The notes: generated by a model from the sequence alone, not told the origin. A DNA stretch of 64,000 nucleotides from Spirochaetales bacterium (GCA_947478845.1 CANJXC010000004.1:124001-188000); one strand, 5' to 3'; shown: positions 1 to 64,000, counted from the first letter of the stretch. Translations and numbers: made by a program.

Positions 1-722
1 AGTCGCTTTCTGAAACTCTGGGAGGGGGCGATCCCCAGCAACTACAGACTTTTCAGGATGCGGCCATTTTGATTCCCGGCGGACTGCAGAAAGTTTTTCC
101 CCGCGGTTGGCACCAAGCCCAGTACATTGATGCCATCCGAAGGTGCGACGTCACCTTTGGCATCGGCCCTGCCGGAACTGGCAAAACCTACCTAGCGATT
201 GCCCAAGCTCTTTTGGAAGTGCTGACAAAAAAAAGACGCAAACTCATCCTAACCCGTCCGGTCGTTGAGGCCGGTGAAAACCTCGGATTCCTGCCCGGTG
301 ACCTTTCCCAGAAAATCAGTCCCTACCTCCGTCCCCTTTATGACGCCATGGAGGATCTAGTGGGCCCTGAGGTCCTCAACCGCCTCGAAGAGAACCGGAC
401 GATTGAGATTGCTCCGCTTGCCTACATGAGAGGACGCAGTCTCAAGAACTGTTTTGTCATCCTCGATGAGGCTCAAAACACGACCCGTACCCAGATGAAA
501 ATGTTTCTGACACGGTTGGGCGAGGGGGCCAAGGCCGTGGTCACTGGCGACCTCACTCAGGTCGATCTTCCCCGCTCCCAAGAGTCCGGCTTGTTGCAGG
601 CGCGTCGTATTCTTGAAGGGATTCCCGAAGTCTATTTCGCCGAGTTCGAAAAAAAAGATGTGGTTCGCAGTTCCCTGGTTCGCAAGATCATTGAGGCCTA
701 TGAGGCTCATGAAGGCTCCTGA
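1..722 (+). CDS. phoH: PhoH-family ATPase (5' end outside window)
   Basis: Cytoplasmic P-loop ATPase of the PhoH/PhoL family, which is usually encoded next to ybeY and linked to RNA metabolism. The frame is open to the window edge, so roughly the first quarter of a normal ~320-residue protein is missing. The visible part has the Walker A motif GPAGTGKT near its residue 54 and the Walker B motif VILDEAQN, followed by a conserved TGDLTQ segment. An internal TTG at 69 could be mistaken for a start but lies inside the conserved domain. The stop overlaps the start of ybeY, so the two are probably translated together. The family assignment is firm; the biochemical role is poorly defined even in well-studied bacteria. 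Confidence 0.93.
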   Translation, partial: SLSETLGGGDPQQLQTFQDAAILIPGGLQKVFPRGWHQAQYIDAIRRCDVTFGIGPAGTGKTYLAIAQALLEVLTKKRRKLILTRPVVEAGENLGFLPGDLSQKISPYLRPLYDAMEDLVGPEVLNRLEENRTIEIAPLAYMRGRSLKNCFVILDEAQNTTRTQMKMFLTRLGEGAKAVVTGDLTQVDLPRSQESGLLQARRILEGIPEVYFAEFEKKDVVRSSLVRKIIEAYEAHEGS

Positions 723-1173
723 ACTAGAGGTTTTTCTCGAAGATGTCGAGATTCCGTGGTTGGAGCGTTACCGGGAGTTTTTGCTTCAGGCTCTCTGGTC
801 CTTAGGAGTCCGAGACTTTGAAGTTTCTGTAACTTTGTGCCGAGATTCCTACATTCGCAACCTTAACCGCCAATGGCGGGGAAGAGACGAAGCAACGGAT
901 GTTCTTAGCTTCGAGGCTGAGCCTCAACAGCCTCCAGGCGCACCACAAAGGTCCCGAAGTGGCGGGTGCTTTGGTGACCTCGTGATCAGCATGGACACAT
1001 TAGCGGTCAACAGTGCATACTTCCTCGTGGACAGGGACGAGGAGTTGAAGCGGGTTTCCCTTCACGGATTGCTTCACCTCATGGGGTGGGACCATGCTTC
1101 CAACAATGCAACCGAACCCATGTTGCAACACCAAGAGTCGATTCTGGCCCGTTTCAAGGAACTTTCATTTTGA
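700..1173 (+). CDS. ybeY: Endoribonuclease YbeY (rRNA maturation factor)
   Basis: Zinc-dependent single-strand endoribonuclease needed for 16S rRNA 3' maturation and ribosome quality control. The signature HGLLHLMGWDH is present near the C-terminus and supplies the three zinc-binding histidines; upstream is the typical LNRQWRGRDEATDVLSF block. The protein is about 157 residues, normal for the family. The open frame extends further upstream, but family length and a GAGG at 693-696 favour ATG 700; ATG 709 is nearly as good. It overlaps the end of phoH, and its stop codon forms a TTGA overlap with the next gene. phoH-ybeY-corC is a widely conserved gene order, which supports all three calls. Confidence 0.95.
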   Translation: MRLMKAPELEVFLEDVEIPWLERYREFLLQALWSLGVRDFEVSVTLCRDSYIRNLNRQWRGRDEATDVLSFEAEPQQPPGAPQRSRSGGCFGDLVISMDTLAVNSAYFLVDRDEELKRVSLHGLLHLMGWDHASNNATEPMLQHQESILARFKELSF

Positions 1174-1982
1174 AAAACAAAAACCTGTTCAGTCGAATTT
1201 TCTCAGGCGCTCGCTTCCGAGATCCCGACGAGCCTCAGCTCGATCAATTGAACACCGAAGAAAAAGAAATGATACAGGGCGTTGTCGAACTCGGAGATAC
1301 CACTGTCAAGGAAGTCATCGTACCGCGCATCGACGTTATTTTCCTTGCCGAGGAGATGGACTTTCACGAGATGATCGAGCGCATCACCGAGAGTGGGCAT
1401 TCCCGGTTCCCGGTTTATCGCGATACCATAGACAACGTTGTAGGAATTCTTTACGTCAAGGATCTCCTGCGCCATCTGGCCAAGAACGCCATGCAGATTC
1501 CGGACATCATCCATCTGTCAGACTTGGTCCGAAAACCCTATTTTGTACCTGAAAGCAAGAAACTCGACAGTCTGCTGAAAGAGTTCAAGCGTAGGCGCGT
1601 CCACATTGCCGTCGCCGTTGACGAGTATGGCGGGGTTTCGGGAATTGTCTGCATGGAGGACATCATCGAGGAGATTGTTGGTGATATTCAGGACGAGTTC
1701 GACACCTCCGTTGAAGATGTTCTCGAGATCGGCGACCGAACTTATCTCTGTGATGCCAGGGTTTCTATCCTCGACCTCAATGAGATTCTTGGCATCAATC
1801 TCCCGAATGACGATTTTGATACCCTTGGTGGTTTTGTCTTCGATCTCTTTGGTAAGATTCCCGTCCGCTACGAAAAAGTTTCGTATCAAGGTGCGGAGTT
1901 CATTGTGCAAAACATGGACGGTTACAAGATCCGAACGGTCAAAATCCAGTTGGGAGCACCACCTCAGGAGGTCGCCGAGTGA
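1170..1982 (+). CDS. CorC/HlyC-type CBS-pair protein
   Basis: Soluble protein of about 270 residues with a tandem CBS pair (roughly residues 52-170, including the PVYRDTIDNVVGILYVKDLL and VDEYGGVSGIVCMEDIIEEIVGDI blocks) and a C-terminal CorC_HlyC transporter-associated domain (about 190-265). There are no membrane segments, so this is the short CorC-like form and not the DUF21 membrane form. Family members are linked to Mg/Co efflux or membrane-associated regulation; 'haemolysin C' is an old label. Start chosen is TTG at 1170, with AAGGA 9 nt upstream and a TTGA overlap with ybeY. The open frame runs further upstream but only inside ybeY. Confidence 0.9.
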   Translation: MKNKNLFSRIFSGARFRDPDEPQLDQLNTEEKEMIQGVVELGDTTVKEVIVPRIDVIFLAEEMDFHEMIERITESGHSRFPVYRDTIDNVVGILYVKDLLRHLAKNAMQIPDIIHLSDLVRKPYFVPESKKLDSLLKEFKRRRVHIAVAVDEYGGVSGIVCMEDIIEEIVGDIQDEFDTSVEDVLEIGDRTYLCDARVSILDLNEILGINLPNDDFDTLGGFVFDLFGKIPVRYEKVSYQGAEFIVQNMDGYKIRTVKIQLGAPPQEVAE

Positions 1983-4015
1983 CAAGGTTCTTCCTTCTGT
2001 CGCTGATGTTGGGGCTATGGCTTCCGGCGGGGGCCCAAAGCGCCTTGGATTCCTATACCGCCGGACAGCAAGCCTTTCAGCGTGACGATTACTGGAGCGC
2101 GGTGGACAGGTTCCGGCAGGCCCTTCAGGTTAACCCCCGCTATCTTGAGGCCTATCAGGGCTTGTCTGAGAGTTTTTTTGCCCTCGGGGAATATGACGAA
2201 GCCGCCAAACAGATTTCGGAGGCTCTCAAGCTCGGAAAGCTCAATTCCACGGTCAACAACCTGCAGGGTCGGATACTTTTGGGCCAGACGAAGCTGGAAG
2301 AGGCTTTGGCCGTCTTTCAGTCGGTGCTCAGCAGGGAGCCGAAAAACCAAGGGGCCCTGTTTGGTCTAGCCGAATATCAAGTGATGAAAGGTCGCTTAGA
2401 ACTCGCCTCCCAGCAGTTCGAGAATCTGAGAAGGGAGGATCCGGCGAATCTTCGGGCTTTACTTTCAATACTGTATGTAGCTTCGGCGCGTGGCGATAAG
2501 GCTACTTTCGACCGGGTGGCTTCCGACGCGATCAGGCTCTATTCTTCGGACCCTAGGGTTCATTTTGCCATCGCATGGGAGGCTTGGAACCGCAAAGATA
2601 TGCCCGGGGCCCGCTCCGCTCTCGACAAGTTCCTTGTCCTGTCGGGAAAGGATGATTTGCGCGGATGGTTGTTTCAGATTGAACTGCTTCTCGCCGAGCA
2701 CCGGGATCAGGAAGCCCTCCTAACGATTGACGAATCGGTGATCAAGGGGCCGCAGGTGATGCGCGCTTCCAAGGATCCGAGAGTATGGTATCTGCGTGCC
2801 TTGGCGCTCACGAGAACGGGACGTAACCCCGAAGCCTCTGATTCGTTCCGGATGGCCCTCACGTACGAACCCGACAACGAAACCTGGAACCTAGCCTATG
2901 AAACCTGGCTGTTGAGACAGACTCTGCCGGAAGATAAACTGAGAGCGCCTCAGGCCCAGCTGCACTTTAGCCGAGCGGCCGATCTCACCAAGAAAAACTC
3001 CCTCAACCTGGCCCTAGACGAATGGCGCCGAGGTTTGGCACTTAATCCCTATTCGGTGCAGGGAAGGCTGGGACGGGCCGATATTTGGAAGCGTCAAGGC
3101 TACAAGACCTCTTCCTTAGAGGAACTGGAGGCCGTGGCTGTCTTGCAACCGACCTATAAAGACGTTGGATTCCTCGATGAAGTGGAAATTCAACGCGGAG
3201 TCTATTCCGACTCTCTGGCTGCTGGATGGGGCCTCTCGCTTAAGGATCTTGACGGCCTCAACAGCGTAGGGACAAGCCGACTCTTCCGACCCTTTGAAGT
3301 GGGGCTTTTCCACGCGAACGACGCGTCCTCCACGCAGGAGTTCGAAGCCGGCGCGGCTTTCGCCGAAATGTTTGCCGATGAGTGGGATTCCATGAGAACC
3401 CTCCACCTCGCTCGCGCGTCAGAGTTTGCCAAAGTCTGGTCGGTGTCTGGCTTCAACCAGGCCTTTCTTCAGGCACGCTCGTCAGGGCTCGAGTATTTTG
3501 CCCTCCTCGAGTTGCGCCAGGGTCCCAGAGATTTTCAAGCCGACCTTAAGCTCTACCTGGGTAGAACAGGACGCCTGATTCAAACCTTCTCGATTTATAA
3601 GAAGGGATTGCTCCCGGTCACGCTGGGGTTACGCGAGTTGGCAGCCACCAGTGTTTCAGCGTTTCCCTTACGAGGGAGTATTGCCAAGCGGCAAAACGCC
3701 GAGTTTCTGGTAAATCTAGGACGTCGAGACGGTGTGTCAGTCAAACAGAAGTTCTCCATCGTGCGCAATTCTGGCTCTGTACTTACGGGCGACAAGTCTT
3801 GGTTCAGCTGGAATCCTAATGACCTGTTCGGCACCTGGACTGTGTCTTCTGTGGACGATTGGATTTCGGTTGGCAAAATGGAAAAGTCTGGGTTCTTTGA
3901 CACGGTGGCCATCGGTGACGAGGTTCTGTTTGTCAAGGATGCTCCGGCGAGTCCAGCTTATGTCCCGCTACCAGTAACTGCTGTGCTTCAGCGCGATTTA
4001 TTGAGCCTTCGGTAA
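1979..4015 (+). CDS. Secreted tetratricopeptide-repeat protein
   Basis: A 678-residue protein that starts with a clear signal peptide (residues 1-20, ending AGAQS) and then carries several TPR units over roughly residues 25-330, with the A-x-Y-x-G-L-x-x-x-F/Y pattern. Another TPR-like stretch lies near residues 330-390. The C-terminal third is not repetitive and has no family I recognise; it includes a small domain with the segment FLVNLGRRDGVSVKQKFSIV. Start is GTG, preceded by CAGGAGG and overlapping the previous stop by 4 nt. It is probably a periplasmic or outer-membrane-associated scaffold; no specific function can be given. It ends the phoH operon just before the strong gap promoter. 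Confidence 0.85.
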   Translation: MTRFFLLSLMLGLWLPAGAQSALDSYTAGQQAFQRDDYWSAVDRFRQALQVNPRYLEAYQGLSESFFALGEYDEAAKQISEALKLGKLNSTVNNLQGRILLGQTKLEEALAVFQSVLSREPKNQGALFGLAEYQVMKGRLELASQQFENLRREDPANLRALLSILYVASARGDKATFDRVASDAIRLYSSDPRVHFAIAWEAWNRKDMPGARSALDKFLVLSGKDDLRGWLFQIELLLAEHRDQEALLTIDESVIKGPQVMRASKDPRVWYLRALALTRTGRNPEASDSFRMALTYEPDNETWNLAYETWLLRQTLPEDKLRAPQAQLHFSRAADLTKKNSLNLALDEWRRGLALNPYSVQGRLGRADIWKRQGYKTSSLEELEAVAVLQPTYKDVGFLDEVEIQRGVYSDSLAAGWGLSLKDLDGLNSVGTSRLFRPFEVGLFHANDASSTQEFEAGAAFAEMFADEWDSMRTLHLARASEFAKVWSVSGFNQAFLQARSSGLEYFALLELRQGPRDFQADLKLYLGRTGRLIQTFSIYKKGLLPVTLGLRELAATSVSAFPLRGSIAKRQNAEFLVNLGRRDGVSVKQKFSIVRNSGSVLTGDKSWFSWNPNDLFGTWTVSSVDDWISVGKMEKSGFFDTVAIGDEVLFVKDAPASPAYVPLPVTAVLQRDLLSLR

Positions 4016-4033
4016 CAATAACAGGCTGTGTGA

Positions 4034-4062
4034 TTGACATAGGCCTCAGAGATTCCTAAAAT
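4034..4062 (+). promoter_or_regulatory. Sigma-70 promoter of the gap operon
   Basis: TTGACA at 4034-4039, a 17-nt spacer and TAAAAT at 4057-4062, an 11 of 12 match to the consensus. Predicted start near 4069, giving a leader of about 29 nt before the gap ATG, with CGGAGGGA just upstream of it. Expected to be strong and constitutive. Confidence 0.85.
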
Positions 4063-4064
4063 AG

Positions 4065-5099
<1,035 letters not shown>

Positions 5100-5118
5100 T
5101 TCTAGCGGTCACAGAGGA

Positions 5119-5148
5119 AAAAAGGCCTCCGATTGGGGGCCTTTTTCT
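5119..5148 (+). terminator. Intrinsic terminator between gap and pgk
   Basis: GGCCTCC (5124-5130), a 4-nt loop and GGGGGCC (5135-5141) with one G-U pair, extended by five A-U pairs and ending in a U tract. It sits only 2 nt before the pgk Shine-Dalgarno, so pgk must be expressed by read-through or processing of the gap transcript. Confidence 0.8.
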
Positions 5149-5164
5149 TGGGAGGAGTGTTTTC

Positions 5165-6436
5165 ATGATCAAGTCCATCAAGGATATTGACCTCAAAGGC
5201 AAGCGAATCATCATGCGGGTCGACTTTAATGTTCCGATGAAGGACGCAAGGATACAGGATGACACGCGTATTACAGCGGCCATTCCCACCATTGAATACC
5301 TCTTAAGAAATGGGGTTAGAACGGTTGTGCTCATGAGCCATCTTGGTGACCCGAAGAAAGATGCCAAAAAAGCAAAAGAAAAAGCCGAGAAAGACGGAAA
5401 GGCCTTCGATGAGGCTGTGTATATCGCTAGCAAACACCGAATGGCCCCCGTGGCTTCGTACCTTTCCGGAAAACTAGGAAAGCCTGTCGTTTTCGCAGGT
5501 GAAGATGGCTGTTTCGGCAAGAAGTCGTTCATTGATGGGCAAACGGTTGGGACGGTGGTCATGCTCGAAAACACCCGCTTCCACAAAGAGGAAACCAGTG
5601 CAGATCCGTCCGAAAGGGATAAACTCGCCAAGGAACTTGCCACCTACGGAGATGTGTTCGTTAACGATGCTTTCGGTACGGCTCACCGCGACCATGCCTC
5701 CACGGCAAGCATAGCCAAGTTCCTCAAAGTCAACGTTGGTGGTTTCCTGATGGAAAAGGAAGTGGCCTACCTTGAACCGATCGTTACCAACCCTATCAAG
5801 CCGTTGGTCGCCATCATCGGCGGTGCCAAGGTTAGTTCGAAGATCGCTGTCCTTGAGAGCCTTCTGAAAAATGCCAGCGCACTGGTCATTGGAGGCGGCA
5901 TGGCCTACACCTTCTTGAAAGCACAAGGTCATATGGTCGGGAGATCTCTGGTAGAAGACGACCAATTAGACACCGCCAAGAGCATTCTGGTCGCCGCGCA
6001 GAAGCACGGTGCAGAGATTCTCCTTCCTGTAGATCACGTTTGTTCCGACAAGTTTGACGCTGAGGCCGAGGTACAGCGCATCGACGGAGTCGATATTCCT
6101 AAGGAACTCATGGGGATGGATGTAGGGCCCAAGAGTGTTGAACGCTACAAGCGAGTTCTGGCTACGGCCAAAACCATAGTCTGGAACGGTCCGGTAGGAG
6201 TCTTTGAGTTTGAAGCCTTCGCCAAAGGCACCCAAGACTTGGCCCAATTGGTTGCCGAAGCGACCGGACGCGGGGTCATAACCATTGTCGGCGGTGGGGA
6301 TTCTGTGGCCGCGGTCAATAAGTTTGGGCTAGCTAGCAAGATGAGTCATGTCTCTACCGGGGGAGGCGCATCGCTGGAATTACTCGAAGGGAAGAAGCTC
6401 CCCGGCATCGAAGTCTGCAGGAAGGTTGAAAGATGA
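5165..6436 (+). CDS. pgk: Phosphoglycerate kinase
   Basis: Transfers the acyl phosphate of 1,3-bisphosphoglycerate to ADP, the first ATP-yielding step of lower glycolysis. The N-terminal RVDFNVPM substrate loop, the FVNDAFGTAHRDHAS block, the GGAKVSSKI segment and the C-terminal nucleotide site with IVGGGDSVAAV are all present. Length 423 residues; a small lysine-rich insertion around residues 60-75 (KKDAKKAKEKAEKDGKAFDE) makes it slightly longer than the E. coli enzyme, and such insertions are common in the family. Start ATG is preceded by GGGAGGA. Overlaps tpiA by 4 nt. Confidence 0.98.
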   Translation: MIKSIKDIDLKGKRIIMRVDFNVPMKDARIQDDTRITAAIPTIEYLLRNGVRTVVLMSHLGDPKKDAKKAKEKAEKDGKAFDEAVYIASKHRMAPVASYLSGKLGKPVVFAGEDGCFGKKSFIDGQTVGTVVMLENTRFHKEETSADPSERDKLAKELATYGDVFVNDAFGTAHRDHASTASIAKFLKVNVGGFLMEKEVAYLEPIVTNPIKPLVAIIGGAKVSSKIAVLESLLKNASALVIGGGMAYTFLKAQGHMVGRSLVEDDQLDTAKSILVAAQKHGAEILLPVDHVCSDKFDAEAEVQRIDGVDIPKELMGMDVGPKSVERYKRVLATAKTIVWNGPVGVFEFEAFAKGTQDLAQLVAEATGRGVITIVGGGDSVAAVNKFGLASKMSHVSTGGGASLELLEGKKLPGIEVCRKVER

Positions 6437-7188
6437 CACGACAAAAATTTTTCGCGGGAAACTGGAAACTCTGGGGCACGCAGGCTGAAGCAAAGGCGTT
6501 GATTGCAGCGTTGGCGACAGGGATTCAGGGGAGCAAGCATCGAATCCTCGTTGCTCCTCCGTACACGGCCTTGGCCGCTGTGAAGCAAGCAGTGAAGGGC
6601 GGTCCCATTCTCGTCGGTGCCCAGGACTGTTCGGCCTTGGAAAGTGGCGCCCGAACCGGAGAGATTTCAGTAGGCATGCTCAAAGAACTCGGGGTGGACG
6701 TGATCATACTTGGTCACTCTGAACGTCGTCAGTTTCACAACGAGACCGACAAGCTCGTTAACGATAAGCTCAAGTTGGCGTTGAAGCACGGTTTCGAAGT
6801 TATTTACTGCAATGGAGAGACACTTGCTGAGAGGGAGGCGGGCAAAGCTTCCGAGGTGGTTATCCGACAGACCAAGGAGGCTCTCGCTGGTCTGTCAGAG
6901 GCCGACTTAGGGCGACTCACCATAGCCTACGAGCCAGTTTGGGCCATCGGCACCGGCAAGACCGCCACGCCGAAAGACGCCAATGACATCCATCAGGTGA
7001 TCCGCAAGACCATAGCCGAACTCTATACAAAGAAGGCCGCCGATGCTATTATTATCCAGTATGGTGGATCGGTGAAGCCCGACAATGTCAAAGAACTAAT
7101 GGCGATGTCGGACATTGACGGCGCATTGGTAGGCGGAGCTTCTCTCAAGGCTGATTCCTTTCTCGCCATCTGCACGTTTGACAAATAA
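6433..7188 (+). CDS. tpiA: Triosephosphate isomerase
   Basis: Interconverts dihydroxyacetone phosphate and glyceraldehyde 3-phosphate. The protein has 251 residues and all catalytic elements: Asn-Lys near the start in GNWKLWG, His95 in GHSERR, Glu167 in AYEPVWAIGTG, and the phosphate loop GGSVKPDN with GALVGGASL near the end. Start and pgk stop share ATGA, indicating translational coupling. It completes the triose part of glycolysis together with gap and pgk. Confidence 0.98.
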   Translation: MTRQKFFAGNWKLWGTQAEAKALIAALATGIQGSKHRILVAPPYTALAAVKQAVKGGPILVGAQDCSALESGARTGEISVGMLKELGVDVIILGHSERRQFHNETDKLVNDKLKLALKHGFEVIYCNGETLAEREAGKASEVVIRQTKEALAGLSEADLGRLTIAYEPVWAIGTGKTATPKDANDIHQVIRKTIAELYTKKAADAIIIQYGGSVKPDNVKELMAMSDIDGALVGGASLKADSFLAICTFDK

Positions 7189-7205
7189 TCACCCGGGAGC
7201 TCTTC

Positions 7206-7580
7206 GTGGACATTCTTCTGTATGTACTACTTGGTTTTTTTATTCTCATGGCTCTGTTTCTTGTCCTGATGGTCTTGATTCAGGATGAACAGGGCGATGG
7301 TCTGGCCGGGATGTTTGGTGGAGGGAGCGCCTCCACCTTTGGTTCAAGGGCAGGTAACGTCTTGACACGCACGACTTCGATCCTAGGAGCGCTTTTTCTG
7401 GTCTCGGCTTTTTTTCTGGCCTTTCTTGTAAAAACCCCCAATACGGGGGATGTGGCCGCAGCCGCGCGTCAGGCCGGTGCTGGAAAGACGGAATGGTGGA
7501 ATGCGCAGCCTACGGCGGCCCCGGAAGTTGCACCCGTTGCCCCGGTTCCTGTTCCTGAAACGCAACCGACGACCAAGTAA
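7206..7580 (+). CDS. secG: Preprotein translocase subunit SecG
   Basis: Small inner-membrane subunit of the SecYEG translocon. Two hydrophobic segments (about residues 3-25 and 57-77) flank the typical cytoplasmic loop with QDEQGDGLAGMFGGGSASTFGSR, the hallmark of SecG. The 124-residue length includes a proline- and alanine-rich C-terminal tail of about 40 residues that is longer than in E. coli. GTG start with CGGGAG upstream. Linkage tpiA-secG is found in many bacteria. Confidence 0.95.
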   Translation: MDILLYVLLGFFILMALFLVLMVLIQDEQGDGLAGMFGGGSASTFGSRAGNVLTRTTSILGALFLVSAFFLAFLVKTPNTGDVAAAARQAGAGKTEWWNAQPTAAPEVAPVAPVPVPETQPTTK

Positions 7581-7598
7581 ACTAGTTCCGCTGGTGTT

Positions 7599-7631
7599 GA
7601 CTTCTCCGCGAGCCGGGGAAGTCTTTTTTTT
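7599..7631 (+). terminator. Intrinsic terminator after secG
   Basis: GACTTCTCC and GGGGAAGTC (one G-U pair) around a 7-nt loop, followed by eight T. The U tract runs directly into the GGAGG ribosome binding site of the next gene, the same layout as between gap and pgk. Confidence 0.85.
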
Positions 7632-7643
7632 GGAGGTTTACGC

Positions 7644-8078
7644 ATGGGTATGGTCCGGGTCGCGGTCGTGTATTTCTCTAAGTCCACCAAGACGATTTCT
7701 GATCAGGCCAAGGCTCTCGCAGCATCTATCGAGGCACGCGGCGCGCAGGTCGACCTCATTGACGGCTCAAAAACCCATGACGCCAAGCTTACGGGGCACC
7801 ACTTTCTGGCCATAGGATGTGATGTGCGGTCCCTTTTCAAAGGAACGCTACCGCGTGAACTCAAGGGTTTTTTGGCCAACTCGGGGCTCATCTCGGGAAA
7901 AAGAAGTATGGCGTGGGTTTCTTCGGCTCCCGTTGGTGCACAGCGTACTTTGCTGCAGTTGATGCGGGCTATGGAAGGAGAAGGCATGTTGATTCGGACT
8001 TCGGAAGTACTTGCAAAACCAGAAGATGGCACGATAGCTGGTCGCCGGCTCAAGATCGACGGTCTTACTGTTTCTTGA
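7644..8078 (+). CDS. Flavodoxin-like protein
   Basis: A 144-residue cytoplasmic protein with a flavodoxin-type fold: the opening beta strand and phosphate loop VAVVYFSKSTKTISDQAKAL match the FMN-binding T/S-x-T-x-x-x-A pattern, followed by alternating strands and helices (GHHFLAIGCDVRS; RSMAWVSSAPVG). The loops around the isoalloxazine ring are not diagnostic, so FMN binding is likely but not certain; it could be an electron carrier or a small NAD(P)H-quinone-type reductase. ATG start with TGGAGG. Placed directly after the secG terminator with no room for its own promoter downstream of it. Confidence 0.75.
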   Translation: MGMVRVAVVYFSKSTKTISDQAKALAASIEARGAQVDLIDGSKTHDAKLTGHHFLAIGCDVRSLFKGTLPRELKGFLANSGLISGKRSMAWVSSAPVGAQRTLLQLMRAMEGEGMLIRTSEVLAKPEDGTIAGRRLKIDGLTVS

Positions 8079-8103
8079 CAGGGCCTTAGCGCCCTGATAA
8101 TGT
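8075..8103 (+). promoter_or_regulatory. Sigma-70-type promoter upstream of the SurA-like gene
   Basis: TTGACA (8075-8080) overlaps the preceding stop codon; with a 17-nt spacer the -10 is TAATGT (8098-8103), or GATAAT (8096-8101) with 15. The spacer contains the inverted repeat CAGGGC/GCCCTG, which could be a repressor site. Confidence 0.55.
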
Positions 8104-8120
8104 TTTTGAAAGGCTGTTCC

Positions 8121-9158
8121 ATGATAAAAACCGGACTTCTTGTTGTTTTCGCCTGGGTCACCGTGGCTCTCTCGGGCCAGACTCTTGATCAGGCAGTCGC
8201 CAAGGTTTCTCTTTACAAGACCGTCGTCATCACGCAAAAAGTGTTTCGGGAACAAGTGTCTGCGCTGGAAGCGAACTCAAAAACCACTCTTGCTCCCGCT
8301 GACCGTCTTAAGGTGCTCGATTCACTTGTGCTCAATGAGCTTATCAACCAAGATTCGGAAAAAATGGGCTTGAAAGCCAGCGATGATGATGTTCTTTCCC
8401 AGTTTCGAACCTCCAACCCAGGGGCCACCGATGCGCAGATTAAGCAAGCGTTAGAGCAACAGGCGGGAGTCACCTGGGAAAAAGCAGTGGTGACTCTCAA
8501 GAAGCAGGTTGTTTTCATGAAATACCTTGCGAATATTTCTAAGGATCAACCGCAAACCTCACTCGACGCGACTCCCAAAGAGATCTCAGACTTCTATGAA
8601 TCTAACAAGGCCTTGTTTGTCAGCCCAGACTATATTCGGGTTTCACACATTTTCTTCGACACCAATGTGAACCCCAAGGGCAACCTCAACGAAATACGCA
8701 AACGTGCTGACGAGGCTTTGGCCAAGATAACCTCCAATCAGTCCACTTTTGAAGAACTTGCCAACACCGTGTCGGAAGACGTCGGGACCGCGAAGGTGAA
8801 TGGCGATATGGGGTACATTCCTCGTGCCGTAGAGTCGACTTTGGGTCAGCAGTTGGTCAAGCTCTTCGGTGTTGATTTCTTGAATAACCTGTTCGCTCTC
8901 AAGAAAGGCGAGGTGTCCAAAGTACTAACCAGTACCGCCGGATTGCATATTGTGCGTATTACACAGCGAATCGATCAGCATTTTCAGACCCTGGACGAAC
9001 CGGTTTACCCAGGGGCAAAGACTCCGACAGTCAAAGATTCCATTGTGAAGGTTCTTCAGCAGAGAAAAGCAGCAGCCTACCAGCAACAGTTGATATCTGC
9101 GGCCGGAGAGGAATTGAAGAAAAAGGCAAAAATCGAACTGTTCAAGCAGAATATGTGA
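8121..9158 (+). CDS. SurA/PrsA-like periplasmic chaperone with parvulin domain
   Basis: Exported folding factor of 345 residues. It has a signal peptide (about residues 1-20), an N-terminal SurA-like helical chaperone region (about 25-160) and a parvulin-type rotamase domain (about 168-280) with SHIFFDT, FEELANTVSEDVGTAKVNGDMGYIP and HIVRITQRI. One parvulin domain is present instead of the two in E. coli SurA. Family members help outer-membrane proteins fold in the periplasm. The ATG at 8121 is chosen because it gives the signal peptide and has GAAAGG upstream; an upstream in-frame ATG at 8100 lies within the promoter. nusB follows after 1 nt. Confidence 0.88.
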   Translation: MIKTGLLVVFAWVTVALSGQTLDQAVAKVSLYKTVVITQKVFREQVSALEANSKTTLAPADRLKVLDSLVLNELINQDSEKMGLKASDDDVLSQFRTSNPGATDAQIKQALEQQAGVTWEKAVVTLKKQVVFMKYLANISKDQPQTSLDATPKEISDFYESNKALFVSPDYIRVSHIFFDTNVNPKGNLNEIRKRADEALAKITSNQSTFEELANTVSEDVGTAKVNGDMGYIPRAVESTLGQQLVKLFGVDFLNNLFALKKGEVSKVLTSTAGLHIVRITQRIDQHFQTLDEPVYPGAKTPTVKDSIVKVLQQRKAAAYQQQLISAAGEELKKKAKIELFKQNM

Positions 9159-9159
9159 A

Positions 9160-9579
9160 ATGGGCTCCCGTCGCCAGGCCCGTATCCTAGCTTTCCAAAG
9201 TCTTTTCAGCCAGGACTTGAATCCCCAATCTCTCGAGAAACTTCTGACGTTAGGATGGATGGAACCCGAGGAACACACCGACCTCGAGCCTGATGTTGTG
9301 TTCTTCACTCGGTTTCTCATTTCTGGCACTCTGGAACATTGGGAGGAAATCAACACGGTTATCGAAGGACTTTTGCGAAACTGGGACTTTAACAGGGTGG
9401 GCAAAGTTGATCTGTGTATTCTTCGGATTTCAGTTTTCCAGATGCTTTTTGTTAAGGACATACCCGTCAAGGTGGTAATCGATGAGGCCATAGACATCGC
9501 CAAAAGGTTTGCCTCCGACGATTCATACCGTTTTATCAATGGGGTTTTGGATGGACTTCGCAAAGAGCGGGGCTTGTAG
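9160..9579 (+). CDS. nusB: Transcription antitermination factor NusB
   Basis: All-helical RNA-binding protein that joins NusE/S10 at boxA for rRNA antitermination. The 139-residue sequence opens with GSRRQARILAFQSLF and contains the conserved KVDLCILRISVFQMLF and VVIDEAIDIAKRFASDDSYRFINGVLDGL blocks typical of NusB. Starts 1 nt after the stop of the SurA-like gene, and a membrane TPR gene follows after 5 nt, so it sits in one transcript with them. Confidence 0.95.
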   Translation: MGSRRQARILAFQSLFSQDLNPQSLEKLLTLGWMEPEEHTDLEPDVVFFTRFLISGTLEHWEEINTVIEGLLRNWDFNRVGKVDLCILRISVFQMLFVKDIPVKVVIDEAIDIAKRFASDDSYRFINGVLDGLRKERGL

Positions 9580-9584
9580 CAGCA

Positions 9585-11330
9585 ATGCGGAACTTCCTGC
9601 GCGTCGTACGCTGGCTTATCCTCGCCGGTGCTTTGGCCGTAGGCGGTTGGTGGGCTTGGCCTTTGGTTTTTCCCACCCAACCTCCGGGATTCCTTTCGCG
9701 GTTGGCCAAAGCCGACTCAGCGCTGCAACAGGGTCGGCCTGAGGCTGCCCGCAAGGCTCTCGAGCCTTGGCCCGAAGGAATCTCTGCGGGTCAGTGGGCT
9801 CAGTGGGAAAAACGAATTCATAGCCTCGCTGTGCTCACAAAGGACTGGAAATGGGCAGAGTCGGGCGCGCGAAAGGCGCTGGAGCAGTTTCCTGGAAACC
9901 CAGACCTAGGAGCCTTTCTGACGTGGGTCCTGCTAAAAAGCGGACGTCCGGCTGAAGGTTTGACCATCGCAGAAAAGACACTTCTTGGAACTGCTTGGGA
10001 ACCGCTTCTGGTTCAGGCCCGGGTTGAAAACGGTCTGTTCAAATCAGGGGTTACCTCCGACGGTTGGGCAACCCTGAGTGTGGCGCTAGCTTCACCCGAA
10101 GGTGGCAGCCCCGAACTTTATGAAAAAATCCTTGGTCTTGCTCCTGAAGCGCTGCTCAAAAAAAACGCACTGCTGGAAGCCCTTTCTGTGGGCCGGGTGG
10201 ATATGGCCAGAAAGTATCTTGATTCGTTGACTGAGAATCAGCGGAATCAACCCCCTTTCGACCGGCTGCAAGCCTATATGGCTTACGACCAGGAAGACTG
10301 GCTTAGGTCGGCTGCGCTCCTGAGAAACTTGGGCGCATCGGACGGCTCCACCTATCAAGTTCTAGCTGATGTGTATCTGCATCTCCAAGAGTTTGAGCAG
10401 GCACGAATTATTTATGACCAAATGCTCGCTGACGCCACTGATCCGAAAGCTATACCGGCTTCTCTCTACCTTAACCGGGCTACCATCGCCCTTATCCAGA
10501 AAGACCCGGGTACGGCTTTGGCACTCCTCAATAGGGCGCTTCTTTCTAGCGGGCAGGATACGACTGGTATTAATCAGATTCGTCTTCTCCTGTTGGAGGC
10601 ACGTCAGGCTCTTGGCGAAGATGCTGAGGTCCGCCTTCAGCTTGACAAAGTTCTTGGCAACGGCGAAGAAAGTGCATTCCAACTTGAAGCTGAGCTCCTC
10701 AAATACCGACTTTTCCCCCAGATGCTGTCGTTGCCCAGACTTTGGTCGTTGATGCATCGGCATCCGGACTATCCACCTTTGGTGGAACGTTTGGTGTGGC
10801 TGTTGATACAGCAAAAGGACTTTTCAGGTGCCCAACGAGCTCTTGATCTGTTTCAAGCAAAGTTAGACCGCTCGAAGGAGCCACCTTGGTGGTCCCTGCA
10901 TTACCAAAGCTTACTGCTGGCGCTTCAGAACCAGTTTGCCGGATCAATTTTGGCTTTGGAAAAGATTCCGGCACAGTGGAGAGATACCTCCTATTACACC
11001 AATCTTGCTTTGGTACAGACTGTCCGTTCGCGGCAAGTCGAGGAAGAGTCAAAGACAGTTCTCCTCAATGGTGCGCTCGAGTCTGATACCAAAGCACTTG
11101 ACCTCGTTTCTGCTGGTAAAGGGAGTGAAGAACTGTCACTTCGTTCCCGGCTTTTGGCCCACCGCGGTCTTGTAACTTGGTCGTTAGTACCCTACCAAAA
11201 GCCTTCTTCCCGAAAAAAATGGAAAGAGCTTGCTCTAGAAGACCTTCGCAAGGCGGTTCAACTTGACCCAGAAAACCTGAGGGCGGCCTTCCTTCTCCGG
11301 CAGGCCGCATCAACTCAGGATGCTCCATGA
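9585..11330 (+). CDS. Membrane-anchored TPR protein
   Basis: A 581-residue protein with one N-terminal membrane segment (about residues 8-30, LILAGALAVGGWWAWPLVF) and then an extended helical repeat region. TPR-like units are visible around residues 40-130 and 235-300, and a final one near 540-575 (LALEDLRKAVQLDPENLRAAFLL). The bulk should face the periplasm. No enzymatic motif is seen and I do not recognise an orthologue of known function. Weak ribosome binding site; placed between nusB and map with a 4-nt overlap at its end, so it is probably part of the same operon. Confidence 0.8.
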   Translation: MRNFLRVVRWLILAGALAVGGWWAWPLVFPTQPPGFLSRLAKADSALQQGRPEAARKALEPWPEGISAGQWAQWEKRIHSLAVLTKDWKWAESGARKALEQFPGNPDLGAFLTWVLLKSGRPAEGLTIAEKTLLGTAWEPLLVQARVENGLFKSGVTSDGWATLSVALASPEGGSPELYEKILGLAPEALLKKNALLEALSVGRVDMARKYLDSLTENQRNQPPFDRLQAYMAYDQEDWLRSAALLRNLGASDGSTYQVLADVYLHLQEFEQARIIYDQMLADATDPKAIPASLYLNRATIALIQKDPGTALALLNRALLSSGQDTTGINQIRLLLLEARQALGEDAEVRLQLDKVLGNGEESAFQLEAELLKYRLFPQMLSLPRLWSLMHRHPDYPPLVERLVWLLIQQKDFSGAQRALDLFQAKLDRSKEPPWWSLHYQSLLLALQNQFAGSILALEKIPAQWRDTSYYTNLALVQTVRSRQVEEESKTVLLNGALESDTKALDLVSAGKGSEELSLRSRLLAHRGLVTWSLVPYQKPSSRKKWKELALEDLRKAVQLDPENLRAAFLLRQAASTQDAP

Positions 11331-12076
11331 TCAAACTGAAAAACACCGAGCAAGTTGGCCGCATCCGTGAATCCTGCCGCCTGTTGGCAGCGATGTTCCA
11401 GGCTATCCGTCCCATGGTGGTGGAAGGCATCACCACTTTGGAATTGGACGCTTGGGCTGAGGACTTCATCCGCAAGGCGGGAGGAAAACCGGCCTTCAAG
11501 GGCTACATGGGCTTTCCCCGGACCCTGTGTATATCCATTAACGAAGAGGTCATCCATGGAATTCCAAAGGATCGTCGAGTGCGCACCGGAGACCTGGTGA
11601 GCGTAGATTGTGGGATTGATCTCAAGGGTTACTTTTCTGATATGGCTATTACTTTGCCCGTTGGTCCTGTAACCGAGACCGAAAACCTCCTCCTGACGGC
11701 AACCCGGGCCAGCCTTGATTCTGCCGTCCAGGCCATCCGTCACGGGGGGCGGGTGAGGGACGTGGCGCAGGCTGTGTCTGAGGTGATCAAACCTCACCGT
11801 TTTGGCATAGTGCACCAGTACTGTGGGCATGGTGTCGGTTTCAGTCAGCACGAGGAACCCCAGGTGCCCAACGCTCCTTCCCTAGGTCCGAATCCCCGTT
11901 TTGTGGCGGGCATGGTGCTTGCTGTCGAACCGATGATCAACCTTGGAAAAGCGGAGGTACGGGTGCTCAGTGACGAATGGACCGTAGTCACCGTCGACAA
12001 GAAAAAATCGGCCCACTTTGAGCACACAGTGGCAGTTTGGGAAGATCGCACCGAAATCCTGACCCTTACCGACTGA
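11327..12076 (+). CDS. map: Methionine aminopeptidase, type I
   Basis: Removes the initiator methionine from nascent proteins. The 249-residue length matches the minimal type I enzyme, without an N-terminal SH3-ligand extension. The metal ligands are all in place: Asp in SVDCGID, Asp in YFSDMAIT, His in GHGVG, Glu in AVEPM and Glu in FEHTV. The start overlaps the preceding stop as ATGA. Confidence 0.97.
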   Translation: MIKLKNTEQVGRIRESCRLLAAMFQAIRPMVVEGITTLELDAWAEDFIRKAGGKPAFKGYMGFPRTLCISINEEVIHGIPKDRRVRTGDLVSVDCGIDLKGYFSDMAITLPVGPVTETENLLLTATRASLDSAVQAIRHGGRVRDVAQAVSEVIKPHRFGIVHQYCGHGVGFSQHEEPQVPNAPSLGPNPRFVAGMVLAVEPMINLGKAEVRVLSDEWTVVTVDKKKSAHFEHTVAVWEDRTEILTLTD

Positions 12077-12098
12077 CCTTAGTGTAACCATTAGTCCG

Positions 12099-12125
12099 CT
12101 CTGCGTTTTTCCATGCAGAGATTTT
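12099..12125 (+). terminator. Possible weak terminator after map
   Basis: CTCTGC and GCAGAG form a 6-bp stem with a 10-nt loop, followed by ATTTTC. The stem is short and the U tract poor, so read-through into the protease gene is likely. Confidence 0.35.
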
Positions 12126-12139
12126 CAAGGAGTTGAGTC

Positions 12140-13684
12140 ATGAGTATGAAATCGTTTTGGAGTTCGCGTAAAGTACTGGTTTTCAATCTCGTTCTGGCCG
12201 GAATGACTACCGGCTTTGCCCTCGCCGTTGGGGTTCTTGCCTTCAACGGTACTTGGACACCACAGAAAACCGCCTACGCGGAGAACAAGCCGATTGTCGT
12301 TCCAGCGAGCTTGTTCGAAATGCAGAATACGTTCCGCACCATCGCCAAGACGGTTCTGCCGTCGGTTGTGGAAATCAAAACCCAATCCGATGTTGCCAAC
12401 AACCAAATCAGTCCGATAAACCCTAATCAGCAACCCTTCGATTTCTTCTTTGGTCCCAACACGACTCCAGAGACGCCGCAGACGCCAAATCAGACTCCTA
12501 ATCCTAACCCTCGTGCGCCAAAGATACCTAAGGGCCAGAGGTCAGAGGGTTTAGGCTCGGGCATTATGGTGGAGCGACAAGGAGATAAAGTTTTTGTTTT
12601 GACCAACAATCATGTAGTAGAGGGTTCAAACAAAATTGTGGTCAAACTGTCGGACCAGCGGGAATACGACGCGACCCTGGTAGGTACCGATGTCCGCCGC
12701 GACCTGGCGATGGTGTTTATCACGACCAAAGAGAACGACCTCAGCCTCATCAAGCTTGGCGATTCAGACGAGTTGCAGGTGGGAGACTGGGTCCTCGCCA
12801 TAGGTAACCCGCTAGGCCTTGAGTTCACAGTCACTTCGGGCATCGTAAGTGCTTTGGGTCGGCAAGGTGGTCCCGACGATTCGGTCAATATTAACAACTA
12901 TATTCAAACCGATGCCTCCATCAATCGTGGTAATTCAGGAGGTGCACTCGTCAATTTGAAAGGCGAGCTGATCGGGATCAATACCTGGATCGCATCACCT
13001 AACGGAGCCAGCGTGGGACTAGGCTTCGCCATTCCCGTGAACAACGCGAAGAAGCCGGTCAAGGACTTCATATCCAAGGGAACTGTCCAGTATGGCTGGC
13101 TCGGAGCCTCGGTGACCGACATCGACAAGCAACTGCTGAAGGATCTGAAAGTTCCTGGATCCAAGGGTTCTTTTATCCCCCACGTTTTCAAGGGCTCTCC
13201 CGCCGACAAAGCGGGAATCTTGCCGGGAGATTTTGTGACGGCCATCAACGGCAAGGAAATCGCCGACACAAATGCTCTCGTTCAAACCGTGGGAGACCTT
13301 CCTGCCGGGCAAAGCGCTGAGTTCTCCCTCATCCGTGATGGTAGTGTTGTGAAAAAAACCGTGACCATTGACCCACGACCGAAAGAAACCGACGTAAAGG
13401 GTCTCAAGCTCTGGCCAGGTTTTGCTGTGAGCGTGCTGACTCCGGAGCTGAGAGATCAGCTCGACCTGTCACCTTCGGCTGATGGTCTTTTGATTTCTCA
13501 AGTCGAAAGCCGTTCAACGGCTGACATCGCCGGCCTTAAGGCCGGCGATCTTCTCAAAGCTGTCAACGGCAAGGCCCTTTCTTCGGTCTCTGAGTTCTAC
13601 AGGGCCCTAAACAGCAGCAATGGAGAGATCAAACTCAATTTCACCCGTGAAGGGGTTGAGTTAAGTATCGGCGTCTCCCGATAA
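12140..13684 (+). CDS. HtrA/Deg-family serine protease with two PDZ domains
   Basis: Periplasmic quality-control protease of 514 residues. An uncleaved-looking N-terminal membrane anchor (about residues 13-36) is followed by a proline/asparagine-rich linker (about 90-130), the trypsin-like domain with catalytic His158 (TNNHVVEG), Asp188 (RRDLAMV) and Ser266 (RGNSGGAL), and two PDZ domains (about 300-395 and 425-510). This is the DegP/DegQ domain order. Start ATG is preceded by CAAGGAG. The low-complexity linker before the protease domain would be a flexible spacer from the membrane. Confidence 0.94.
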   Translation: MSMKSFWSSRKVLVFNLVLAGMTTGFALAVGVLAFNGTWTPQKTAYAENKPIVVPASLFEMQNTFRTIAKTVLPSVVEIKTQSDVANNQISPINPNQQPFDFFFGPNTTPETPQTPNQTPNPNPRAPKIPKGQRSEGLGSGIMVERQGDKVFVLTNNHVVEGSNKIVVKLSDQREYDATLVGTDVRRDLAMVFITTKENDLSLIKLGDSDELQVGDWVLAIGNPLGLEFTVTSGIVSALGRQGGPDDSVNINNYIQTDASINRGNSGGALVNLKGELIGINTWIASPNGASVGLGFAIPVNNAKKPVKDFISKGTVQYGWLGASVTDIDKQLLKDLKVPGSKGSFIPHVFKGSPADKAGILPGDFVTAINGKEIADTNALVQTVGDLPAGQSAEFSLIRDGSVVKKTVTIDPRPKETDVKGLKLWPGFAVSVLTPELRDQLDLSPSADGLLISQVESRSTADIAGLKAGDLLKAVNGKALSSVSEFYRALNSSNGEIKLNFTREGVELSIGVSR

Positions 13685-13685
13685 T
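13656..13685 (+). promoter_or_regulatory. Possible promoter of the phosphoribosyltransferase gene
   Basis: TTGAGT (13656-13661), an 18-nt spacer and GATAAT (13680-13685), overlapping the htrA stop. The -10 ends 7 nt before the next ATG, so a transcript would begin at or next to the start codon. The purine run before the ATG is only 1 nt away, too close for a Shine-Dalgarno. Confidence 0.4.
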
Positions 13686-13692
13686 AGGGGGT

Positions 13693-14295
13693 ATGAGCAA
13701 AGAGTTTATTCCCTATGACGAGGTTCGCGACAACGCGTTGAAACTGGGCCGGGAAATTGCCCGGTCAGGTTTCATTCCTGACGTCATTTACGTTTCTCTG
13801 AGAGGGGGTGCGTACTTGGGGAATATTCTCTCTGAGTATTTCAAGGTCCTCAGGAAGGGCAAACGCCCTGTTTTTTACGCGGCGGTGGTGGCCCATTCCT
13901 ATCAGGACGTGCAGCAACGAACAACCGTGAGGGTTGATGGCTGGACCTATGCCCCAGAATACCTGCGCTCGGGGGACAAAGTGCTCTTCGTAGATGATAT
14001 TTTCGATACGGGTAGGACGATCAATGCTCTTGTCAACATCATCCTCGAGCGCGGTTTGCCGCGCAAGGACATCAAGATCGCCGTCCATGACTACAAGGAC
14101 TTCCAAGACTCACCACCATTGCCCATAATTCCTGATTTTTACTGTAGAAAGCACACCCTGCAAGACCGTGCACACGACCTTTGGATCCACTACTTGAGCC
14201 ACGAACTCGTTGGATTGTCACCCCAAGAGCGGCAAACCTACTACATTAAGGGTAACCCGGACATGGCCGAAGTCATGTCCGTTTTTGACCTATGA
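13693..14295 (+). CDS. Purine-type phosphoribosyltransferase
   Basis: A 200-residue type I phosphoribosyltransferase. The PRPP-binding loop VLFVDDIFDTGRT is at about residues 97-109 and a second loop is formed by VSLRGGAYLGNIL near residue 40. Overall layout resembles hypoxanthine/xanthine-guanine phosphoribosyltransferases, which salvage free purine bases to nucleotides, but the base-specificity hood region is not clear enough to choose a substrate. The N-terminal stretch EFIPYDEVRDNALKLGREI is like archaeal-type Gpt/Hpt proteins. It overlaps the next gene by 4 nt although that gene encodes an unrelated secreted protein. Confidence 0.85.
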   Translation: MSKEFIPYDEVRDNALKLGREIARSGFIPDVIYVSLRGGAYLGNILSEYFKVLRKGKRPVFYAAVVAHSYQDVQQRTTVRVDGWTYAPEYLRSGDKVLFVDDIFDTGRTINALVNIILERGLPRKDIKIAVHDYKDFQDSPPLPIIPDFYCRKHTLQDRAHDLWIHYLSHELVGLSPQERQTYYIKGNPDMAEVMSVFDL

Positions 14296-17200
14296 GGATT
14301 TGCGTCGCAATGGCTCTGTTCGTCTCTGTTTTGCAACTTTGGGCAGTTGGTGCCGACCTTAATTTGGTGCCGAATCCACTTCCAGGGGTCTACGCTGAAT
14401 CGGTCGCCGTGAGCCTCGCGAACGTTGCCGATCTGACCGTAAAATACCGATTCTTGGAAAGTCCTGGTGAAGTTTATCTGCCATGGACCGATTCCCTTCT
14501 CCTTTCGGCTCTTCCTGGCGAGTCGCGGGTCTACACACTGCGTCTACAGACCACGAATGCGGCCGGGGAGAGCCTTACCAAGGACTACCAATACTCGATC
14601 GTGAGACCTTCTCCCGTATTGCCATCGGTCACGCCTTCACCAGGTCTTTACACGCGACCGGTCACTATTGAGGCTTCGCTTCCGCAAGGCACTGGTGTTT
14701 GGCTTGATGGCAAGGAAGTTTCCTTTCCTTTATTCCTGCCTGGGGTCATCGGGGAGCGGGTCACCTACCGCCTTGATCTCACTGCCTTTTCGGCCAAGGA
14801 ACCCTCCTATTCCCCGTGGCTGTTTGTTGTCGATTTAAGAGGCCAGACTGCGGCATCTCTGGATATACTCAGCCCCTTGCCCGGAAACTGGGCCAACCGT
14901 CAGACTCTAGCGCTCAGTTTTCAAGGACTAGACCGCGTTTACTGGTCCTGGGGCAACCAAGTCGACCTGAACAATGCCGTAGAGTACCGGGCTCCCTTTA
15001 CGCTTGGCCGTTCGGGAGCCTTGGCAATTACGGTATGGGGCTTAGCGAAGGGTTCTGGTGCTCTCCAATCCAAGACGGTCAATTGGACCAATGGTGATCT
15101 GACCTTCGAAGGGGCAGGGTTTCCTGAACCGGGAGTCACTAGTCAGCCACTGACCTTTCCGGCGCATGCGGACTGGGACTGGAGTCTTGACGAAGGCAGA
15201 ACTTGGAGGCCTCTTGATACCACCCGAGTAGAACCAACACTGTCCAAAAGCCTCAAAGTCCTTACCGTGCAGGGCCGTGATCCTGCCAGAACAGGGGTGT
15301 GGAGAGGACTCTACTGGATGGATACCCGCCAGTCGTCGCAACCCTTGGCAGAATATTGGGGTGGCTGGAATCCACGACTTTCATTTAGTGGTGCCGCTGA
15401 GGCCTGGCATACGGCAGAATGGAAGAGTTCCGACGGCAAAACGTTTGTGTCAGAAGCGTTATGGGGTCCTTCTGGTTCCTGGAAAATTCCTGATGGAATT
15501 GTGTCTGCTACCATTACCGGCCATCTTGTGAACGGACAGACAACTTTTTCGTCCCTGCGTGAGTTTCCAGAAAGTGGATGGATTCGCCCAGAGTGGGAGC
15601 CGTGGAACGCTGGTGGGATAATGACCAGCAAGACGGATCTGCCCATTGGGGGCCGTTTGATTCCGCGTCCCGGATTCCAGGCAGTCTATGAGATCGGTTC
15701 TGAACGTGGACTACCCGAGCCTGGAAGGCGCTCTGCGTTGCTTGCAGGACCTTTGTTTCCGCAAGTACCGCTCGGAGCCGACCGGATTTTTTACGTTCGT
15801 TTTGCTTGGCGTGACGACTCAGGGGCCGTAGGGCCTCCCACCTCGGCTATACCGCTACGAGTAGATCACCTCCCACCTTCTGTTCCCCAAGTTGTGATCA
15901 GCGGAACACGACTGGACCTGAAAAGTGAGGATACCGACCTAGGAACCAGCATTTTGTATGCGATTTCCAAGGAGCCTGTGCGCGATACCGAAGCTTTAGT
16001 ATTTGGGTTATGGAAGCCAGCGGAGTTGGCTGGGATTTCCGCTGAGAGCTCAGCCTGGTTGCACGCGCGGGCTCAGGACGCTGCGGGAAATCAAAGTTCG
16101 CCACTACTTAATTGGCCTCTCGGTGAAGCGACTGCCACTGACTGGAGGGGGCTTGTCTTTGGTGCTCCGGTGGCCGGAAGTCGGCAGGCCTTGGCCGACA
16201 ACTCGGTTCTGCCTCTTAGCCGCGTAGCGCTTCAACCCGCGGTGGGGCCTTCAACCGGTTGGTTCGCTATGGTTACCGATGAAAGTGATTTGCCTGGCAA
16301 CTGGAGCACTTCGCTTTTACCGGTCAGTGGTCCGCTTGTTGTGTCAATAAAACCCGGTGAACGCCGAAGCTTCTCCACGTGGTGGAACCTGAAGTCCGGA
16401 GGCAAATGGCAGTGGGATAAGCCACGAAAAGTAGGATTGACCTTGGATCAAGGTGCTCCACTTCTTCCGAAAGTCAGTCTTTCGGCACTTCAAACCGTAG
16501 TACGTGAGGCATGGACCCTTACCGCTTCTCCGTCGCAAACCGGCGACAAACTGACCTACACCCTGACTAAAGATGGAAGCGCGCCTCCTAATCCACTGGA
16601 CCGGGAGGGACTGGCGTGGCAAGGCCCGTTGGTCTTGGACGTGCCCGACGGGCAGAAAGGTACCTTCCGATGGCGTTTAGGTGTGACCTCTGTCTCGGGA
16701 CTGTCGCGCGAGTGGCCGGAAGCTGGAACCGTTATCGTCGATAAAACGACTCCAGCCGCTGTTTTTCCGGGCCTTGAGTTCTTTACCTATCAGACTCGTG
16801 CTCTCAAGGTGCCGCTTGAATCTGAGATTCCCTTGCGTTATACCCTGACGTTAGACGGTTCGACTCCCGGAGTACCTGACCTCAAGGCAGCCAAGGTGAC
16901 CGGCGGTTTACTCGAGTTTCCTGGGACTACCGGCAAGCAGAGCCTATATCGGTTCCGACTGCGACCCTATTCGGCTTCGGGAACCCCGGGGCCCACGAGC
17001 GACGTCTATAGCATTCTGATCGACCTGACGGCTCCCTCTTCCGACGCCCGCGTGTCGGCTGTTTCGGGTTCTTTCGATCTTCAGGGGTTGCCTGAGGGTG
17101 GACTGAGCGCGAAGCCTGTTCGACTTAAGCTCAAAGCACCTTGGGGACAACCCCGTTACGAACTCGTTGAGGGTGAAGCCAATGTTCACCCTGTGGAAAG

Positions 17201-18803
17201 TAACTCCTCTAACTTTCCTGAGGTACTGACGTTGGATGGTGTTGATGGCGGTGATCGCCAATACACTCTAGCCGTAAGGAGCTTTTCGGAAGAAGGAAGG
17301 CCATTGACGCCAGAGCAACGATGGACGGTGCGTGTCGACCGAAGTGCCCCTTTGGCTCCAGTTCTCGATCTGACTGCCGACAAAAAGGAGCCGGTGGCGC
17401 TAGTGAAGGGGAGCACTGCTTCACCTTCGAGCGAAGAGACCCTTGAGGTCCGCTGGCAATGGACGAGCTTTCCCAGCGGGAACGGTTTGACCGACTGGAG
17501 AGACATCGGTGGTGGAGATCTACGATTCACAGCACCTGGAGGCAATCTCACCCGTCTTACTGTGGAAGCCCGAGTACGCGACTTAGCCGGAAATATAAGC
17601 CCAATCGTGAAGAAAAGCTTAATACTCGACCAAAACGTAGTTTATGCCTCGAGCAGTGCCCTGGGAAGTGGGGATGGTTCCCGTGAACATCCATTGGCTT
17701 CGTTGAGTTCGGCTGTTGCCAAGATGCGGGCAGAAGGCCGCAAGATTCTGCTTCTTGTTCGAGGTACCTATTTTTTACAAGCTCCTCAGGATTGGACGAA
17801 CTTGACCGTCTGGGGAGGCCTCTCCGAAGTATTGTGGGATCAAACCCTGACGCCGGGTCGTTCTTTGGTCGCTTCGGGCAAAGGCTTTGTAGGAAACTCG
17901 TTACTAGAGCTTTCTGAAGGAACACTTGAGTTACACCGCCTTGATCTGGCAAACGCCGGTGAGAAGCTCGAGTCGTTGGTAACAAGTTTAAAGACGAGGG
18001 TCGTTCTCGACCAGACTGACTGGCAATCGCAGGGAACGCCGGTTGGCTGGCGGCAAACGCGGGGAAGCCTAGAAATCGGCGGAATGACCGCGCTTTGGGA
18101 ATCCAGTCTTCAGGGCGAGCTTCTCGAACTCAATGATGTTGATTTTCGAGTTAACGATGCCCGTTGGACGGTGCAAGGATGTCAGGATTTGAGGTTGGTT
18201 TCTCTGACCGGCTCGCGCGCATTCGTCAGCGAGCTTTCGGTCGCGACTCGGAAAGAGATTGGCCTTGACACCTTCCTTTGGGCCAAAGACAGCACAGTCT
18301 CTGGCCACGGATTAAAAGTTCTGGTTGGCGACGGTGCTACCTCAGCTACTGGATTTGTGTTTCAGAACAGCACGGTAGTTTTCTCGGAGGTGGAACTCAG
18401 TTTGTTCGCTGGACGTGCCAATACGGGTTTTCAAATAACGGGTAGTGACGTTGACCTGCAAAGGGTGAGCTTAAAAATTCTGAAGGGTGTCGAGTTCAAT
18501 CAGGGGGTTCGGCTGCAGGACTCCAAGTTCCGTCTGAGTGAAAGCGCTTTTAAGGTTGATGGTGGGAGCTATCAAGGAGGGCTGAGCCAAAACGGGGGCA
18601 AGCTAGAACTGAGAACCAGCTCTGTAACCCTCGCAGGGGGCGGGCTCCAGGCCTTTGGACTTCAGACCCTAGGGGCCTGTGCCAATTACTTGTCGGACAT
18701 GAGCTGGGTTCTAGGCACGAAAACTGTAGGAAAGCCCATTGTGAAGGGCTCGGATTGGACCCCTGACTCCTGGGAGAAAAACTCTACCTCTATCGGGTGG
18801 TAG
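14292..18803 (+). CDS. Very large secreted repeat protein with C-terminal beta-helix
   Basis: A 1503-residue protein with a signal peptide (about residues 1-20). Most of it consists of immunoglobulin-like modules of the chitobiase C-terminal/Fn3-associated type, recognisable from P-x-P-G-x-Y starts and Y-T-L-x-x-D-G-S-x-P motifs (for example near residues 118, 750 and 855). From about residue 1115 a parallel beta-helix of DUF1565 character begins (GSGDGSREHPLASLSSAV, then LLVRGTYFL) and runs to the end with L/V-rich turns. No catalytic residues are evident. Likely surface-exposed or periplasmic and possibly glycan- or surface-binding. It overlaps the upstream gene by 4 nt and ends 6 nt before the convergent regulator gene. 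Confidence 0.8.
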   Translation: MRICVAMALFVSVLQLWAVGADLNLVPNPLPGVYAESVAVSLANVADLTVKYRFLESPGEVYLPWTDSLLLSALPGESRVYTLRLQTTNAAGESLTKDYQYSIVRPSPVLPSVTPSPGLYTRPVTIEASLPQGTGVWLDGKEVSFPLFLPGVIGERVTYRLDLTAFSAKEPSYSPWLFVVDLRGQTAASLDILSPLPGNWANRQTLALSFQGLDRVYWSWGNQVDLNNAVEYRAPFTLGRSGALAITVWGLAKGSGALQSKTVNWTNGDLTFEGAGFPEPGVTSQPLTFPAHADWDWSLDEGRTWRPLDTTRVEPTLSKSLKVLTVQGRDPARTGVWRGLYWMDTRQSSQPLAEYWGGWNPRLSFSGAAEAWHTAEWKSSDGKTFVSEALWGPSGSWKIPDGIVSATITGHLVNGQTTFSSLREFPESGWIRPEWEPWNAGGIMTSKTDLPIGGRLIPRPGFQAVYEIGSERGLPEPGRRSALLAGPLFPQVPLGADRIFYVRFAWRDDSGAVGPPTSAIPLRVDHLPPSVPQVVISGTRLDLKSEDTDLGTSILYAISKEPVRDTEALVFGLWKPAELAGISAESSAWLHARAQDAAGNQSSPLLNWPLGEATATDWRGLVFGAPVAGSRQALADNSVLPLSRVALQPAVGPSTGWFAMVTDESDLPGNWSTSLLPVSGPLVVSIKPGERRSFSTWWNLKSGGKWQWDKPRKVGLTLDQGAPLLPKVSLSALQTVVREAWTLTASPSQTGDKLTYTLTKDGSAPPNPLDREGLAWQGPLVLDVPDGQKGTFRWRLGVTSVSGLSREWPEAGTVIVDKTTPAAVFPGLEFFTYQTRALKVPLESEIPLRYTLTLDGSTPGVPDLKAAKVTGGLLEFPGTTGKQSLYRFRLRPYSASGTPGPTSDVYSILIDLTAPSSDARVSAVSGSFDLQGLPEGGLSAKPVRLKLKAPWGQPRYELVEGEANVHPVESNSSNFPEVLTLDGVDGGDRQYTLAVRSFSEEGRPLTPEQRWTVRVDRSAPLAPVLDLTADKKEPVALVKGSTASPSSEETLEVRWQWTSFPSGNGLTDWRDIGGGDLRFTAPGGNLTRLTVEARVRDLAGNISPIVKKSLILDQNVVYASSSALGSGDGSREHPLASLSSAVAKMRAEGRKILLLVRGTYFLQAPQDWTNLTVWGGLSEVLWDQTLTPGRSLVASGKGFVGNSLLELSEGTLELHRLDLANAGEKLESLVTSLKTRVVLDQTDWQSQGTPVGWRQTRGSLEIGGMTALWESSLQGELLELNDVDFRVNDARWTVQGCQDLRLVSLTGSRAFVSELSVATRKEIGLDTFLWAKDSTVSGHGLKVLVGDGATSATGFVFQNSTVVFSEVELSLFAGRANTGFQITGSDVDLQRVSLKILKGVEFNQGVRLQDSKFRLSESAFKVDGGSYQGGLSQNGGKLELRTSSVTLAGGGLQAFGLQTLGACANYLSDMSWVLGTKTVGKPIVKGSDWTPDSWEKNSTSIGW

Positions 18804-18809
18804 CTCCGG

Positions 18810-19511
18810 CTAGCTCTTGTTGAAGAGCTTCTCTCCTTCCACAAGAATTCCCAAAACCTCGTTCTTGCGGGCATGGGTCAGGCGGTTGACGAACTCGCCC
18901 TCTCGTAAGATTTGGTTCAGTTTGGCTAATACACGAAGATGGACAACCTCGCTGTCGGAAACCAGCAGGAAAAAAAGGTGAGTCAGCTTACCGTCCATCG
19001 AGTCGTAATCTGTGCCCGCCTTGCAGATTCCAATCACCATGCGGGGCACCCCGCCGGGATTCTCTTTAGGATGCCGCAGATGGGGGATCGCAACTCCGCG
19101 GCCGATACCCGTCGTCACCATTTTCTCACGGGTGATCAACTTTCTTAGGAACTCATCGGCATCTTCAATAATTTCTTGCTCGACAAGTGGAACGATCAGC
19201 TGAGAGAGGATTTCTTTTTTGGTGCCCGGTTTCAGGTTTTCAACAATGAACTCGTCGTTCGTGATTCGGGTAAATGGGATCAGCCCCTCAGGATTTTCCA
19301 GAATCTTGGCCAAGTCATTTTGAGGGACCACATTCATCCGTGAAATCAACCAGTCGTCAATCATGGACTTCATGAAGCGCCACTGGCTAGCCACTTTCGT
19401 GCAGGGAATCTCACCGCGCGTGATCATGCGTGAAACGGTCTTTTCGGCTATTTTCAGGTAATTGGCTACCTCTGCCAGAGTCATGATCTCGTGGTCCACC
19501 GAGTCGCTCAT
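18810..19511 (-). CDS. HTH-EIIA(Ntr) fusion regulator
   Basis: A 233-residue protein with an N-terminal excisionase/MerR-like helix-turn-helix (about residues 9-55, MTLAEVANYLKIAEKTVSRM then RFMKSMIDDWL) and a C-terminal PTS EIIA domain of the nitrogen/fructose type (about 90-230). The phosphorylatable His144 lies in GVAIPHLRHP and a second conserved His191 in VVHLRVLAKLNQIL. The architecture suggests a DNA-binding protein whose activity depends on phosphorylation by the PTS chain; HTH-EIIA fusions of this type are known from treponemes. The start is set at 19511, preceded by AGGTGG and a strong promoter; an upstream in-frame ATG lies in the promoter. Confidence 0.88.
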   Translation of the reverse strand: MSDSVDHEIMTLAEVANYLKIAEKTVSRMITRGEIPCTKVASQWRFMKSMIDDWLISRMNVVPQNDLAKILENPEGLIPFTRITNDEFIVENLKPGTKKEILSQLIVPLVEQEIIEDADEFLRKLITREKMVTTGIGRGVAIPHLRHPKENPGGVPRMVIGICKAGTDYDSMDGKLTHLFFLLVSDSEVVHLRVLAKLNQILREGEFVNRLTHARKNEVLGILVEGEKLFNKS

Positions 19512-19529
19512 TATCCACCTCGATTGTCT

Positions 19530-19557
19530 AGTATAGTCCTGCACCTTCTGTTGTCAA
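19530..19557 (-). promoter_or_regulatory. Sigma-70 promoter of the HTH-EIIA gene
   Basis: On the minus strand TTGACA (19557-19552), a 16-nt spacer and TATACT (19535-19530), 11 of 12 consensus positions. It overlaps the 3' end of the upstream Nudix gene, so the regulator can be expressed independently of that operon. The predicted leader is about 12 nt and contains AGGTGG. Confidence 0.8.
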
Positions 19558-20030
19558 CCCAACATGGGGGCTAGAGACCGTCCGCAGATCTTGACTCGCG
19601 CCTCCAACATGGCATCACCGTCGAACAGAAAACTCGCTTCAACACGGTTCCCGGACAAGCAGTGGGGCAACCAAAGTGGGTCGTCTTTCCACATGCGGTG
19701 CCAGGGTAGGGCGGCAACTGGAAGCCAAAATGGATCAGCTTCCTCGCAGGGCCTCGGAGTTCCTCCCACAGCAGACGCAAAAAATGCTCTCACTTCCAAC
19801 TGATAACCATCCAAAAACCGAAAATCCAACGCTGCAACTTCTGTGAGCGGACCCGCTTCGAGAGATGTTTCTTCCCTAAGCTCGCGCCGCCCCGCCTGCT
19901 CCCACGATTCGCCAGCCTCCAGGCGCCCTCCCGGGGCGTTGATCTTGCCTTTCCCAAGGCCACGCAATTTGTGAATGAGAAGCACTTGCTTTCCTTGAAA
20001 CAGCCAAACCAGCGCGGCGCGCTCCATCAT
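19554..20030 (-). CDS. Nudix hydrolase, MutT/MTH1-like
   Basis: A 158-residue hydrolase with an almost canonical Nudix box from Gly35 to Leu57 (G-x5-E-x7-R-E-L-x-E-E-x-S-L; the usual glycine near the end is serine). The segment just before it, GKGKINAPGGRLEAGE, resembles oxidised-purine-triphosphate hydrolases that cleanse 8-oxo-dGTP. Substrate remains uncertain. Start ATG overlaps the stop of the upstream minus-strand gene by 4 nt. Confidence 0.85.
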   Translation of the reverse strand: MMERAALVWLFQGKQVLLIHKLRGLGKGKINAPGGRLEAGESWEQAGRRELREETSLEAGPLTEVAALDFRFLDGYQLEVRAFFASAVGGTPRPCEEADPFWLPVAALPWHRMWKDDPLWLPHCLSGNRVEASFLFDGDAMLEARVKICGRSLAPMLG

Positions 20031-21226
20031 TGCCAGTTCACCAAGGTCAGAACAGGGTGAGGGGGGTACTCGGAAGGCCAGGAAAACAGTTCTGCTTCAA
20101 AAGAGGTTTTTGGTTCGAGAGCAATATGACCGCCCGAAGGAAGTTCAGACTTAAACTCAGAAACCGCTTTGAGTGTCAGGGACTTGAGTTTTGTCCCGTC
20201 TGCACTTATCCAATCCAATTGAAATCCGAGCTTACGGAACGCTTTCAGCCCTGAGTTGTGAACTTCAAGTGATAGCTGGTTGACGTGGGTAGCAAAAAGT
20301 TCTTTCCAGACAGAAGAGCGCTGGTAGACTTCGAGCGCGTACCCCTTGGCTAATCCATCGAGTCCGGCGACCTGAAGGCCTTGGAGCTGTTTTTTGTCGG
20401 CTAAAACGGCCCCAATTTCCTGGGTTGTCAGTACTAAGGATTCAGCGCCAATCCAATTGGCCGCATCGAACTGACGGTCGAACTGCCATCCTTGCCCCGG
20501 TTGGAGTTCAGGATCCTTGTCAGTGCGGAAATCTAAACTTTCCTGATGGACGGGTTTTCCGTTGGCATCAAGGACAGCCAAAGTCACTGCCCAAGCCGAA
20601 ACCCTCGAATCAGGGAACTCAAGCAATACATGCAAGTGCAGAACCGCCGACTCGGCATACACGTCGATCCTACTTTGCAACCTTGTGAGCTGGACCTTGA
20701 CGCCTTGGGTATCCAGGGTCACCGGCAAATCTCGGGAACTCTGAGATACCGGAGGCGGCAATAGAATCTCTGAGGGTACTGACCAAGGAGACCACCACAG
20801 GAAAGCCACCAGCAGTGAAGCGAGCACCCCGAGTCCAACCAATATCGGAATCCAGAATCTGCGGTAATGGCCTTTCGCTCTCTCCACCACTGTCAGGCGA
20901 GATTTCAGCGCCGAGAGGTCTTCGGCTTCCCAGGTCTTTCGTTTGAGTTGGGCTGAAACCGATGAAGCGAAGATGGAATCAAAGGGATCAAGCAAGAGCG
21001 CCTGAAGCGATTCGAAGGCGAAGTCCTCATCGTTTCCGGCTTCTGCGGCCTTCAAGGCACGGTTTTTGTGACCCGCGACCTGCTTATCGAGCAACGATAA
21101 GTCATCGGGAGTCAATTCGGCTTCTTCGAGAAGAGCCCCCCACTGTTTTCTGGTGTAGGCTTTCTCTGGCGGCGATTCCTTGCGTTGCTTGAGAAACTCG
21201 CGCAACCTTTCAACCTTGGTCGCCAC
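20027..21226 (-). CDS. Uncharacterised single-pass membrane protein
   Basis: A 399-residue protein not recognised as a named family. The first ~125 residues are charged and helical (cytoplasmic), followed by one membrane segment (about 124-146, FWIPILVGLGVLASLLVAFLW) and a ~250-residue extracytoplasmic part rich in beta strands. The C-terminal part (LSLEVHNSGLKAFRKLGFQLDW; LVNWQ end) looks like FxLYD/DUF-type immunoglobulin-like modules that compare a protein with nonpolar strands, but this is by eye. In the same minus-strand operon as the Nudix and HTH-EIIA genes; no functional link is evident. Confidence 0.7.
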   Translation of the reverse strand: MATKVERLREFLKQRKESPPEKAYTRKQWGALLEEAELTPDDLSLLDKQVAGHKNRALKAAEAGNDEDFAFESLQALLLDPFDSIFASSVSAQLKRKTWEAEDLSALKSRLTVVERAKGHYRRFWIPILVGLGVLASLLVAFLWWSPWSVPSEILLPPPVSQSSRDLPVTLDTQGVKVQLTRLQSRIDVYAESAVLHLHVLLEFPDSRVSAWAVTLAVLDANGKPVHQESLDFRTDKDPELQPGQGWQFDRQFDAANWIGAESLVLTTQEIGAVLADKKQLQGLQVAGLDGLAKGYALEVYQRSSVWKELFATHVNQLSLEVHNSGLKAFRKLGFQLDWISADGTKLKSLTLKAVSEFKSELPSGGHIALEPKTSFEAELFSWPSEYPPHPVLTLVNWQ

Positions 21227-21228
21227 GG

Positions 21229-21567
21229 TCAGGATCCTTTAGTCTCTGGCTCGCCGGCTTCCTTTTTGCGCTGCTGACCCACTTTCTCGAGAAGCCAGCG
21301 CCCTAGGTTTTCGGCATTTTCAGTAGTCATCACCACTGCAATCAGAGCTTCTCGGGTGATTGGAGTAACCGCAGGTGTTCGGGAAACTTCCGGACCGAGA
21401 CCATCCGGGGTGGACAGATAACTGATGGCTTCGGGTAGTTCGACATGTTCAAAAAAAAGGTCGAACTTCAGTTCGCCTCGGGGTGTCATTCCTCCCCAAG
21501 CCCCGTTGGCAACGACAATGTGGTAGTTGGCGGAACGCACGAACCGAAAAGTAATTTCCTTATCCAC
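21229..21567 (-). CDS. Small conserved-looking cytoplasmic protein
   Basis: A 112-residue protein of unknown function. It starts with a beta-rich segment (ITFRFVRSANYHIVVANGAWGGMTPRGELKFDLFFEHV) that resembles small bacterial proteins annotated only as hypothetical, and ends in a charged helix (RWLLEKVGQQRKKEAGE). No signal peptide or catalytic motif. GTG start. It is the first gene of the minus-strand operon and lies 2 nt upstream of the membrane protein gene. Confidence 0.6.
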   Translation of the reverse strand: MDKEITFRFVRSANYHIVVANGAWGGMTPRGELKFDLFFEHVELPEAISYLSTPDGLGPEVSRTPAVTPITREALIAVVMTTENAENLGRWLLEKVGQQRKKEAGEPETKGS

Positions 21568-21580
21568 GGGTGCAGGTTAA

Positions 21581-21595
21581 CACTAATCCCTAGTG
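21581..21595. promoter_or_regulatory. Small perfect inverted repeat, possible operator
   Basis: CACTA-ATCCC-TAGTG, 5-bp arms, 14 bp upstream of the first gene of the minus-strand operon. The position fits an operator, but the arms are short and chance cannot be excluded. Confidence 0.25.
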
Positions 21596-21648
21596 ACATC
21601 AAGAAGGTTTGCCCAGGCCTCGATGTTACGAACACGGCTCGGGCCGCA

Positions 21649-22908
21649 CTACTGAAGTTTCTGGGCCGCTTCCATCTGCTTCTGAAGTTCGACAGCTTTG
21701 GAAGCTGTTCTCGTCATTTCCAAAGCAGGAAGGAAGTTAGGCAAAATCGCCAAAGCCTTCTCCCATTGCACTATCGCTTCCTCAAGGTTTCCTTTGGCAT
21801 AGAACTCAATACCAGCGAGGTAATATTCTCGCGCCGCAGTCTCACGATCCTGTCGCCCCAGATCGCCTAGATTCATCTTGATTTCAATGCTGACGCGGTC
21901 GAAGGGTGTGAGACTTGTCATCAAGTCAACCGTGTAATTGAGGTTCATGGTCAGCGAGTCGATCAGCACTGTGACCCCGGCCGAGAGCCGAGGCAGCCCT
22001 GCCTTGAGATTTAGTCCGGCCTGAACTCCGAGGGTCTCCAACAGCGCCCAATTGAATCCAATAGCCTCGGAAATCCCCTCTGCTCCCGCCAGATCAAGGC
22101 CCAGGGGTGTACTGAGATAAAACGGAACCGTAATATCAAAAGAAAAAGTCATCGGCTTGATCGGGTTGTAGGCCAGTCCGATCACCATCGAACTGGGAAG
22201 GGGGTCACCACTCACTGGTAGCCCCAGGTTTTTCATCGTCACGGCAAAAGCGAGGTTGTTCTCTCGGGAGTAGTAGAACTTGAGAAAATTGACCTTCGTG
22301 ATGGCGCCAAAATCAAAAATTAACGCGCTCGCGGACTGACCCTGTGCGATAGTCTCTGGAACGCTTCGGCTGGCAAACTTCAGGCTACCACCAACTGTGA
22401 GGCCACTGAAATAGAAGGTGTGAAACAGATTATAGGCAAGGTTGGCCGTCCCGACGAACTCGGTGTAGTACCCTTTCGCAGTTTCGGTAGACCATGGATT
22501 GCGATACCGCTCTCCCCAAGTGTTAATGGCCGTGAAAGGAAGGTAAAGAAGCTTGGCCCCGAGGCCAATGCCTAGGTCAGCATCACGGATGGTAAATATG
22601 CCCGCCTCGAGCCGAGATTCGCCTATCCAGTCATTGTGATAGATAGAGATTTCGGTGTCTTTGAGAAGCGCACTGCCGGCGGGATTGGCTTCCAAGTATC
22701 CGGAGTCTTTCAAAACCGCAGAATAGGCCGTGCCCATGGACTGGTACATGCCCCCCGGCGGAATGACCAGGGCCCAAAAGGCGGCCTTACCTGCGTGGCT
22801 ATCTATCCCTGCAATTTCTCCGAGGGCGGCGTACCAGTCTTCGAGACCTTGGGCCCAAGCACAGCTTGCCAGTAAAAGAAAAGCCAGACTCGCCGAGAAT
22901 CTTTTCAT
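21649..22908 (-). CDS. UPF0164-family outer-membrane-type protein
   Basis: A 419-residue protein with a signal peptide (about residues 1-20, ending ASCAWAQ) followed by a beta-rich barrel-like domain. The early block FWALVIPPGGMYQSMGTAYSAV and EANPAGSALL matches UPF0164, a spirochaete family proposed to form FadL-like outer-membrane barrels. Residues ~370-419 carry an extra TPR-like hairpin (EYYLAGIEFYAKGNLEEAIVQWEKALAILP). The start is placed at the MKRFSASL methionine because an upstream in-frame ATG would lie in the -35/-10 region. Divergent from the large repeat-protein gene. Confidence 0.82.
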   Translation of the reverse strand: MKRFSASLAFLLLASCAWAQGLEDWYAALGEIAGIDSHAGKAAFWALVIPPGGMYQSMGTAYSAVLKDSGYLEANPAGSALLKDTEISIYHNDWIGESRLEAGIFTIRDADLGIGLGAKLLYLPFTAINTWGERYRNPWSTETAKGYYTEFVGTANLAYNLFHTFYFSGLTVGGSLKFASRSVPETIAQGQSASALIFDFGAITKVNFLKFYYSRENNLAFAVTMKNLGLPVSGDPLPSSMVIGLAYNPIKPMTFSFDITVPFYLSTPLGLDLAGAEGISEAIGFNWALLETLGVQAGLNLKAGLPRLSAGVTVLIDSLTMNLNYTVDLMTSLTPFDRVSIEIKMNLGDLGRQDRETAAREYYLAGIEFYAKGNLEEAIVQWEKALAILPNFLPALEMTRTASKAVELQKQMEAAQKLQ

Positions 22909-22920
22909 GAAGGTTAGCCC

Positions 22921-22949
22921 ATTATACCATAAAAAGGGTATGCTATCCA
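22921..22949 (-). promoter_or_regulatory. Promoter of the UPF0164 gene
   Basis: Minus-strand TGGATA (22949-22944), 17-nt spacer and a perfect TATAAT (22926-22921). The start of transcription would lie only about 6 nt before the ATG at 22908, and no Shine-Dalgarno is visible, so the mRNA has a very short leader. Confidence 0.65.
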
Positions 22950-23022
22950 AACCAGACAGGTCATACGAGACCCCGGAGCCCGATACCTGAAGCCCAACTT
23001 TCCTCTCCTTGGCAGTGTTCTC

Positions 23023-26000
23023 TTGCTCATGATCTGGTCTCCTGTTTCTCTGTTGTCACAGCAGTCCGACTTCTTCGGCGCCCTTTTGCAGTTATTCGGT
23101 GTTCCTCAAGAAACAAAAGTGACGGTAACCGACGCGACGGCACTCCTTGAAGCCAAGGATTATGAGGGTGCACTGAGAGTTGCGAACTCCCTGATCGACC
23201 AGCAGAACTACAACGACGCCATGTTCATCGCCAAAGAATTGGTACCCCTTAAGCAACTCGTAGGGGCGTCTTCCATTGCCGCAAGGCTAATGGCACTCAA
23301 TCCGCATCCTGAACAGAATCTGGTCTACGATGGATATGGGGAGTTTCTGAACCTAGCAGACCTCTTGATCACCGAAAAGGACTATAACGACGCCCTGGTG
23401 ATTCTTGCAGGAGTTATTCGGCGTCCCGACTACCTTGACGATGCCCAAAGGCTGATCAATAAAGTGCGTGATCTGCGCAACCGTTACAACTCTTTAGGCG
23501 ATGAGATGCTTCAAGCCCTTAAAGTGGGTGATGCAGAAAAGGCAAAAACCCTCATCGCTACAATGGAGTCAGTCGACAAGAATCCAAATGACAAAACGTT
23601 AGTCCAGATCAAGTTGGCCAAACGCTCCGTGAGCAAAATTGTTTTTGAGAAACTCGTTAATGGCATAATGGATGCGGCTGCGATCTTGCTCAAAAACCGC
23701 GAGTATGGCGCTGCCATCCGTAAGTACCTCGAGGCAGAACCGATTGCGAAAGTAGACTTTGCCGAGAACCAGTACGGAAATATCACTGAGAATCTGGTGG
23801 CGCGTTCTTGGGATGACTTGAAATCCGCTACTGCACTCTTGGTTGCCCAGGAAGGAAACCTGAAGAACCAGCCCGCCACAGGACAAAAACTGATTTCCGG
23901 TGCTCCTGCCGCTTTCGAGGCCGGAATGGCCGCGCTCACCGAACGTTGGAAAGCGTATTTTGCCCTGCGCAAACGGGTCTGGATGAACACCCAGCTGTTT
24001 CAGTCGCAATCTAACCTCATCCTTAAAAGCCGCAATCAGGACGATTTCTACCTAACTTATTCACTTTGGATCAACCAAGGGCGGCCCTCGACCAAAACGC
24101 AGGAAGGAATCCTTTTCGCTTTCGACCAACTGTGGACAGAATCGATTGGTCCATGGAGCCAGCAGATTAAGACTCGGCTGGATAGCCAGTACCAGATTGC
24201 CAAGGCCGCTTTTGAAACGGGTCAGTATGATTCCGCCTTTTCTGCTTTTCAGGACCTACGGGTGCTGTCTCGAAACAGCCTCGATCTGCTGGCGCTGAAC
24301 AACCTACAAGCCTATGTGCTCGACGATGGTTCGTTCGATAAAGGATACCAGGTTCGTCTCAAAGAGTTGCTACCTCTCGCTGTTTTCACGGAAAACAGGC
24401 TGATTGTCGCCAATCAGGGCGCTCAGGCGAGCAAAGACCTAAGTTCACTAGCGTTGCTATCTTCGGCTGCCAATCTAAATCGGGCCGGATTGGAATCTTC
24501 GCGCTCCTCAGTGAGGACCATGCGGGAATCGTTCCAGCTGGATTCGGAAAAGACAATCTCGCTCCAGCGGCGCGAAACCTCACTTACCCAGAACCTCGCT
24601 AAGCTTCTTGACCCCCCTACTTTCCTCGCAGGATGGCTGGCGTCATGGAATCAATTTCGACAGAAAGCTACCGCGCAAGAGGCGGTGTTTGTCGACCGAA
24701 AAGGAAAGCTTGACTATGACCTGCTGGAGGTCCGCAATTCGGCCTTGTCCCGCACCCTCGCTTCGGCTCAGGCCCAGATTGAGGGAATTGCCGATCCTCC
24801 CGTCCAGGGTCAGACTCCATTGATTCGCAAGTATCCCTTGCAAGCTTCTCAGTCCCTTGAAACACTGAGACCGAGTCAAGATGCGTTGCAAAAGGACATC
24901 ATTGCCTTCATCGACCTCTTCGAAAACGAAGTTCCAGAGGTCAAAACACCCGCAGTGTTGGCTTGGCCCATCAAGGGTCGCGGCCTTCTGGCCCTGTTGA
25001 CTGCAGGCCAGACTCAGCAGTCAAAGTTCCTGGCCACTTCAAAGTTCAACTATGATAGGTCACAAAGTCTCAAAAAGCAGGGCCAAGAGGTGGTTCCCCA
25101 GATTGAAGCTTCGCTTAAAGCCGACAATTTTCTGCTGGCAAAAACACAGCTGAATCAGATGTCGGCATTTTACTTTCAATCGCTTTTGGCTCAAGAGGAT
25201 CCGTTGTTTCGGAAGTCTGCCGAAGACGAGAATACTCGGCTCAATGAACTTTACAACAAAAGCTTTCAAAACCTGGTGGTGAGGGATGTCCGTCAATACA
25301 TTACCGACGGTAGCCAAGCGTACTTGAATGCCCAGTTTGGTCAGGCTGAGCAGTTGCTCACCAAGGCAAAGAATCGCTGGGCTGAGGCCAGCGGAGAAAT
25401 CAACGAAGAAGTGGCGCGATGGCTTAATTTAGCTACGATTGCGCAGGGTGCGGCCACCGGACGCGAGGTCAACCCCGTCGATCCTCTGTTTAATGAGGTC
25501 CAGCAACTGCTGAATTTTTCCAGACGTGACTACAATGATGCACAGGCGCTCCGAAAGGCCGGCAAGGGTGCTTCGGCCGAAGTGCTGTTTGACCGCGCCA
25601 TCGCAATTCTCAGCAAGATCCTCCTGATCTATCCGTTTAATCAGGAAATGGGACTTCTCAAGCTCCAAATTGAAAAAGACCGGAATCCAGAAGGTTTTCC
25701 CGCCCTGTTTCGCATGAAGATCGACTTAGCGATCAAGCAGATTGCCAACAACCCGGCACAGGCCTATACCGATTTACAGGATCTCGATCGCATCCAACCG
25801 GGTGAAAACACCATAGCAGCCGGCATCAAGCGTGTCCGAACGGTACTCGGCTTGGACAAACAGCCGCTGGATCCTGCCAAAAAAGCTCAGGCGGAGAAGC
25901 TGTATTCCCAAGCAAAAGCGTCTTTTGAGAGTGGGAACATCAACCGCTTCGATCAAGCGAAACTCGACATCGACGCGGCCCTTTCGCTGATCCAACCTGC

Positions 26001-26238
26001 AAACGATTCACGGTTCACCGGCCTTAAGGACCTCCTGTCTCAATCTACCAACGCATCGGTGACTTTCTCTCTTGCCCAACAAGCTGAGTGGGAGGGCATC
26101 CTTAATGCGGTTAACCAAGGCTCCTTTGTGATTGCCAACGGCTTGCTGGACGCCTTTAAGAAAAAGTACCCTAATGCGGTGAAGGATTCCAGGATCGTCC
26201 AGTTCACCGACAAAATTGCCAACGGACTCAACCGATGA
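23023..26238 (+). CDS. Large secreted helical-repeat protein
   Basis: About 1071 residues, almost entirely helical with TPR-like units (for example near residues 40-75, 110-145 and 835-870) separated by coiled-coil-like stretches. Not a recognised enzyme. The first ATG/GTG/TTG in frame is TTG 23023, but it gives a truncated signal sequence with no positive n-region. A CTG at 22987, 8 nt after GGAG, would start MKPNFPLLGSVLLLMIWSPV, a complete signal peptide; this is the more attractive biological start. It overlaps the next gene by 4 nt. Its partner is probably the SpoIIE-type phosphatase encoded directly downstream. Confidence 0.8.
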   Translation: MLMIWSPVSLLSQQSDFFGALLQLFGVPQETKVTVTDATALLEAKDYEGALRVANSLIDQQNYNDAMFIAKELVPLKQLVGASSIAARLMALNPHPEQNLVYDGYGEFLNLADLLITEKDYNDALVILAGVIRRPDYLDDAQRLINKVRDLRNRYNSLGDEMLQALKVGDAEKAKTLIATMESVDKNPNDKTLVQIKLAKRSVSKIVFEKLVNGIMDAAAILLKNREYGAAIRKYLEAEPIAKVDFAENQYGNITENLVARSWDDLKSATALLVAQEGNLKNQPATGQKLISGAPAAFEAGMAALTERWKAYFALRKRVWMNTQLFQSQSNLILKSRNQDDFYLTYSLWINQGRPSTKTQEGILFAFDQLWTESIGPWSQQIKTRLDSQYQIAKAAFETGQYDSAFSAFQDLRVLSRNSLDLLALNNLQAYVLDDGSFDKGYQVRLKELLPLAVFTENRLIVANQGAQASKDLSSLALLSSAANLNRAGLESSRSSVRTMRESFQLDSEKTISLQRRETSLTQNLAKLLDPPTFLAGWLASWNQFRQKATAQEAVFVDRKGKLDYDLLEVRNSALSRTLASAQAQIEGIADPPVQGQTPLIRKYPLQASQSLETLRPSQDALQKDIIAFIDLFENEVPEVKTPAVLAWPIKGRGLLALLTAGQTQQSKFLATSKFNYDRSQSLKKQGQEVVPQIEASLKADNFLLAKTQLNQMSAFYFQSLLAQEDPLFRKSAEDENTRLNELYNKSFQNLVVRDVRQYITDGSQAYLNAQFGQAEQLLTKAKNRWAEASGEINEEVARWLNLATIAQGAATGREVNPVDPLFNEVQQLLNFSRRDYNDAQALRKAGKGASAEVLFDRAIAILSKILLIYPFNQEMGLLKLQIEKDRNPEGFPALFRMKIDLAIKQIANNPAQAYTDLQDLDRIQPGENTIAAGIKRVRTVLGLDKQPLDPAKKAQAEKLYSQAKASFESGNINRFDQAKLDIDAALSLIQPANDSRFTGLKDLLSQSTNASVTFSLAQQAEWEGILNAVNQGSFVIANGLLDAFKKKYPNAVKDSRIVQFTDKIANGLNR

Positions 26239-29200
26239 AGAGTTGGCAGACGGTTTGGTTTTCAGCCTTTCTCGCCTTCGCCTGTAGCACGGGGTCTCTT
26301 CAGGCACAGAACCTTTATTGGGATACTGCGCAGACACTCGGTTTTAAAGCGGCGGCCTTTCCAACGACTGTAGGTTACAAGACCGATGCAGGAGCTTTTT
26401 GGCAGGTTCGGACGGGAGTCGACGGCGCATGGCCGCAGTACTACCTGGCCTTTAGTTCACGACATCTTGGTGATGCAGGGTGGTCGCAGCCACGCAACGT
26501 ATTGGGACCTTTCACTGTTACAGGCGGAGACTCGCAGTTCTACACCGCGGTTTGGTCGGCTTCCGGCGACCTTTGGGTGGCTGCTTCTGAAAACCAGGCT
26601 CAGGTAGGGCTTTACCGTTCACGGGACAAGGGAACCACTTTCACCAAAGAAACGGTGCTCACCAGCCCGCGAGGATCCATACTTCTGGTCCCTCGGTTGT
26701 TCATTAACGGTGACGACGAGCCCCTGCTGGTTGTGAATGAGGCCGAAGAGGTCACCATACGGCTTGCCACCAGCGTCTTGCGCGGAAACTCCTGGACCCC
26801 CCTCCAAATTATTGAGCCGTTGTTGATGCAAAATAGCTACCAGCCTTCCGTTACCTTCCGCGGAAAAGCCCTGACTCTGGTGTATCAGGGCCCCAACAGC
26901 CGCAACAATTATCAGATATTTCGGCGCGAGTCCTTCGATGGTGGCCTCACTTGGGGTGCCCAGGTTCTGCTTTCTGATTTTGATCCGACGGTGAATCCTG
27001 CTTTGTACGACAACCAACGCGCAAATGCCCTGTGGTGGAACGATCGCTTGTACGTCGTATGGGAACGAAAAAATGTGGGTAACCCAACCCTCTTGCAATG
27101 GGTTGTCTTTGACACGGCCGGAAAACTGGTGCCAGGAAGCCCTAAGGAAGTCACAACCAACGATTTTACGGCGCGAAACCCTCAGCTATTTGTCTTTGGC
27201 GACCGTTTGCAATTGTCATGGTTTGACAACAAAAACAAGGGTTACGACCAGAACCTGGCGTCCTGGAACGCCGATGCCACCGCGTTTTCCGTCAAAACCC
27301 TTTCTGCTGGGACGGGAAATAATTATCTCGGGCAAGCCATAGGCTTGGGTACAGACTTGTTTGTTTTCTGGCAGTCGGTGTTTGGTACCGGAAACAACTC
27401 GACCTCTCAAGTCGTTTTCCGTGGCCCCGACCGCCGTGTTGAGCCACCGACGATCAAGCCGCTGAATTTTACAGACGGTCGACCAGTCAACAACCGAGAT
27501 TTCCGAGTCCAAGTGGTGTTTCCCCCGGATATCTCAGGGATCGCCGGGATGAATTATGTCGTTTCACGGGACAAGACGACGCTGCCGGAGAGGGTGGTCA
27601 CAGTCACGGCAAAGGACCCATCCCTTACCGTCCGTGCCGAGAACGAAGGAGTCTCATGGCTGAATGTGGTTGTTCGTGACCAGGCCGGCAACTGGTCGTC
27701 GGCTACCTCTCAGTCGTTCAGTCTGGACGTGACCCCCCCGGGTCCTGTGCTCTTTGACCTTCCGGCCGTCGATCCTGAAGGTTACTTAGCCTCCAATACG
27801 TTTGATCTTACCTGGAAAACTTCTTCCAACGATGGCGTCGGCTACTCTTGGAGGCTCAACCGTATCGGTGATTTTTCGGTGCCGGTCACACTGCAGACCC
27901 TCAAGCTCGACCCCGCACCCGCCCTCCCGACTTCGGGCCTTTCGACCTTCTCGCGTAACAACCTGGAAGACGGCATGTGGGCACTCACGGTCAGTGCCTT
28001 TGACGACGCCGGTAACCAAGGTCCATCCACCAACTATTTTTTCCGACTCAACAAATACAAACCGTTCACCTTCATTCAAAGTGTGCTCATAACCGAGGAA
28101 GACTTCCAGCGCTTTGCGCTTGAGATCCGAGGGCTAGGCTTCGCATCGGGCGGTCAGGTCGATTTTGTCATTCTTGACCGCGACGGGAAAGCCCCATGGG
28201 ACTACCAGTTCCGACCAGAAACTTTGACAGACAAGCGAATCATTGTCCGGGCTGCCGACCTGACTCAAGGCATCTACCGGATCGGTGTGATGCACTCGCA
28301 GCGGGGATCGTTATTTGCGTCCAAGACTCTCGAGGTCGGATCGGGCGGCACCGTTAAGATCGGTGACTTCCGAAATCTAGATCAGACCGTTTGGGAGTTC
28401 TTCCAAGGGATTTCAGCGTACTTTTCCGTGAACACCGCCTTCTTCTGGACCTTGTTTGTGTTCCTGATGCTCGCCATTGTCTTATCTGCGGTGCAGCTGC
28501 GCAAAGTCGTGTCGCAGATGCGAAGAGTTGACCGACAGGCCGCCGAATTGTTTACCGATATCTATAGCAGAAGGTCAGCCTTCTCCAGGAGAATCTCGAT
28601 GAAACGGAAAGGCCTCAGCCTGACGTTCAAGTTTGCCGCCTCGATCTTGAGTTTGACTGTGGCGGTTATTCTCATGCTGGCCCTCGTGCTCGGGTACCTC
28701 ATCACTGAGAACAGTCGTACCAGCCTAGGTAATGCTCTCCAACAGCGCGCCGACGTGCTGCTCGAAGGTTTGGTGTCAGGCGCACGCGCCAACCTTCCTA
28801 CAGCCGAAAACAACCTTTCAGAGCTTCTGCTCCTTCCCTCGCAGATTGCTTCCATGCAAACGGATAAACAGCATGTTGATGCCCTTTTCGCCACTATAAC
28901 GGGCCGTAGCACAAACAAGAAGGCCGGCTTCTCGTTCGTCTGGTCTTCTAACGATCCTAATCTTTCTCAAAAAATTGATACGCCCGAACTTGCCCGTGGC
29001 GTCTCCACTTGGAAGGCCGCCGATGTGGTTGAAAAAGCCTTCCAGAAACTTCAGCTCTCGCTCAATCAGGCGGCACGCTTACGGGTAGGTGAACTAGCGA
29101 CTCAGGTCGACGCGCTGAACAAGCAAATTGTGAGCTTCTCCGGAAATGTCACCGACCCCAAGTATCTGGAACTGACCGCCAGCGTACGCGACTTAAAAAC

Positions 29201-30944
29201 CCAAATCGCCAGCAATCTGGCCGAACTGGGCAAGGGCTCCTACACCGAACCTCAATACAACACGGCTACCCTGATGAATGGTGATGTGCAACGCTACCAC
29301 TTCTACAAGCCCGTTCTTTACTACTCTGAAGGCGACAACGAAAACTTCGTGAAAGGACTGGTACGGTTGGATGTCTCTACTGATTCGATCGTCCGCGATA
29401 TCACCAATGCTCAGCAGAACCTCATTGTCACCACCCTCGTGATCGCTTTGATTGCTCTCGGACTGGGACTCGTCGGTGCATTGGTTCTTTCTAGGATTAC
29501 GGTCAATCCGATTCGGCGCTTGGTCAAGGGTGTGGAGATGATCCGAGACACGGACGACAAGACCCACCTCGAAGGCCACGTTATTAAGATCAATACCGGG
29601 GATGAGCTATCGGACCTAGCACAGTCGATCAACCAGATGACCCGCGGATTGGTCGATGGAGCAAACAAGACCCAAGACCTCACCAAAGGAAAGATTGAGC
29701 AGAAGACCCTGTTTATCCCTCTCGATAAGGACTTGGAGAACCAAAAGCTCACAACGTTTCACCGAGACCTGGAGGACATCGAGGTTTTTGCCTACTACGA
29801 GGGCGCCAAGTTGGTCTCGGGTGATCTCTACGAGTTTCGGCAACTCGACACCCGCGACGGTGCCAATCCCGGATCGCCCTGGTTCGGTATTATGAAAGGT
29901 GACGTTTCCGGAAAAGGTGTCGAGGCGGGCATGGTAATGGCCATCGCGGCGATGTTTGTAACCACCTTTTTTCGGAACTGGAGTCAGGGTAAAGATGCAA
30001 AAGATACCAAAGTGGATGCCCTTTTGTATCAGGTCAACGATACCCTAGAACCGATTCTTGCCGAGGCCGGTCGTGGGCTTTTTGTGGCCCTCAATGTGGG
30101 CATCCTCAATGCCAAAACTGGACGGTTGCGCTATGGTCAGGCGGGCGACAACATCCTTCATGTTTGGCGCGGCGGCAAAGGAGCCTACGAGACGGTGCCG
30201 CTGCCCAATACGATTTCGGTCGGGGCAATGCCCTCGTTCCTCCACTCGGTGAAGTACGCCAACCGGGACCTTGTTGTCGACTCAGGCGACACTTTGCTCT
30301 ACTTCACGGATGGAATTGAAGAGAGTCAAAGTGCCTACCGCAACGCCAATTGGGAAGCTGTTGCGTATTTCGATCCCGAGGATCCCTCCACTATCGCCCC
30401 TCCTGGTTCCCGCAAGGAAATCCAGATTGAAGGTGCCCCTGAGGGCGTCAAACGCACGGTACAGGCTCTCGGAACCGAGGATTTCGGTCCGGAACGCATG
30501 GAGGCCGTAATCAAAGCGTTCTACCGACGAGAGGTATACGAACTTCGCAAGAAGAACAGCCCAATTCCGGATCTAGTGTACCACTTTGATTTCACAAAGT
30601 GCGATGGCTCGGCAAAACAGATGGTGACAGCTCTCATTTCTATCGACAGGATCTTTCGTCTGGTTCCCGATCCAAAATGTACCGAGGAAGACCGAATCCA
30701 GGTGGATCTGGTGCAAGATGCCTTTCTCAAAGAGCATTTTGTTGAGTATGGACAGTACTTTCACGGTGGAAGCCAAGGGTATGAGCGCGCTGACAAGGTA
30801 AAAGGCGACCTAGCGGATGAGCTAGGGTTCAAGCTGGTGAGTGGCAAGCGTGTGCTTCAGGACCCGGCTTACATTTGGTACGACCACCTCAAGGAAGACC
30901 ACCAATTTGATGACCTGACTCTCCTGGCGATCCGCAGGAAATGA
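26235..30944 (+). CDS. Sensor phosphatase: extracytoplasmic propeller, HAMP and SpoIIE/PP2C
   Basis: A 1569-residue membrane protein. Signal peptide (1-24), then a sialidase-like beta-propeller (about 25-410, with repeated S-x-D-x-G-x-T/x-W motifs), Ig-like modules (about 415-700), membrane segment near 735-756, a short cytoplasmic link, a second segment near 798-825, a second extracytoplasmic sensor (about 826-1060), a third segment near 1062-1085, HAMP (about 1085-1140) and a PP2C phosphatase of the SpoIIE type from about 1180 to the end. The phosphatase metal-site motifs are visible in VSGDLYEF, KGDVSGKGVEAGMVMA, YFTDGIEE and the final DDLTLLAIRR. It should dephosphorylate an anti-anti-sigma-type partner in response to an external signal; no such partner is encoded nearby. 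A similar protein is known from Treponema. Confidence 0.88.
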   Translation: MKSWQTVWFSAFLAFACSTGSLQAQNLYWDTAQTLGFKAAAFPTTVGYKTDAGAFWQVRTGVDGAWPQYYLAFSSRHLGDAGWSQPRNVLGPFTVTGGDSQFYTAVWSASGDLWVAASENQAQVGLYRSRDKGTTFTKETVLTSPRGSILLVPRLFINGDDEPLLVVNEAEEVTIRLATSVLRGNSWTPLQIIEPLLMQNSYQPSVTFRGKALTLVYQGPNSRNNYQIFRRESFDGGLTWGAQVLLSDFDPTVNPALYDNQRANALWWNDRLYVVWERKNVGNPTLLQWVVFDTAGKLVPGSPKEVTTNDFTARNPQLFVFGDRLQLSWFDNKNKGYDQNLASWNADATAFSVKTLSAGTGNNYLGQAIGLGTDLFVFWQSVFGTGNNSTSQVVFRGPDRRVEPPTIKPLNFTDGRPVNNRDFRVQVVFPPDISGIAGMNYVVSRDKTTLPERVVTVTAKDPSLTVRAENEGVSWLNVVVRDQAGNWSSATSQSFSLDVTPPGPVLFDLPAVDPEGYLASNTFDLTWKTSSNDGVGYSWRLNRIGDFSVPVTLQTLKLDPAPALPTSGLSTFSRNNLEDGMWALTVSAFDDAGNQGPSTNYFFRLNKYKPFTFIQSVLITEEDFQRFALEIRGLGFASGGQVDFVILDRDGKAPWDYQFRPETLTDKRIIVRAADLTQGIYRIGVMHSQRGSLFASKTLEVGSGGTVKIGDFRNLDQTVWEFFQGISAYFSVNTAFFWTLFVFLMLAIVLSAVQLRKVVSQMRRVDRQAAELFTDIYSRRSAFSRRISMKRKGLSLTFKFAASILSLTVAVILMLALVLGYLITENSRTSLGNALQQRADVLLEGLVSGARANLPTAENNLSELLLLPSQIASMQTDKQHVDALFATITGRSTNKKAGFSFVWSSNDPNLSQKIDTPELARGVSTWKAADVVEKAFQKLQLSLNQAARLRVGELATQVDALNKQIVSFSGNVTDPKYLELTASVRDLKTQIASNLAELGKGSYTEPQYNTATLMNGDVQRYHFYKPVLYYSEGDNENFVKGLVRLDVSTDSIVRDITNAQQNLIVTTLVIALIALGLGLVGALVLSRITVNPIRRLVKGVEMIRDTDDKTHLEGHVIKINTGDELSDLAQSINQMTRGLVDGANKTQDLTKGKIEQKTLFIPLDKDLENQKLTTFHRDLEDIEVFAYYEGAKLVSGDLYEFRQLDTRDGANPGSPWFGIMKGDVSGKGVEAGMVMAIAAMFVTTFFRNWSQGKDAKDTKVDALLYQVNDTLEPILAEAGRGLFVALNVGILNAKTGRLRYGQAGDNILHVWRGGKGAYETVPLPNTISVGAMPSFLHSVKYANRDLVVDSGDTLLYFTDGIEESQSAYRNANWEAVAYFDPEDPSTIAPPGSRKEIQIEGAPEGVKRTVQALGTEDFGPERMEAVIKAFYRREVYELRKKNSPIPDLVYHFDFTKCDGSAKQMVTALISIDRIFRLVPDPKCTEEDRIQVDLVQDAFLKEHFVEYGQYFHGGSQGYERADKVKGDLADELGFKLVSGKRVLQDPAYIWYDHLKEDHQFDDLTLLAIRRK

Positions 30945-31801
30945 CGACTGCAAAAAATGCTCGTCGCTTGCTCTTGCTCCTGTTTTGGCTTCCGGCTTTC
31001 GCCGGGGCAGAAGTTCAGTTGCGCAATGGCGATCCGGATCAAGCGCTCGTGTACTGGCTGCTCACCACCAACGATGCACCTTCACTGGCTGACCTGCCTA
31101 GGGCAAGCCTCCGCCATCGTTTCCTTGCCCCCGGTGAGACGGTGAAGTTAAGTTGGGAAGGATCTACCCTTGTGGTCTGTTTTCTCGAATGGAAGTCTGC
31201 TCTTGGATTCACGACTCTCGTCAAAGGCAGTTTCTTTGGTCAGGCCGATTTGCCCGACAATAAACAGGTTTCTCTCGATCACATGGGCATCCAAAACCAA
31301 GTAGGACGTATCCTCGAAGGATCTCTCGCTCAATGGGGCCTGACGCCGCCAAGACTGGCTCTTGGGGCGGGATTCTCTCAATGGTCTGCCGTTCCTTGGC
31401 TCGTCCAGTTTGGCTCTTCGTTTGCCCCAGCTGGTGGCCTCAAAGGTGTTCAGTTGCTTGTTAGCCCCCTCGCTCTCTGGTTCCACTTCAGTCTGTGGTC
31501 GGCTCCCGCTTCGTATCCAGGCACGTCTATTGTCCTAAAAGACGAGCATTTGTTCTGGGAAGTCCCTATTCCCGCAGCAACAGGCAGGGTGTGGCAGTTT
31601 GACCAAGAAATCAGCTTGGCAGTTGGCTCCTGTATCCGCACTGGCACGGAAGTGGAAGGTTGGATTGTCCTCGATCGGCTCGATGGCGCCTCCCGCAAGG
31701 CTCTTCTGAACCACGCTTTGGAACTCCGTTGGCTTGTGGAAAGGTCTCCAACACCCGATAATCTGTTCATGACCGAGTTTAGTCTCTTGGAGCTGCCTTG
31801 A
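30941..31801 (+). CDS. Uncharacterised secreted protein
   Basis: A 286-residue protein with a signal peptide (about residues 1-23, LLLLLFWLPAFAGAEV). The mature part is beta-rich with many tryptophans and no recognised domain or catalytic motif. Starts as ATGA overlapping the SpoIIE-phosphatase stop and overlaps the following zinc-ribbon gene by TTGA. Given its position it may act in the same envelope process, but nothing in the sequence shows how. Confidence 0.7.
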   Translation: MTTAKNARRLLLLLFWLPAFAGAEVQLRNGDPDQALVYWLLTTNDAPSLADLPRASLRHRFLAPGETVKLSWEGSTLVVCFLEWKSALGFTTLVKGSFFGQADLPDNKQVSLDHMGIQNQVGRILEGSLAQWGLTPPRLALGAGFSQWSAVPWLVQFGSSFAPAGGLKGVQLLVSPLALWFHFSLWSAPASYPGTSIVLKDEHLFWEVPIPAATGRVWQFDQEISLAVGSCIRTGTEVEGWIVLDRLDGASRKALLNHALELRWLVERSPTPDNLFMTEFSLLELP

Positions 31802-32073
31802 AACGCAAGTTTTACTGCGAACATTGCGCGGCCGAGGTTCCTCTTATTGCCTCCGAGTGCCCTTCTTGCCACCGTGGGTTCGGAGAGGTTTTGTGTCCTA
31901 AGTGCCGGCACAGCGGGGCATCACCAACATTTGCCAACGGATGTCCGGCCTGCGGATATTTGGCTGTCATTCAAGGTGAGGCTCGAGGCTCCTCCCTGTT
32001 TGCTCCCGTAATGTTCGTGATGTCGATTCTCCTCGTGGTTGCCGCGGGCGTTGCTTGGGTGGTACGCCGTTGA
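31798..32073 (+). CDS. Small zinc-ribbon membrane protein
   Basis: A 91-residue protein with four CxxC pairs (CEHC, CPSC, CPKC, CPAC) in the first 58 residues, enough for two zinc ribbons, then one C-terminal membrane segment (about 68-88, FAPVMFVMSILLVVAAGVAWVV) and Arg-Arg at the end. The likely topology is cytoplasmic zinc domain with a tail anchor. Start is TTG overlapping the upstream stop. Function unknown. Confidence 0.75.
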   Translation: MKRKFYCEHCAAEVPLIASECPSCHRGFGEVLCPKCRHSGASPTFANGCPACGYLAVIQGEARGSSLFAPVMFVMSILLVVAAGVAWVVRR

Positions 32074-32603
32074 GACTTCTCTTGGCATTGTTCCTGATTG
32101 TTCTGTGTCTCGCTACGAATCTGTCGGCGCAGACAAAAGTACTGCTTTCCACCGGTTTTGATACTTTTAAGCTCGGAATGCCCTTGGAAGAGCTGAAAAA
32201 AGCCCTCAAGAGCTCCACTTATTTCGTCTACGAAGGCGATCCAGACGTCACGCTCCTTTCGCGCCCCAACACGAGTTTGATCGACGTCACCGGGATAACC
32301 TATTTTTCCCACGGCGTGTTTCAGTTTCTCGATGGAACGCTTTACAGCATCACCTTGGAACTGAACCCCGTGCAACTAGATTACTTTTCCATGTATACCA
32401 CCCTTACCAAAAAGTACGGGGATCCAGTTGCCCTCGATCCAAGCACGGCACGGTGGGAAAGTTCCCAAGTTCGCTTGACGCTCGAAAGGCCACTTTCCGT
32501 GAAATACCTAGACATGCCCCGTTTTCTAGCCCTCCAAAAGAGTGGCACGACTCAAAAAGCCCTTCAAAGCCTTACCCGGGAGCGTTTTCTTGAAAACTTT
32601 TAG
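32070..32603 (+). CDS. Uncharacterised exported protein
   Basis: A 177-residue protein with a signal peptide (about residues 1-20, LLLALFLIVLCLATNLSAQ). The mature part contains the pattern FDTFKLGMPLEELKKALKSS..Y and Y-x-M-x-x-x-L-x-x-K-Y-G-D-P, reminiscent of small periplasmic proteins of unknown function that compare an amphipathic helix with a beta sheet. Start is TTG at 32070, giving a TTGA overlap; an earlier in-frame TTG would spoil the signal peptide. The 3' end overlaps the DUF192 gene by 14 nt. Confidence 0.7.
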   Translation: MRLLLALFLIVLCLATNLSAQTKVLLSTGFDTFKLGMPLEELKKALKSSTYFVYEGDPDVTLLSRPNTSLIDVTGITYFSHGVFQFLDGTLYSITLELNPVQLDYFSMYTTLTKKYGDPVALDPSTARWESSQVRLTLERPLSVKYLDMPRFLALQKSGTTQKALQSLTRERFLENF

Positions 32604-33030
32604 TGGTACTTTCCTCTTCTTGCTGTTCCTTTCCTGCTCGACCTCGGCGTTGCCGGTCCGGGAACTCAAAGTCGGCAGTGCTGTCTTCCAAACAGAATTG
32701 GCTTTGAACCCGGCGGACCGCGAAAAGGGGCTCATGTTCCGTGATGCACTTCCCGAGTCGAGCGCTATGCTTTTTATTTTTCCAGATGAGGCCCAAAGAG
32801 TTTTTTGGATGAAAGATACAAAGATTCCGCTGTCGATTGCCTACATCAGCAAGCAGGGGGTGATCAAAGAGATTTTAGATATGCAACCTTATTCCTTGGC
32901 CGCGGTACCTTCATTGCACAGCGTGTCGTACGCTCTGGAAGTTAACCAGGGTGCCTTTGTCCGCCAAAACGTGAAAGTAGGCGATCAGATAGAACTTTCA
33001 GTCCTCAAGGGGCTTTCGGAAGCTCAGTAA
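32590..33030 (+). CDS. DUF192 protein, probable lipoprotein
   Basis: A 146-residue protein with an N-terminal hydrophobic segment ending in LFLSCSTS, which could be a spirochaetal lipobox with Cys16 as the lipidated residue. The rest is a DUF192 domain: ADREKGLMFRDALPESSAMLFIFPD, FWMKDTKIPLSIAYIS and VSYALEVNQGAF are the family's conserved blocks. The function of DUF192 is unknown. TTG start at 32590 with GGGAG 7 nt upstream, inside the end of the previous gene. Its 3' end overlaps the convergent xseB by 26 nt. Confidence 0.82.
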   Translation: MKTFSGTFLFLLFLSCSTSALPVRELKVGSAVFQTELALNPADREKGLMFRDALPESSAMLFIFPDEAQRVFWMKDTKIPLSIAYISKQGVIKEILDMQPYSLAAVPSLHSVSYALEVNQGAFVRQNVKVGDQIELSVLKGLSEAQ

Positions 33031-33241
33031 AAAGTTCAAAGGTCGGGTCGGAAACCGCAGAGGGCGGGTTCAAGAGGATCTCCACCTTCTTCTCCATCTT
33101 TTCTAGTTCTTTTTCGAGGCCCTGTGCCAATTGTATTCCTTCTTCGAAACTCGTAAGAGCCTCATTCAAGGGGGTCATCGGTGACTTGATGGCCAATGTC
33201 AATTGCTCCAGCCTTGCCAAACGTTCCTCAAAGTTTTTCAT
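33005..33241 (-). CDS. xseB: Exodeoxyribonuclease VII small subunit
   Basis: A 78-residue helical protein with the family core NFEERLARLEQL, LNEALTSFEEGIQLAQGLEKEL and KKVEILL. Forms the multi-copy small subunit of ExoVII with XseA. ATG at 33241 lies 11 nt inside the xseA reading frame, so translation is coupled. The C-terminal tail overlaps the convergent DUF192 gene. Confidence 0.93.
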   Translation of the reverse strand: MKNFEERLARLEQLTLAIKSPMTPLNEALTSFEEGIQLAQGLEKELEKMEKKVEILLNPPSAVSDPTFELFTELPKAP

Positions 33242-34439
33242 CGATAATCTCCTTGACTTCGACCACCGCACGGTCGCTATGGAACCGCAGGCTTAGTGCG
33301 TCTCCTGCTTTCAGTGAAGCAGCGGATGAGACGTTTCTCCCGCTTTGATCGGTTATCAGCGCATAGCCCCTTTCAAGAACAGCGAAAGGGCTCAGGGCTT
33401 CAAGACGTGATATTTGGTTCTCGAGGGTTCGACGCACATCTTTCAGCCTCGCTGCAATAGCATCGAGAAGCATTTCTTTTGTGTCGTCAAATCTCTGGTA
33501 GGCGGGTTGAAGCACCCTACGCAGTGTTTCCGCTATCCTTTCTGGACGGAAATCAACGAGGGACAAACGAGTCTTTTCCAGACGGGCCAACACGAGTTGA
33601 GCAAAGTCATTTCGAATGGCTTCCAGGGAGGGTCGAAGCGTCGACCAAGTGCGTGATAAAAAATCAGCCGCGGATGTCGGGGTCGGTGCCCGGTAATCGG
33701 CCACCAAATCGCTCAGGGGGCGGTCAATTTCGTGTCCGACGGCAGAAATTACAGGAACCTTCGAAGTGAAAATGGCCCGGACAACGGCTTCTTCTGAAAA
33801 GCACAGGAGGTCTTCCACCGCACCTCCGCCGCGGGCAACAACAAGGACGTCGGCCAAGTTTCTTTCCGACACATAGGAGATCATTTTCGCAATCTGCGCT
33901 CCCGCTTCCACGCCCTGCACCAATACCGGGAAGACCCGGATTGTCGCAGTGACGTTGTTTTGTTGAAATACCCTCAACATATCTTGAACGGCAGCTCCGG
34001 TGGCACTGGTTACCAGACCGATAACGCTAGGAGCCATGGGAATAGGGCGCTTGCGGGCCTGGTCGAAAAGACCTTCGCTTTCCAATTGGCGCTTCAGGCG
34101 CTCTATACGGGCAAGCAGATCGCCAAGACCGAGGGGCTCGAGGGAGTTTACAACCAGCTGATAGCTACCTTGAGGTTCGTAAACCGTCAGTCGTCCGGAA
34201 ATCCTGACCTTTTGGCCGTCTTCGGGAATAGAGCCTCCGCTGCGGAGATTCCAATTGAACCAAACGACCTTGACCACAGCTCTGTCGTCCTTGAGGGAGA
34301 AATAAAGGTGTTTTGAGGCTGTGCTCCTGAGACCAGTGATTTCTCCCTCCACCACCAGACTGGTCAAACCCTCTTCGAGAAGTTCCTTGACAAGGGCGGT
34401 AAGCCCGGAAACGGACAAGGCGGCGGTGGGTGCGAGCAT
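33228..34439 (-). CDS. xseA: Exodeoxyribonuclease VII large subunit
   Basis: Large subunit of ExoVII, which degrades single-stranded DNA into short oligonucleotides. The 403-residue protein has the N-terminal OB domain (VVEGEITGLRS..HLYFSLKD), the catalytic core with VIGLVTSATGAAVQDML, DVLVVARGGGAVEDLLCFSEEAVVRAI and SAVGHEIDRPLSDLVADYRAPTPTSAAD, and a C-terminal coiled coil. Start at ATG 34439 gives the usual N-terminus; the frame stays open upstream into the divergent gene. No Shine-Dalgarno is present; a -10-like TATGCT ends 6 nt before the ATG. Confidence 0.95.
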   Translation of the reverse strand: MLAPTAALSVSGLTALVKELLEEGLTSLVVEGEITGLRSTASKHLYFSLKDDRAVVKVVWFNWNLRSGGSIPEDGQKVRISGRLTVYEPQGSYQLVVNSLEPLGLGDLLARIERLKRQLESEGLFDQARKRPIPMAPSVIGLVTSATGAAVQDMLRVFQQNNVTATIRVFPVLVQGVEAGAQIAKMISYVSERNLADVLVVARGGGAVEDLLCFSEEAVVRAIFTSKVPVISAVGHEIDRPLSDLVADYRAPTPTSAADFLSRTWSTLRPSLEAIRNDFAQLVLARLEKTRLSLVDFRPERIAETLRRVLQPAYQRFDDTKEMLLDAIAARLKDVRRTLENQISRLEALSPFAVLERGYALITDQSGRNVSSAASLKAGDALSLRFHSDRAVVEVKEIIDEKL

Positions 34440-34445
34440 GGGGTG

Positions 34446-34474
34446 AGCATAGCGGTTCTCCTTGCCAAAAGCAA
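34446..34474 (-). promoter_or_regulatory. Promoter of xseA-xseB, predicted leaderless
   Basis: Minus-strand TTGCTT (34474-34469), 17-nt spacer and TATGCT (34451-34446), 6 nt before the xseA ATG. It overlaps the divergent spiro-SPASM promoter, so the two may compete for polymerase. Confidence 0.5.
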
Positions 34475-34490
34475 TAATTCTGGGGATGAT
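34462..34490 (+). promoter_or_regulatory. Promoter of the spiro-SPASM operon, predicted near-leaderless
   Basis: TTGCCA (34462-34467), 17-nt spacer and GATGAT (34485-34490), 8 nt before the ATG at 34499; the expected transcription start is within 1-2 nt of the ATG. An in-frame TAG at 34490-34492 excludes an upstream start. Confidence 0.5.
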
Positions 34491-34498
34491 AGGGTTGC

Positions 34499-35941
34499 AT
34501 GAAGACCCTTGCTTTGCTCGTAAACTTCCATCGATACCCCTCAAGAGAGTTGCTCTGGGATGGGAAAACGGCGACCGAACGCCTGAGAGCTCTGGTGCAG
34601 TCGCTCGAGCCTGAGGCCCCAATCTTGGAGATTGGTCCCTTTAAAGATACCACCGAGTACCTCGAGGCCTTGGTGACTGCCTGCCAGGGATGGGAAGAAG
34701 CGGTCTTTTTTGCCGCTGATGCTCCTTACACGAGAGCAGACGTGAGTTCACAGTTGCTGCACTTGCACCGTCGCTATCGCGCTGAATACACCTTCGCCGA
34801 CGGATTCCCTTCAGGGTTGACCCCTGAGGTTCTTCACCCACGCATCTTGCCCACACTTCTGGAGTGGTCGAAAAAAAAGCCTTCCCCCGCTGGTCGTGAG
34901 TCCCTTTTCCAGTTATTGTCCACCGATATCAACCGTTTTGATGTTGAAACCCACCTTTCTCCAGTCGACCTCAGGTCGAGGCGCCTTTCGTTGACTGCCG
35001 ATTCGGCGAGGGGAGTTTTACTGCTCCGTCGGGTTGAACCCTGGAACTCCCTCCCATTGAAAGAGTTTCTTGATAATCTGGAAAAGATGGGAGCTCTGGT
35101 ACGCACTTTACCGGCCACTTTGCAGGTGCAGGTAACCAACGGAGTACGTCAAGTCCCCCAATGGTCGCCGCACCTCCAGTTCGACCCTCGCGCTCTGGAG
35201 GCCCGTGATTTTCTCTCCCGCCAGAACTGGAACAGGCTCTTGGATTCTATGCTGAGTTTTGCAGGGGATCTGACGGTGATGCCTGGCTTCTGGGGTGAGC
35301 CTTCTATGCATCCTCAGATTTGTGGGCTGCTTTCCGATGCCCTTGCCAAGCCAGGCTTGGCATTGTGCATCGAAACCTCGGGACTTGGTTGGCGAGAAGA
35401 TGACTTGCTCCTGCTCTCTAGGGAATCAAGGGGTAACCTGGAGTTCATTGTGGAACTGGATTCCCTGGTGCCCGAGACCTACCTGCGCCTTCGCGGCGAT
35501 GGGTTCGAAGAAGCCTTGGCGACGACCCTAAGGCTTATAGAGCTGTTCCCAGGCAAAGTTTGGCCGCAAACCGTCCGAATGTTGGAAAACGAAGATGAAA
35601 TGGAGGGGTTTTACAAGTACTGGACTGAAAAGGCAGGACGGGTCATCCTTCAAAAGCACAATCATTTCGGTGGCAGGTTGCCTCAGCTTAAACCTGCTGA
35701 CCTTTCACCCTGGGCACGACACCCATGTTGGCACGCTGCCCGTGACTTGGCAGTTTTCCTTGACGGGACTACCGTCCCATGCCGTGACGATTTTGCACGC
35801 ACGCAGGTGCTGGGCAATGCTTTTTCCGAGACCCCGGAGGTGATTTGGAACCGGGGTTCGACTCTGTTCGGATTGCACCTTTCCCAGAACTATCCGTCAG
35901 TCTGTCGGAATTGTGATGAGTACTACACCTTCAACTATTAA
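34499..35941 (+). CDS. Spiro-SPASM protein (radical-SAM-like barrel without the SAM cluster)
   Basis: A 480-residue protein matching the spirochaete-specific spiro-SPASM family. Three parts can be seen. Residues ~1-125 follow the pattern of SpsF-type nucleotidyltransferases (GKTATERL; ADAPYTRADVSSQLLHLHRR; FPSGLTPEVLHPRIL). Residues ~150-400 look like a radical SAM barrel (GFWGEPSMHPQICGLL; IETSGLGW; FIVELDSLVPETYLRLRG; KHNHFGGRLPQL) but the CxxxCxxC cluster motif is absent. The C-terminal part is a reduced SPASM/twitch domain with Cys410, Cys428, Cys469 and Cys472, enough for one Fe-S cluster. Function unknown. First gene of a seven-gene operon of sugar-nucleotide-type enzymes. Confidence 0.85.
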   Translation: MKTLALLVNFHRYPSRELLWDGKTATERLRALVQSLEPEAPILEIGPFKDTTEYLEALVTACQGWEEAVFFAADAPYTRADVSSQLLHLHRRYRAEYTFADGFPSGLTPEVLHPRILPTLLEWSKKKPSPAGRESLFQLLSTDINRFDVETHLSPVDLRSRRLSLTADSARGVLLLRRVEPWNSLPLKEFLDNLEKMGALVRTLPATLQVQVTNGVRQVPQWSPHLQFDPRALEARDFLSRQNWNRLLDSMLSFAGDLTVMPGFWGEPSMHPQICGLLSDALAKPGLALCIETSGLGWREDDLLLLSRESRGNLEFIVELDSLVPETYLRLRGDGFEEALATTLRLIELFPGKVWPQTVRMLENEDEMEGFYKYWTEKAGRVILQKHNHFGGRLPQLKPADLSPWARHPCWHAARDLAVFLDGTTVPCRDDFARTQVLGNAFSETPEVIWNRGSTLFGLHLSQNYPSVCRNCDEYYTFNY

Positions 35942-36863
35942 GCCAGCCTACACGGTGGTTGGAACGGCAGCTGTGCCTATGCCTCTGCAACGGTTTGACT
36001 ATTCTGTGAGCCTTGTGGTGCTCACAAGAGATAGCTGGCTTTACAGGCTAGCGGTCCTCGAGGAGTTCTATCAGCTCGGCTTTTCAGAGGTACTTTGCAT
36101 CGAGACGGCTCCCCTCAAATACGTTCCCAACGAGGTTCTCGAACGTTTGCCTGGTCTGAGGCTGATGATCTTGAGCCAGCCCTGCACGGTGGGAGAAAAG
36201 ATCAATCTGGCAGCGGCGGAGTTGACCGGCGAGAGTTTTCTCGTACTTTGGGATGACCAGAAACTGCCCGAAGCCGGGCTTCACACAAAAGTGAACAAGC
36301 TTTGGCAAGAAACAAGAGCTCTCCTCCTGGTGCCCGAACTTCGGGATACCGAGGGAAGAGAAATTCCCGGAGTTCTGGTACCCAGCCTCGATCAGAATCG
36401 ATTGCGGGTGCTTGCATTGCCCAACGAGGACGAACATGGTTCCACGCTGTTTCCTCAGGATCTTTCGGGACTGTACAATCGGGAGATGTTTTTGCGCTCG
36501 GGAGGTTTTGACCCGGAGATTCAGGAAACATACTGGCAAAAAGTTGATTGGGGTACCCGGTGTCACCTCTGGGGAGAGCAACTTCTTATCAGCCGGGTCT
36601 TTCGCTTGGATCTTCGCTTACCGGTAGCAGCTGAGGATCAATCGGCAGGTTCGGGGAGCCTGCGCTTCTATCTTAAGAACCTCGCGCTTCGTTACACCGG
36701 CGACCACGCTGTCTTGCCTTGGAGCCGTTTTCCCCTCTACTGGCGTCATTCCGGCTCGACGTTCTTCGGATGTCTTTCGGATTTTCGGAACGTGAGGGCC
36801 TGGGTCCACAGGAATCGCTATCGTTTTAAGGCCGATGCAAAAATGTTGGTTGAACGATGGTGA
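35916..36863 (+). CDS. Glycosyltransferase-like protein (GT-A fold)
   Basis: A 315-residue cytoplasmic protein with the outline of a family-2-type glycosyltransferase: a first strand YSVSLVVLTRDSWLYRLAVLEEFYQLG, a nucleotide-binding region TVGEKINLAAAELTGESFLVLWDDQK in which WDDQ occupies the place of the metal-binding DxD, and an acceptor region GVLVPS...GLYNREMFLRSGGFDPEIQETYWQKVDWGTR. Donor and acceptor cannot be inferred. The ATG at 35916 gives a 26-nt overlap with spiro-SPASM; a GTG at 35955 is an alternative. It overlaps the next gene by 7 nt. Confidence 0.75.
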   Translation: MSTTPSTIKPAYTVVGTAAVPMPLQRFDYSVSLVVLTRDSWLYRLAVLEEFYQLGFSEVLCIETAPLKYVPNEVLERLPGLRLMILSQPCTVGEKINLAAAELTGESFLVLWDDQKLPEAGLHTKVNKLWQETRALLLVPELRDTEGREIPGVLVPSLDQNRLRVLALPNEDEHGSTLFPQDLSGLYNREMFLRSGGFDPEIQETYWQKVDWGTRCHLWGEQLLISRVFRLDLRLPVAAEDQSAGSGSLRFYLKNLALRYTGDHAVLPWSRFPLYWRHSGSTFFGCLSDFRNVRAWVHRNRYRFKADAKMLVERW

Positions 36864-37543
36864 ACAAGGGGATTTCCGCTGTTTTCCTTCAGGTTCGTCT
36901 GGATTCTACCCGACTTCCGCGCAAGGCCCTTGCCAACCTGGGTGGTAAGTCTGTTTTGGAACATTGCCTGTCTGCCCTTTCGCGTGTAGGCACTCCCCTT
37001 CAGATCGTGGTGACCGAGCCTGCGAGTTTCAACGAGGTCTGTCCGCTTGCCGAAGCAGCAGGCTGGAAAGTGTTCTCGGGAAGTAAGGACAATGTTCTCG
37101 ATCGTTTTGTGCAGGCGGCCCGGAAGTATAAATGCCAGACCATAATCCGAGCGACGGCCGACAATCCTTTGGTCTCTGCCTTCTTGGCCAACACGCTTCT
37201 AGAGGAACACCTGAGGGCCGACATGGACTATTCCGGCTACCTCGAAGGTCCTGAAGGTTCTGGAGTTGAGATACTGCGTGTCGGTGCCCTCGAAGCCGCA
37301 TGGGGTTCGACGCCCGACGCGTATGAATGTGAGCACGTGAGCCCTTACCTCTACCGGCGTCCGGGCACATTCAGGATTCACCGGCCCGTTATTCCGGACC
37401 AGTTCAGGTACCCACAAGGACGAATCACAGTGGACACGGCCGATGACCTGATCTACCTGAACCGAATGTGGAAGGCTCTCGATCCCCAAACGCCCCCTCA
37501 ACTCGAGGAGGTGATCAACTGGCTCAAGGAGAACCCCCGGTGA
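36857..37543 (+). CDS. SpsF-type cytidylyltransferase-like protein
   Basis: A 228-residue nucleotidyltransferase of the SpsF/CMP-sugar synthetase group. The nucleotide loop VFLQVRLDSTRLPRKALANLGGKSVLEH is near the N-terminus (Arg replaces the usual Gly before Lys), followed by VFSGSKDNVLDRFVQAA, TIIRATADNPLVSA and a substrate segment GSGVEILRVGALEAA. Such enzymes couple a sugar, often a nonulosonic acid, to CMP. The actual sugar here is unknown. Overlaps the following fusion gene as GTGA. Confidence 0.85.
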   Translation: MVNKGISAVFLQVRLDSTRLPRKALANLGGKSVLEHCLSALSRVGTPLQIVVTEPASFNEVCPLAEAAGWKVFSGSKDNVLDRFVQAARKYKCQTIIRATADNPLVSAFLANTLLEEHLRADMDYSGYLEGPEGSGVEILRVGALEAAWGSTPDAYECEHVSPYLYRRPGTFRIHRPVIPDQFRYPQGRITVDTADDLIYLNRMWKALDPQTPPQLEEVINWLKENPR

Positions 37544-39315
37544 GCGCCCGAGTCGTGCTGATTCCCAATACCATGCTTTCCCAAGGGACAGGACACTTGC
37601 ATCGCTGTTCGAAAGCTTTCGCTGCCAATCCTGAACACCTCGCCCTCTGGACCTGCCTAGACCCGGCACTTCTAGGCACAAAAGAGCTTTTTTCGCACGA
37701 CGCAATGAGTACCTTTTTGAATGGCCTTGCTACGGCCTCGACACCTGCAGAGGGTCAATATGACGTAGCAGTCCTCGATTTTCAGAGGACGCCCCCGGCT
37801 CTGCTTAACTGGGTAAAGAGCCGAGTTTCGGTCGTAATCGGTTGGGACGAGGGCGGGGTAGCAAGGCCTTTTTTCCCTTTTCTGGTGGACTCTCTACCCC
37901 ACGAAAGTTTGCCAGCCCCCAATGTTCGCCTTCCCGGTCTGCTGGGCTACCCAGAATGGGAACCCTCGAAAACCGGTGGTTTCTTGAGGCCGATTCGCAA
38001 CGTGCTGGTGTCTTTTGGCGGTGCCGATGTGGCCAACCTCACGGTGCGCTTCTTCCGGTACTGGGCGAAACTTGAGCGCAAAAACCCCTCTGGTTTGAAC
38101 CTCACCTACGTCCAGGGGCCCTTTGCCCGGTTCGAACTTCCCGGCCCTCTGCCCACTGGTTCGAAACTCGTCAAAGCTCCAAAAAACTTTTCAAACCTCG
38201 TGGCCGAAACTGACCTTTTGGTGACATCGTGGGGTCTAACGATGTTGGAAGCTCTCTCCAACGAGAAACCAGTCATCCTGTTCAATCCTTCGCGCTACCA
38301 TGAGAAATTGGCGGTCCGTGCTCAAATGCCGACTTTAGGGCGTTTTGCGTTGCTGCGAAGTCGGTGGGCAGCGGCCTTGAAGAGTGCTCCTGCGGCTTCG
38401 GATCAAGCGGCCAAGCGTTTTCTGCCGTCCCCGGTCAGTGCGGCCTCCTACTTCGGAGGCTTTTCCGGGACTACGGCCCGATGCCCGGTATGCCGCACCG
38501 ACGGTCACAAAGTTTTCGCGCGGACCGAACACAAGTCCTTCTTCTATTGCCGGTCTTGCTCGATGGAGTTCCTCTCGGTTTACCAGCTACCGCCCAAGCA
38601 GTATTCCGACTCCTACTTCTTTCAGGACTATCAGGCGCAATATGGGAAAACCTACTTGGAAGACTTTCAGCATATTGAATCCTTGGGGATACAACGGCTG
38701 AAGTTCTTGGCAACACTCGGACAAAAGCCCGAGCGGGTGCTTGACGTCGGCTGTGCCTTTGGTCCGTTTCTTTCGGCGGCCTCGAAAGCTGGAATCCAAC
38801 CCTTCGGTATGGATATTGCCGCCTCCGCTGTCAATTACGTGAAGTTAACACTTGGCTTTCCAGCCGTTCAGGGATCTTGGCTTGAATTCCAGTGGTTTAA
38901 GTCGTTTTCCTCTGCCGCTCCGGATCTGCTTACCATGTGGTATGTGATCGAACATTTTCCCGACGTGAATCAGGTGCTTCGCAAGGTTTCGGAAGTACTC
39001 GCCCCCGGCGGAGTCTTTGCCTTCGGTACGCCCAATGGAAAGGGCATCACCCGCAAGTTCCGGGGGGCCAAGTTTTGGGAGGAAAGCCCGGAGGACCATT
39101 TCTCGGTCTGGAACCGTGAGAATGCACTGCGCATATTGCCCCGTTACGGCTTTGAAGTGCTGGGATTTCGCAATACCGGTCAGCATCCGGATCGCTTTCC
39201 CGGACTTGCTCTTAACCGGGGATGGCGCTACCGGCTTGTTTCATGGTGGGGTTCGTTGCGGGGTTGGGGCGACACGTTCGAAGTCTACGCCAAGAAAGTT
39301 CGGGAGTTACCATGA
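37540..39315 (+). CDS. Fusion of PseG-like/GT-B domain and SAM methyltransferase
   Basis: A 591-residue two-domain protein. Residues ~1-300 resemble PseG, the UDP-sugar hydrolase of pseudaminic acid synthesis, or a related GT-B enzyme: QGTGHLHRC (His19 at the PseG catalytic position), VLVSFGGAD and DLLVTSWGLTMLEALSNEKPVILF. Then a zinc-binding pair CPVC/CRSC (about 315-340) leads into a class I methyltransferase with the SAM loop VLDVGCAFGPFL (about 400) and MWYVIEHFPDVNQVL..LAPGG. The GTG start has AAGGAGA 7 nt upstream; an open frame continues upstream only inside the previous gene. The fusion suggests that a released or transferred sugar is methylated by the same protein. Confidence 0.82.
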   Translation: MSARVVLIPNTMLSQGTGHLHRCSKAFAANPEHLALWTCLDPALLGTKELFSHDAMSTFLNGLATASTPAEGQYDVAVLDFQRTPPALLNWVKSRVSVVIGWDEGGVARPFFPFLVDSLPHESLPAPNVRLPGLLGYPEWEPSKTGGFLRPIRNVLVSFGGADVANLTVRFFRYWAKLERKNPSGLNLTYVQGPFARFELPGPLPTGSKLVKAPKNFSNLVAETDLLVTSWGLTMLEALSNEKPVILFNPSRYHEKLAVRAQMPTLGRFALLRSRWAAALKSAPAASDQAAKRFLPSPVSAASYFGGFSGTTARCPVCRTDGHKVFARTEHKSFFYCRSCSMEFLSVYQLPPKQYSDSYFFQDYQAQYGKTYLEDFQHIESLGIQRLKFLATLGQKPERVLDVGCAFGPFLSAASKAGIQPFGMDIAASAVNYVKLTLGFPAVQGSWLEFQWFKSFSSAAPDLLTMWYVIEHFPDVNQVLRKVSEVLAPGGVFAFGTPNGKGITRKFRGAKFWEESPEDHFSVWNRENALRILPRYGFEVLGFRNTGQHPDRFPGLALNRGWRYRLVSWWGSLRGWGDTFEVYAKKVRELP

Positions 39316-40772
39316 CAAAATATGTTCTTCTGCTCGGTGGTGGGCAGATGCAAGTCCCTGCCATTCAATGGTGCCATAAGCTTGGCTTCGGTGTCGTCTG
39401 CTTCGATGGCAAGTCTGAGGTACTTGGTCAGCCGTTGGCCGATCATTTCGTCGTTTGCGACATCAGCAACTACGAACTCTGTTTGGCAACAGCTCGCGGT
39501 CTGCGCGGGCAATTTGATCTTCGGGGCGTCCTCACGGTAGGGACTGACTTCTCCACCACCGTTGCGTGGGTTGCCTCTGGTCTTGGGCTTCCTGGAATCC
39601 CCTTTGAAGTGGCCCAGCGCGCCAAGGACAAGGCAATGATGCGCGAATGCTTCGCAAGAGCTGGGGTTTCCTCGCCCGATTACCAGGTTTGGAAACACGG
39701 TGACTCAGAATCTTTTGTTCCACGTTTTGGTGTTCCTTGTGTCGTAAAGCCTGTCGACAGCATGGGAGCACGTGGCGTACAGTTGGTGACATCGATGAAG
39801 GACCTTGGCTTGGCGCTGCTCGCCGCCGGGAAACATTCAAGAAGCGGTCGGGTCATCGTAGAAGAGTATATTGACGGCCCCGAGTTCTCCCTCGATGCGA
39901 TTGTTGATAACGGCCAGGTTCATCGCATGGGTCTTGCTGACCGTCATATTGTTTTCTCTCCCTACTTTGTTGAAATCGGGCACAGCTTTCCCACAAGAGT
40001 TGATTCGGCTCAGGTGGAAGCTTTGTGGGCCGAGTTTGAGAAAGCTATCCAGGCCATAGGTATTGTGCGCGGTGCCGCGAAGGGGGACCTCAAGATGTCC
40101 TTGAAGGGCCCGGTGATTGGTGAAATTGCCGCCCGTTTGTCCGGTGGATATATGTCTGGCTGGACCTATCCCCTGTCATCCGGTCGGTCGGCGACCATTT
40201 GGGCCATCGAAGCCTGTACTGGTCTTCCCTTGAAGGCTCAAGGTGAGGACCTTTTCCGTCCGGTTGCAGAACGAGCATGGATTAGCATACCGGGAATTGT
40301 GAAATCCCTGCACGGGCTCGAAGCTGTACGAGCCTCTGAGGGTGTAGCTGAAGTTTTTGTGACGTTGAAACCTGGACAACGAATGGTGTTTCCCACCAAC
40401 AATGTCGAAAAAGCCGGAAACCTGATCTGCACGGCACCAACCCTAGGAGGCGCCGAAAGTTTGGCCCGAAAAGCCCGCAACCTCCTCGATATTGAACTGG
40501 AACATCCTAATTCCGAAACCGAAACCTTTCTGTTTGGGTCGGCACCCAGCCGTTGGTGGTTTGAACAAGCAGGGACCTGTGACTCAACTCTTTGGTGGCA
40601 GCGAGCGAGACAAGAGGAATGGAAAGACCCTTACGGAAACACCATCGACGAACTTCTTTCCATCCTGGGTTGGTCTCAACACACACCCGAGCTCGGCAAT
40701 CCTCGCGTGCTGAGAGCGCTCTTCAAGGGTGGGCTTCAAGGTTTGCGCTACGAGGCAAGGCTTAGCAGTTGA
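39312..40772 (+). CDS. ATP-grasp ligase
   Basis: A 486-residue protein with an N-terminal pre-ATP-grasp Rossmann-like domain (YVLLLGGGQMQVPAIQWCHKLGFGVVCFDG) and an ATP-grasp core with PCVVKPVDSMGARGVQLV, VIVEEYIDGPEFSLDAIV and GPVIGEIAARLSGGYMSGW. These enzymes join a carboxylate to an amine or similar nucleophile through an acyl-phosphate. The C-terminal ~90 residues are specific to this protein (LARKARNLLDIELEHP onward). It may add an amino acid or another group to the sugar handled by the upstream enzymes; this is inference from the neighbours. ATG start with CGGGAG and a 4-nt overlap. Confidence 0.85.
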   Translation: MTKYVLLLGGGQMQVPAIQWCHKLGFGVVCFDGKSEVLGQPLADHFVVCDISNYELCLATARGLRGQFDLRGVLTVGTDFSTTVAWVASGLGLPGIPFEVAQRAKDKAMMRECFARAGVSSPDYQVWKHGDSESFVPRFGVPCVVKPVDSMGARGVQLVTSMKDLGLALLAAGKHSRSGRVIVEEYIDGPEFSLDAIVDNGQVHRMGLADRHIVFSPYFVEIGHSFPTRVDSAQVEALWAEFEKAIQAIGIVRGAAKGDLKMSLKGPVIGEIAARLSGGYMSGWTYPLSSGRSATIWAIEACTGLPLKAQGEDLFRPVAERAWISIPGIVKSLHGLEAVRASEGVAEVFVTLKPGQRMVFPTNNVEKAGNLICTAPTLGGAESLARKARNLLDIELEHPNSETETFLFGSAPSRWWFEQAGTCDSTLWWQRARQEEWKDPYGNTIDELLSILGWSQHTPELGNPRVLRALFKGGLQGLRYEARLSS

Positions 40773-41833
40773 TGCCTTGGCCACGCTTCTACTGCCTACT
40801 CCTGTGCGCGATTGCGTTCCCCCTTGCAGGCGAGTCGGGCCGCCCTGTGGCATTGGCAGATCTTGCAACGGCTGTTGGGGCCCAACTATGGATGGATCCT
40901 TGGAGGGGGGTTGCCTTGCTGCAAACCCCGAACCGGACCCTTTCAGTTGACCTCCAAACGGGCGTGGCACTCGCAGACGGCGAGCAGGAACTTCAGCTTC
41001 AGCCTTTCAAGTCCTCGTCCACCGGGCCCCAGCTTTCCCAAGAAGACTACACGCGACTCAAGGACTGGTTTTCTTTGACAGCCCCAGGAAAACCTTTGGT
41101 ACCTCCTGCTCCGTTAGAAGTCATACCGCGGTCCGATCCGCATCGTAGGGTCCAGGTCATTGTGCTGGACGCAGGACATGGCGGTTCGGACCCGGGAAGT
41201 CTAGGCCGTCACGAGTTTGGCGGCCAATCAGTAGTGCTCCGGGAGAAAGATCTGACGCTCGCCGTTGTGCTGGAAGCAGAGCAGTTGCTTCGCGCCAAAT
41301 ATCCCGACAGAAACATCATACTGACACGGAACTCCGACACATATCCAACCCTGGAAGAGAGGGTCAAACTGGCTCATGCCCAGAACCTGGGCCCCCACGA
41401 TTCGATTCTCTTTCTGTCCGTCCATTTCAACGCCTCGCTTAACCCCAAGGCCAGCGGACTCGAGTTTTGGTATGTACCACATGACTACGACCGTGAGGTC
41501 ATCGCGACGAAAGATGTTCCCGAGTCAGTTTTTCCAGTTCTCAATCTTATGGTCGACCAGGAGTTCAAGAAAGAAAGCATGGAACTGGCTAAGAATCTGG
41601 CCACCAGCCTGGCGCAGGAGTTGGGAGATTCGCAAATTCAACGAGGTCTGAAGGAAAATCCTTGGTTTGTCGTTCGTATGGCACGCATGCCAGCTGTGCT
41701 GGCTGAACTGGGCTTCATAACAAATCCCGACGACGCCTACCGCCTCCAGAACCCGGCGTACTTGAAGCAACTAGCACGGGGTCTCTATATTGGACTTTCT
41801 TCCTTTATTCAGAAATACGAGGATCTGCCATGA
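40772..41833 (+). CDS. N-acetylmuramoyl-L-alanine amidase, AmiC type
   Basis: Periplasmic zinc amidase (Amidase_3) that cleaves the peptide stem from peptidoglycan. The 353-residue protein has a signal peptide (about residues 1-20), a ~100-residue N-terminal domain and the catalytic domain with zinc ligands His136 (LDAGHGG), Glu158 (LREKDL) and His218 (SVHFNA), plus catalytic Glu312 (LAELGFITN). No LysM or SPOR domain is present. ATG shares one base with the preceding stop. Combined with the GerM gene it suggests local wall remodelling, for example for flagellar insertion or daughter-cell separation. Confidence 0.93.
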   Translation: MPWPRFYCLLLCAIAFPLAGESGRPVALADLATAVGAQLWMDPWRGVALLQTPNRTLSVDLQTGVALADGEQELQLQPFKSSSTGPQLSQEDYTRLKDWFSLTAPGKPLVPPAPLEVIPRSDPHRRVQVIVLDAGHGGSDPGSLGRHEFGGQSVVLREKDLTLAVVLEAEQLLRAKYPDRNIILTRNSDTYPTLEERVKLAHAQNLGPHDSILFLSVHFNASLNPKASGLEFWYVPHDYDREVIATKDVPESVFPVLNLMVDQEFKKESMELAKNLATSLAQELGDSQIQRGLKENPWFVVRMARMPAVLAELGFITNPDDAYRLQNPAYLKQLARGLYIGLSSFIQKYEDLP

Positions 41834-42294
41834 ATATTGACCGCGTCCTTCTGTGGGGGGTGAGCCTATTGGGGTTCGCCTTCTTGCTTTCTTTGGGCCT
41901 TTACTTGTTGGTGCCTGGGGCCCTGACCCGAGTCGTTCTCAGCTTTCCAGAAGAGATTACAGCCCGAACTGTCCCAGAAATCCGCTATTTACCTTTCAAT
42001 TGGGATGAAGAACACAATGTGCGGATGTTGGTTAACGAAATTATGCTAGGTCCGGCTCGCCACGATCACGAAAGGCTATTTTCCCGCCACGCCGTAGCCC
42101 TATCCGTGCTTGTCAGGGGTAGCACAATTTATCTCGATTTGGGGAAAGCCTCTTTTATTCCTGATCCTGATGTACTATACTCACCTGAAACGTCCTTGGA
42201 TGTCCTTAAAAAGACTGTATTGGACCACTTCAGGAACTTGTCGGCAATTGAGGTTTCGGTCGAGGGGCAGATGGCCTTCGATAAAACTCGTTGA
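41830..42294 (+). CDS. GerM-domain membrane protein
   Basis: A 154-residue protein with one N-terminal membrane anchor (about residues 7-30) and a GerM domain (about 50-145; VRMLVNEIMLGPARHDHERLF, TIYLDLGKASF, LDVLKKTVLDHFRNL). GerM proteins have been linked to peptidoglycan and spore germination in Firmicutes; here it follows the amidase with a 4-nt overlap, so a wall role is plausible. The flaA -35 element lies across its stop codon. Confidence 0.8.
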   Translation: MNIDRVLLWGVSLLGFAFLLSLGLYLLVPGALTRVVLSFPEEITARTVPEIRYLPFNWDEEHNVRMLVNEIMLGPARHDHERLFSRHAVALSVLVRGSTIYLDLGKASFIPDPDVLYSPETSLDVLKKTVLDHFRNLSAIEVSVEGQMAFDKTR

Positions 42295-42318
42295 CAAAGA
42301 ATGGAGCATCCATATAAT
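42291..42318 (+). promoter_or_regulatory. Perfect-consensus sigma-70 promoter of flaA
   Basis: TTGACA (42291-42296), 16-nt spacer, TATAAT (42313-42318): all twelve positions match. Predicted start near 42325 and a ~32-nt leader with AAGGAG. No sigma-28-type element is seen, so flaA appears to be driven by the main sigma factor. Confidence 0.9.
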
Positions 42319-42356
42319 GAAAAATGACTTTCCAAGGTAAATTTAAGGAGCACTGG

Positions 42357-43349
42357 ATGAAAAGGTTTTTCACGATTCTAGGTGTGGCTCTGTTCCTGGC
42401 TAACAGTGGGGCCTTTGCAGAACAAGCTACTCTCATCGATTTTGCGAAGTTGGTCGGTTCAGGGGACGCGGGCCTTCATGCTCCGACCACCCTCGACTAC
42501 TCTCGCCAGGCGGGTTCCGCCTATTCCGCAGAAGACAAGGCAAAGATGAAGATTTCTTTGGCCATCCCAAGTTGGGAAATCAACTTGGCTTCTTCGTCCC
42601 GCACCGTGGAAAACCAGACCCTGTCGTTCATCACCGCGGCGCCTGTAAAGGCTGATGCGGCTAAGTATGCCGGAGAAACGGTTATGGGTGTTCGGGTTCA
42701 CTTTCCTGACTTTGGTGTGAACTCTTTTGCTTTGATCCGCCCTCCGTTCACGATTCCTGCTTATGCTACCCTCGATGGAGATCAGACAGCCAAGACGGGA
42801 GCACAGTTCGATGGCTACGGCATCCTGAAGAACGTAGGTGTTGTTAAGTCCATACAGATCAACATTCTTGGCCGCAACTTCCCGAATGGTCTGTCGCTGC
42901 TTCTCGAGAACGAGTTGGGTGAAGAGCAGGAAATCTTCATGGGATACCTGAACTTTGACGGATGGAAGTCCCTGACCTGGAATAACCCTGACTATCTGCA
43001 ATCTGTTCGTAACAGGGAGCTGAAAATCAATGCGCTGTATCCTCGTTCGTCGCCTTTCATGAAGCTGAAAGGTATCATTATCAAGCGAGATTCGGCTCAG
43101 GAAGGTGGCGACATCGTCTCCTACATCAAGGACATCAAGGTCATCTACGACCTCGCTGTGGTTGATAGAAACGCCGACGTTGATGACGAAGCCGTTTGGG
43201 GTATCCTCAAGAAGCGAGAGGAAGCAGCGCGTAATTTTGAGCTTGCCCGCTTAGGTAACCTGCAGGTCCTACGAGCGTTGGAAGACAAGAAGAAAGCCAG
43301 CGAGTCGGGTTTTGACTCTCCCGCTTCAACGGTCGGCACTGTCAAGTAA
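42357..43349 (+). CDS. flaA: Flagellar filament outer-layer protein FlaA
   Basis: Sheath protein of the spirochaetal periplasmic flagellum, which surrounds the FlaB core. The 330-residue precursor has a signal peptide (about residues 1-22, ending SGAFAEQ) and the FlaA family pattern: LIDFAKL, VENQTLSFITAAPV, VMGVRVHFPDFGVNSFALIRPPFTIPAY, GILKNVGVVKSIQINILGRNFPNGLSLLLEN and FDGWKSLTWNNPDYL. ATG 42357 has AAGGAG at 6 nt; an upstream in-frame start lies within the leader. Strong promoter and strong terminator make it a stand-alone, highly expressed gene. Confidence 0.95.
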   Translation: MKRFFTILGVALFLANSGAFAEQATLIDFAKLVGSGDAGLHAPTTLDYSRQAGSAYSAEDKAKMKISLAIPSWEINLASSSRTVENQTLSFITAAPVKADAAKYAGETVMGVRVHFPDFGVNSFALIRPPFTIPAYATLDGDQTAKTGAQFDGYGILKNVGVVKSIQINILGRNFPNGLSLLLENELGEEQEIFMGYLNFDGWKSLTWNNPDYLQSVRNRELKINALYPRSSPFMKLKGIIIKRDSAQEGGDIVSYIKDIKVIYDLAVVDRNADVDDEAVWGILKKREEAARNFELARLGNLQVLRALEDKKKASESGFDSPASTVGTVK

Positions 43350-43363
43350 AGTCTGAATTGAAG

Positions 43364-43391
43364 AAAACCGGCCTTAGGGCCGGTTTTTTTT
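43364..43391 (+). terminator. Strong intrinsic terminator of flaA
   Basis: AAAACCGGCC and GGCCGGTTTT around a 4-nt loop, followed by more T. A G+C-rich stem and long U tract give a high-confidence call. The A run on the other strand is only four long, so it may work weakly for the minus-strand tRNA transcript. Confidence 0.92.
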
Positions 43392-43544
43392 GCTTCGGAA
43401 AAAATTTGCTCTGCTTTTGGCGAGCTGACATCAGGGAAAAAAGACGATAACCTGTTGTTTGAAGGTAGCCTTTGTGAGGGGCATTTCCTCCCTCTACGTG
43501 TCAAGGGCTTCTATCATCGTGACAAAACAATGCAAGGAAATGAA

Positions 43545-43618
43545 TGAACGAGCAGGGATTCGAACCCCGGACATCCGCCGTGTAAAGGCGGCGCTCTAAC
43601 CAACTGAGCTACTCGTCC
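43545..43618 (-). tRNA. tRNA-Val (anticodon UAC)
   Basis: Complete cloverleaf on the minus strand: acceptor GGACGAG/CTCGTTC, D arm GCTC...GAGC, anticodon arm CCGCC-TTTACAC-GGCGG with anticodon TAC, T arm CGGGG-TTCGAAT-CCCTG, discriminator A. No CCA is encoded, so it must be added by nucleotidyltransferase. It decodes GUA and probably other GUN codons. Confidence 0.96.
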
Positions 43619-43634
43619 TCGTCTGGACCACAGA

Positions 43635-43663
43635 ACACTACGGTTCGGTGGCCCGTTTGTCAA
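43635..43663 (-). promoter_or_regulatory. Promoter of the tRNA-Val gene
   Basis: Minus-strand TTGACA (43663-43658), 17-nt spacer, TAGTGT (43640-43635). Start of transcription would be about 10 nt before the mature tRNA. The -35 lies across the ilvN stop codon. Confidence 0.7.
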
Positions 43664-44169
43664 TTGCGGGAGGTATAGCCTTCACCGCGACTTATCAGAA
43701 CCTTACCACTCCTGACAAGTTCGAGGATACCGTAGGGCATAAGCATTTCCTTGAGCGCATCAAGTTTTTCGCTCTTGCCAGTCACCATCAGGGTCAAGGT
43801 TGTCGCCGTCAGATCTTCGGTGACAGCCTTAAACGTCTGGGCAATCTGTAAGACTTCAGTTCTGCGGTCTTGCGGACAATTGACCTTGAACAGGCCTAGT
43901 TCTTTTTGGATGACGTCTTCGGTTGAGTAGTCGCGGGCGCTCACCACGTCAATCAACTTGTTTAGCTGTTTAAGTATCTGCTGGAGAGTAGGTAGATCGC
44001 CCAACGCGACAATGTTCATATAGGAATACTCTGGGTCAGTAGACTCAGACACGACCAAAGAGTCAATGTTGTAGCCCCGCCGCGAGAAGACCTGAGCGAT
44101 TCTGTTGAGAACACCCGGTTTGTTGGCGACGTACAGGCTGATCGTATGTTTTAGCGTTGTTGCAGGCAC
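43660..44169 (-). CDS. ilvN: Acetolactate synthase small (regulatory) subunit
   Basis: Regulatory subunit that confers branched-chain amino acid feedback on acetolactate synthase. A 169-residue protein with an N-terminal ACT domain (KHTISLYVANKPGVLNRIAQVFSRRGYNIDSL) and the second ALS-type domain (VTEDLTATTLTLMVTGKSEKLDALKEMLMPYGILELVRSG). GTG at 44169 is preferred because GGGGGA lies 7 nt upstream and it starts 1 nt after the ilvB stop; an upstream in-frame TTG lies inside ilvB. Confidence 0.94.
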   Translation of the reverse strand: MPATTLKHTISLYVANKPGVLNRIAQVFSRRGYNIDSLVVSESTDPEYSYMNIVALGDLPTLQQILKQLNKLIDVVSARDYSTEDVIQKELGLFKVNCPQDRRTEVLQIAQTFKAVTEDLTATTLTLMVTGKSEKLDALKEMLMPYGILELVRSGKVLISRGEGYTSRN

Positions 44170-44170
44170 G

Positions 44171-45883
44171 TCAGGTTCCCCCCGTTGGTTTTTCAAGTTT
44201 TCGTTTCGGGGCTTCCAGCAACATTTCCTTGAGGCTTGCCCCCGCCGGAATCATAGGAAACACATTGTCGTGCTGTTCTACTTCGGCCTCGATGATGCAA
44301 GGACCATCGTTGTACGCCAGGGCGCTCCGAAGCACTTTTTTGACGTCTGCAGAGCGTTTAATGCGGAAACCTCTCATACCGTACGCTTGTGCTAGCTTTA
44401 CAAAGTCGGGATTTCCTTCAAGGTCAACACCCGAAAGTCGGTCGTCGTAGAACATATTCTGCCATTGACGAACCATACCGAGGTGGCGGTTGTTGATAAT
44501 CAGAATCTTCACCGGGAGTTTATGGATGACCGCCGTCGAGAGTTCCGACAGTGTCATTTGAAAGCCACCGTCGCCAACGATTGCAACAACTATTTCATGG
44601 GGACGACCCAGCTGTGCGCCTATCGCGGCTGGAAACCCAAAGCCCATGGTGCCCGCTCCACCAGAGGAAAGCCAGTTGAATCGTTCGTCCGTAAGGTAGA
44701 ACTGAGCCGCCCACATCTGGTGCTGGCCAACATCGGTGGTCACAATGGCCTTTCCCTTGGTCAACTTATACATTTCCTCAATCACATGTTGGGCGCGCAA
44801 ACGCCCCTCCTTGCGGAAATGTAAGGGAAACTCCCGTTTCCAGCGTTTGATCTGCTTGATCCAAAGGGAAGTGTCACCACGTTCCAGATGGGGCAAAAGA
44901 GCCTGCAAAACGACCTTAGCATCACCGAGGAGCTCGCAATCAACCTTGACGACCTTGTTCATTTCAGCAGGATCTATATCGGCGTGAAGGATAACGGCGT
45001 TTTCACCGAAATCCGCATAACTTCCCACAATTCGGTCGTCAAAACGGGACCCTATGGAAAAGATAAGATCGGCTTCCACCATGGCTTTATTGGCGTAGGC
45101 GGTTCCATGCATACCGAGCATTCCCAAACTCATTTCATGGGACTCGGGGAAGGCGCCCTTACCCAGCAGAGTATTAGTAACGGGAACATGTAAAATCTCA
45201 ACCATCCGAGCTAATTCCTCATGGCAACCCGAGATGATCGCTCCATTGCCAACCAGCAGAATGGGCTTCTTAGCTGCCTTGAGGAGTTGCGCTGCACGGC
45301 TTATTTCGACGGGGTCTGGTGTCCCTGGAATCGAGTAACCTGGCAACTGAAAAGCAGCGGCGACGTCCGTCGCCACACTACTTGAGATATTCTTGGGTAA
45401 GTCAACCAGAACGGGACCTGGACGCCCAGAACGTGCCAAGTGAAAGGCTTCCCGCATGATTCGAGGAAGATCTGCCACATTTTTGACAAGATAAGAATGT
45501 TTGACTACTGGCTGGGTGATTCCGAAAATATCTGCCTCTTGGAATGCGTCTAGCCCAAGGTTCCATGTGGGAGTTTGCCCACTGATTACGATTAAGGGAA
45601 CCGAATCGAGGAAAGCAGTAAAAAGACCAGTGATCGCGTTGGTTGCACCCGGGCCGGAAGTGACCAACGCAACGCCTACTTTTCCGGTTGCGCGGGCGTA
45701 CCCGTCAGCCATATGAGTGGCACCTTGCTCGTGGCGGGTGAGGATAAGTTGGATGCTGCGTCCTACTAGAGCATCAAACACGGGAATGGCGTTGCCCCCT
45801 GGTAGGCCAAAAATGTACTCCACTCCCTCCTGAATCAGAACGTCTATCAGTGCATCGGCCCCGGTGCGAGTCGGGTGGGACAT
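44171..45883 (-). CDS. ilvB: Acetolactate synthase catalytic subunit
   Basis: Thiamine-diphosphate enzyme catalysing the first common step of valine, leucine and isoleucine synthesis. The 570-residue protein has the TPP glutamate region ([40 protein letters not shown]), an FAD-binding central domain and the TPP motif [17 protein letters not shown]...[15 protein letters not shown] 45883 has a GGAGGT ribosome binding site preceded by a U-rich leader. Together with ilvN it forms a two-gene operon; ilvC and ilvD are not in the window. Confidence 0.96.
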
Positions 45884-46081
45884 GTCTACCTCCAAAAAAA
45901 CAAAAAAACAACTAAATAGTGGATAACACGCAAAAGAATGGTGAAAAATACTCCTCACGTCAAGAGATGTTCCGGTTAACAACTCAAATAACACTTAAAA
46001 AAAACAAAGAAATGTGAAAGTGTTGCCACAAAATTGGGTAATACGTCCAAAAAACCTTACAAGTGACTCAGAGATCTTGCC

Positions 46082-46110
46082 TTGCTTTTCGCAGACGAGA
46101 AAGCTATTCT
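46082..46110 (+). promoter_or_regulatory. Possible promoter of the SET-domain gene, leaderless
   Basis: TTGCTT (46082-46087), 17-nt spacer, TATTCT (46105-46110), 8 nt before the ATG at 46119. The -35 matches only in its TTG core, as at xseA. Support is moderate and depends on the chosen start. Confidence 0.4.
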
Positions 46111-46118
46111 CATCCCTG

Positions 46119-46736
46119 ATGCCTTCCGAAAAAGACTTGATCGACCGCGAATTTCCGGAGTTCTTCCGTTCTCTAGGTCTTATCTACAGGGAACGAAGTG
46201 AGGTACGCGAATCTCTGGTTTCCGGATACGATTGGTCCCACTCTCCCTATGCCCTAGACAACCAGAGCGAGTTCACTGAACTCACGGCAAAGTACGGACA
46301 AAAGCTTCGTCAAGGCTATCTCGCGCCCTTGCATCTACGCTACTTGAGCCAGGACTTGGGTTGGGGCGTTTTTGCCGGGGCTGATTTGGCTAGTGGGGAT
46401 CTTCTCGGCGAGTATGCGGGTGTGATACAAGCCCTAACTGACGCGGCTGCCGAGGATACCGTTGACGGCCACTACCTCTCTGATTACTCCTGGAATTATC
46501 CCGACGAACTGCCAGATGGCACAGCCTTCGAGGTCAATGCCTTCCGCGAAGGTAACCTGCTACGTTTCGTCAATCATTCTCCGGTACCTAACAGCACTGT
46601 TGATCATACCTTGTTGGACGGACTTTTTGTCACTTTCTTTCGCGTCATTCACCGGATACCCGCCGGGTCCCAAGTTTTTGTGGATTACGGGGAGGAATAC
46701 TGGTCAGGTGGCTTTAGGACTTTGGTGCAGCTATGA
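46119..46736 (+). CDS. SET-domain protein (putative protein-lysine methyltransferase)
   Basis: A 205-residue protein carrying a SET domain (about residues 68-195): the entry motif GWGVFAGADL, the GDLLGEYAGVI strand, the RFVNHS motif (149-154) that forms the SAM/lysine channel, and VDYGEEYW near the C-terminus. SET proteins transfer methyl groups from SAM to lysine; the bacterial target is unknown. There are no pre-SET or post-SET cysteine clusters. The frame is open to a GTG at 46014, but that start has no good ribosome binding site and the intervening residues do not resemble a domain. Overlaps the next gene by 4 nt. Confidence 0.83.
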   Translation: MPSEKDLIDREFPEFFRSLGLIYRERSEVRESLVSGYDWSHSPYALDNQSEFTELTAKYGQKLRQGYLAPLHLRYLSQDLGWGVFAGADLASGDLLGEYAGVIQALTDAAAEDTVDGHYLSDYSWNYPDELPDGTAFEVNAFREGNLLRFVNHSPVPNSTVDHTLLDGLFVTFFRVIHRIPAGSQVFVDYGEEYWSGGFRTLVQL

Positions 46737-47404
46737 AGCAGACGGAGGTGACCATCCGATGGTGGATGGCTGGGATTGGATTCTTTTACCTTGTTGGCTT
46801 GATCGCCCATGCAATCCCTGCTCTGAGGCAACCGTACATGCTTCTCCTGACCCCGGGATTTCTTTCTGTATCCGGGGGTTTGGTTGTCTGGTTGCATCTG
46901 TGTTCTGTTCCTGCGCTTCCTTTTTGGCGCTGGTTCGTCCCGGTCAGTGTTGCTACTCTGCTGATAGAGATTGCGGGTGTCTCGACGGGGCTGGTTTTTG
47001 GGCCCTACAGCTATACAGCAGTCCTTGGGCCCGCTGTCGCTGGTGTGCCTTTTTTGATCGGTCTGAACTGGGTACTAGTCGTCGCCGGTGCTTGTGCTTT
47101 TGTATCAATTTTATTCCCTCGCTGGCCTAGCTGGATAAGAACTATCCTCACAGGACTCTTCTGTGTCTGTTTTGATCTGTTGCTGGAACCGGTGGCGGTC
47201 CATCTTGGATACTGGGTATGGCATACGCCGGATATTCCAATTCAAAACTATTTGGCATGGGGCCTCATTGGCACTCTGGCGGCCTTGGGGGCACCATTTG
47301 CTTCTAAAACCCCTCCTCGTAGCCCGCTAGCTTGGTATGTGTTCATTCAGACCACTTTTTTTGCGGGTATCGACCTCTGGATTCTTTTTGGATGGATTTC
47401 CTGA
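46733..47404 (+). CDS. CruF-like carotenoid biosynthesis membrane protein
   Basis: A 223-residue polytopic protein with about seven membrane segments. It matches the carotenoid-biosynthesis (DUF422/CruF) family in IEIAGVSTGLVFGPYSYTAVLGPAVAGVPFLIGLNW, DLLLEPVAVHLGYWVW and IPIQNYLAWGLIG. Characterised relatives hydrate the 1',2' double bond of acyclic carotenoid ends. No crtB, crtI or other carotenoid gene is present in the window, so it is either part of a dispersed pathway or has another role. Overlaps both neighbours. Confidence 0.78.
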   Translation: MKQTEVTIRWWMAGIGFFYLVGLIAHAIPALRQPYMLLLTPGFLSVSGGLVVWLHLCSVPALPFWRWFVPVSVATLLIEIAGVSTGLVFGPYSYTAVLGPAVAGVPFLIGLNWVLVVAGACAFVSILFPRWPSWIRTILTGLFCVCFDLLLEPVAVHLGYWVWHTPDIPIQNYLAWGLIGTLAALGAPFASKTPPRSPLAWYVFIQTTFFAGIDLWILFGWIS

Positions 47405-48180
47405 AAGCCTTCGGTTGGTTTTGCCTTTTTCTTCCGTTGTTGGTGCAAGCCCAAACTCTTACACCCGTTCTGGCTCTCGCTGTCTCTGCAGAGAATACTC
47501 AGCTTGCCACAGGTACACTGGATGGTCTGCTAAGAGTCAGGGACCTTGCGACCGGAGAAGAACTGTATCGTCAGCTTCTTCAGGGTCACGAGGGGATCGC
47601 CACATTGGAGTTCGAAAACTTAGATTCTATCCTCATTGAAGCCCGCGATGGTTCGTTTTGGCGCTGGAGGGTGTCTTCTGGTAGGTTGCAATCGGCTACC
47701 GCGCGGGAGACCACGGAACGCAAGAAGGAAGTGTTGTCCCCCAATAAGACTCTGACCGCGAGGCTAGATCAAAATGGGCTTCTCCGAGTCATAGAACTTG
47801 TCTCCGGAAAACTGGTGGCTGAATCGGCTGTTGGGGAGGCTCGGACCATGATCTGGACAGCTTTTGGTATTCTCCTATTGTACGATCAGGCTCTGGTACT
47901 TCGTACAACACGCCTCGAAAAGCTTTGGTCACTTTCTTTACCATCGCGACCCTCTGCTGCGGCAGTGCAGGGCGTAAATTGGGCAGTCGCCCTTTTTGAT
48001 GGTCAGATTTTGGCCGGTGAAAGTGACGGCCAATCGACTGTCATTTGGAAAGCCCATTCTTCAGCCATCAACGCTGTTGCCTGGGCAGATGACCACCGGT
48101 TGGTTACCGCCGGCGCGGATTCAATTGTCTCAATCTGGTCCTATCCGGGTGCAAAAGTCCTCGGTAAAGTTCTTCCCTGA
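47392..48180 (+). CDS. Exported WD40-like repeat protein
   Basis: A 262-residue protein with a signal peptide (about residues 1-20, ending LLVQAQ) and a beta-propeller-type sequence; the clearest WD40 blades are near the start (LALAVSAENTQLATGTLDGLLRVRDLATGEEL) and at the end (HSSAINAVAWADDHRLVTAGADSIVSIWSYPG), while the middle blades are degenerate. At this length it has about five blades' worth of sequence, short for a closed seven-blade ring. The start overlaps the CruF-like gene by 13 nt. Confidence 0.75.
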   Translation: MDFLKAFGWFCLFLPLLVQAQTLTPVLALAVSAENTQLATGTLDGLLRVRDLATGEELYRQLLQGHEGIATLEFENLDSILIEARDGSFWRWRVSSGRLQSATARETTERKKEVLSPNKTLTARLDQNGLLRVIELVSGKLVAESAVGEARTMIWTAFGILLLYDQALVLRTTRLEKLWSLSLPSRPSAAAVQGVNWAVALFDGQILAGESDGQSTVIWKAHSSAINAVAWADDHRLVTAGADSIVSIWSYPGAKVLGKVLP

Positions 48181-48207
48181 GCCGTTTTGTCAAGAAGTTT
48201 CTGCAGA

Positions 48208-48236
48208 TTGACATGTAATTTCTTCCATGCAAAACT
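48208..48236 (+). promoter_or_regulatory. Promoter of glgP (extended -10)
   Basis: TTGACA (48208-48213), 17-nt spacer and AAAACT (48231-48236) preceded by TGC, an extended -10. The -10 is weak but the -35 is perfect and the TG motif helps. Leader of about 20 nt with GGGAGG. Confidence 0.5.
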
Positions 48237-48259
48237 GATTTTGCCTCAGGGAGGACCCG

Positions 48260-50710
48260 ATGAAAATTGATAAAGTTAAGTTTAAAGACGGTGTGATCGG
48301 GCGCCTGAAACGGCATTTTGGAAAACAGCTGGAAGAAGCCTCTGCCCAAGAAATCTATTCAGTCGTATCGGATACCGCCATGGCTCTCATTCTTGATCAA
48401 TGGCTGGAAACTCGACGGGTTACCTTCGATCAAGGGGCGAAGCAAGTCTTTTATCTGTCCGCAGAGTTTCTGATGGGTCGTGCCCTAAGCAATAATCTTG
48501 TTAACATGACAGCCGAGAGCGATGTTCGTGAACTCCTTGCCGAATTGGGCGTCGACTACAACGCCGTGGAAGATAAGGAGTCCGATGCAGGGCTTGGAAA
48601 CGGCGGATTGGGCCGCCTTGCTGCCTGTTTTCTGGACTCACTTTCGACGTTAGACTTACCCGGGCACGGTTATGGAATCCGCTACCGTTACGGGATGTTT
48701 CAGCAAAAAATTGAAAACGGCTTTCAGGTTGAACGGCCCGAACTTTGGTTGGATGAGCGTGATCCGTGGGGTATACGCAGGTCCGACCAGTCTGTGGTGG
48801 TTAAGTTTGGTGGCCAAGTGGCTATTCACAAGGATTCCGAAGGTAAGGAACACTACACGCGGGAAAACTCTGAGAACATTCGGGCCATTCCCTATGACAC
48901 TCCAATCGTCGGTTACGACACAAAGACCGTAAACACCCTCAGGTTATGGCAGGCAGAGGCCGTCGACGGTTTTGACCTCCAACTCTTCAACGAGATGCAG
49001 TATCAGAGGTCCGTCGAGCGCGCAAACTCCGCAGAAGATATTAGCCGTGTGCTTTATCCCAATGATTCCGGACCTCAGGGCAAGGCGCTCCGGCTTCGCC
49101 AACAGTACTTTTTCGTCTCTGCGTCTTTGCAAGACATTGTCCTCAACTACAAAAAGAAGTTTGGAGACAACTTCAGTCTTTTTCCCGACAAAGTGGCCAT
49201 CCAGCTCAACGATACTCACCCGGTGGTTGCTATCCCTGAACTCATGCGTCTGCTGATCGATTGGCAGAAACTACCGTGGGATGTTGCTTGGAGCATCACA
49301 ACGCGGACCTGTGGCTATACCAATCATACCATTCTGTCGGAAGCCCTCGAAAAGTGGCCCATCGGCCTGTTCCAAAGTCAGCTGCCACGCATCACGATGG
49401 TCGTCGAAGAGATCAACCGCCGGTTCATTGAAGAGCTTCGACAAAAGTACCCGAACGACTCGGGAAAACACCGCCACATGGCAATTATAGGGGACGGTGT
49501 GGTCAAAATGGCTTGGCTTGCCATCCACGGCTCGCATTCTGTCAACGGTGTAGCGGCGCTTCATACCGAGATCCTCAAGAACCAAGAACTGAAGGACTGG
49601 TACGAGTTGTACCCCGAAAAGTTTAACAACAAGACAAACGGTGTGACACAAAGGCGCTTTCTTCAGAAGGCGAATCCGATCTTGGCCAGCCTCTTGAATG
49701 AAAAGATTGGTCCGACATGGGTAAAGGACCTAGCGAAAATTTCCAAGTTCAAAGAGTTTTCTGAAGATGGCGCAGTGATTCGTAAACTCGCCGAAATCAA
49801 ACGTGCCAACAAGGTGCGGCTCTCGGACTATCTCAAAGTTTCCCAAGGAATATCACTAAATCCAGACTCGCTTTTTGATGTGCAGGTAAAGAGGTTGCAC
49901 GAGTACAAACGTCAGATGCTCAACATTCTTCATGTGATGTACCTCTATAACCAGATCAAGGAAAACCCCAACCAGCCGGTGGTGTCTCGGACCTTCCTTT
50001 TTGGCGCCAAGGCTGCCTCGGGCTATCGCCGGGCCAAAAACATCATCAAGCTAATCAATACTGTCGGCTCAGTGATCAATCAGGATCCGCTTACCAAGGG
50101 TAAACTCGAGGTGTATTTCTTGGAAAACTACCGGGTATCACTTGCTGAGAAGATTATTCCCGCTGCCGATGTGTCTGAGCAAATTTCTACCGCGGGAAAA
50201 GAGGCCTCAGGAACTGGCAACATGAAGTTCATGATGAACGGAGCACTAACGCTTGGAACCCTCGACGGCGCAAACGTTGAGATTGCACAGGAAGCCGGAG
50301 AAGATAACTGCTTCATCTTTGGTCTGAAGGCTGAAGAAGTAGCAAGCCTTACTGCCTCTCAATCCTACAGTCCCTGGGCAATTCTCGACGAATATCCTGA
50401 AATCAAGCAGGCAGTGAATCAACTGATTGACGGCACATACAACTCTGAAGCATTCGACCTGTTCAAAGAACTCTATGATTCGCTGATGTTCGGCATTGAA
50501 GGAAACTCTCCAGACCAGTATTTTGTCCTAAAAGATTTTCCACAATACATAGAGGCGCAACAAAGGATTTCAGAGGCCTATCGGGACCAGACCAAGTGGC
50601 ACCGCATGGCGCTGATGAACATAGCCTCTAGTGGGAAGTTCTCGTCAGACCGAACTATTTTGGAATATTCCCGGGAAATATGGAAAATCAAGCCAATCCA
50701 ATGGGAGTAG
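48260..50710 (+). CDS. glgP: Glycogen/starch phosphorylase
   Basis: Pyridoxal-phosphate enzyme releasing glucose 1-phosphate from alpha-1,4-glucans. The 816-residue protein contains the N-terminal glucose/phosphate region (DAGLGNGGLGRLAACFLDSL), the hinge segments and the PLP site EASGTGNMKFMMNGALTLGTLDGANVE with Lys656 as the Schiff-base lysine. Length matches bacterial enzymes of the non-archaeal type; the regulatory N-terminal phosphorylation site of animal enzymes is absent. ATG with CAGGGAGG. Single-gene transcript; no other glycogen genes nearby. Confidence 0.97.
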   Translation: MKIDKVKFKDGVIGRLKRHFGKQLEEASAQEIYSVVSDTAMALILDQWLETRRVTFDQGAKQVFYLSAEFLMGRALSNNLVNMTAESDVRELLAELGVDYNAVEDKESDAGLGNGGLGRLAACFLDSLSTLDLPGHGYGIRYRYGMFQQKIENGFQVERPELWLDERDPWGIRRSDQSVVVKFGGQVAIHKDSEGKEHYTRENSENIRAIPYDTPIVGYDTKTVNTLRLWQAEAVDGFDLQLFNEMQYQRSVERANSAEDISRVLYPNDSGPQGKALRLRQQYFFVSASLQDIVLNYKKKFGDNFSLFPDKVAIQLNDTHPVVAIPELMRLLIDWQKLPWDVAWSITTRTCGYTNHTILSEALEKWPIGLFQSQLPRITMVVEEINRRFIEELRQKYPNDSGKHRHMAIIGDGVVKMAWLAIHGSHSVNGVAALHTEILKNQELKDWYELYPEKFNNKTNGVTQRRFLQKANPILASLLNEKIGPTWVKDLAKISKFKEFSEDGAVIRKLAEIKRANKVRLSDYLKVSQGISLNPDSLFDVQVKRLHEYKRQMLNILHVMYLYNQIKENPNQPVVSRTFLFGAKAASGYRRAKNIIKLINTVGSVINQDPLTKGKLEVYFLENYRVSLAEKIIPAADVSEQISTAGKEASGTGNMKFMMNGALTLGTLDGANVEIAQEAGEDNCFIFGLKAEEVASLTASQSYSPWAILDEYPEIKQAVNQLIDGTYNSEAFDLFKELYDSLMFGIEGNSPDQYFVLKDFPQYIEAQQRISEAYRDQTKWHRMALMNIASSGKFSSDRTILEYSREIWKIKPIQWE

Positions 50711-50735
50711 GGCGACAGTCGGGAGCGTAGCGAAT

Positions 50736-50768
50736 AAAAAAAAGCCGCCCAGCAAAGCTGCGCGGCTT
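50736..50768 (-). terminator. Terminator of the sigma factor gene
   Basis: On the minus strand AAGCCGC...GCGGCTT with an inner CAGC/GCTG stem, followed by eight T. The other strand has the stem preceded by A and no U run, so it acts mainly for the minus-strand gene. Confidence 0.85.
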
Positions 50769-50794
50769 GATCGGCTGGCATTGCTGCCTCGAGG

Positions 50795-51664
50795 TCAGTT
50801 GGCTACGAGGTAGGCCTCTAGCTCCAGATCTTCTGAAGGCGTTTGAAGTTTTCCGAGGGCCTTTTTCTCAATCTGGCGGATACGCTCTTTCGTTAATTGG
50901 AATTTTTCACCTATTTCTTTGAGGCTGAGAGGTTTCTGGTCATTAAGCCCGAAACGCAACTGCAGGATTCTCGATTCCTTGGGGGAGAGAGATTCCAAGG
51001 CGTTGTTCAGGTTTTCTTTAAGGGAGGAGTAAACAGTACTCATCTCCGGCGACTGATGAGATAAATCTTCAATGAAGTCACTGAGCACCGAAGTATCCCT
51101 GTCGTTGTACACGGGGGTCTCGAGGGATATCATTTCCCTGCTGATGTCCAACAGGTCCCTGACTTGGGTTTCGTTCATACCTAAGCGGCGAGCAAGCTCT
51201 CGGTCTTCTGGCTCATTTCCATTTTCGGAGAACATTTCTTTGCGCATTTTCTCGATCTGAACAAGTTCGTTCGCTCTATTGAGAGGAAGACGAATGGTGC
51301 GCGACTTCTCACAAATGGCTTTCAGAATCGACTGACGGATCCACCAAACGGCATAGGATATAAAATGGTAACCTTTATCGACGTCGAACCGCTCGATTGC
51401 ATTAATCAGACCGATGTTTCCTTCACTGATCAGGTCGTCCAAAGGGAGACCTTGATTCTGGTATTTCTTGGAAACATTGACCACGAACCTGAGGTTGGAT
51501 GCAACGAGTTTGTCTTTGGCCCTTTGGTCGCCTGTCGCAGCGAGGCGGGCGTAGTGTTCTTCTTCCTGTCGGGTCAACAGCGGAACCTTGTTTATCTCTT
51601 TCAGGTACATCGACAGTGAGTTTTCACCATCGTACGGTACGGTTTGCATGATTCTTCGCTTCAT
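50795..51664 (-). CDS. Sigma-70-family factor of RpoD/RpoS type without region 1.1
   Basis: A 289-residue sigma factor. Region 1.2 starts near residue 17 (SLSMYLKEINKVPLLTRQEEE), region 2 is complete (LVASNLRFVVNVSKKY; LDDLISEGNIGLINAIERFDVDKGYHFISYAVWWIRQSI), followed by region 3 and region 4 with the HTH LSLKEIGEKFQLTKERIRQIEKKAL. Region 1.1 and the non-conserved insert are absent, which fits a group 2 factor such as RpoS; it could also be a trimmed housekeeping factor. ATG 51664 is preceded by GGGAGG at 7 nt. The upstream region carries a sigma-54-type promoter, suggesting an RpoN-to-RpoS-like cascade. Confidence 0.85.
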   Translation of the reverse strand: MKRRIMQTVPYDGENSLSMYLKEINKVPLLTRQEEEHYARLAATGDQRAKDKLVASNLRFVVNVSKKYQNQGLPLDDLISEGNIGLINAIERFDVDKGYHFISYAVWWIRQSILKAICEKSRTIRLPLNRANELVQIEKMRKEMFSENGNEPEDRELARRLGMNETQVRDLLDISREMISLETPVYNDRDTSVLSDFIEDLSHQSPEMSTVYSSLKENLNNALESLSPKESRILQLRFGLNDQKPLSLKEIGEKFQLTKERIRQIEKKALGKLQTPSEDLELEAYLVAN

Positions 51665-51692
51665 TTCCTGGCCTCCCAGAGTGCTTACTCTT

Positions 51693-51709
51693 AGCAATAT
51701 ACGTGCCAA
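51693..51709 (-). promoter_or_regulatory. Sigma-54 (RpoN) type -24/-12 promoter of the sigma factor gene
   Basis: The minus strand reads TTGGCACGTATATTGCT, which fits YTGGCACGrNNNTTGCW at all fixed positions except the purine, with the required GG-N10-GC spacing. Transcription would start near 51682, leaving an ~18-nt leader that contains GGGAGG. No better sigma-70 promoter was seen for this gene. Confidence 0.72.
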
Positions 51710-51759
51710 TAAGATTTAAATCCAACAAGAATCAATTTTAAATACATTCCCAATATGAA

Positions 51760-51780
51760 CTTAAGCGATAACTGCTTAAG
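51760..51780. promoter_or_regulatory. Palindrome, candidate activator site
   Basis: CTTAAGC-GATAACT-GCTTAAG, two perfect 7-bp arms around 7 nt. It lies about 80-100 bp upstream of the predicted sigma-54 start, the usual place for an enhancer-binding protein. It could equally regulate groES on the other side. Confidence 0.5.
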
Positions 51781-51924
51781 AGCTCATTTCACCTTATCAG
51801 ATTGTGTACAATGGAAAAAGAGTCAATTTGACCCGTTTGAGCTCTGGGTCACCTATTCCGTGTCAAAATCTCCCTCCGGAGGGTCAGGGCCGAGAAACCG
51901 TGTTGGAACGACTCACCGATTTTC

Positions 51925-51953
51925 TTGACCCCGCACTGAGGAATCGGTATATT
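51925..51953 (+). promoter_or_regulatory. Sigma-70 promoter of groES
   Basis: TTGACC (51925-51930), 17-nt spacer and TATATT (51948-51953), 10 of 12 consensus positions. Start of transcription near 51960 and a leader of ~25 nt with AAGGGGGG. Confidence 0.75.
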
Positions 51954-51985
51954 GAGGAAATCCAACAAAATAAGGGGGGTACTCC

Positions 51986-52252
51986 ATGGAACTGAAGCCT
52001 CTTGGCGACCGCGTTCTCATAAAAGTCGAAGAAGCAGAGAAGAAGACAGCTTCTGGACTGTTCATTCCTGACAATGCCCAGGAAAAAACGCAAAAAGGGA
52101 CCGTCGTAGCGGTCGGTACAGACAAGGATGTCATCACCGTCAAGGTGGGACAGAAGGTCATGTACGATCAGTACGCTGGCACAAAGGTCAAAGTGGGTCA
52201 GGACGAACACCTGATTGTGAAGATGGCTGATATTCTCGCGGTTATTGGATAA
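51986..52252 (+). CDS. groES: Co-chaperonin GroES
   Basis: The 88-residue lid of the GroEL chamber. The family core is intact: [27 protein letters not shown] with the mobile loop, then KGTVVAVG and the C-terminal [10 protein letters not shown]. groEL is not adjacent; it is separate in several spirochaetes. Good promoter and terminator make it a single-gene transcript. No CIRCE operator is visible, so HrcA control is unlikely here. Confidence 0.96.
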
Positions 52253-52273
52253 CGCTGAGACCTCGCACGCTAG

Positions 52274-52300
52274 CACCTCCCTAGGGAGGTGTTTTTTTTT
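52274..52300 (+). terminator. Strong intrinsic terminator of groES
   Basis: CACCTCC-CTAG-GGAGGTG, a perfect 7-bp stem with a 4-nt loop, followed by nine T. Confidence 0.92.
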
Positions 52301-52311
52301 GCTGGATTCCC

Positions 52312-52317
52312 TAAGAT
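52312..52317 (+). promoter_or_regulatory. Possible -10 element of yggS (leaderless)
   Basis: TAAGAT ends 6 nt before the yggS ATG, and its TAA is also an in-frame stop, so translation cannot begin further upstream. No convincing -35 and no Shine-Dalgarno are seen. The space between the groES terminator and the ATG is only 23 nt. Confidence 0.35.
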
Positions 52318-52323
52318 GCCGCT

Positions 52324-53019
52324 ATGAGCACTGGACCAACTATTTCAAGCCGGGTTTCACGGGTACGCGAGCGAATGACTTTGGCCGCGCAGAAATGCGG
52401 CCGTTCCGCTGAGGAAGTTCAACTTCTCGCGGTTACAAAAACCCGTTCTGTATCTGAGATTCGGGAATTGCTTGGATGCGGCTTATCAGAGTTCGGCGAA
52501 AATCGGATCTCTGAAGCGAACGCCAAAATGGAACTGTTTCCTCAGGTTGTCGGTTGGCACATGATTGGGCACCTTCAGTCAAATAAGGTTCGTGATTGCG
52601 GCGGATTTGGCTGCGTCCAGTCGGTCGATCGTGCTAAAATTGTTACTTCGCTGGAGCAACTCTCGGTTAACGCAGCAGTAAGGCTCCGTGTTCTGCTCGA
52701 AGTAAACACCGGTGGAGAGGAGCAGAAAGGCGGCACCCGTACGTGGGACGATCTGTTGTCGCTGGCGGACGAACTACTGAAATGCACACACCTGAATTGG
52801 GAAGGCCTCATGACAATGGCTCCATTCTCGCCATCGGAGGTTGTGGTGCGCCCCTGTTTCGCACGCTTATTTGAGCTTCGAGAGCGATTGAGAGCGCGTT
52901 TCCCCGAGCAGGCGTTGCCCTTGTTGTCCATGGGAATGTCGAACGATTTCGAATGGGCAATTCAAGAAGGCTCCACCATGGTCCGAATTGGGACTCTCTT
53001 GTTCGAGGATAGACCATGA
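52324..53019 (+). CDS. YggS-type pyridoxal-phosphate homeostasis protein
   Basis: PLP-binding TIM-barrel protein (PROSC/YggS family) that helps keep free PLP and amino/keto acid pools balanced. At 231 residues it has the PLP lysine (Lys39) in LLAVTKTRS, the FGENRISEANAKM and WHMIGHLQSNK segments, and the C-terminal SMGMSNDFEWAIQEGSTMVRIGTLLF. It overlaps the next gene as ATGA. The start has no Shine-Dalgarno and may be leaderless. Confidence 0.94.
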   Translation: MSTGPTISSRVSRVRERMTLAAQKCGRSAEEVQLLAVTKTRSVSEIRELLGCGLSEFGENRISEANAKMELFPQVVGWHMIGHLQSNKVRDCGGFGCVQSVDRAKIVTSLEQLSVNAAVRLRVLLEVNTGGEEQKGGTRTWDDLLSLADELLKCTHLNWEGLMTMAPFSPSEVVVRPCFARLFELRERLRARFPEQALPLLSMGMSNDFEWAIQEGSTMVRIGTLLFEDRP

Positions 53020-53450
53020 AAGTCTTGGTGGCTGTTCTCATGCTGGCTTTAGTGCCTTCTCTTGGCTCGCAAGAGATATCCGCCAATAAGAGCTCAAACA
53101 CCACTATTCCTTCTGAAGGTGCAATGCCCGTTGAATACAGAGCCAACGAGTTTCCTGACTGGGCAGTAGAGCTTCGGCGCGCCGAGATCATCGCAGTAGG
53201 AGCCTTCCCCTTCGTATTTCTGTTCTCTGGGCTATCGTTTGACATCGTCTATTGGTCATCGAACGGCTTCCTTGCGGCTTATTTGCCTTGGCCAGTTGGC
53301 CCGGGTACCTCCTCCTGGACCGTCACGGCAAACGCGAACGAACTTGCGTCCAAGAATCTTGTTCTTGTTACCTCGACACTTCTTGTTTCAATCGCGATTT
53401 CTTTGGCCGACTACGCTCTTCGTTTTTGGCTCCCCGAGGGAAACTCTTGA
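53016..53450 (+). CDS. Uncharacterised small membrane protein
   Basis: A 144-residue protein with an N-terminal signal-like segment (about residues 1-18) and two further hydrophobic segments (about 62-95 and 115-133). A segment WAVELRRAEIIAVGAFPFVFLFSGLSFDIVYW is prominent. No family of known function is recognised. It is translationally coupled to yggS upstream and to the pseudouridine synthase downstream (TTGA), so it belongs to that operon. Confidence 0.65.
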   Translation: MKVLVAVLMLALVPSLGSQEISANKSSNTTIPSEGAMPVEYRANEFPDWAVELRRAEIIAVGAFPFVFLFSGLSFDIVYWSSNGFLAAYLPWPVGPGTSSWTVTANANELASKNLVLVTSTLLVSIAISLADYALRFWLPEGNS

Positions 53451-54397
53451 GCGACCGCCATCGCCTAGAAGCCGAGGTTCAATTTCTGGAATCTCCCGTC
53501 CGTTTAGACAAATATGTTTCCGAGCACCTAGGCCTTTTCCCGCGCACGCAGTATGAGCGTCGGGCCGTCGAAGTGCTGCTCCACGCCAAGCCGGTCAAAC
53601 CGTCTTACAAACTGCGGGGCGGTGAAATAATCACCGTGGGCTGGAATGACCTTCCTGATATTTCAATGGAACCCCAAGACCTGCCGCTAGATATTCTTTA
53701 CGAGGACTCAACGACTCTGGTTGTCAACAAGCCCCGGGGAATGGTCGTGCATCCAGCCCAAGGTAACTGGACAGGAACTTTGGTACAGGGTCTGTTGTTC
53801 TACGTCAAGGAACTTGAAGAGGAGTTTCACGACACTGACCTGCGCCCCGGTATCGTTCATCGTCTTGATAAAGACACGACCGGTGTCTTGGTGACCGCCA
53901 AGTCTGCTTCCGCACTTGAGCATCTATCATCACAGTTCCGAGATCGCACGACCCACAAGACCTACTATGCTGTGCTCAAGGGAGTTCCCCGTGAAAAGCA
54001 GGGGCGCCTCGAGACTTCTCTAAGGCGCGATCCACTTCACCGTCAGAGGTTTGCTGTCGCCCCTCCCGGTACTGGAAAAATCGCTGTCACCGACTGGAAA
54101 GTTCTCGCGGCAGCGGGCAACTACAGTCTTGTGGTGTTTTTACCCCAAACGGGCAGAACCCATCAGTTAAGAGTTCACGCTCAGCATTTGCATTGTCCCA
54201 TCCTTGGCGACCCGATTTACTCCCGACCTGATCCTCATCGACCGAATGCTCCACTGATGTTGCATGCCGCTCGGCTGGAAATCATACTTCCCGATGAGGT
54301 GGCTCCCCGATCGTTTCAGGCCCCACTTCCCGAGGACTTTCGAAAAGTCCTGCTAGGTCTCGGACTTCCAGACCCGCCGATTTGCGTACCCGGTTGA
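53447..54397 (+). CDS. RluD-family pseudouridine synthase
   Basis: Converts uridines in structured RNA to pseudouridine. The 316-residue protein has an N-terminal S4-like RNA-binding domain (about residues 15-70) and a catalytic domain with VNKPRGMVVHPA, the RluA/RluD active-site motif HRLDKDTTG (catalytic Asp141), THKTYYAVLKG and TGRTHQLRVHAQHL. The rRNA site cannot be predicted. TTG start with GAGGG; the frame stays open upstream only inside the preceding gene. Its 3' end overlaps the convergent gene by 116 bp. Confidence 0.93.
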   Translation: MSDRHRLEAEVQFLESPVRLDKYVSEHLGLFPRTQYERRAVEVLLHAKPVKPSYKLRGGEIITVGWNDLPDISMEPQDLPLDILYEDSTTLVVNKPRGMVVHPAQGNWTGTLVQGLLFYVKELEEEFHDTDLRPGIVHRLDKDTTGVLVTAKSASALEHLSSQFRDRTTHKTYYAVLKGVPREKQGRLETSLRRDPLHRQRFAVAPPGTGKIAVTDWKVLAAAGNYSLVVFLPQTGRTHQLRVHAQHLHCPILGDPIYSRPDPHRPNAPLMLHAARLEIILPDEVAPRSFQAPLPEDFRKVLLGLGLPDPPICVPG

Positions 54398-54938
54398 AAA
54401 GTTTCTCTCCGCGCATCAATGATGGCGGTCCTTCGCCGGGAAAAATCAGTGTGTCATCCTGCCAAGTGAAGAACCGGCGCTCGAGTGCAATGGCCATGTT
54501 GGCCCTGGTGTAGGCGCTGCTAGTTCTTGGGGGTTGTCCTGCAGAGAGCAAATCGCCGCAAAAAACCCAGTTTCCTACTCTGTAAGCCACCGAGTCATTG
54601 CTGAGTTCCGGGAAACATAAAGCATCGACCCTAAAGTTCCCCAGTTGTAAGTGCGTTCCAGGGTTGACAGTCTGGCAGGGAAAATCGAGAACCCGGTCAT
54701 TCCTGCTGAAAAGTTCAGCATCGTAGACCTTTTTGAGTGTTCTCAATCCACGCAGGTGTTGCGGCTGACAACGGGTGATCAGGACCCATCGGATTGTGTA
54801 TTCATTGTCCTCAATGGCCTCGAGGAGTCGAACATCGAGAACTCCGGGGTCGACAAGTATTGCATCACCACCGTTGTCGGGTCCGAGGACGTAAGTATTG
54901 GAAAAGTTTTCCACGGAATAGTGGAAGACCAATTTCAT
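54282..54938 (-). CDS. Metallo-beta-lactamase-fold protein lacking the metal site
   Basis: A 218-residue protein with the overall order of a glyoxalase-II-type beta-lactamase fold: NTYVLGPDNGGDAILVDPG, then a strand and the position of the HxHxDH motif, and later VGNWVFCGDLLSAG in place of the usual F-T/S-GD-x-L-F. However, the metal motif reads TRCQPQHLRG, keeping only the last histidine, and the downstream GHT motif is replaced by PELS. It is therefore probably not a metallo-hydrolase but a structural or binding homologue. ATG has AGGA upstream. Overlaps the RluD-family gene tail to tail by 116 bp. Confidence 0.65.
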   Translation of the reverse strand: MKLVFHYSVENFSNTYVLGPDNGGDAILVDPGVLDVRLLEAIEDNEYTIRWVLITRCQPQHLRGLRTLKKVYDAELFSRNDRVLDFPCQTVNPGTHLQLGNFRVDALCFPELSNDSVAYRVGNWVFCGDLLSAGQPPRTSSAYTRANMAIALERRFFTWQDDTLIFPGEGPPSLMRGEKLFNRVRKSAGLEVRDLAGLFESPREVGPETIGEPPHREV

Positions 54939-55534
54939 GGCGTCCTAGTTTCCTCGTCAAACTCGGCTTCATCGTCATTGCTGTAGCGAAAATCAACCTG
55001 TTCCAAACGCGATCCGGTGAACTGGGTTTTCTTGAGGTTGCAGTCAACGAACTGAACCACCTTCAGTTGCGCGCCTACAAACCTGGAAAAGTACAAGTCA
55101 CTTTCTGAAAACAAGCAATCTGAAGCTTCCAAGGAATTAAAGTTAACGTGTAACAGGTCGCTTCCGGTCCAGTCAACTTTCTTCAGTTGCGCCCCAGAAA
55201 ATGAACAAAAGAGCAGGGTAACACCTTTAGCACTCACATTTGACCACCGGCTGAAGTCAAAAAAACAGTGTCGGAAACTTGCACCATCAAGGTTCATATC
55301 ACTAAGTTCCGAGCCCATGAAACTGCAGCCGTCGAAAGATTTTCCCGACCAATTCTGGCCAGCAAAGGGTACTCTATTTAGAGAAAGGCTTTCGAACACT
55401 CGCGAATCTGACAGCATTGTCGACAGAATGCCCAAATGAGAGGCCGAATCAGGGAGGTGTCGTACACAAAACTCCGATCCGTGTACCACGTGCCGCCTAC
55501 ACTGAAGGTGCTTACAGTTGCGGTTCTCAAACAT
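54935..55534 (-). CDS. Pentapeptide-repeat protein
   Basis: A 199-residue protein. After a short Cys/His-rich start (CKHLQCRRHVVHGSEFCVRHL, possibly a small zinc-binding knuckle) the sequence has consecutive pentapeptide-type repeats over about residues 60-185 (A/C-x-L/F-x-x pattern, for example SFDGCSFMGSELSDMNLDGASF), predicted to form a right-handed quadrilateral beta-helix. A DNA-gyrase-protection role known for some members cannot be claimed here. Overlaps the downstream gene by 4 nt. Confidence 0.85.
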   Translation of the reverse strand: MFENRNCKHLQCRRHVVHGSEFCVRHLPDSASHLGILSTMLSDSRVFESLSLNRVPFAGQNWSGKSFDGCSFMGSELSDMNLDGASFRHCFFDFSRWSNVSAKGVTLLFCSFSGAQLKKVDWTGSDLLHVNFNSLEASDCLFSESDLYFSRFVGAQLKVVQFVDCNLKKTQFTGSRLEQVDFRYSNDDEAEFDEETRTP

Positions 55535-55556
55535 GAGGCAAGTCTAGCCCAAGAGT

Positions 55557-55585
55557 TTGACAAAAAGAAGTGGTTTTGCCATAGT
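55557..55585 (+). promoter_or_regulatory. Promoter of the purB-guaB-purA-guaA operon, predicted leaderless
   Basis: TTGACA (55557-55562), 17-nt spacer and CATAGT (55580-55585), ending 5 nt before the purB ATG. An in-frame TAG at 55582-55584 rules out an earlier start, and there is no Shine-Dalgarno. Confidence 0.6.
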
Positions 55586-55590
55586 GCCTC

Positions 55591-57030
55591 ATGGAACAAA
55601 GAAGTCTTTTCCTGAACCTTTCTCCTTTGGACCATCGCTACTATCTGGCTAACCGAGACCTATTCGACCGTCTGGGGTCATACCTCAGCGAAGAGGCTGC
55701 CGTGAAATATGCGGTCCGCTGTGAAGCCGCCCTTCTGTATGCCCATATCGACTCCCGTTTTCCGGCCGCAGAGCGAGAGCGGCTAAAGGCCTCGGTAGGG
55801 GCGCTCGAAGCACAAGTGTCACCCGAAGCGGTTTACGCAGAGGAAGAGAAAACCCAACACAATGTTCGGGCGTTGGTCAATGTCATCAAGCTTCATCTCC
55901 CTGAAGAATTAGTCCCCTATGTGCACTTGGGAGCCACTTCTGTTGACATGCTCGACACTGCCAATGCGCTCAAAATCCAAGACGCCGTACGTGGCGTCAT
56001 AGTGCCCTTGTTGGCAGAGTTGGTGACTTCACTTAGTGTCTTAGCCCGGGGTGAGGCCCATACACCCCAGATCGGGCGCACCCACGGGCAGTTTGCGGTG
56101 CCAATCACTGTCGGCTTCGCAATCGCGGAATACATTTCGCGTCTGGGAAAGTCTGTCCTTGAAATCCAGCGTTTGTCGGGGAACCTGAAAGGGAAGTTTG
56201 CGGGGGCCGTAGGGGCCTACAACGCTACCAGTGTGATGACTGCCGATCCACAGGGGCTGGAGAGGGAGGTTCTCGCTTACCTTGGACTTGAGCCTTCTGA
56301 ACACTCTACCCAATTGGTCGAACCCGAATATTTGCTCCGCCTTCTTTTAGAACTCAATGTTGCGTTTGGAATCGTTGCCAATTTGGCCGACGACCTGCGC
56401 AACCTTCAGCGGTCCGAGATTGGAGAGTTTCGCGAGCACTTCTCCGTCACGCAGGTAGGGTCCTCGACGATGCCGCAAAAGCGTAATCCATGGAACTCCG
56501 AACACGTCAAAAGCTTATGGAAAGCGTTTGCTCCTCGTGTGATGACGTTTTTTCTGGATCAAATCTCCGAGCATCAGCGAGACCTCACAAACTCGGCCTC
56601 CGGGCGGTTCGTGGCAGACTATCTGGCTGGATTTGTGGCCGCCATTTCCCGCATGAAAAAAGTTATCTCCACCCTGGTGATCGATAGGTCACGGCTAGAT
56701 GAGAACTTAAGCCGCGGTGCTGGAGATTTGGTTCTTGCCGAATGCGTGTACATTCTCCTTTCTCTTGCCGGAGAGCCGGAGGGTCACGAGATTGTACGGC
56801 TGATCACCCTTGAGTGCGACCAGCAAAAACGTCCGCTCATCGAAGCACTCAAGAGTCGTCCGGAAGTATGGGCAAAAGTGACAGCACAGCTGAAAGATTC
56901 AAACGGCTGGGACGCAAACCATTTCTTTTCCCACCCTGAACTGTACCACGGTCAAGCGCCCTTGAAGGCAGTGGTTTTAGCGGAAAAGTACGAGGCCCTT
57001 ATGAAACCATTGTTGGGGGTTCACCTTTGA
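55591..57030 (+). CDS. purB: Adenylosuccinate lyase
   Basis: Fumarase-superfamily enzyme cleaving adenylosuccinate to AMP (and SAICAR to AICAR). The 479-residue protein has EKTQHNVRALVNVIK, HLGATSVDMLDTANAL, GRTHGQFAVP and the superfamily signature GSSTMPQKRNPWNSEH. It is closer in length to the larger bacterial forms. First gene of a four-gene purine interconversion operon and overlapping guaB as TTGA. Confidence 0.95.
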   Translation: MEQRSLFLNLSPLDHRYYLANRDLFDRLGSYLSEEAAVKYAVRCEAALLYAHIDSRFPAAERERLKASVGALEAQVSPEAVYAEEEKTQHNVRALVNVIKLHLPEELVPYVHLGATSVDMLDTANALKIQDAVRGVIVPLLAELVTSLSVLARGEAHTPQIGRTHGQFAVPITVGFAIAEYISRLGKSVLEIQRLSGNLKGKFAGAVGAYNATSVMTADPQGLEREVLAYLGLEPSEHSTQLVEPEYLLRLLLELNVAFGIVANLADDLRNLQRSEIGEFREHFSVTQVGSSTMPQKRNPWNSEHVKSLWKAFAPRVMTFFLDQISEHQRDLTNSASGRFVADYLAGFVAAISRMKKVISTLVIDRSRLDENLSRGAGDLVLAECVYILLSLAGEPEGHEIVRLITLECDQQKRPLIEALKSRPEVWAKVTAQLKDSNGWDANHFFSHPELYHGQAPLKAVVLAEKYEALMKPLLGVHL

Positions 57031-58472
57031 TCCCGCTGGAAGAATCGCTCAGCTACGACGATGTCCTGTTGCAACCAGGGTTCGCCAATTTTTTGCCCCA
57101 TGAAGTCGAAGTGCTGACTCGCCTTACGAAAAGAATCTCTCTCAATATACCCATACTCGCGGCGGCGATGGATACCGTATCGGAAGACCGCTTGGCCATT
57201 GCGTTGGCGTTAGAAGGTGGCGCAGCTGTGATCCATCGGAATCTGTCGCCGCAGGCCCAGGCGGAACACGTGGGAAGAGTGAAACGTTACTTGAACTGGG
57301 TCATCGAGAACCCGGTTGTCGTGCGAAAGGGCGAAACTGTAGATCAGGTTCAGAAGATTATGATTCAGTACGGAGTTTCTGGCCTGCCTGTTGTCGATCA
57401 CGACCGAAAACTTGTTGGCATCATCACAGGAAGGGATCTGCGGTTCTGCACCGATTACACCCAACTCGTCGAAGACGTAATGACCAAGAATCCGGTCGTC
57501 GAGGTGGGTACGGTAAGCCTTGCTACCGCCGAAGAAAAGTTTAACCGCTTCAAGATCGAGAAACTTCCTGTGGTTGATGGGGAAGGGCGACTCATCGGAC
57601 TGGTAACCGTGAAGGATATGGAAAAGCATCAGGCTTTTCCCCATGCAAGTCTCGATGAAAGCGGTCGCCTTGTCGTTGGAGCTGCCATCAGTCCTCAGGA
57701 CTGGGAAAAACGTATACCACTGTTGTTACAGTCGAGAGTGGACTTCGTGGTGCTCGACACTGCACATGGCGACAGTGCCAACGTGGTCGTGGCCGTGAGG
57801 GACATCAAGCAAAGGTTCCCCGAGATTCAGGTGATAGGCGGCAATGTTGCTACCCGGGCGGGCACCAGACGCCTGATTGATGCCGGTGCCGATGGCATCA
57901 AGGTTGGGGTCGGACCCGGCTCAATTTGTACAACCCGCATCGTGGCAGGAATAGGGGTGGCGCAATTTTCCGCGGTCTATGAGTGTGCGGACGAGGCGGC
58001 CAAATCGGGGATACCCGTGATCGCCGACGGCGGCATCAAGTTTTCCGGTGATATTGTCAAAGCCATAGGTGCTGGTGCCGGGACGGTGATGTTGGGTAAC
58101 CTTTTTGCGGGACTGAAGGAAGCTCCTGGCAAAGAGATTATTTTCGAGGGGCGGATTTTCAAGGAATACCGAGGAATGGGCTCTTTGGGAGCCATCAAAG
58201 AGGGCTCGGGTGACCGCTATGCTATGGATAAAAAGTCTGATCCGGTTCCCGAAGGGATTGAGGGCCGTGTACCATTCAAGGGCGACCTCAAGCCCTTTGT
58301 GCACCAATTGGTCACCGGACTCAAAAAAGGAATGGGTTACACTGGTTGCAAGACCCTCGAAGAATTGCGTCACTATCGCCAGTTCGTTCGCATCAGCGCG
58401 GCCGGCCTTCGAGAAAGCCATGCCCACGACGTTTATATCACCCAAGAATCGCCCAACTACTCCCGCACCTGA
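57027..58472 (+). CDS. guaB: IMP dehydrogenase
   Basis: Oxidises IMP to XMP, the committed step of GMP synthesis. The 481-residue protein contains the (beta/alpha)8 barrel interrupted by a pair of CBS domains (about residues 90-205), the active-site loop [11 protein letters not shown] with Cys301, and the IMP-binding [27 protein letters not shown] start overlaps the purB stop. Confidence 0.97.
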
Positions 58473-58483
58473 AGGAATAAGCC

Positions 58484-59713
58484 ATGAATATTGTCGTTGT
58501 CGGCGCCCAGTGGGGTGATGAAGGAAAAGGCAAAATTGTCGATTTTCTTTCAGAAAAAGCGGAACTGGTCGTCCGTTTTTCAGGGGGGGCCAACGCCGGC
58601 CATACCATCATCCATGGAGACAAGATCTATAAGCTTCACCTGATACCTTCAGGTATCGTCAGCCCTGGCAAGATTTCATTGCTTGGAGCCGGAATGGTGA
58701 TCGACCCGGTTGCCCTGTTTGCCGAGCTCGATGAGTTATCGTCGGCCGGGATAGTCTGGACAGGACGGGTCTTCATCAGCGACCGTGCCCACCTGGTACT
58801 TTCAACCTACCAGAAACTAGATCAGCAAATGGAATCAGACAGACGCATTCCCATTGGTACAACCGGGAGAGGAATAGGCGTCACCTATGCCCTCAAGGCG
58901 CATCGGGATGGGCTTCGAGTCGGTGACTTATTCAGCGAAAAGGCCTGGGGCCATCTTCGACCGGCCGAAAAAGAATTTCTGGCCCCCTTTCGAGACCGCA
59001 TGAAGCCTCTTGTGGTTGATCAAGCGGCTTTCATGCGAAAGAGAAAAGGAAGTCCTACCCTTTTTGAGGGTGCCCAAGGGGTGCTGCTCGATCTCGATTG
59101 GGGAACCTATCCTTTCGTCAGTTCCGGCTATTCGGCCGCAGGTGGCGCTGCCCTTGGAGGTGGAATCGGTCCTCGGGCTATCGACCGCGTGTATGGCGTT
59201 TTCAAGGCCTATACCACCCGGGTCGGCAACGGGCCGTTTCCCACCGAGTTCAGGCCCGAACGGGATGGACAATTGGGCGACCAGATTCGCTCAATTGGCA
59301 AGGAATACGGGGTGACCACGGGCCGGGCGCGGCGAACCGGATTCCTCGACCTAGTTGCGCTTCGCTATGCTTGCTGGACCAACAGCCTCGACGGGTTGGT
59401 GATCACTAAACTTGATATCTACGACACTTTCGATACCATCAAGGTATGCACCGGCTACCAGATCGACGGTAAGGTTGTGGTGGATTTTCCGACCACCATT
59501 GAGGCACTTGAAAAGGCTATTCCGGTCATCCAAGAGTTTCCGGGCTGGAAGACTGATCTGAGCATCCTCCGGACTTTCGAACAGCTTCCCGTGGAAGTCC
59601 ATGAATACTTAAAGTTTATTGAGTCCTTTGTTGAGACACCCATCACTGTCCTCTCCGTGGGTCCAGACAAAAAGCAGACATTCCAGAGGAGTGATCCGTG
59701 GACACCGTCCTGA
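58484..59713 (+). CDS. purA: Adenylosuccinate synthetase
   Basis: GTP-dependent ligation of aspartate to IMP, the first step to AMP. The 409-residue protein starts with the classical VVGAQWGDEGKGKIVDFL (Asp12, Lys15 region), then GGANAGHTI and the GTTGRGIGVTY, TTGRARRTGFLDL and IDGKV-type segments. A ribosome binding site (AAGGA) precedes the ATG. Overlaps guaA by 16 nt. Confidence 0.96.
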   Translation: MNIVVVGAQWGDEGKGKIVDFLSEKAELVVRFSGGANAGHTIIHGDKIYKLHLIPSGIVSPGKISLLGAGMVIDPVALFAELDELSSAGIVWTGRVFISDRAHLVLSTYQKLDQQMESDRRIPIGTTGRGIGVTYALKAHRDGLRVGDLFSEKAWGHLRPAEKEFLAPFRDRMKPLVVDQAAFMRKRKGSPTLFEGAQGVLLDLDWGTYPFVSSGYSAAGGAALGGGIGPRAIDRVYGVFKAYTTRVGNGPFPTEFRPERDGQLGDQIRSIGKEYGVTTGRARRTGFLDLVALRYACWTNSLDGLVITKLDIYDTFDTIKVCTGYQIDGKVVVDFPTTIEALEKAIPVIQEFPGWKTDLSILRTFEQLPVEVHEYLKFIESFVETPITVLSVGPDKKQTFQRSDPWTPS

Positions 59714-61245
59714 TTTTGGACTTTGGTGGCCAGACCTGCCAGCTCATAGCGCGTCGACTGCGTGAAGTGGGTGTGTTCACCGAAATAGTTGCTTTTGATA
59801 CACCATGCACTCCTGAATTGTTAAAGGGAGTGAAGGGGCTGATCTTCTCTGGGTCGCCTTATTCAGTGTACGAGCCCGAGGCTCCGAAGGTTGATCCTGC
59901 GTACCTTGAGGTGGGAATACCCATCTTGGGAATTTGCTATGGTTTTCAGTTGTTGACGCAAACGCTGGGCGGAAAAGTGAAGGGCCAAGCGTTAAAGGAA
60001 TATGGCCGGGTGCCTCTTCGTGTTTTGCAACCCGATCCCTTGTTTGAAGCAGTCGGGCAAGGCTTTCAAAGTTGGATGAGTCATGGAGACAGTATAGAGG
60101 TTCTTGCTCCGGGCTTTGAGCTAGTCTGCGAATCAGATCATCACCCAGCTGCAGCGCGACATCGTTCCTTTAAGTTTTGGGGAATCCAGTTCCATCCTGA
60201 GGTAAGCCACTGCGAATACGGCACCCTGATTCTGTCCAACTTCGCCCTCGGTATTTGTGGTGCTAAGGCGGAATGGTCCATGGATCGATACCTCGAACTT
60301 GAAGGAGATAAGGTCAAAGCACAAATCGGTTCCCGGCCAGTTCTCCTGCTGATTTCAGGCGGAGTTGACTCCACAGTGGCTGCAGTGATGTTGCTCAAGG
60401 TGCTGTCACCCGAGCAAGTTCATCTCATGTATATTGATACTGGCCTAATGCGACAAGGTGAGTCCAAAGAGGTGGAGTCCATTTTGCGCACTCTGGGAGC
60501 ACGCTATGTGCACCTTGTCGATGCCGAGGAACGCTTCCTTGGAGCCCTGAAGGGCTTGGAAGAGCCGGAGGCCAAGAGAAAAGCTATCGGTGACACCTTC
60601 ATCAGGGTCCAAGAGCAAGAGGTGGCACTCCTCAATTTGTCGGACTATTACTTGGCACAAGGCACCCTTTATACCGATCTCATTGAGTCGGGAAAGGGTG
60701 TTGGCAAGAAGGCAAAAGTAATCAAGAGCCATCACAATGTGAGCTCTCCACTCGTGGAAGCCAAACGCAGAGCCGGACTGATCGTAGAGCCCCTTGGGAT
60801 GCTCTATAAAGACGAAGTTCGGCTCTTAGGTGAGCGACTCGGCCTACCCGAATCGGTGATTTGGCGCCATCCATTTCCCGGTCCCGGTCTCGGCATCCGT
60901 ATTCTTGGAGAGGTGACAAAGGACAAGTGCGAAATCCTGCGACAAGCCGACGGGCTCTATATAGTCGAGCTTAAAAAACGCGGACTCTATCGCCAGATTT
61001 GGCAAGCCTTTTCGGTGCTATTGCCGGTTCGCTCGGTGGGAGTTACCGGGGATGCGCGCGATTACGGGTATGTGTTGGCTCTCCGCGCCGTCACTTCAAA
61101 AGATGGGATGACTGCGGATGTGTTTGATTTTCCCTTTAAGGACCTCCTGGAAATCTCCAGCTTGATCACTAATCAGGTGAAGGCTGTTGGCAGAGTCACC
61201 TACGATATTTCTTCGAAGCCCCCTTCAACAATTGAGTGGGAATAG
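59698..61245 (+). CDS. guaA: GMP synthase (glutamine-hydrolysing)
   Basis: Converts XMP to GMP. Single-chain form of 515 residues: N-terminal class I glutamine amidotransferase with nucleophile Cys80 (LGICYGFQ) and the FWGIQFHPEV histidine block, then the ATP-pyrophosphatase domain with the SGGVDS loop (residues 220-225) and the C-terminal dimerisation domain (SLITNQVKAVGRVTYDISSKPPSTIEWE end). GTG start within the purA 3' end. Confidence 0.96.
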   Translation: MDTVLILDFGGQTCQLIARRLREVGVFTEIVAFDTPCTPELLKGVKGLIFSGSPYSVYEPEAPKVDPAYLEVGIPILGICYGFQLLTQTLGGKVKGQALKEYGRVPLRVLQPDPLFEAVGQGFQSWMSHGDSIEVLAPGFELVCESDHHPAAARHRSFKFWGIQFHPEVSHCEYGTLILSNFALGICGAKAEWSMDRYLELEGDKVKAQIGSRPVLLLISGGVDSTVAAVMLLKVLSPEQVHLMYIDTGLMRQGESKEVESILRTLGARYVHLVDAEERFLGALKGLEEPEAKRKAIGDTFIRVQEQEVALLNLSDYYLAQGTLYTDLIESGKGVGKKAKVIKSHHNVSSPLVEAKRRAGLIVEPLGMLYKDEVRLLGERLGLPESVIWRHPFPGPGLGIRILGEVTKDKCEILRQADGLYIVELKKRGLYRQIWQAFSVLLPVRSVGVTGDARDYGYVLALRAVTSKDGMTADVFDFPFKDLLEISSLITNQVKAVGRVTYDISSKPPSTIEWE

Positions 61246-61278
61246 GTTTTTGCCGATAGAGCCAACAAGAGGTGTCCC

Positions 61279-61926
61279 TTGATTTTTCGGCATTGGAGTG
61301 AATTGGTGCAAAACTTGGAAGATCCCCGCAAAGACGCTTGGCTTTACCGTTGGTCAGGACTCGACGCCCAATCCCAGTCAACCTGGGAAAGGGAACCGGA
61401 ATATGGCGCCTTTATTGACTGTGATGGCAACCTGCATTCGGGAATCCAAAGCGCAGGAGCTATGCTTCACTCGGAAAACCCTGCCGAGCTAGAGCTCTGT
61501 GCTGAATTACTCTCCAAGGCCCAGCAAGACGGAGCGAAGGTTTTTTTCTTGGATTGGGGCACCCAGACTGCTCCTTGGCCGGTTCTGTTTGCAATCTGGG
61601 AAGAGTGGGAGAAAAATAACCTCCTCCTCGCCTGGGGGCCGGTTCAAGTTAGCTATGAACTAGCAGACCGATGGATCTCCCCGGCCTTTATGATTTTCTG
61701 TGAGCATCCGGCTAATGAACTTCTGAACTGGGCGGAAGTTGGTGGCCACCAGACCGATGCAAGTTCGACCAACCCCAAAGCTCCACTTTCACTCTTGGCC
61801 AGGGCTCAGGCTCTGCGCGACGCCAATGTTTCCTCCCCAGTTGCTGAAGAACTTCCCATGTTGCCCTTTACCCTAGATAGTCTGACAGATGAAGGTTTTC
61901 GGTGGCCCTCAGGAGTTGTGGGCTAA
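61279..61926 (+). CDS. Uncharacterised cytoplasmic protein
   Basis: A 215-residue acidic protein rich in Trp and with no signal peptide or membrane segment. A middle segment (PAELELCAELLSKAQQDGAKVFFLDWG) looks like a helix-strand unit of an alpha/beta fold, but no family is recognised. TTG start with GAGG upstream, 33 nt after guaA, so it may be the last gene of the purine operon. A functional tie to purines is not evident. Confidence 0.6.
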   Translation: MIFRHWSELVQNLEDPRKDAWLYRWSGLDAQSQSTWEREPEYGAFIDCDGNLHSGIQSAGAMLHSENPAELELCAELLSKAQQDGAKVFFLDWGTQTAPWPVLFAIWEEWEKNNLLLAWGPVQVSYELADRWISPAFMIFCEHPANELLNWAEVGGHQTDASSTNPKAPLSLLARAQALRDANVSSPVAEELPMLPFTLDSLTDEGFRWPSGVVG

Positions 61927-61928
61927 TC

Positions 61929-61957
61929 TTGACAGGATGGGCTAGACGAGCTAATTT
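61929..61957 (+). promoter_or_regulatory. Sigma-70 promoter of the 58-residue basic protein gene
   Basis: TTGACA (61929-61934), 17-nt spacer, TAATTT (61952-61957), 10 of 12 consensus positions. Start near 61964, giving a leader of ~21 nt with GGAGG. Confidence 0.75.
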
Positions 61958-61984
61958 ACCAAACACGAACAGTGGAGGCATTGG

Positions 61985-62161
61985 ATGGCCAAGAAAGGTA
62001 TTTCTAAGAACGCTCGTCGAGAAGGGGCTCAGGAACTTCTCAGCAAATGGGGCGGGAAGATCCGCATGAAGTCAGTTTTTGAGAATGGTAAAATGCGTCA
62101 CGTGGCAATTTGCGAGAAATCGGGTAACACTGCCCGTCGACCTTCCGAATTAATGGACTAG
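61985..62161 (+). CDS. Stand-alone small basic protein, 58 residues
   Basis: A short gene with all signs of being real: near-consensus promoter, GGAGG 6 nt before the ATG, and a strong terminator right after the stop. The product opens MAKKGISKNARREGAQELL and has a Lys/Arg-rich, single-domain look with a probable beta hairpin in IRMKSVFENGKMRHVAI and one Cys; net charge is strongly positive. This suggests nucleic-acid or ribosome association. I do not recognise a family. Confidence 0.8.
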   Translation: MAKKGISKNARREGAQELLSKWGGKIRMKSVFENGKMRHVAICEKSGNTARRPSELMD

Positions 62162-62173
62162 TTTGTCGCAAAC

Positions 62174-62203
62174 CCAAAAAACCGGCTGTGCCGGTTTTTT
62201 TTT
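62174..62203 (+). terminator. Bidirectional terminator
   Basis: ACCGGC-TGT-GCCGGT with an A run on the left and nine T on the right. It serves the 58-residue gene on the plus strand and galM on the minus strand. Confidence 0.92.
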
Positions 62204-62222
62204 GCCCAGCCTCTGATGTGAT

Positions 62223-63263
62223 TTACGGGAGATCAAACACATAGTGGAACTCGTGGCGGTACGGCTTGGCCGGCTCTACCGTGATGGGATCCCACTCAGT
62301 ATGATTTGGCGTGTCGGGGAACCTCTGCGACTCTAAACAGAGTGCAGCATGGGCAAGCAGTGACTTACCCTTGCGCCCCACAGTTCCCGACAAAAAGTTT
62401 CCTGTATAGAACTGAAATCCACTTTGATCCGTAAACAACCTCAAACATCGACCAGATTGAGGATGATGAACCCGTGCGACTTCTTTGGGAACAACCAAAG
62501 GTTTGTTTTCTGTGTGCAAGACGAAACAATGGTCGTAGCCTAATCCTACTTGTTGAAGATCCTGCCCAATGGGTTTTGGCCGCCGAAAGTCAAAAGCAGT
62601 TTCTCCAACGGGAATCAAACGTCCCGTTGGTATGAGCTCCGAATCTGATTCAACCACGTGAGAAGCCTCTGTCGAAAACATGTGATCGAGAATCTGGGGA
62701 TGGTTGGGACCACCTAAATTAAAATAGGTGTGATTAGTCAGGTTGACTGGGGTCGGTTGGTCACTATGGGCCTCGAACACCGTCTTAAGCGCATTATGGC
62801 CGTCCAGGCTCACTCGGCAACTGACTTCAAGAGCCCCTGGATAACCCTGATCACCGTCAGGACTCTTCAGGGAGAATGTGATGCCGGCTTCCAAGGGATT
62901 CTGCCACATTTCCGACTTCCACACCTTGGTGTGAAAACCACCGGAGCCTCCGTGAAGGTGATGCAAACCGTCATTGGCTTCCAGGTGGTAGGCTTTAGGA
63001 CCAAGAGTGAACGTCGCTTTCGCGATCCGGTTGGCAACCCGTCCCACCATAACACCGAAAAACGGTTTGTTGGTGAGCCAGGCAAGCTCCTCGTCAAAGC
63101 CCTGCGTAATTTCCAGCCAAGAGGTGCCCGAATCACGCACTTGAATAGACCGAATGGCTGCCCCAAGGCTCGACAAACTCACCCGAACTTGGGAGTTCTC
63201 AAGAAGATAGAGACAGGCACCCGATGAGTCCTGTGCCCTTACAAGGCTAACAGTCGCAGTCAT
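62223..63263 (-). CDS. galM: Aldose 1-epimerase (galactose mutarotase)
   Basis: Interconverts alpha and beta anomers of hexoses. The 346-residue protein shows the GVMVGRVANRIAKATF substrate segment, the LHHLHGG histidine motif, and NHTYFNLGG with the catalytic histidine region; the glutamate base lies in the C-terminal LFTDQSGFQFYTGNFL...ALCLESQRFPD block. ATG overlaps the stop of the upstream acyl-CoA synthetase by 4 nt, although the two enzymes have no obvious metabolic link. Confidence 0.93.
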   Translation of the reverse strand: MTATVSLVRAQDSSGACLYLLENSQVRVSLSSLGAAIRSIQVRDSGTSWLEITQGFDEELAWLTNKPFFGVMVGRVANRIAKATFTLGPKAYHLEANDGLHHLHGGSGGFHTKVWKSEMWQNPLEAGITFSLKSPDGDQGYPGALEVSCRVSLDGHNALKTVFEAHSDQPTPVNLTNHTYFNLGGPNHPQILDHMFSTEASHVVESDSELIPTGRLIPVGETAFDFRRPKPIGQDLQQVGLGYDHCFVLHTENKPLVVPKEVARVHHPQSGRCLRLFTDQSGFQFYTGNFLSGTVGRKGKSLLAHAALCLESQRFPDTPNHTEWDPITVEPAKPYRHEFHYVFDLP

Positions 63264-64000
63264 TCTTTGGCTACTGAGTTTTTTTCGTCCAGAAGGTGCT
63301 TATACTTTTCCTCCACCACCTTTCGTTTGACGCTCAGCTTTTGGGTCAGTTCATCCCCCACTTTGAAAGGAGTCTTCAGCGCCACAAAGTTCGAGATCGA
63401 CTCGAAGGGTTTGAATCCGGTTTCGCGATTAACAAGTCGTCGGATTTCTTTGTTCAGTTCTTGGAGCACCCTGTTGTGCCTGATCGAGTCGCCCTGCTGC
63501 AACATCACCTCATCCCACCCAAGTTTCATTTTTTCAAGCAACTGTTTGAGCTTGTCATGGTTGACGGCGATGAGTGCTTCAAGGTTTTTCTTGTCTTGAC
63601 CCAAAACGATTACATGGTCGATGAGATCCGACTCCTGAAGTTTTTCCTCGATCGGTTCGGGTTCGATGTTTTCCCCTCCAATAAGAACAATGGTGCTCTT
63701 GGCTCGTCCCGTGATGACATAATCACCGCTCCAAGTCAGCGCGCCAAGGTCGCCGGTGTTGAGCCAACCATCGGCCGACAAAACCTCGGCAGTAGCCGTA
63801 GGGTTTTTGTAATATCCTTTCATGACATTGGGGCCCCGCACGTGAATTAGACCTTTCTGAGCAAGTTTTGCCTCACTTCCGTCTTCCCTGACTATGCGAA
63901 CTTCCACCTCGTCGAGAGGAATGCCAATCGATGTGGGCACATTCCTTTCAATCCGCCGCGTTATTGAACCGGGAGAACTCTCGGTCATTCCATACGCATT
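63260..64000 (-). CDS. Long-chain acyl-CoA synthetase-like AMP-forming ligase (C-terminal part)
   Basis: The visible ~247 residues are the C-terminal part of an ANL-superfamily enzyme; the 5' end lies beyond the window. It shows NAYGMTESSP at the window edge, GWLNTGDLG, ITGRAKSTIVLIGGENIEP and the C-terminal lysine region KLSVKRKVVEEKY. This fits fatty-acid-CoA ligases that activate fatty acids via acyl-adenylates; chain length cannot be judged. The internal ATG at 63988 is within the conserved core and is not the start. Confidence 0.88.
   Translation of the reverse strand, partial: NAYGMTESSPGSITRRIERNVPTSIGIPLDEVEVRIVREDGSEAKLAQKGLIHVRGPNVMKGYYKNPTATAEVLSADGWLNTGDLGALTWSGDYVITGRAKSTIVLIGGENIEPEPIEEKLQESDLIDHVIVLGQDKKNLEALIAVNHDKLKQLLEKMKLGWDEVMLQQGDSIRHNRVLQELNKEIRRLVNRETGFKPFESISNFVALKTPFKVGDELTQKLSVKRKVVEEKYKHLLDEKNSVAKE

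Follow-up and report, generated by a model that had tools for sequence, protein, structure and literature searches.

A nearly phylum-wide candidate gene set for the flagellin sugar of spirochaetes, interleaved with envelope genes upstream of flaA

Flagellins of Campylobacter, Helicobacter and Aeromonas are glycosylated through the Pse pathway, in which PseB, PseC, PseH, PseG, PseI and PseF make the sugar and Maf transfers it. Among spirochaetes, the FlaB glycan of Treponema denticola is reportedly, from work by Kurniyati in 2017, a monoacetylated nonulosonate of Pse configuration that carries a 2-methoxy-4,5,6-trihydroxyhexanoyl group on N7. The T. denticola glycan has a mass of 450.2 Da, and the filament of this organism cannot be assembled without glycosylation of its flagellin (PMC9481697). 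Leptospira FlaB1 is also glycosylated, with glycan density at the interface with the sheath; sheath and core seem to be held together by these glycans (PMC13144727). In the open-licence PMC literature we found no assignment of the treponemal sugar enzymes, and nothing useful on the acyl group, on spiro-SPASM, on non-glycosylation of Borrelia FlaB or on the Borrelia gene names of the GT-A homologue described below.

The operon and the promoter of flaA

We analyzed a 64,000-nucleotide stretch of DNA from a Spirochaetales bacterium (the window), in which seven overlapping ORFs, all on the plus strand, occupy positions 34499-42294 and lead up to flaA. The features of the locus are as follows.

31798-33030, plus: upstream block of zinc-ribbon, secreted-protein and DUF192 genes, syntenic with the Borrelia block before GT-A-amidase-GerM-flaA
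34499-35941, plus: spiroSPASM protein, 480 aa (TIGR04321, 442 bits against a curated cut-off of 250 bits; AF2 model, pLDDT 89; PDB folds; alignments)
35916-36863, plus: GT-A-fold protein, 316 aa from GTG 35913 (AF2 model, synteny, distribution)
36857-37543, plus: SpsF-type cytidylyltransferase, probable CMP-nonulosonate synthetase (CTP_transf_3, PF02348, 1e-23; PDB 6oew, a Leptospira cytidylyltransferase, 6e-14)
37540-39315, plus: PseG-like UDP-sugar hydrolase domain (GxGHxxRC) fused to a zinc-ribbon SAM methyltransferase (profile matches, including Methyltransf_23, 3e-21)
39312-40772, plus: ATP-grasp carboxylate-amine ligase of the L-amino-acid-ligase type (ATP-grasp domain and LAL_C2, PF18603, 8e-17)
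40769-41833, plus: N-acetylmuramoyl-L-alanine amidase, an envelope gene (Amidase_3, PF01520, 8e-42; synteny)
41830-42294, plus: GerM/Germane-domain membrane-anchored protein (PF10646, matched by 10 of 12 relatives and not by the window copy itself)
42291-42318, plus: sigma-70 promoter of flaA, TTGACA-N16-TATAAT, matching the consensus at 12/12 positions, conserved
42357-43349, plus: flaA, flagellar filament outer layer (sheath) protein (FlaA, PF04620, 2e-85; start better placed at ATG 42357)

With the best starts, spiroSPASM overlaps the GT-A gene by 26 nt (GT-A start ATG 35916), and the following overlaps are 7 nt (GT-A/SpsF), 4 nt (SpsF/PseG-methyltransferase, start GTG 37540), 4 nt (PseG-methyltransferase/ATP-grasp, start ATG 39312), 1-4 nt (ATP-grasp/amidase) and 4 nt (amidase/GerM). 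The order, strand and overlaps given by the original prediction are thus borne out, as are its family names (TIGR04321, CTP_transf_3, Methyltransf_23, PseG, ATP-grasp with LAL_C2, Amidase_3 and FlaA). Divergent xseB/xseA-like genes, identified by eye, lie on the minus strand between the DUF192 gene and spiroSPASM (33005-34622) and are missing at the corresponding spot in Borrelia and in locus L219. Genes resembling the small and large subunits of acetolactate synthase, also identified by eye, are convergent with flaA (43660-45994, minus strand).

The operon had been described as running into flaA. While flaA is indeed the next gene, it has a promoter of its own, and homologous sites (loci L032-L219) match the consensus at 11/12 or more positions in 57 of 71 genes; the two Borrelia copies are degraded (9/12). 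Because this near-perfect sigma-70 promoter is conserved, flaA can be transcribed alone and is more than the gene that closes the operon.

Two interleaved modules and their distribution

Where a Spirochaetia locus extends 9 kb or more downstream of spiroSPASM, the full order spiroSPASM, GT-A, SpsF, PseG-methyltransferase, ATP-grasp, amidase, GerM, flaA is intact in 58 of 73 cases (55, and 3 more where an additional SpsF-profile match falls on the paralogous spiroSPASM N-terminus), and the arrangement is therefore not due to chance. The core at the 37 loci outside the class is spiroSPASM-SpsF, sometimes with PseG-methyltransferase, amidase and flaA, and the GT-A gene was never seen there. SpsF, PseG and methyltransferase form a single chain in Treponema (loci L034-L044 and L220), one of 881 aa in the genome that we take to be T. 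denticola; in T. denticola and T. pallidum the cluster is located away from flaA. Brachyspira has spiroSPASM with no SpsF adjoining.

The Borrelia order (zinc-ribbon, secreted protein, DUF192, GT-A, amidase, GerM, flaA, cheA) is that of the window with exactly the four sugar genes missing. Only GT-A-amidase-GerM is retained in g94, an aflagellate genome of family f53. Locus L219, from a class member that lacks GT-A, reads spiroSPASM, SpsF, PseG-methyltransferase, ATP-grasp, amidase, GerM, flaA, che, and is probably the ancestral order. We read the operon as two modules, a sugar module (spiroSPASM, SpsF, PseG-methyltransferase, ATP-grasp) and an envelope module (GT-A, amidase, GerM, then flaA). 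The second, with flaA under its own promoter, would be an envelope/periplasmic-flagellum unit into which the first is interleaved, and the lack of the cluster in Borrelia would be explained as a clean excision around the retained GT-A-amidase-GerM-flaA unit.

The GT-A gene is a class-wide core gene of Spirochaetia and lies outside the sugar module. Of 150 good Spirochaetia genomes, 142 have it, among them 23/23 Borreliaceae and many that lack flaA, and it is kept together with the amidase and GerM genes. A divergent GT-A occurs in family f50, presumably Sphaerochaeta-like. In Borrelia the homologues at L197:7842-8801 and L198:5427-6386 stand directly before amidase-GerM-flaA-cheA. Since GT-A persists in Borreliaceae and aflagellates that have no sugar genes, it is independent of the sugar. 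Of the five genes first assigned to one sugar pathway four remain, and a pathway of all five is not supported.

We surveyed 218 Spirochaetia genomes, using absence of flaA, a single flagellar marker, as a proxy for absence of flagella; families f5 and f50 are presumably the Borreliaceae and a Sphaerochaeta-like group, as judged from gene content. FlaA was found in 171 genomes, spiroSPASM in 141 and ATP-grasp in 137. The original prediction called for co-occurrence with flaA and for absence from aflagellate relatives. We found that the sugar genes track flaA: outside Borrelia, 139/148 flaA-positive genomes have spiroSPASM and 135/148 have ATP-grasp, and each is present in only 2 of the 47 flaA-negative genomes, both of them incomplete MAGs (68% and 58% complete). 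Fisher's test against flaA gave p = 1e-32 with genomes counted as independent and kinship ignored. In the Borreliaceae both genes are absent (0/23), and this counts as a single loss. A joint loss is also seen within the single family f53, where g126 has all of the genes and g94 none. Co-occurrence with NeuB/PseI was likewise observed. Across 149 genomes of the phylum the genes are near-universal together (NeuB 143/149, Maf/MptE 145/149, spiroSPASM 144/149, ATP-grasp 143/149), and in the four Borreliaceae of this set all four are missing and FlaA is kept. The cluster is thus a nearly phylum-wide candidate gene set for the treponemal flagellin sugar.

A dispersed nonulosonate pathway and its target

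The prediction had stated that the cluster is not a standard Pse pathway. This is true of the window only. The genome encodes NeuB/PseI and a PseB-like/PseC-like pair elsewhere, so that a lack of Pse homologues, and with it the statement, does not hold at that level. The NeuB/PseI gene (L092:9470-10543) lies beside serS and matches NeuB (7e-62) better than PseI (3e-51), both below the equivalog cut-offs. On another contig a PseC-like transaminase (5e-102) adjoins a PseB/PglF-like dehydratase (1e-51), again both below cut-off. This pair, at L209:7331-9959 (G000 contig 8), is preceded by a NusG-like protein, identified by eye. The genome also has four matches to MptE-like (Maf) transferases.

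Within the cluster, SpsF matches KdsB models and gave no match to the PseF equivalog in the profile search. The PseG model (TIGR03590) is matched by 12/12 relatives (best 6e-13); the window copy is weak (9e-4, under the cut-off) with GxGHxxR conserved. In both outgroup copies examined (L202:6170-8341 and L203:6317-8650) the ATP-grasp domain is fused to an FMN-dependent 2-hydroxyacid dehydrogenase domain, which fits a substrate, and by inference an acyl group, that comes from a 2-keto or 2-hydroxy acid. The ATP-grasp open frames outside the Spirochaetia class are about 720-780 aa long.

The sum calculated for a Pse residue, an acetyl group and the methoxytrihydroxyhexanoyl group is 450.185 Da, against the reported 450.2 Da, and by calculation a reduced, O-methylated 2-keto-3-deoxygluconate has the right composition for the acyl group. 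Two enzymes that the composition of the FlaB glycan calls for, a carboxylate-amine ligase and an O-methyltransferase, are thus encoded in the cluster, and the module is also present in the presumed T. denticola genome. A methylated, amide-linked CMP-nonulosonate tied to flagella, as originally predicted, agrees with this chemistry and with the tracking of flaA.

The sugar module is probably a dedicated late part of a dispersed, pseudaminate-type nonulosonic acid pathway for flagellin, a proposal in which the reactions, their order and the FlaB target are deduced from gene content and the published glycan. On the best reading the steps supplied by the cluster would be the removal of UDP, activation to the CMP-sugar, O-methylation and acylation through an amide. 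The PseB/PglF-like dehydratase and PseC-like transaminase would generate a UDP-4-amino sugar, the PseG domain would remove UDP, NeuB/PseI would condense the sugar with PEP, and SpsF would activate the product with CTP. A hydroxy acid may then be joined to the free amine by the ATP-grasp ligase; in T. denticola this acid would be a 3-deoxyhexonate and could be reduced 2-keto-3-deoxygluconate. The fused methyltransferase would form the 2-O-methyl ether of the acid. Maf would transfer the sugar onto Ser/Thr of FlaB. FlaA and FlaB had both been named as targets; FlaB is the likelier, because T. denticola FlaB carries the 450.2-Da glycan (PMC9481697), Leptospira FlaB1 is glycosylated too (PMC13144727), and flaA has its own promoter.

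SpiroSPASM, alternative readings and known systems

The N-terminal domain of spiroSPASM is SpsF-like: SpsF itself matches TIGR04321, and spiroSPASM matches PDB 6oew. The alignment shows that it is without the CTP loop (RLDSTRLPRK in SpsF). The rest is a BtrN-like radical-SAM/Twitch domain, and the AF2 model has PDB fold matches to SkfB, SuiB, BtrN and 6oew. In the window copy the Twitch cysteines 410, 428, 469 and 472 are kept, the radical-SAM CX3CX2C triad is replaced by V216/P220/S223, and in the family the GE of the SAM-binding region is largely retained. In an alignment of 148 sequences the Twitch cysteines are present in 147/147 at three positions and 146/147 at the fourth, and the triad is intact in 96/148. 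The copies that lack it include that of the window and the T. denticola-like, T. pallidum-like and Brachyspira-like ones. On a FastTree phylogeny inferred with the triad columns removed, the triad changed state at least 17 times (38-46 in shuffles), or by Dollo parsimony was lost 21 times.

Four invariant Twitch cysteines and 17-21 triad losses without loss of the gene argue that the protein has kept a function for which the SAM cluster is dispensable, and the simplest reading of the sequences is that such a function is shared by the family. As a paralogue of SpsF without the CTP loop, spiroSPASM would most likely be a partner of SpsF, in a heterodimer or as a substrate channel, with a structural or redox-sensing Twitch [4Fe-4S] cluster; radical chemistry may also occur where CX3CX2C survives. 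We tentatively propose, at somewhat less than even confidence, that spiroSPASM is a former SpsF duplicate, now an obligate partner of the CMP-nonulosonate synthetase that needs only the auxiliary cluster and has lost the SAM cluster some 20 times. If this is true, flagellin glycosylation depends on an iron-sulfur protein. As a family, spiroSPASM is radical-SAM-like, and many of its members retain the auxiliary cluster alone. It is rather unlikely that spiroSPASM instead modifies the sugar as a genuine radical SAM enzyme, with the members lacking CX3CX2C as pseudoenzymes being lost. The BtrN/DesII-like domain and the 96 intact triads are consistent with this; however, the Twitch cysteines are kept even in all triad-less members, and the repeated triad losses left the gene in place.

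Two further alternatives concern the sugar module as a whole. The cluster sits with amidase, GerM and flaA, which all encode exported envelope proteins, and NeuB-type sugars are also found on glycolipids, so the nonulosonate could be made for lipooligosaccharide, a lipoprotein or FlaA, with an indirect link to flagella. This is improbable, since aflagellates that keep an envelope lack the cluster, Maf/MptE, a flagellin-type transferase family, co-varies with it, and the flagellin glycans known from spirochaetes sit on FlaB (PMC9481697, PMC13144727). Still less credible is that the GT-A protein is a flagellin glycosyltransferase using the CMP-sugar, which would restore a five-gene pathway. Its position inside the sugar module favors this, as does its AF2 model (pLDDT 87), a GT-A fold whose nearest matches are polypeptide GalNAc-transferases (PDB E 1e-11, TMq ~0.6). 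However, Borreliaceae and aflagellate lineages without sugar genes keep the gene, the sugar genes outside the class persist without it, no conserved Asp occupies the metal-binding DXD/DXH site (12 homologues, alignment judged by eye), and Maf is available as transferase. Membership of the GalNAc-transferase family was rejected, as the protein has no DXD/DXH and matched no Pfam family.

The preferred reading, a late nonulosonate pathway for FlaB, is closest to Pse flagellin glycosylation, with which it shares NeuB/PseI, PseG-like, PseB-like and PseC-like proteins, a CMP-sugar transferase, a Maf-type transferase and the tie to flagella. It differs in an SpsF/KdsB-type transferase rather than PseF, in the PseG-methyltransferase fusion, the ATP-grasp amide ligase and spiroSPASM, and in its dispersed genes. 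The T. denticola FlaB glycan is the chemical counterpart, as it calls for the methyltransferase and amide ligase of the cluster. The ATP-grasp protein resembles the L-amino acid ligases BL00235 and BacD in its ATP-grasp and LAL_C2 domains (PDB matches, E 4e-34 and 1e-19) but has an extra C-terminal region, or the FMN_dh fusion outside the class. SpiroSPASM resembles the Twitch radical SAM dehydrogenase BtrN in sequence (E 1e-14), in fold and in an auxiliary-cluster region with C...C and CX2C; unlike BtrN it is fused to a pseudo-cytidylyltransferase, and about a third of the family lacks CX3CX2C. Finally, the GT-A protein shares its fold with the polypeptide GalNAc-transferases (GT27), but at 10-13% identity and with neither a conserved DXD/DXH nor WGGEN.
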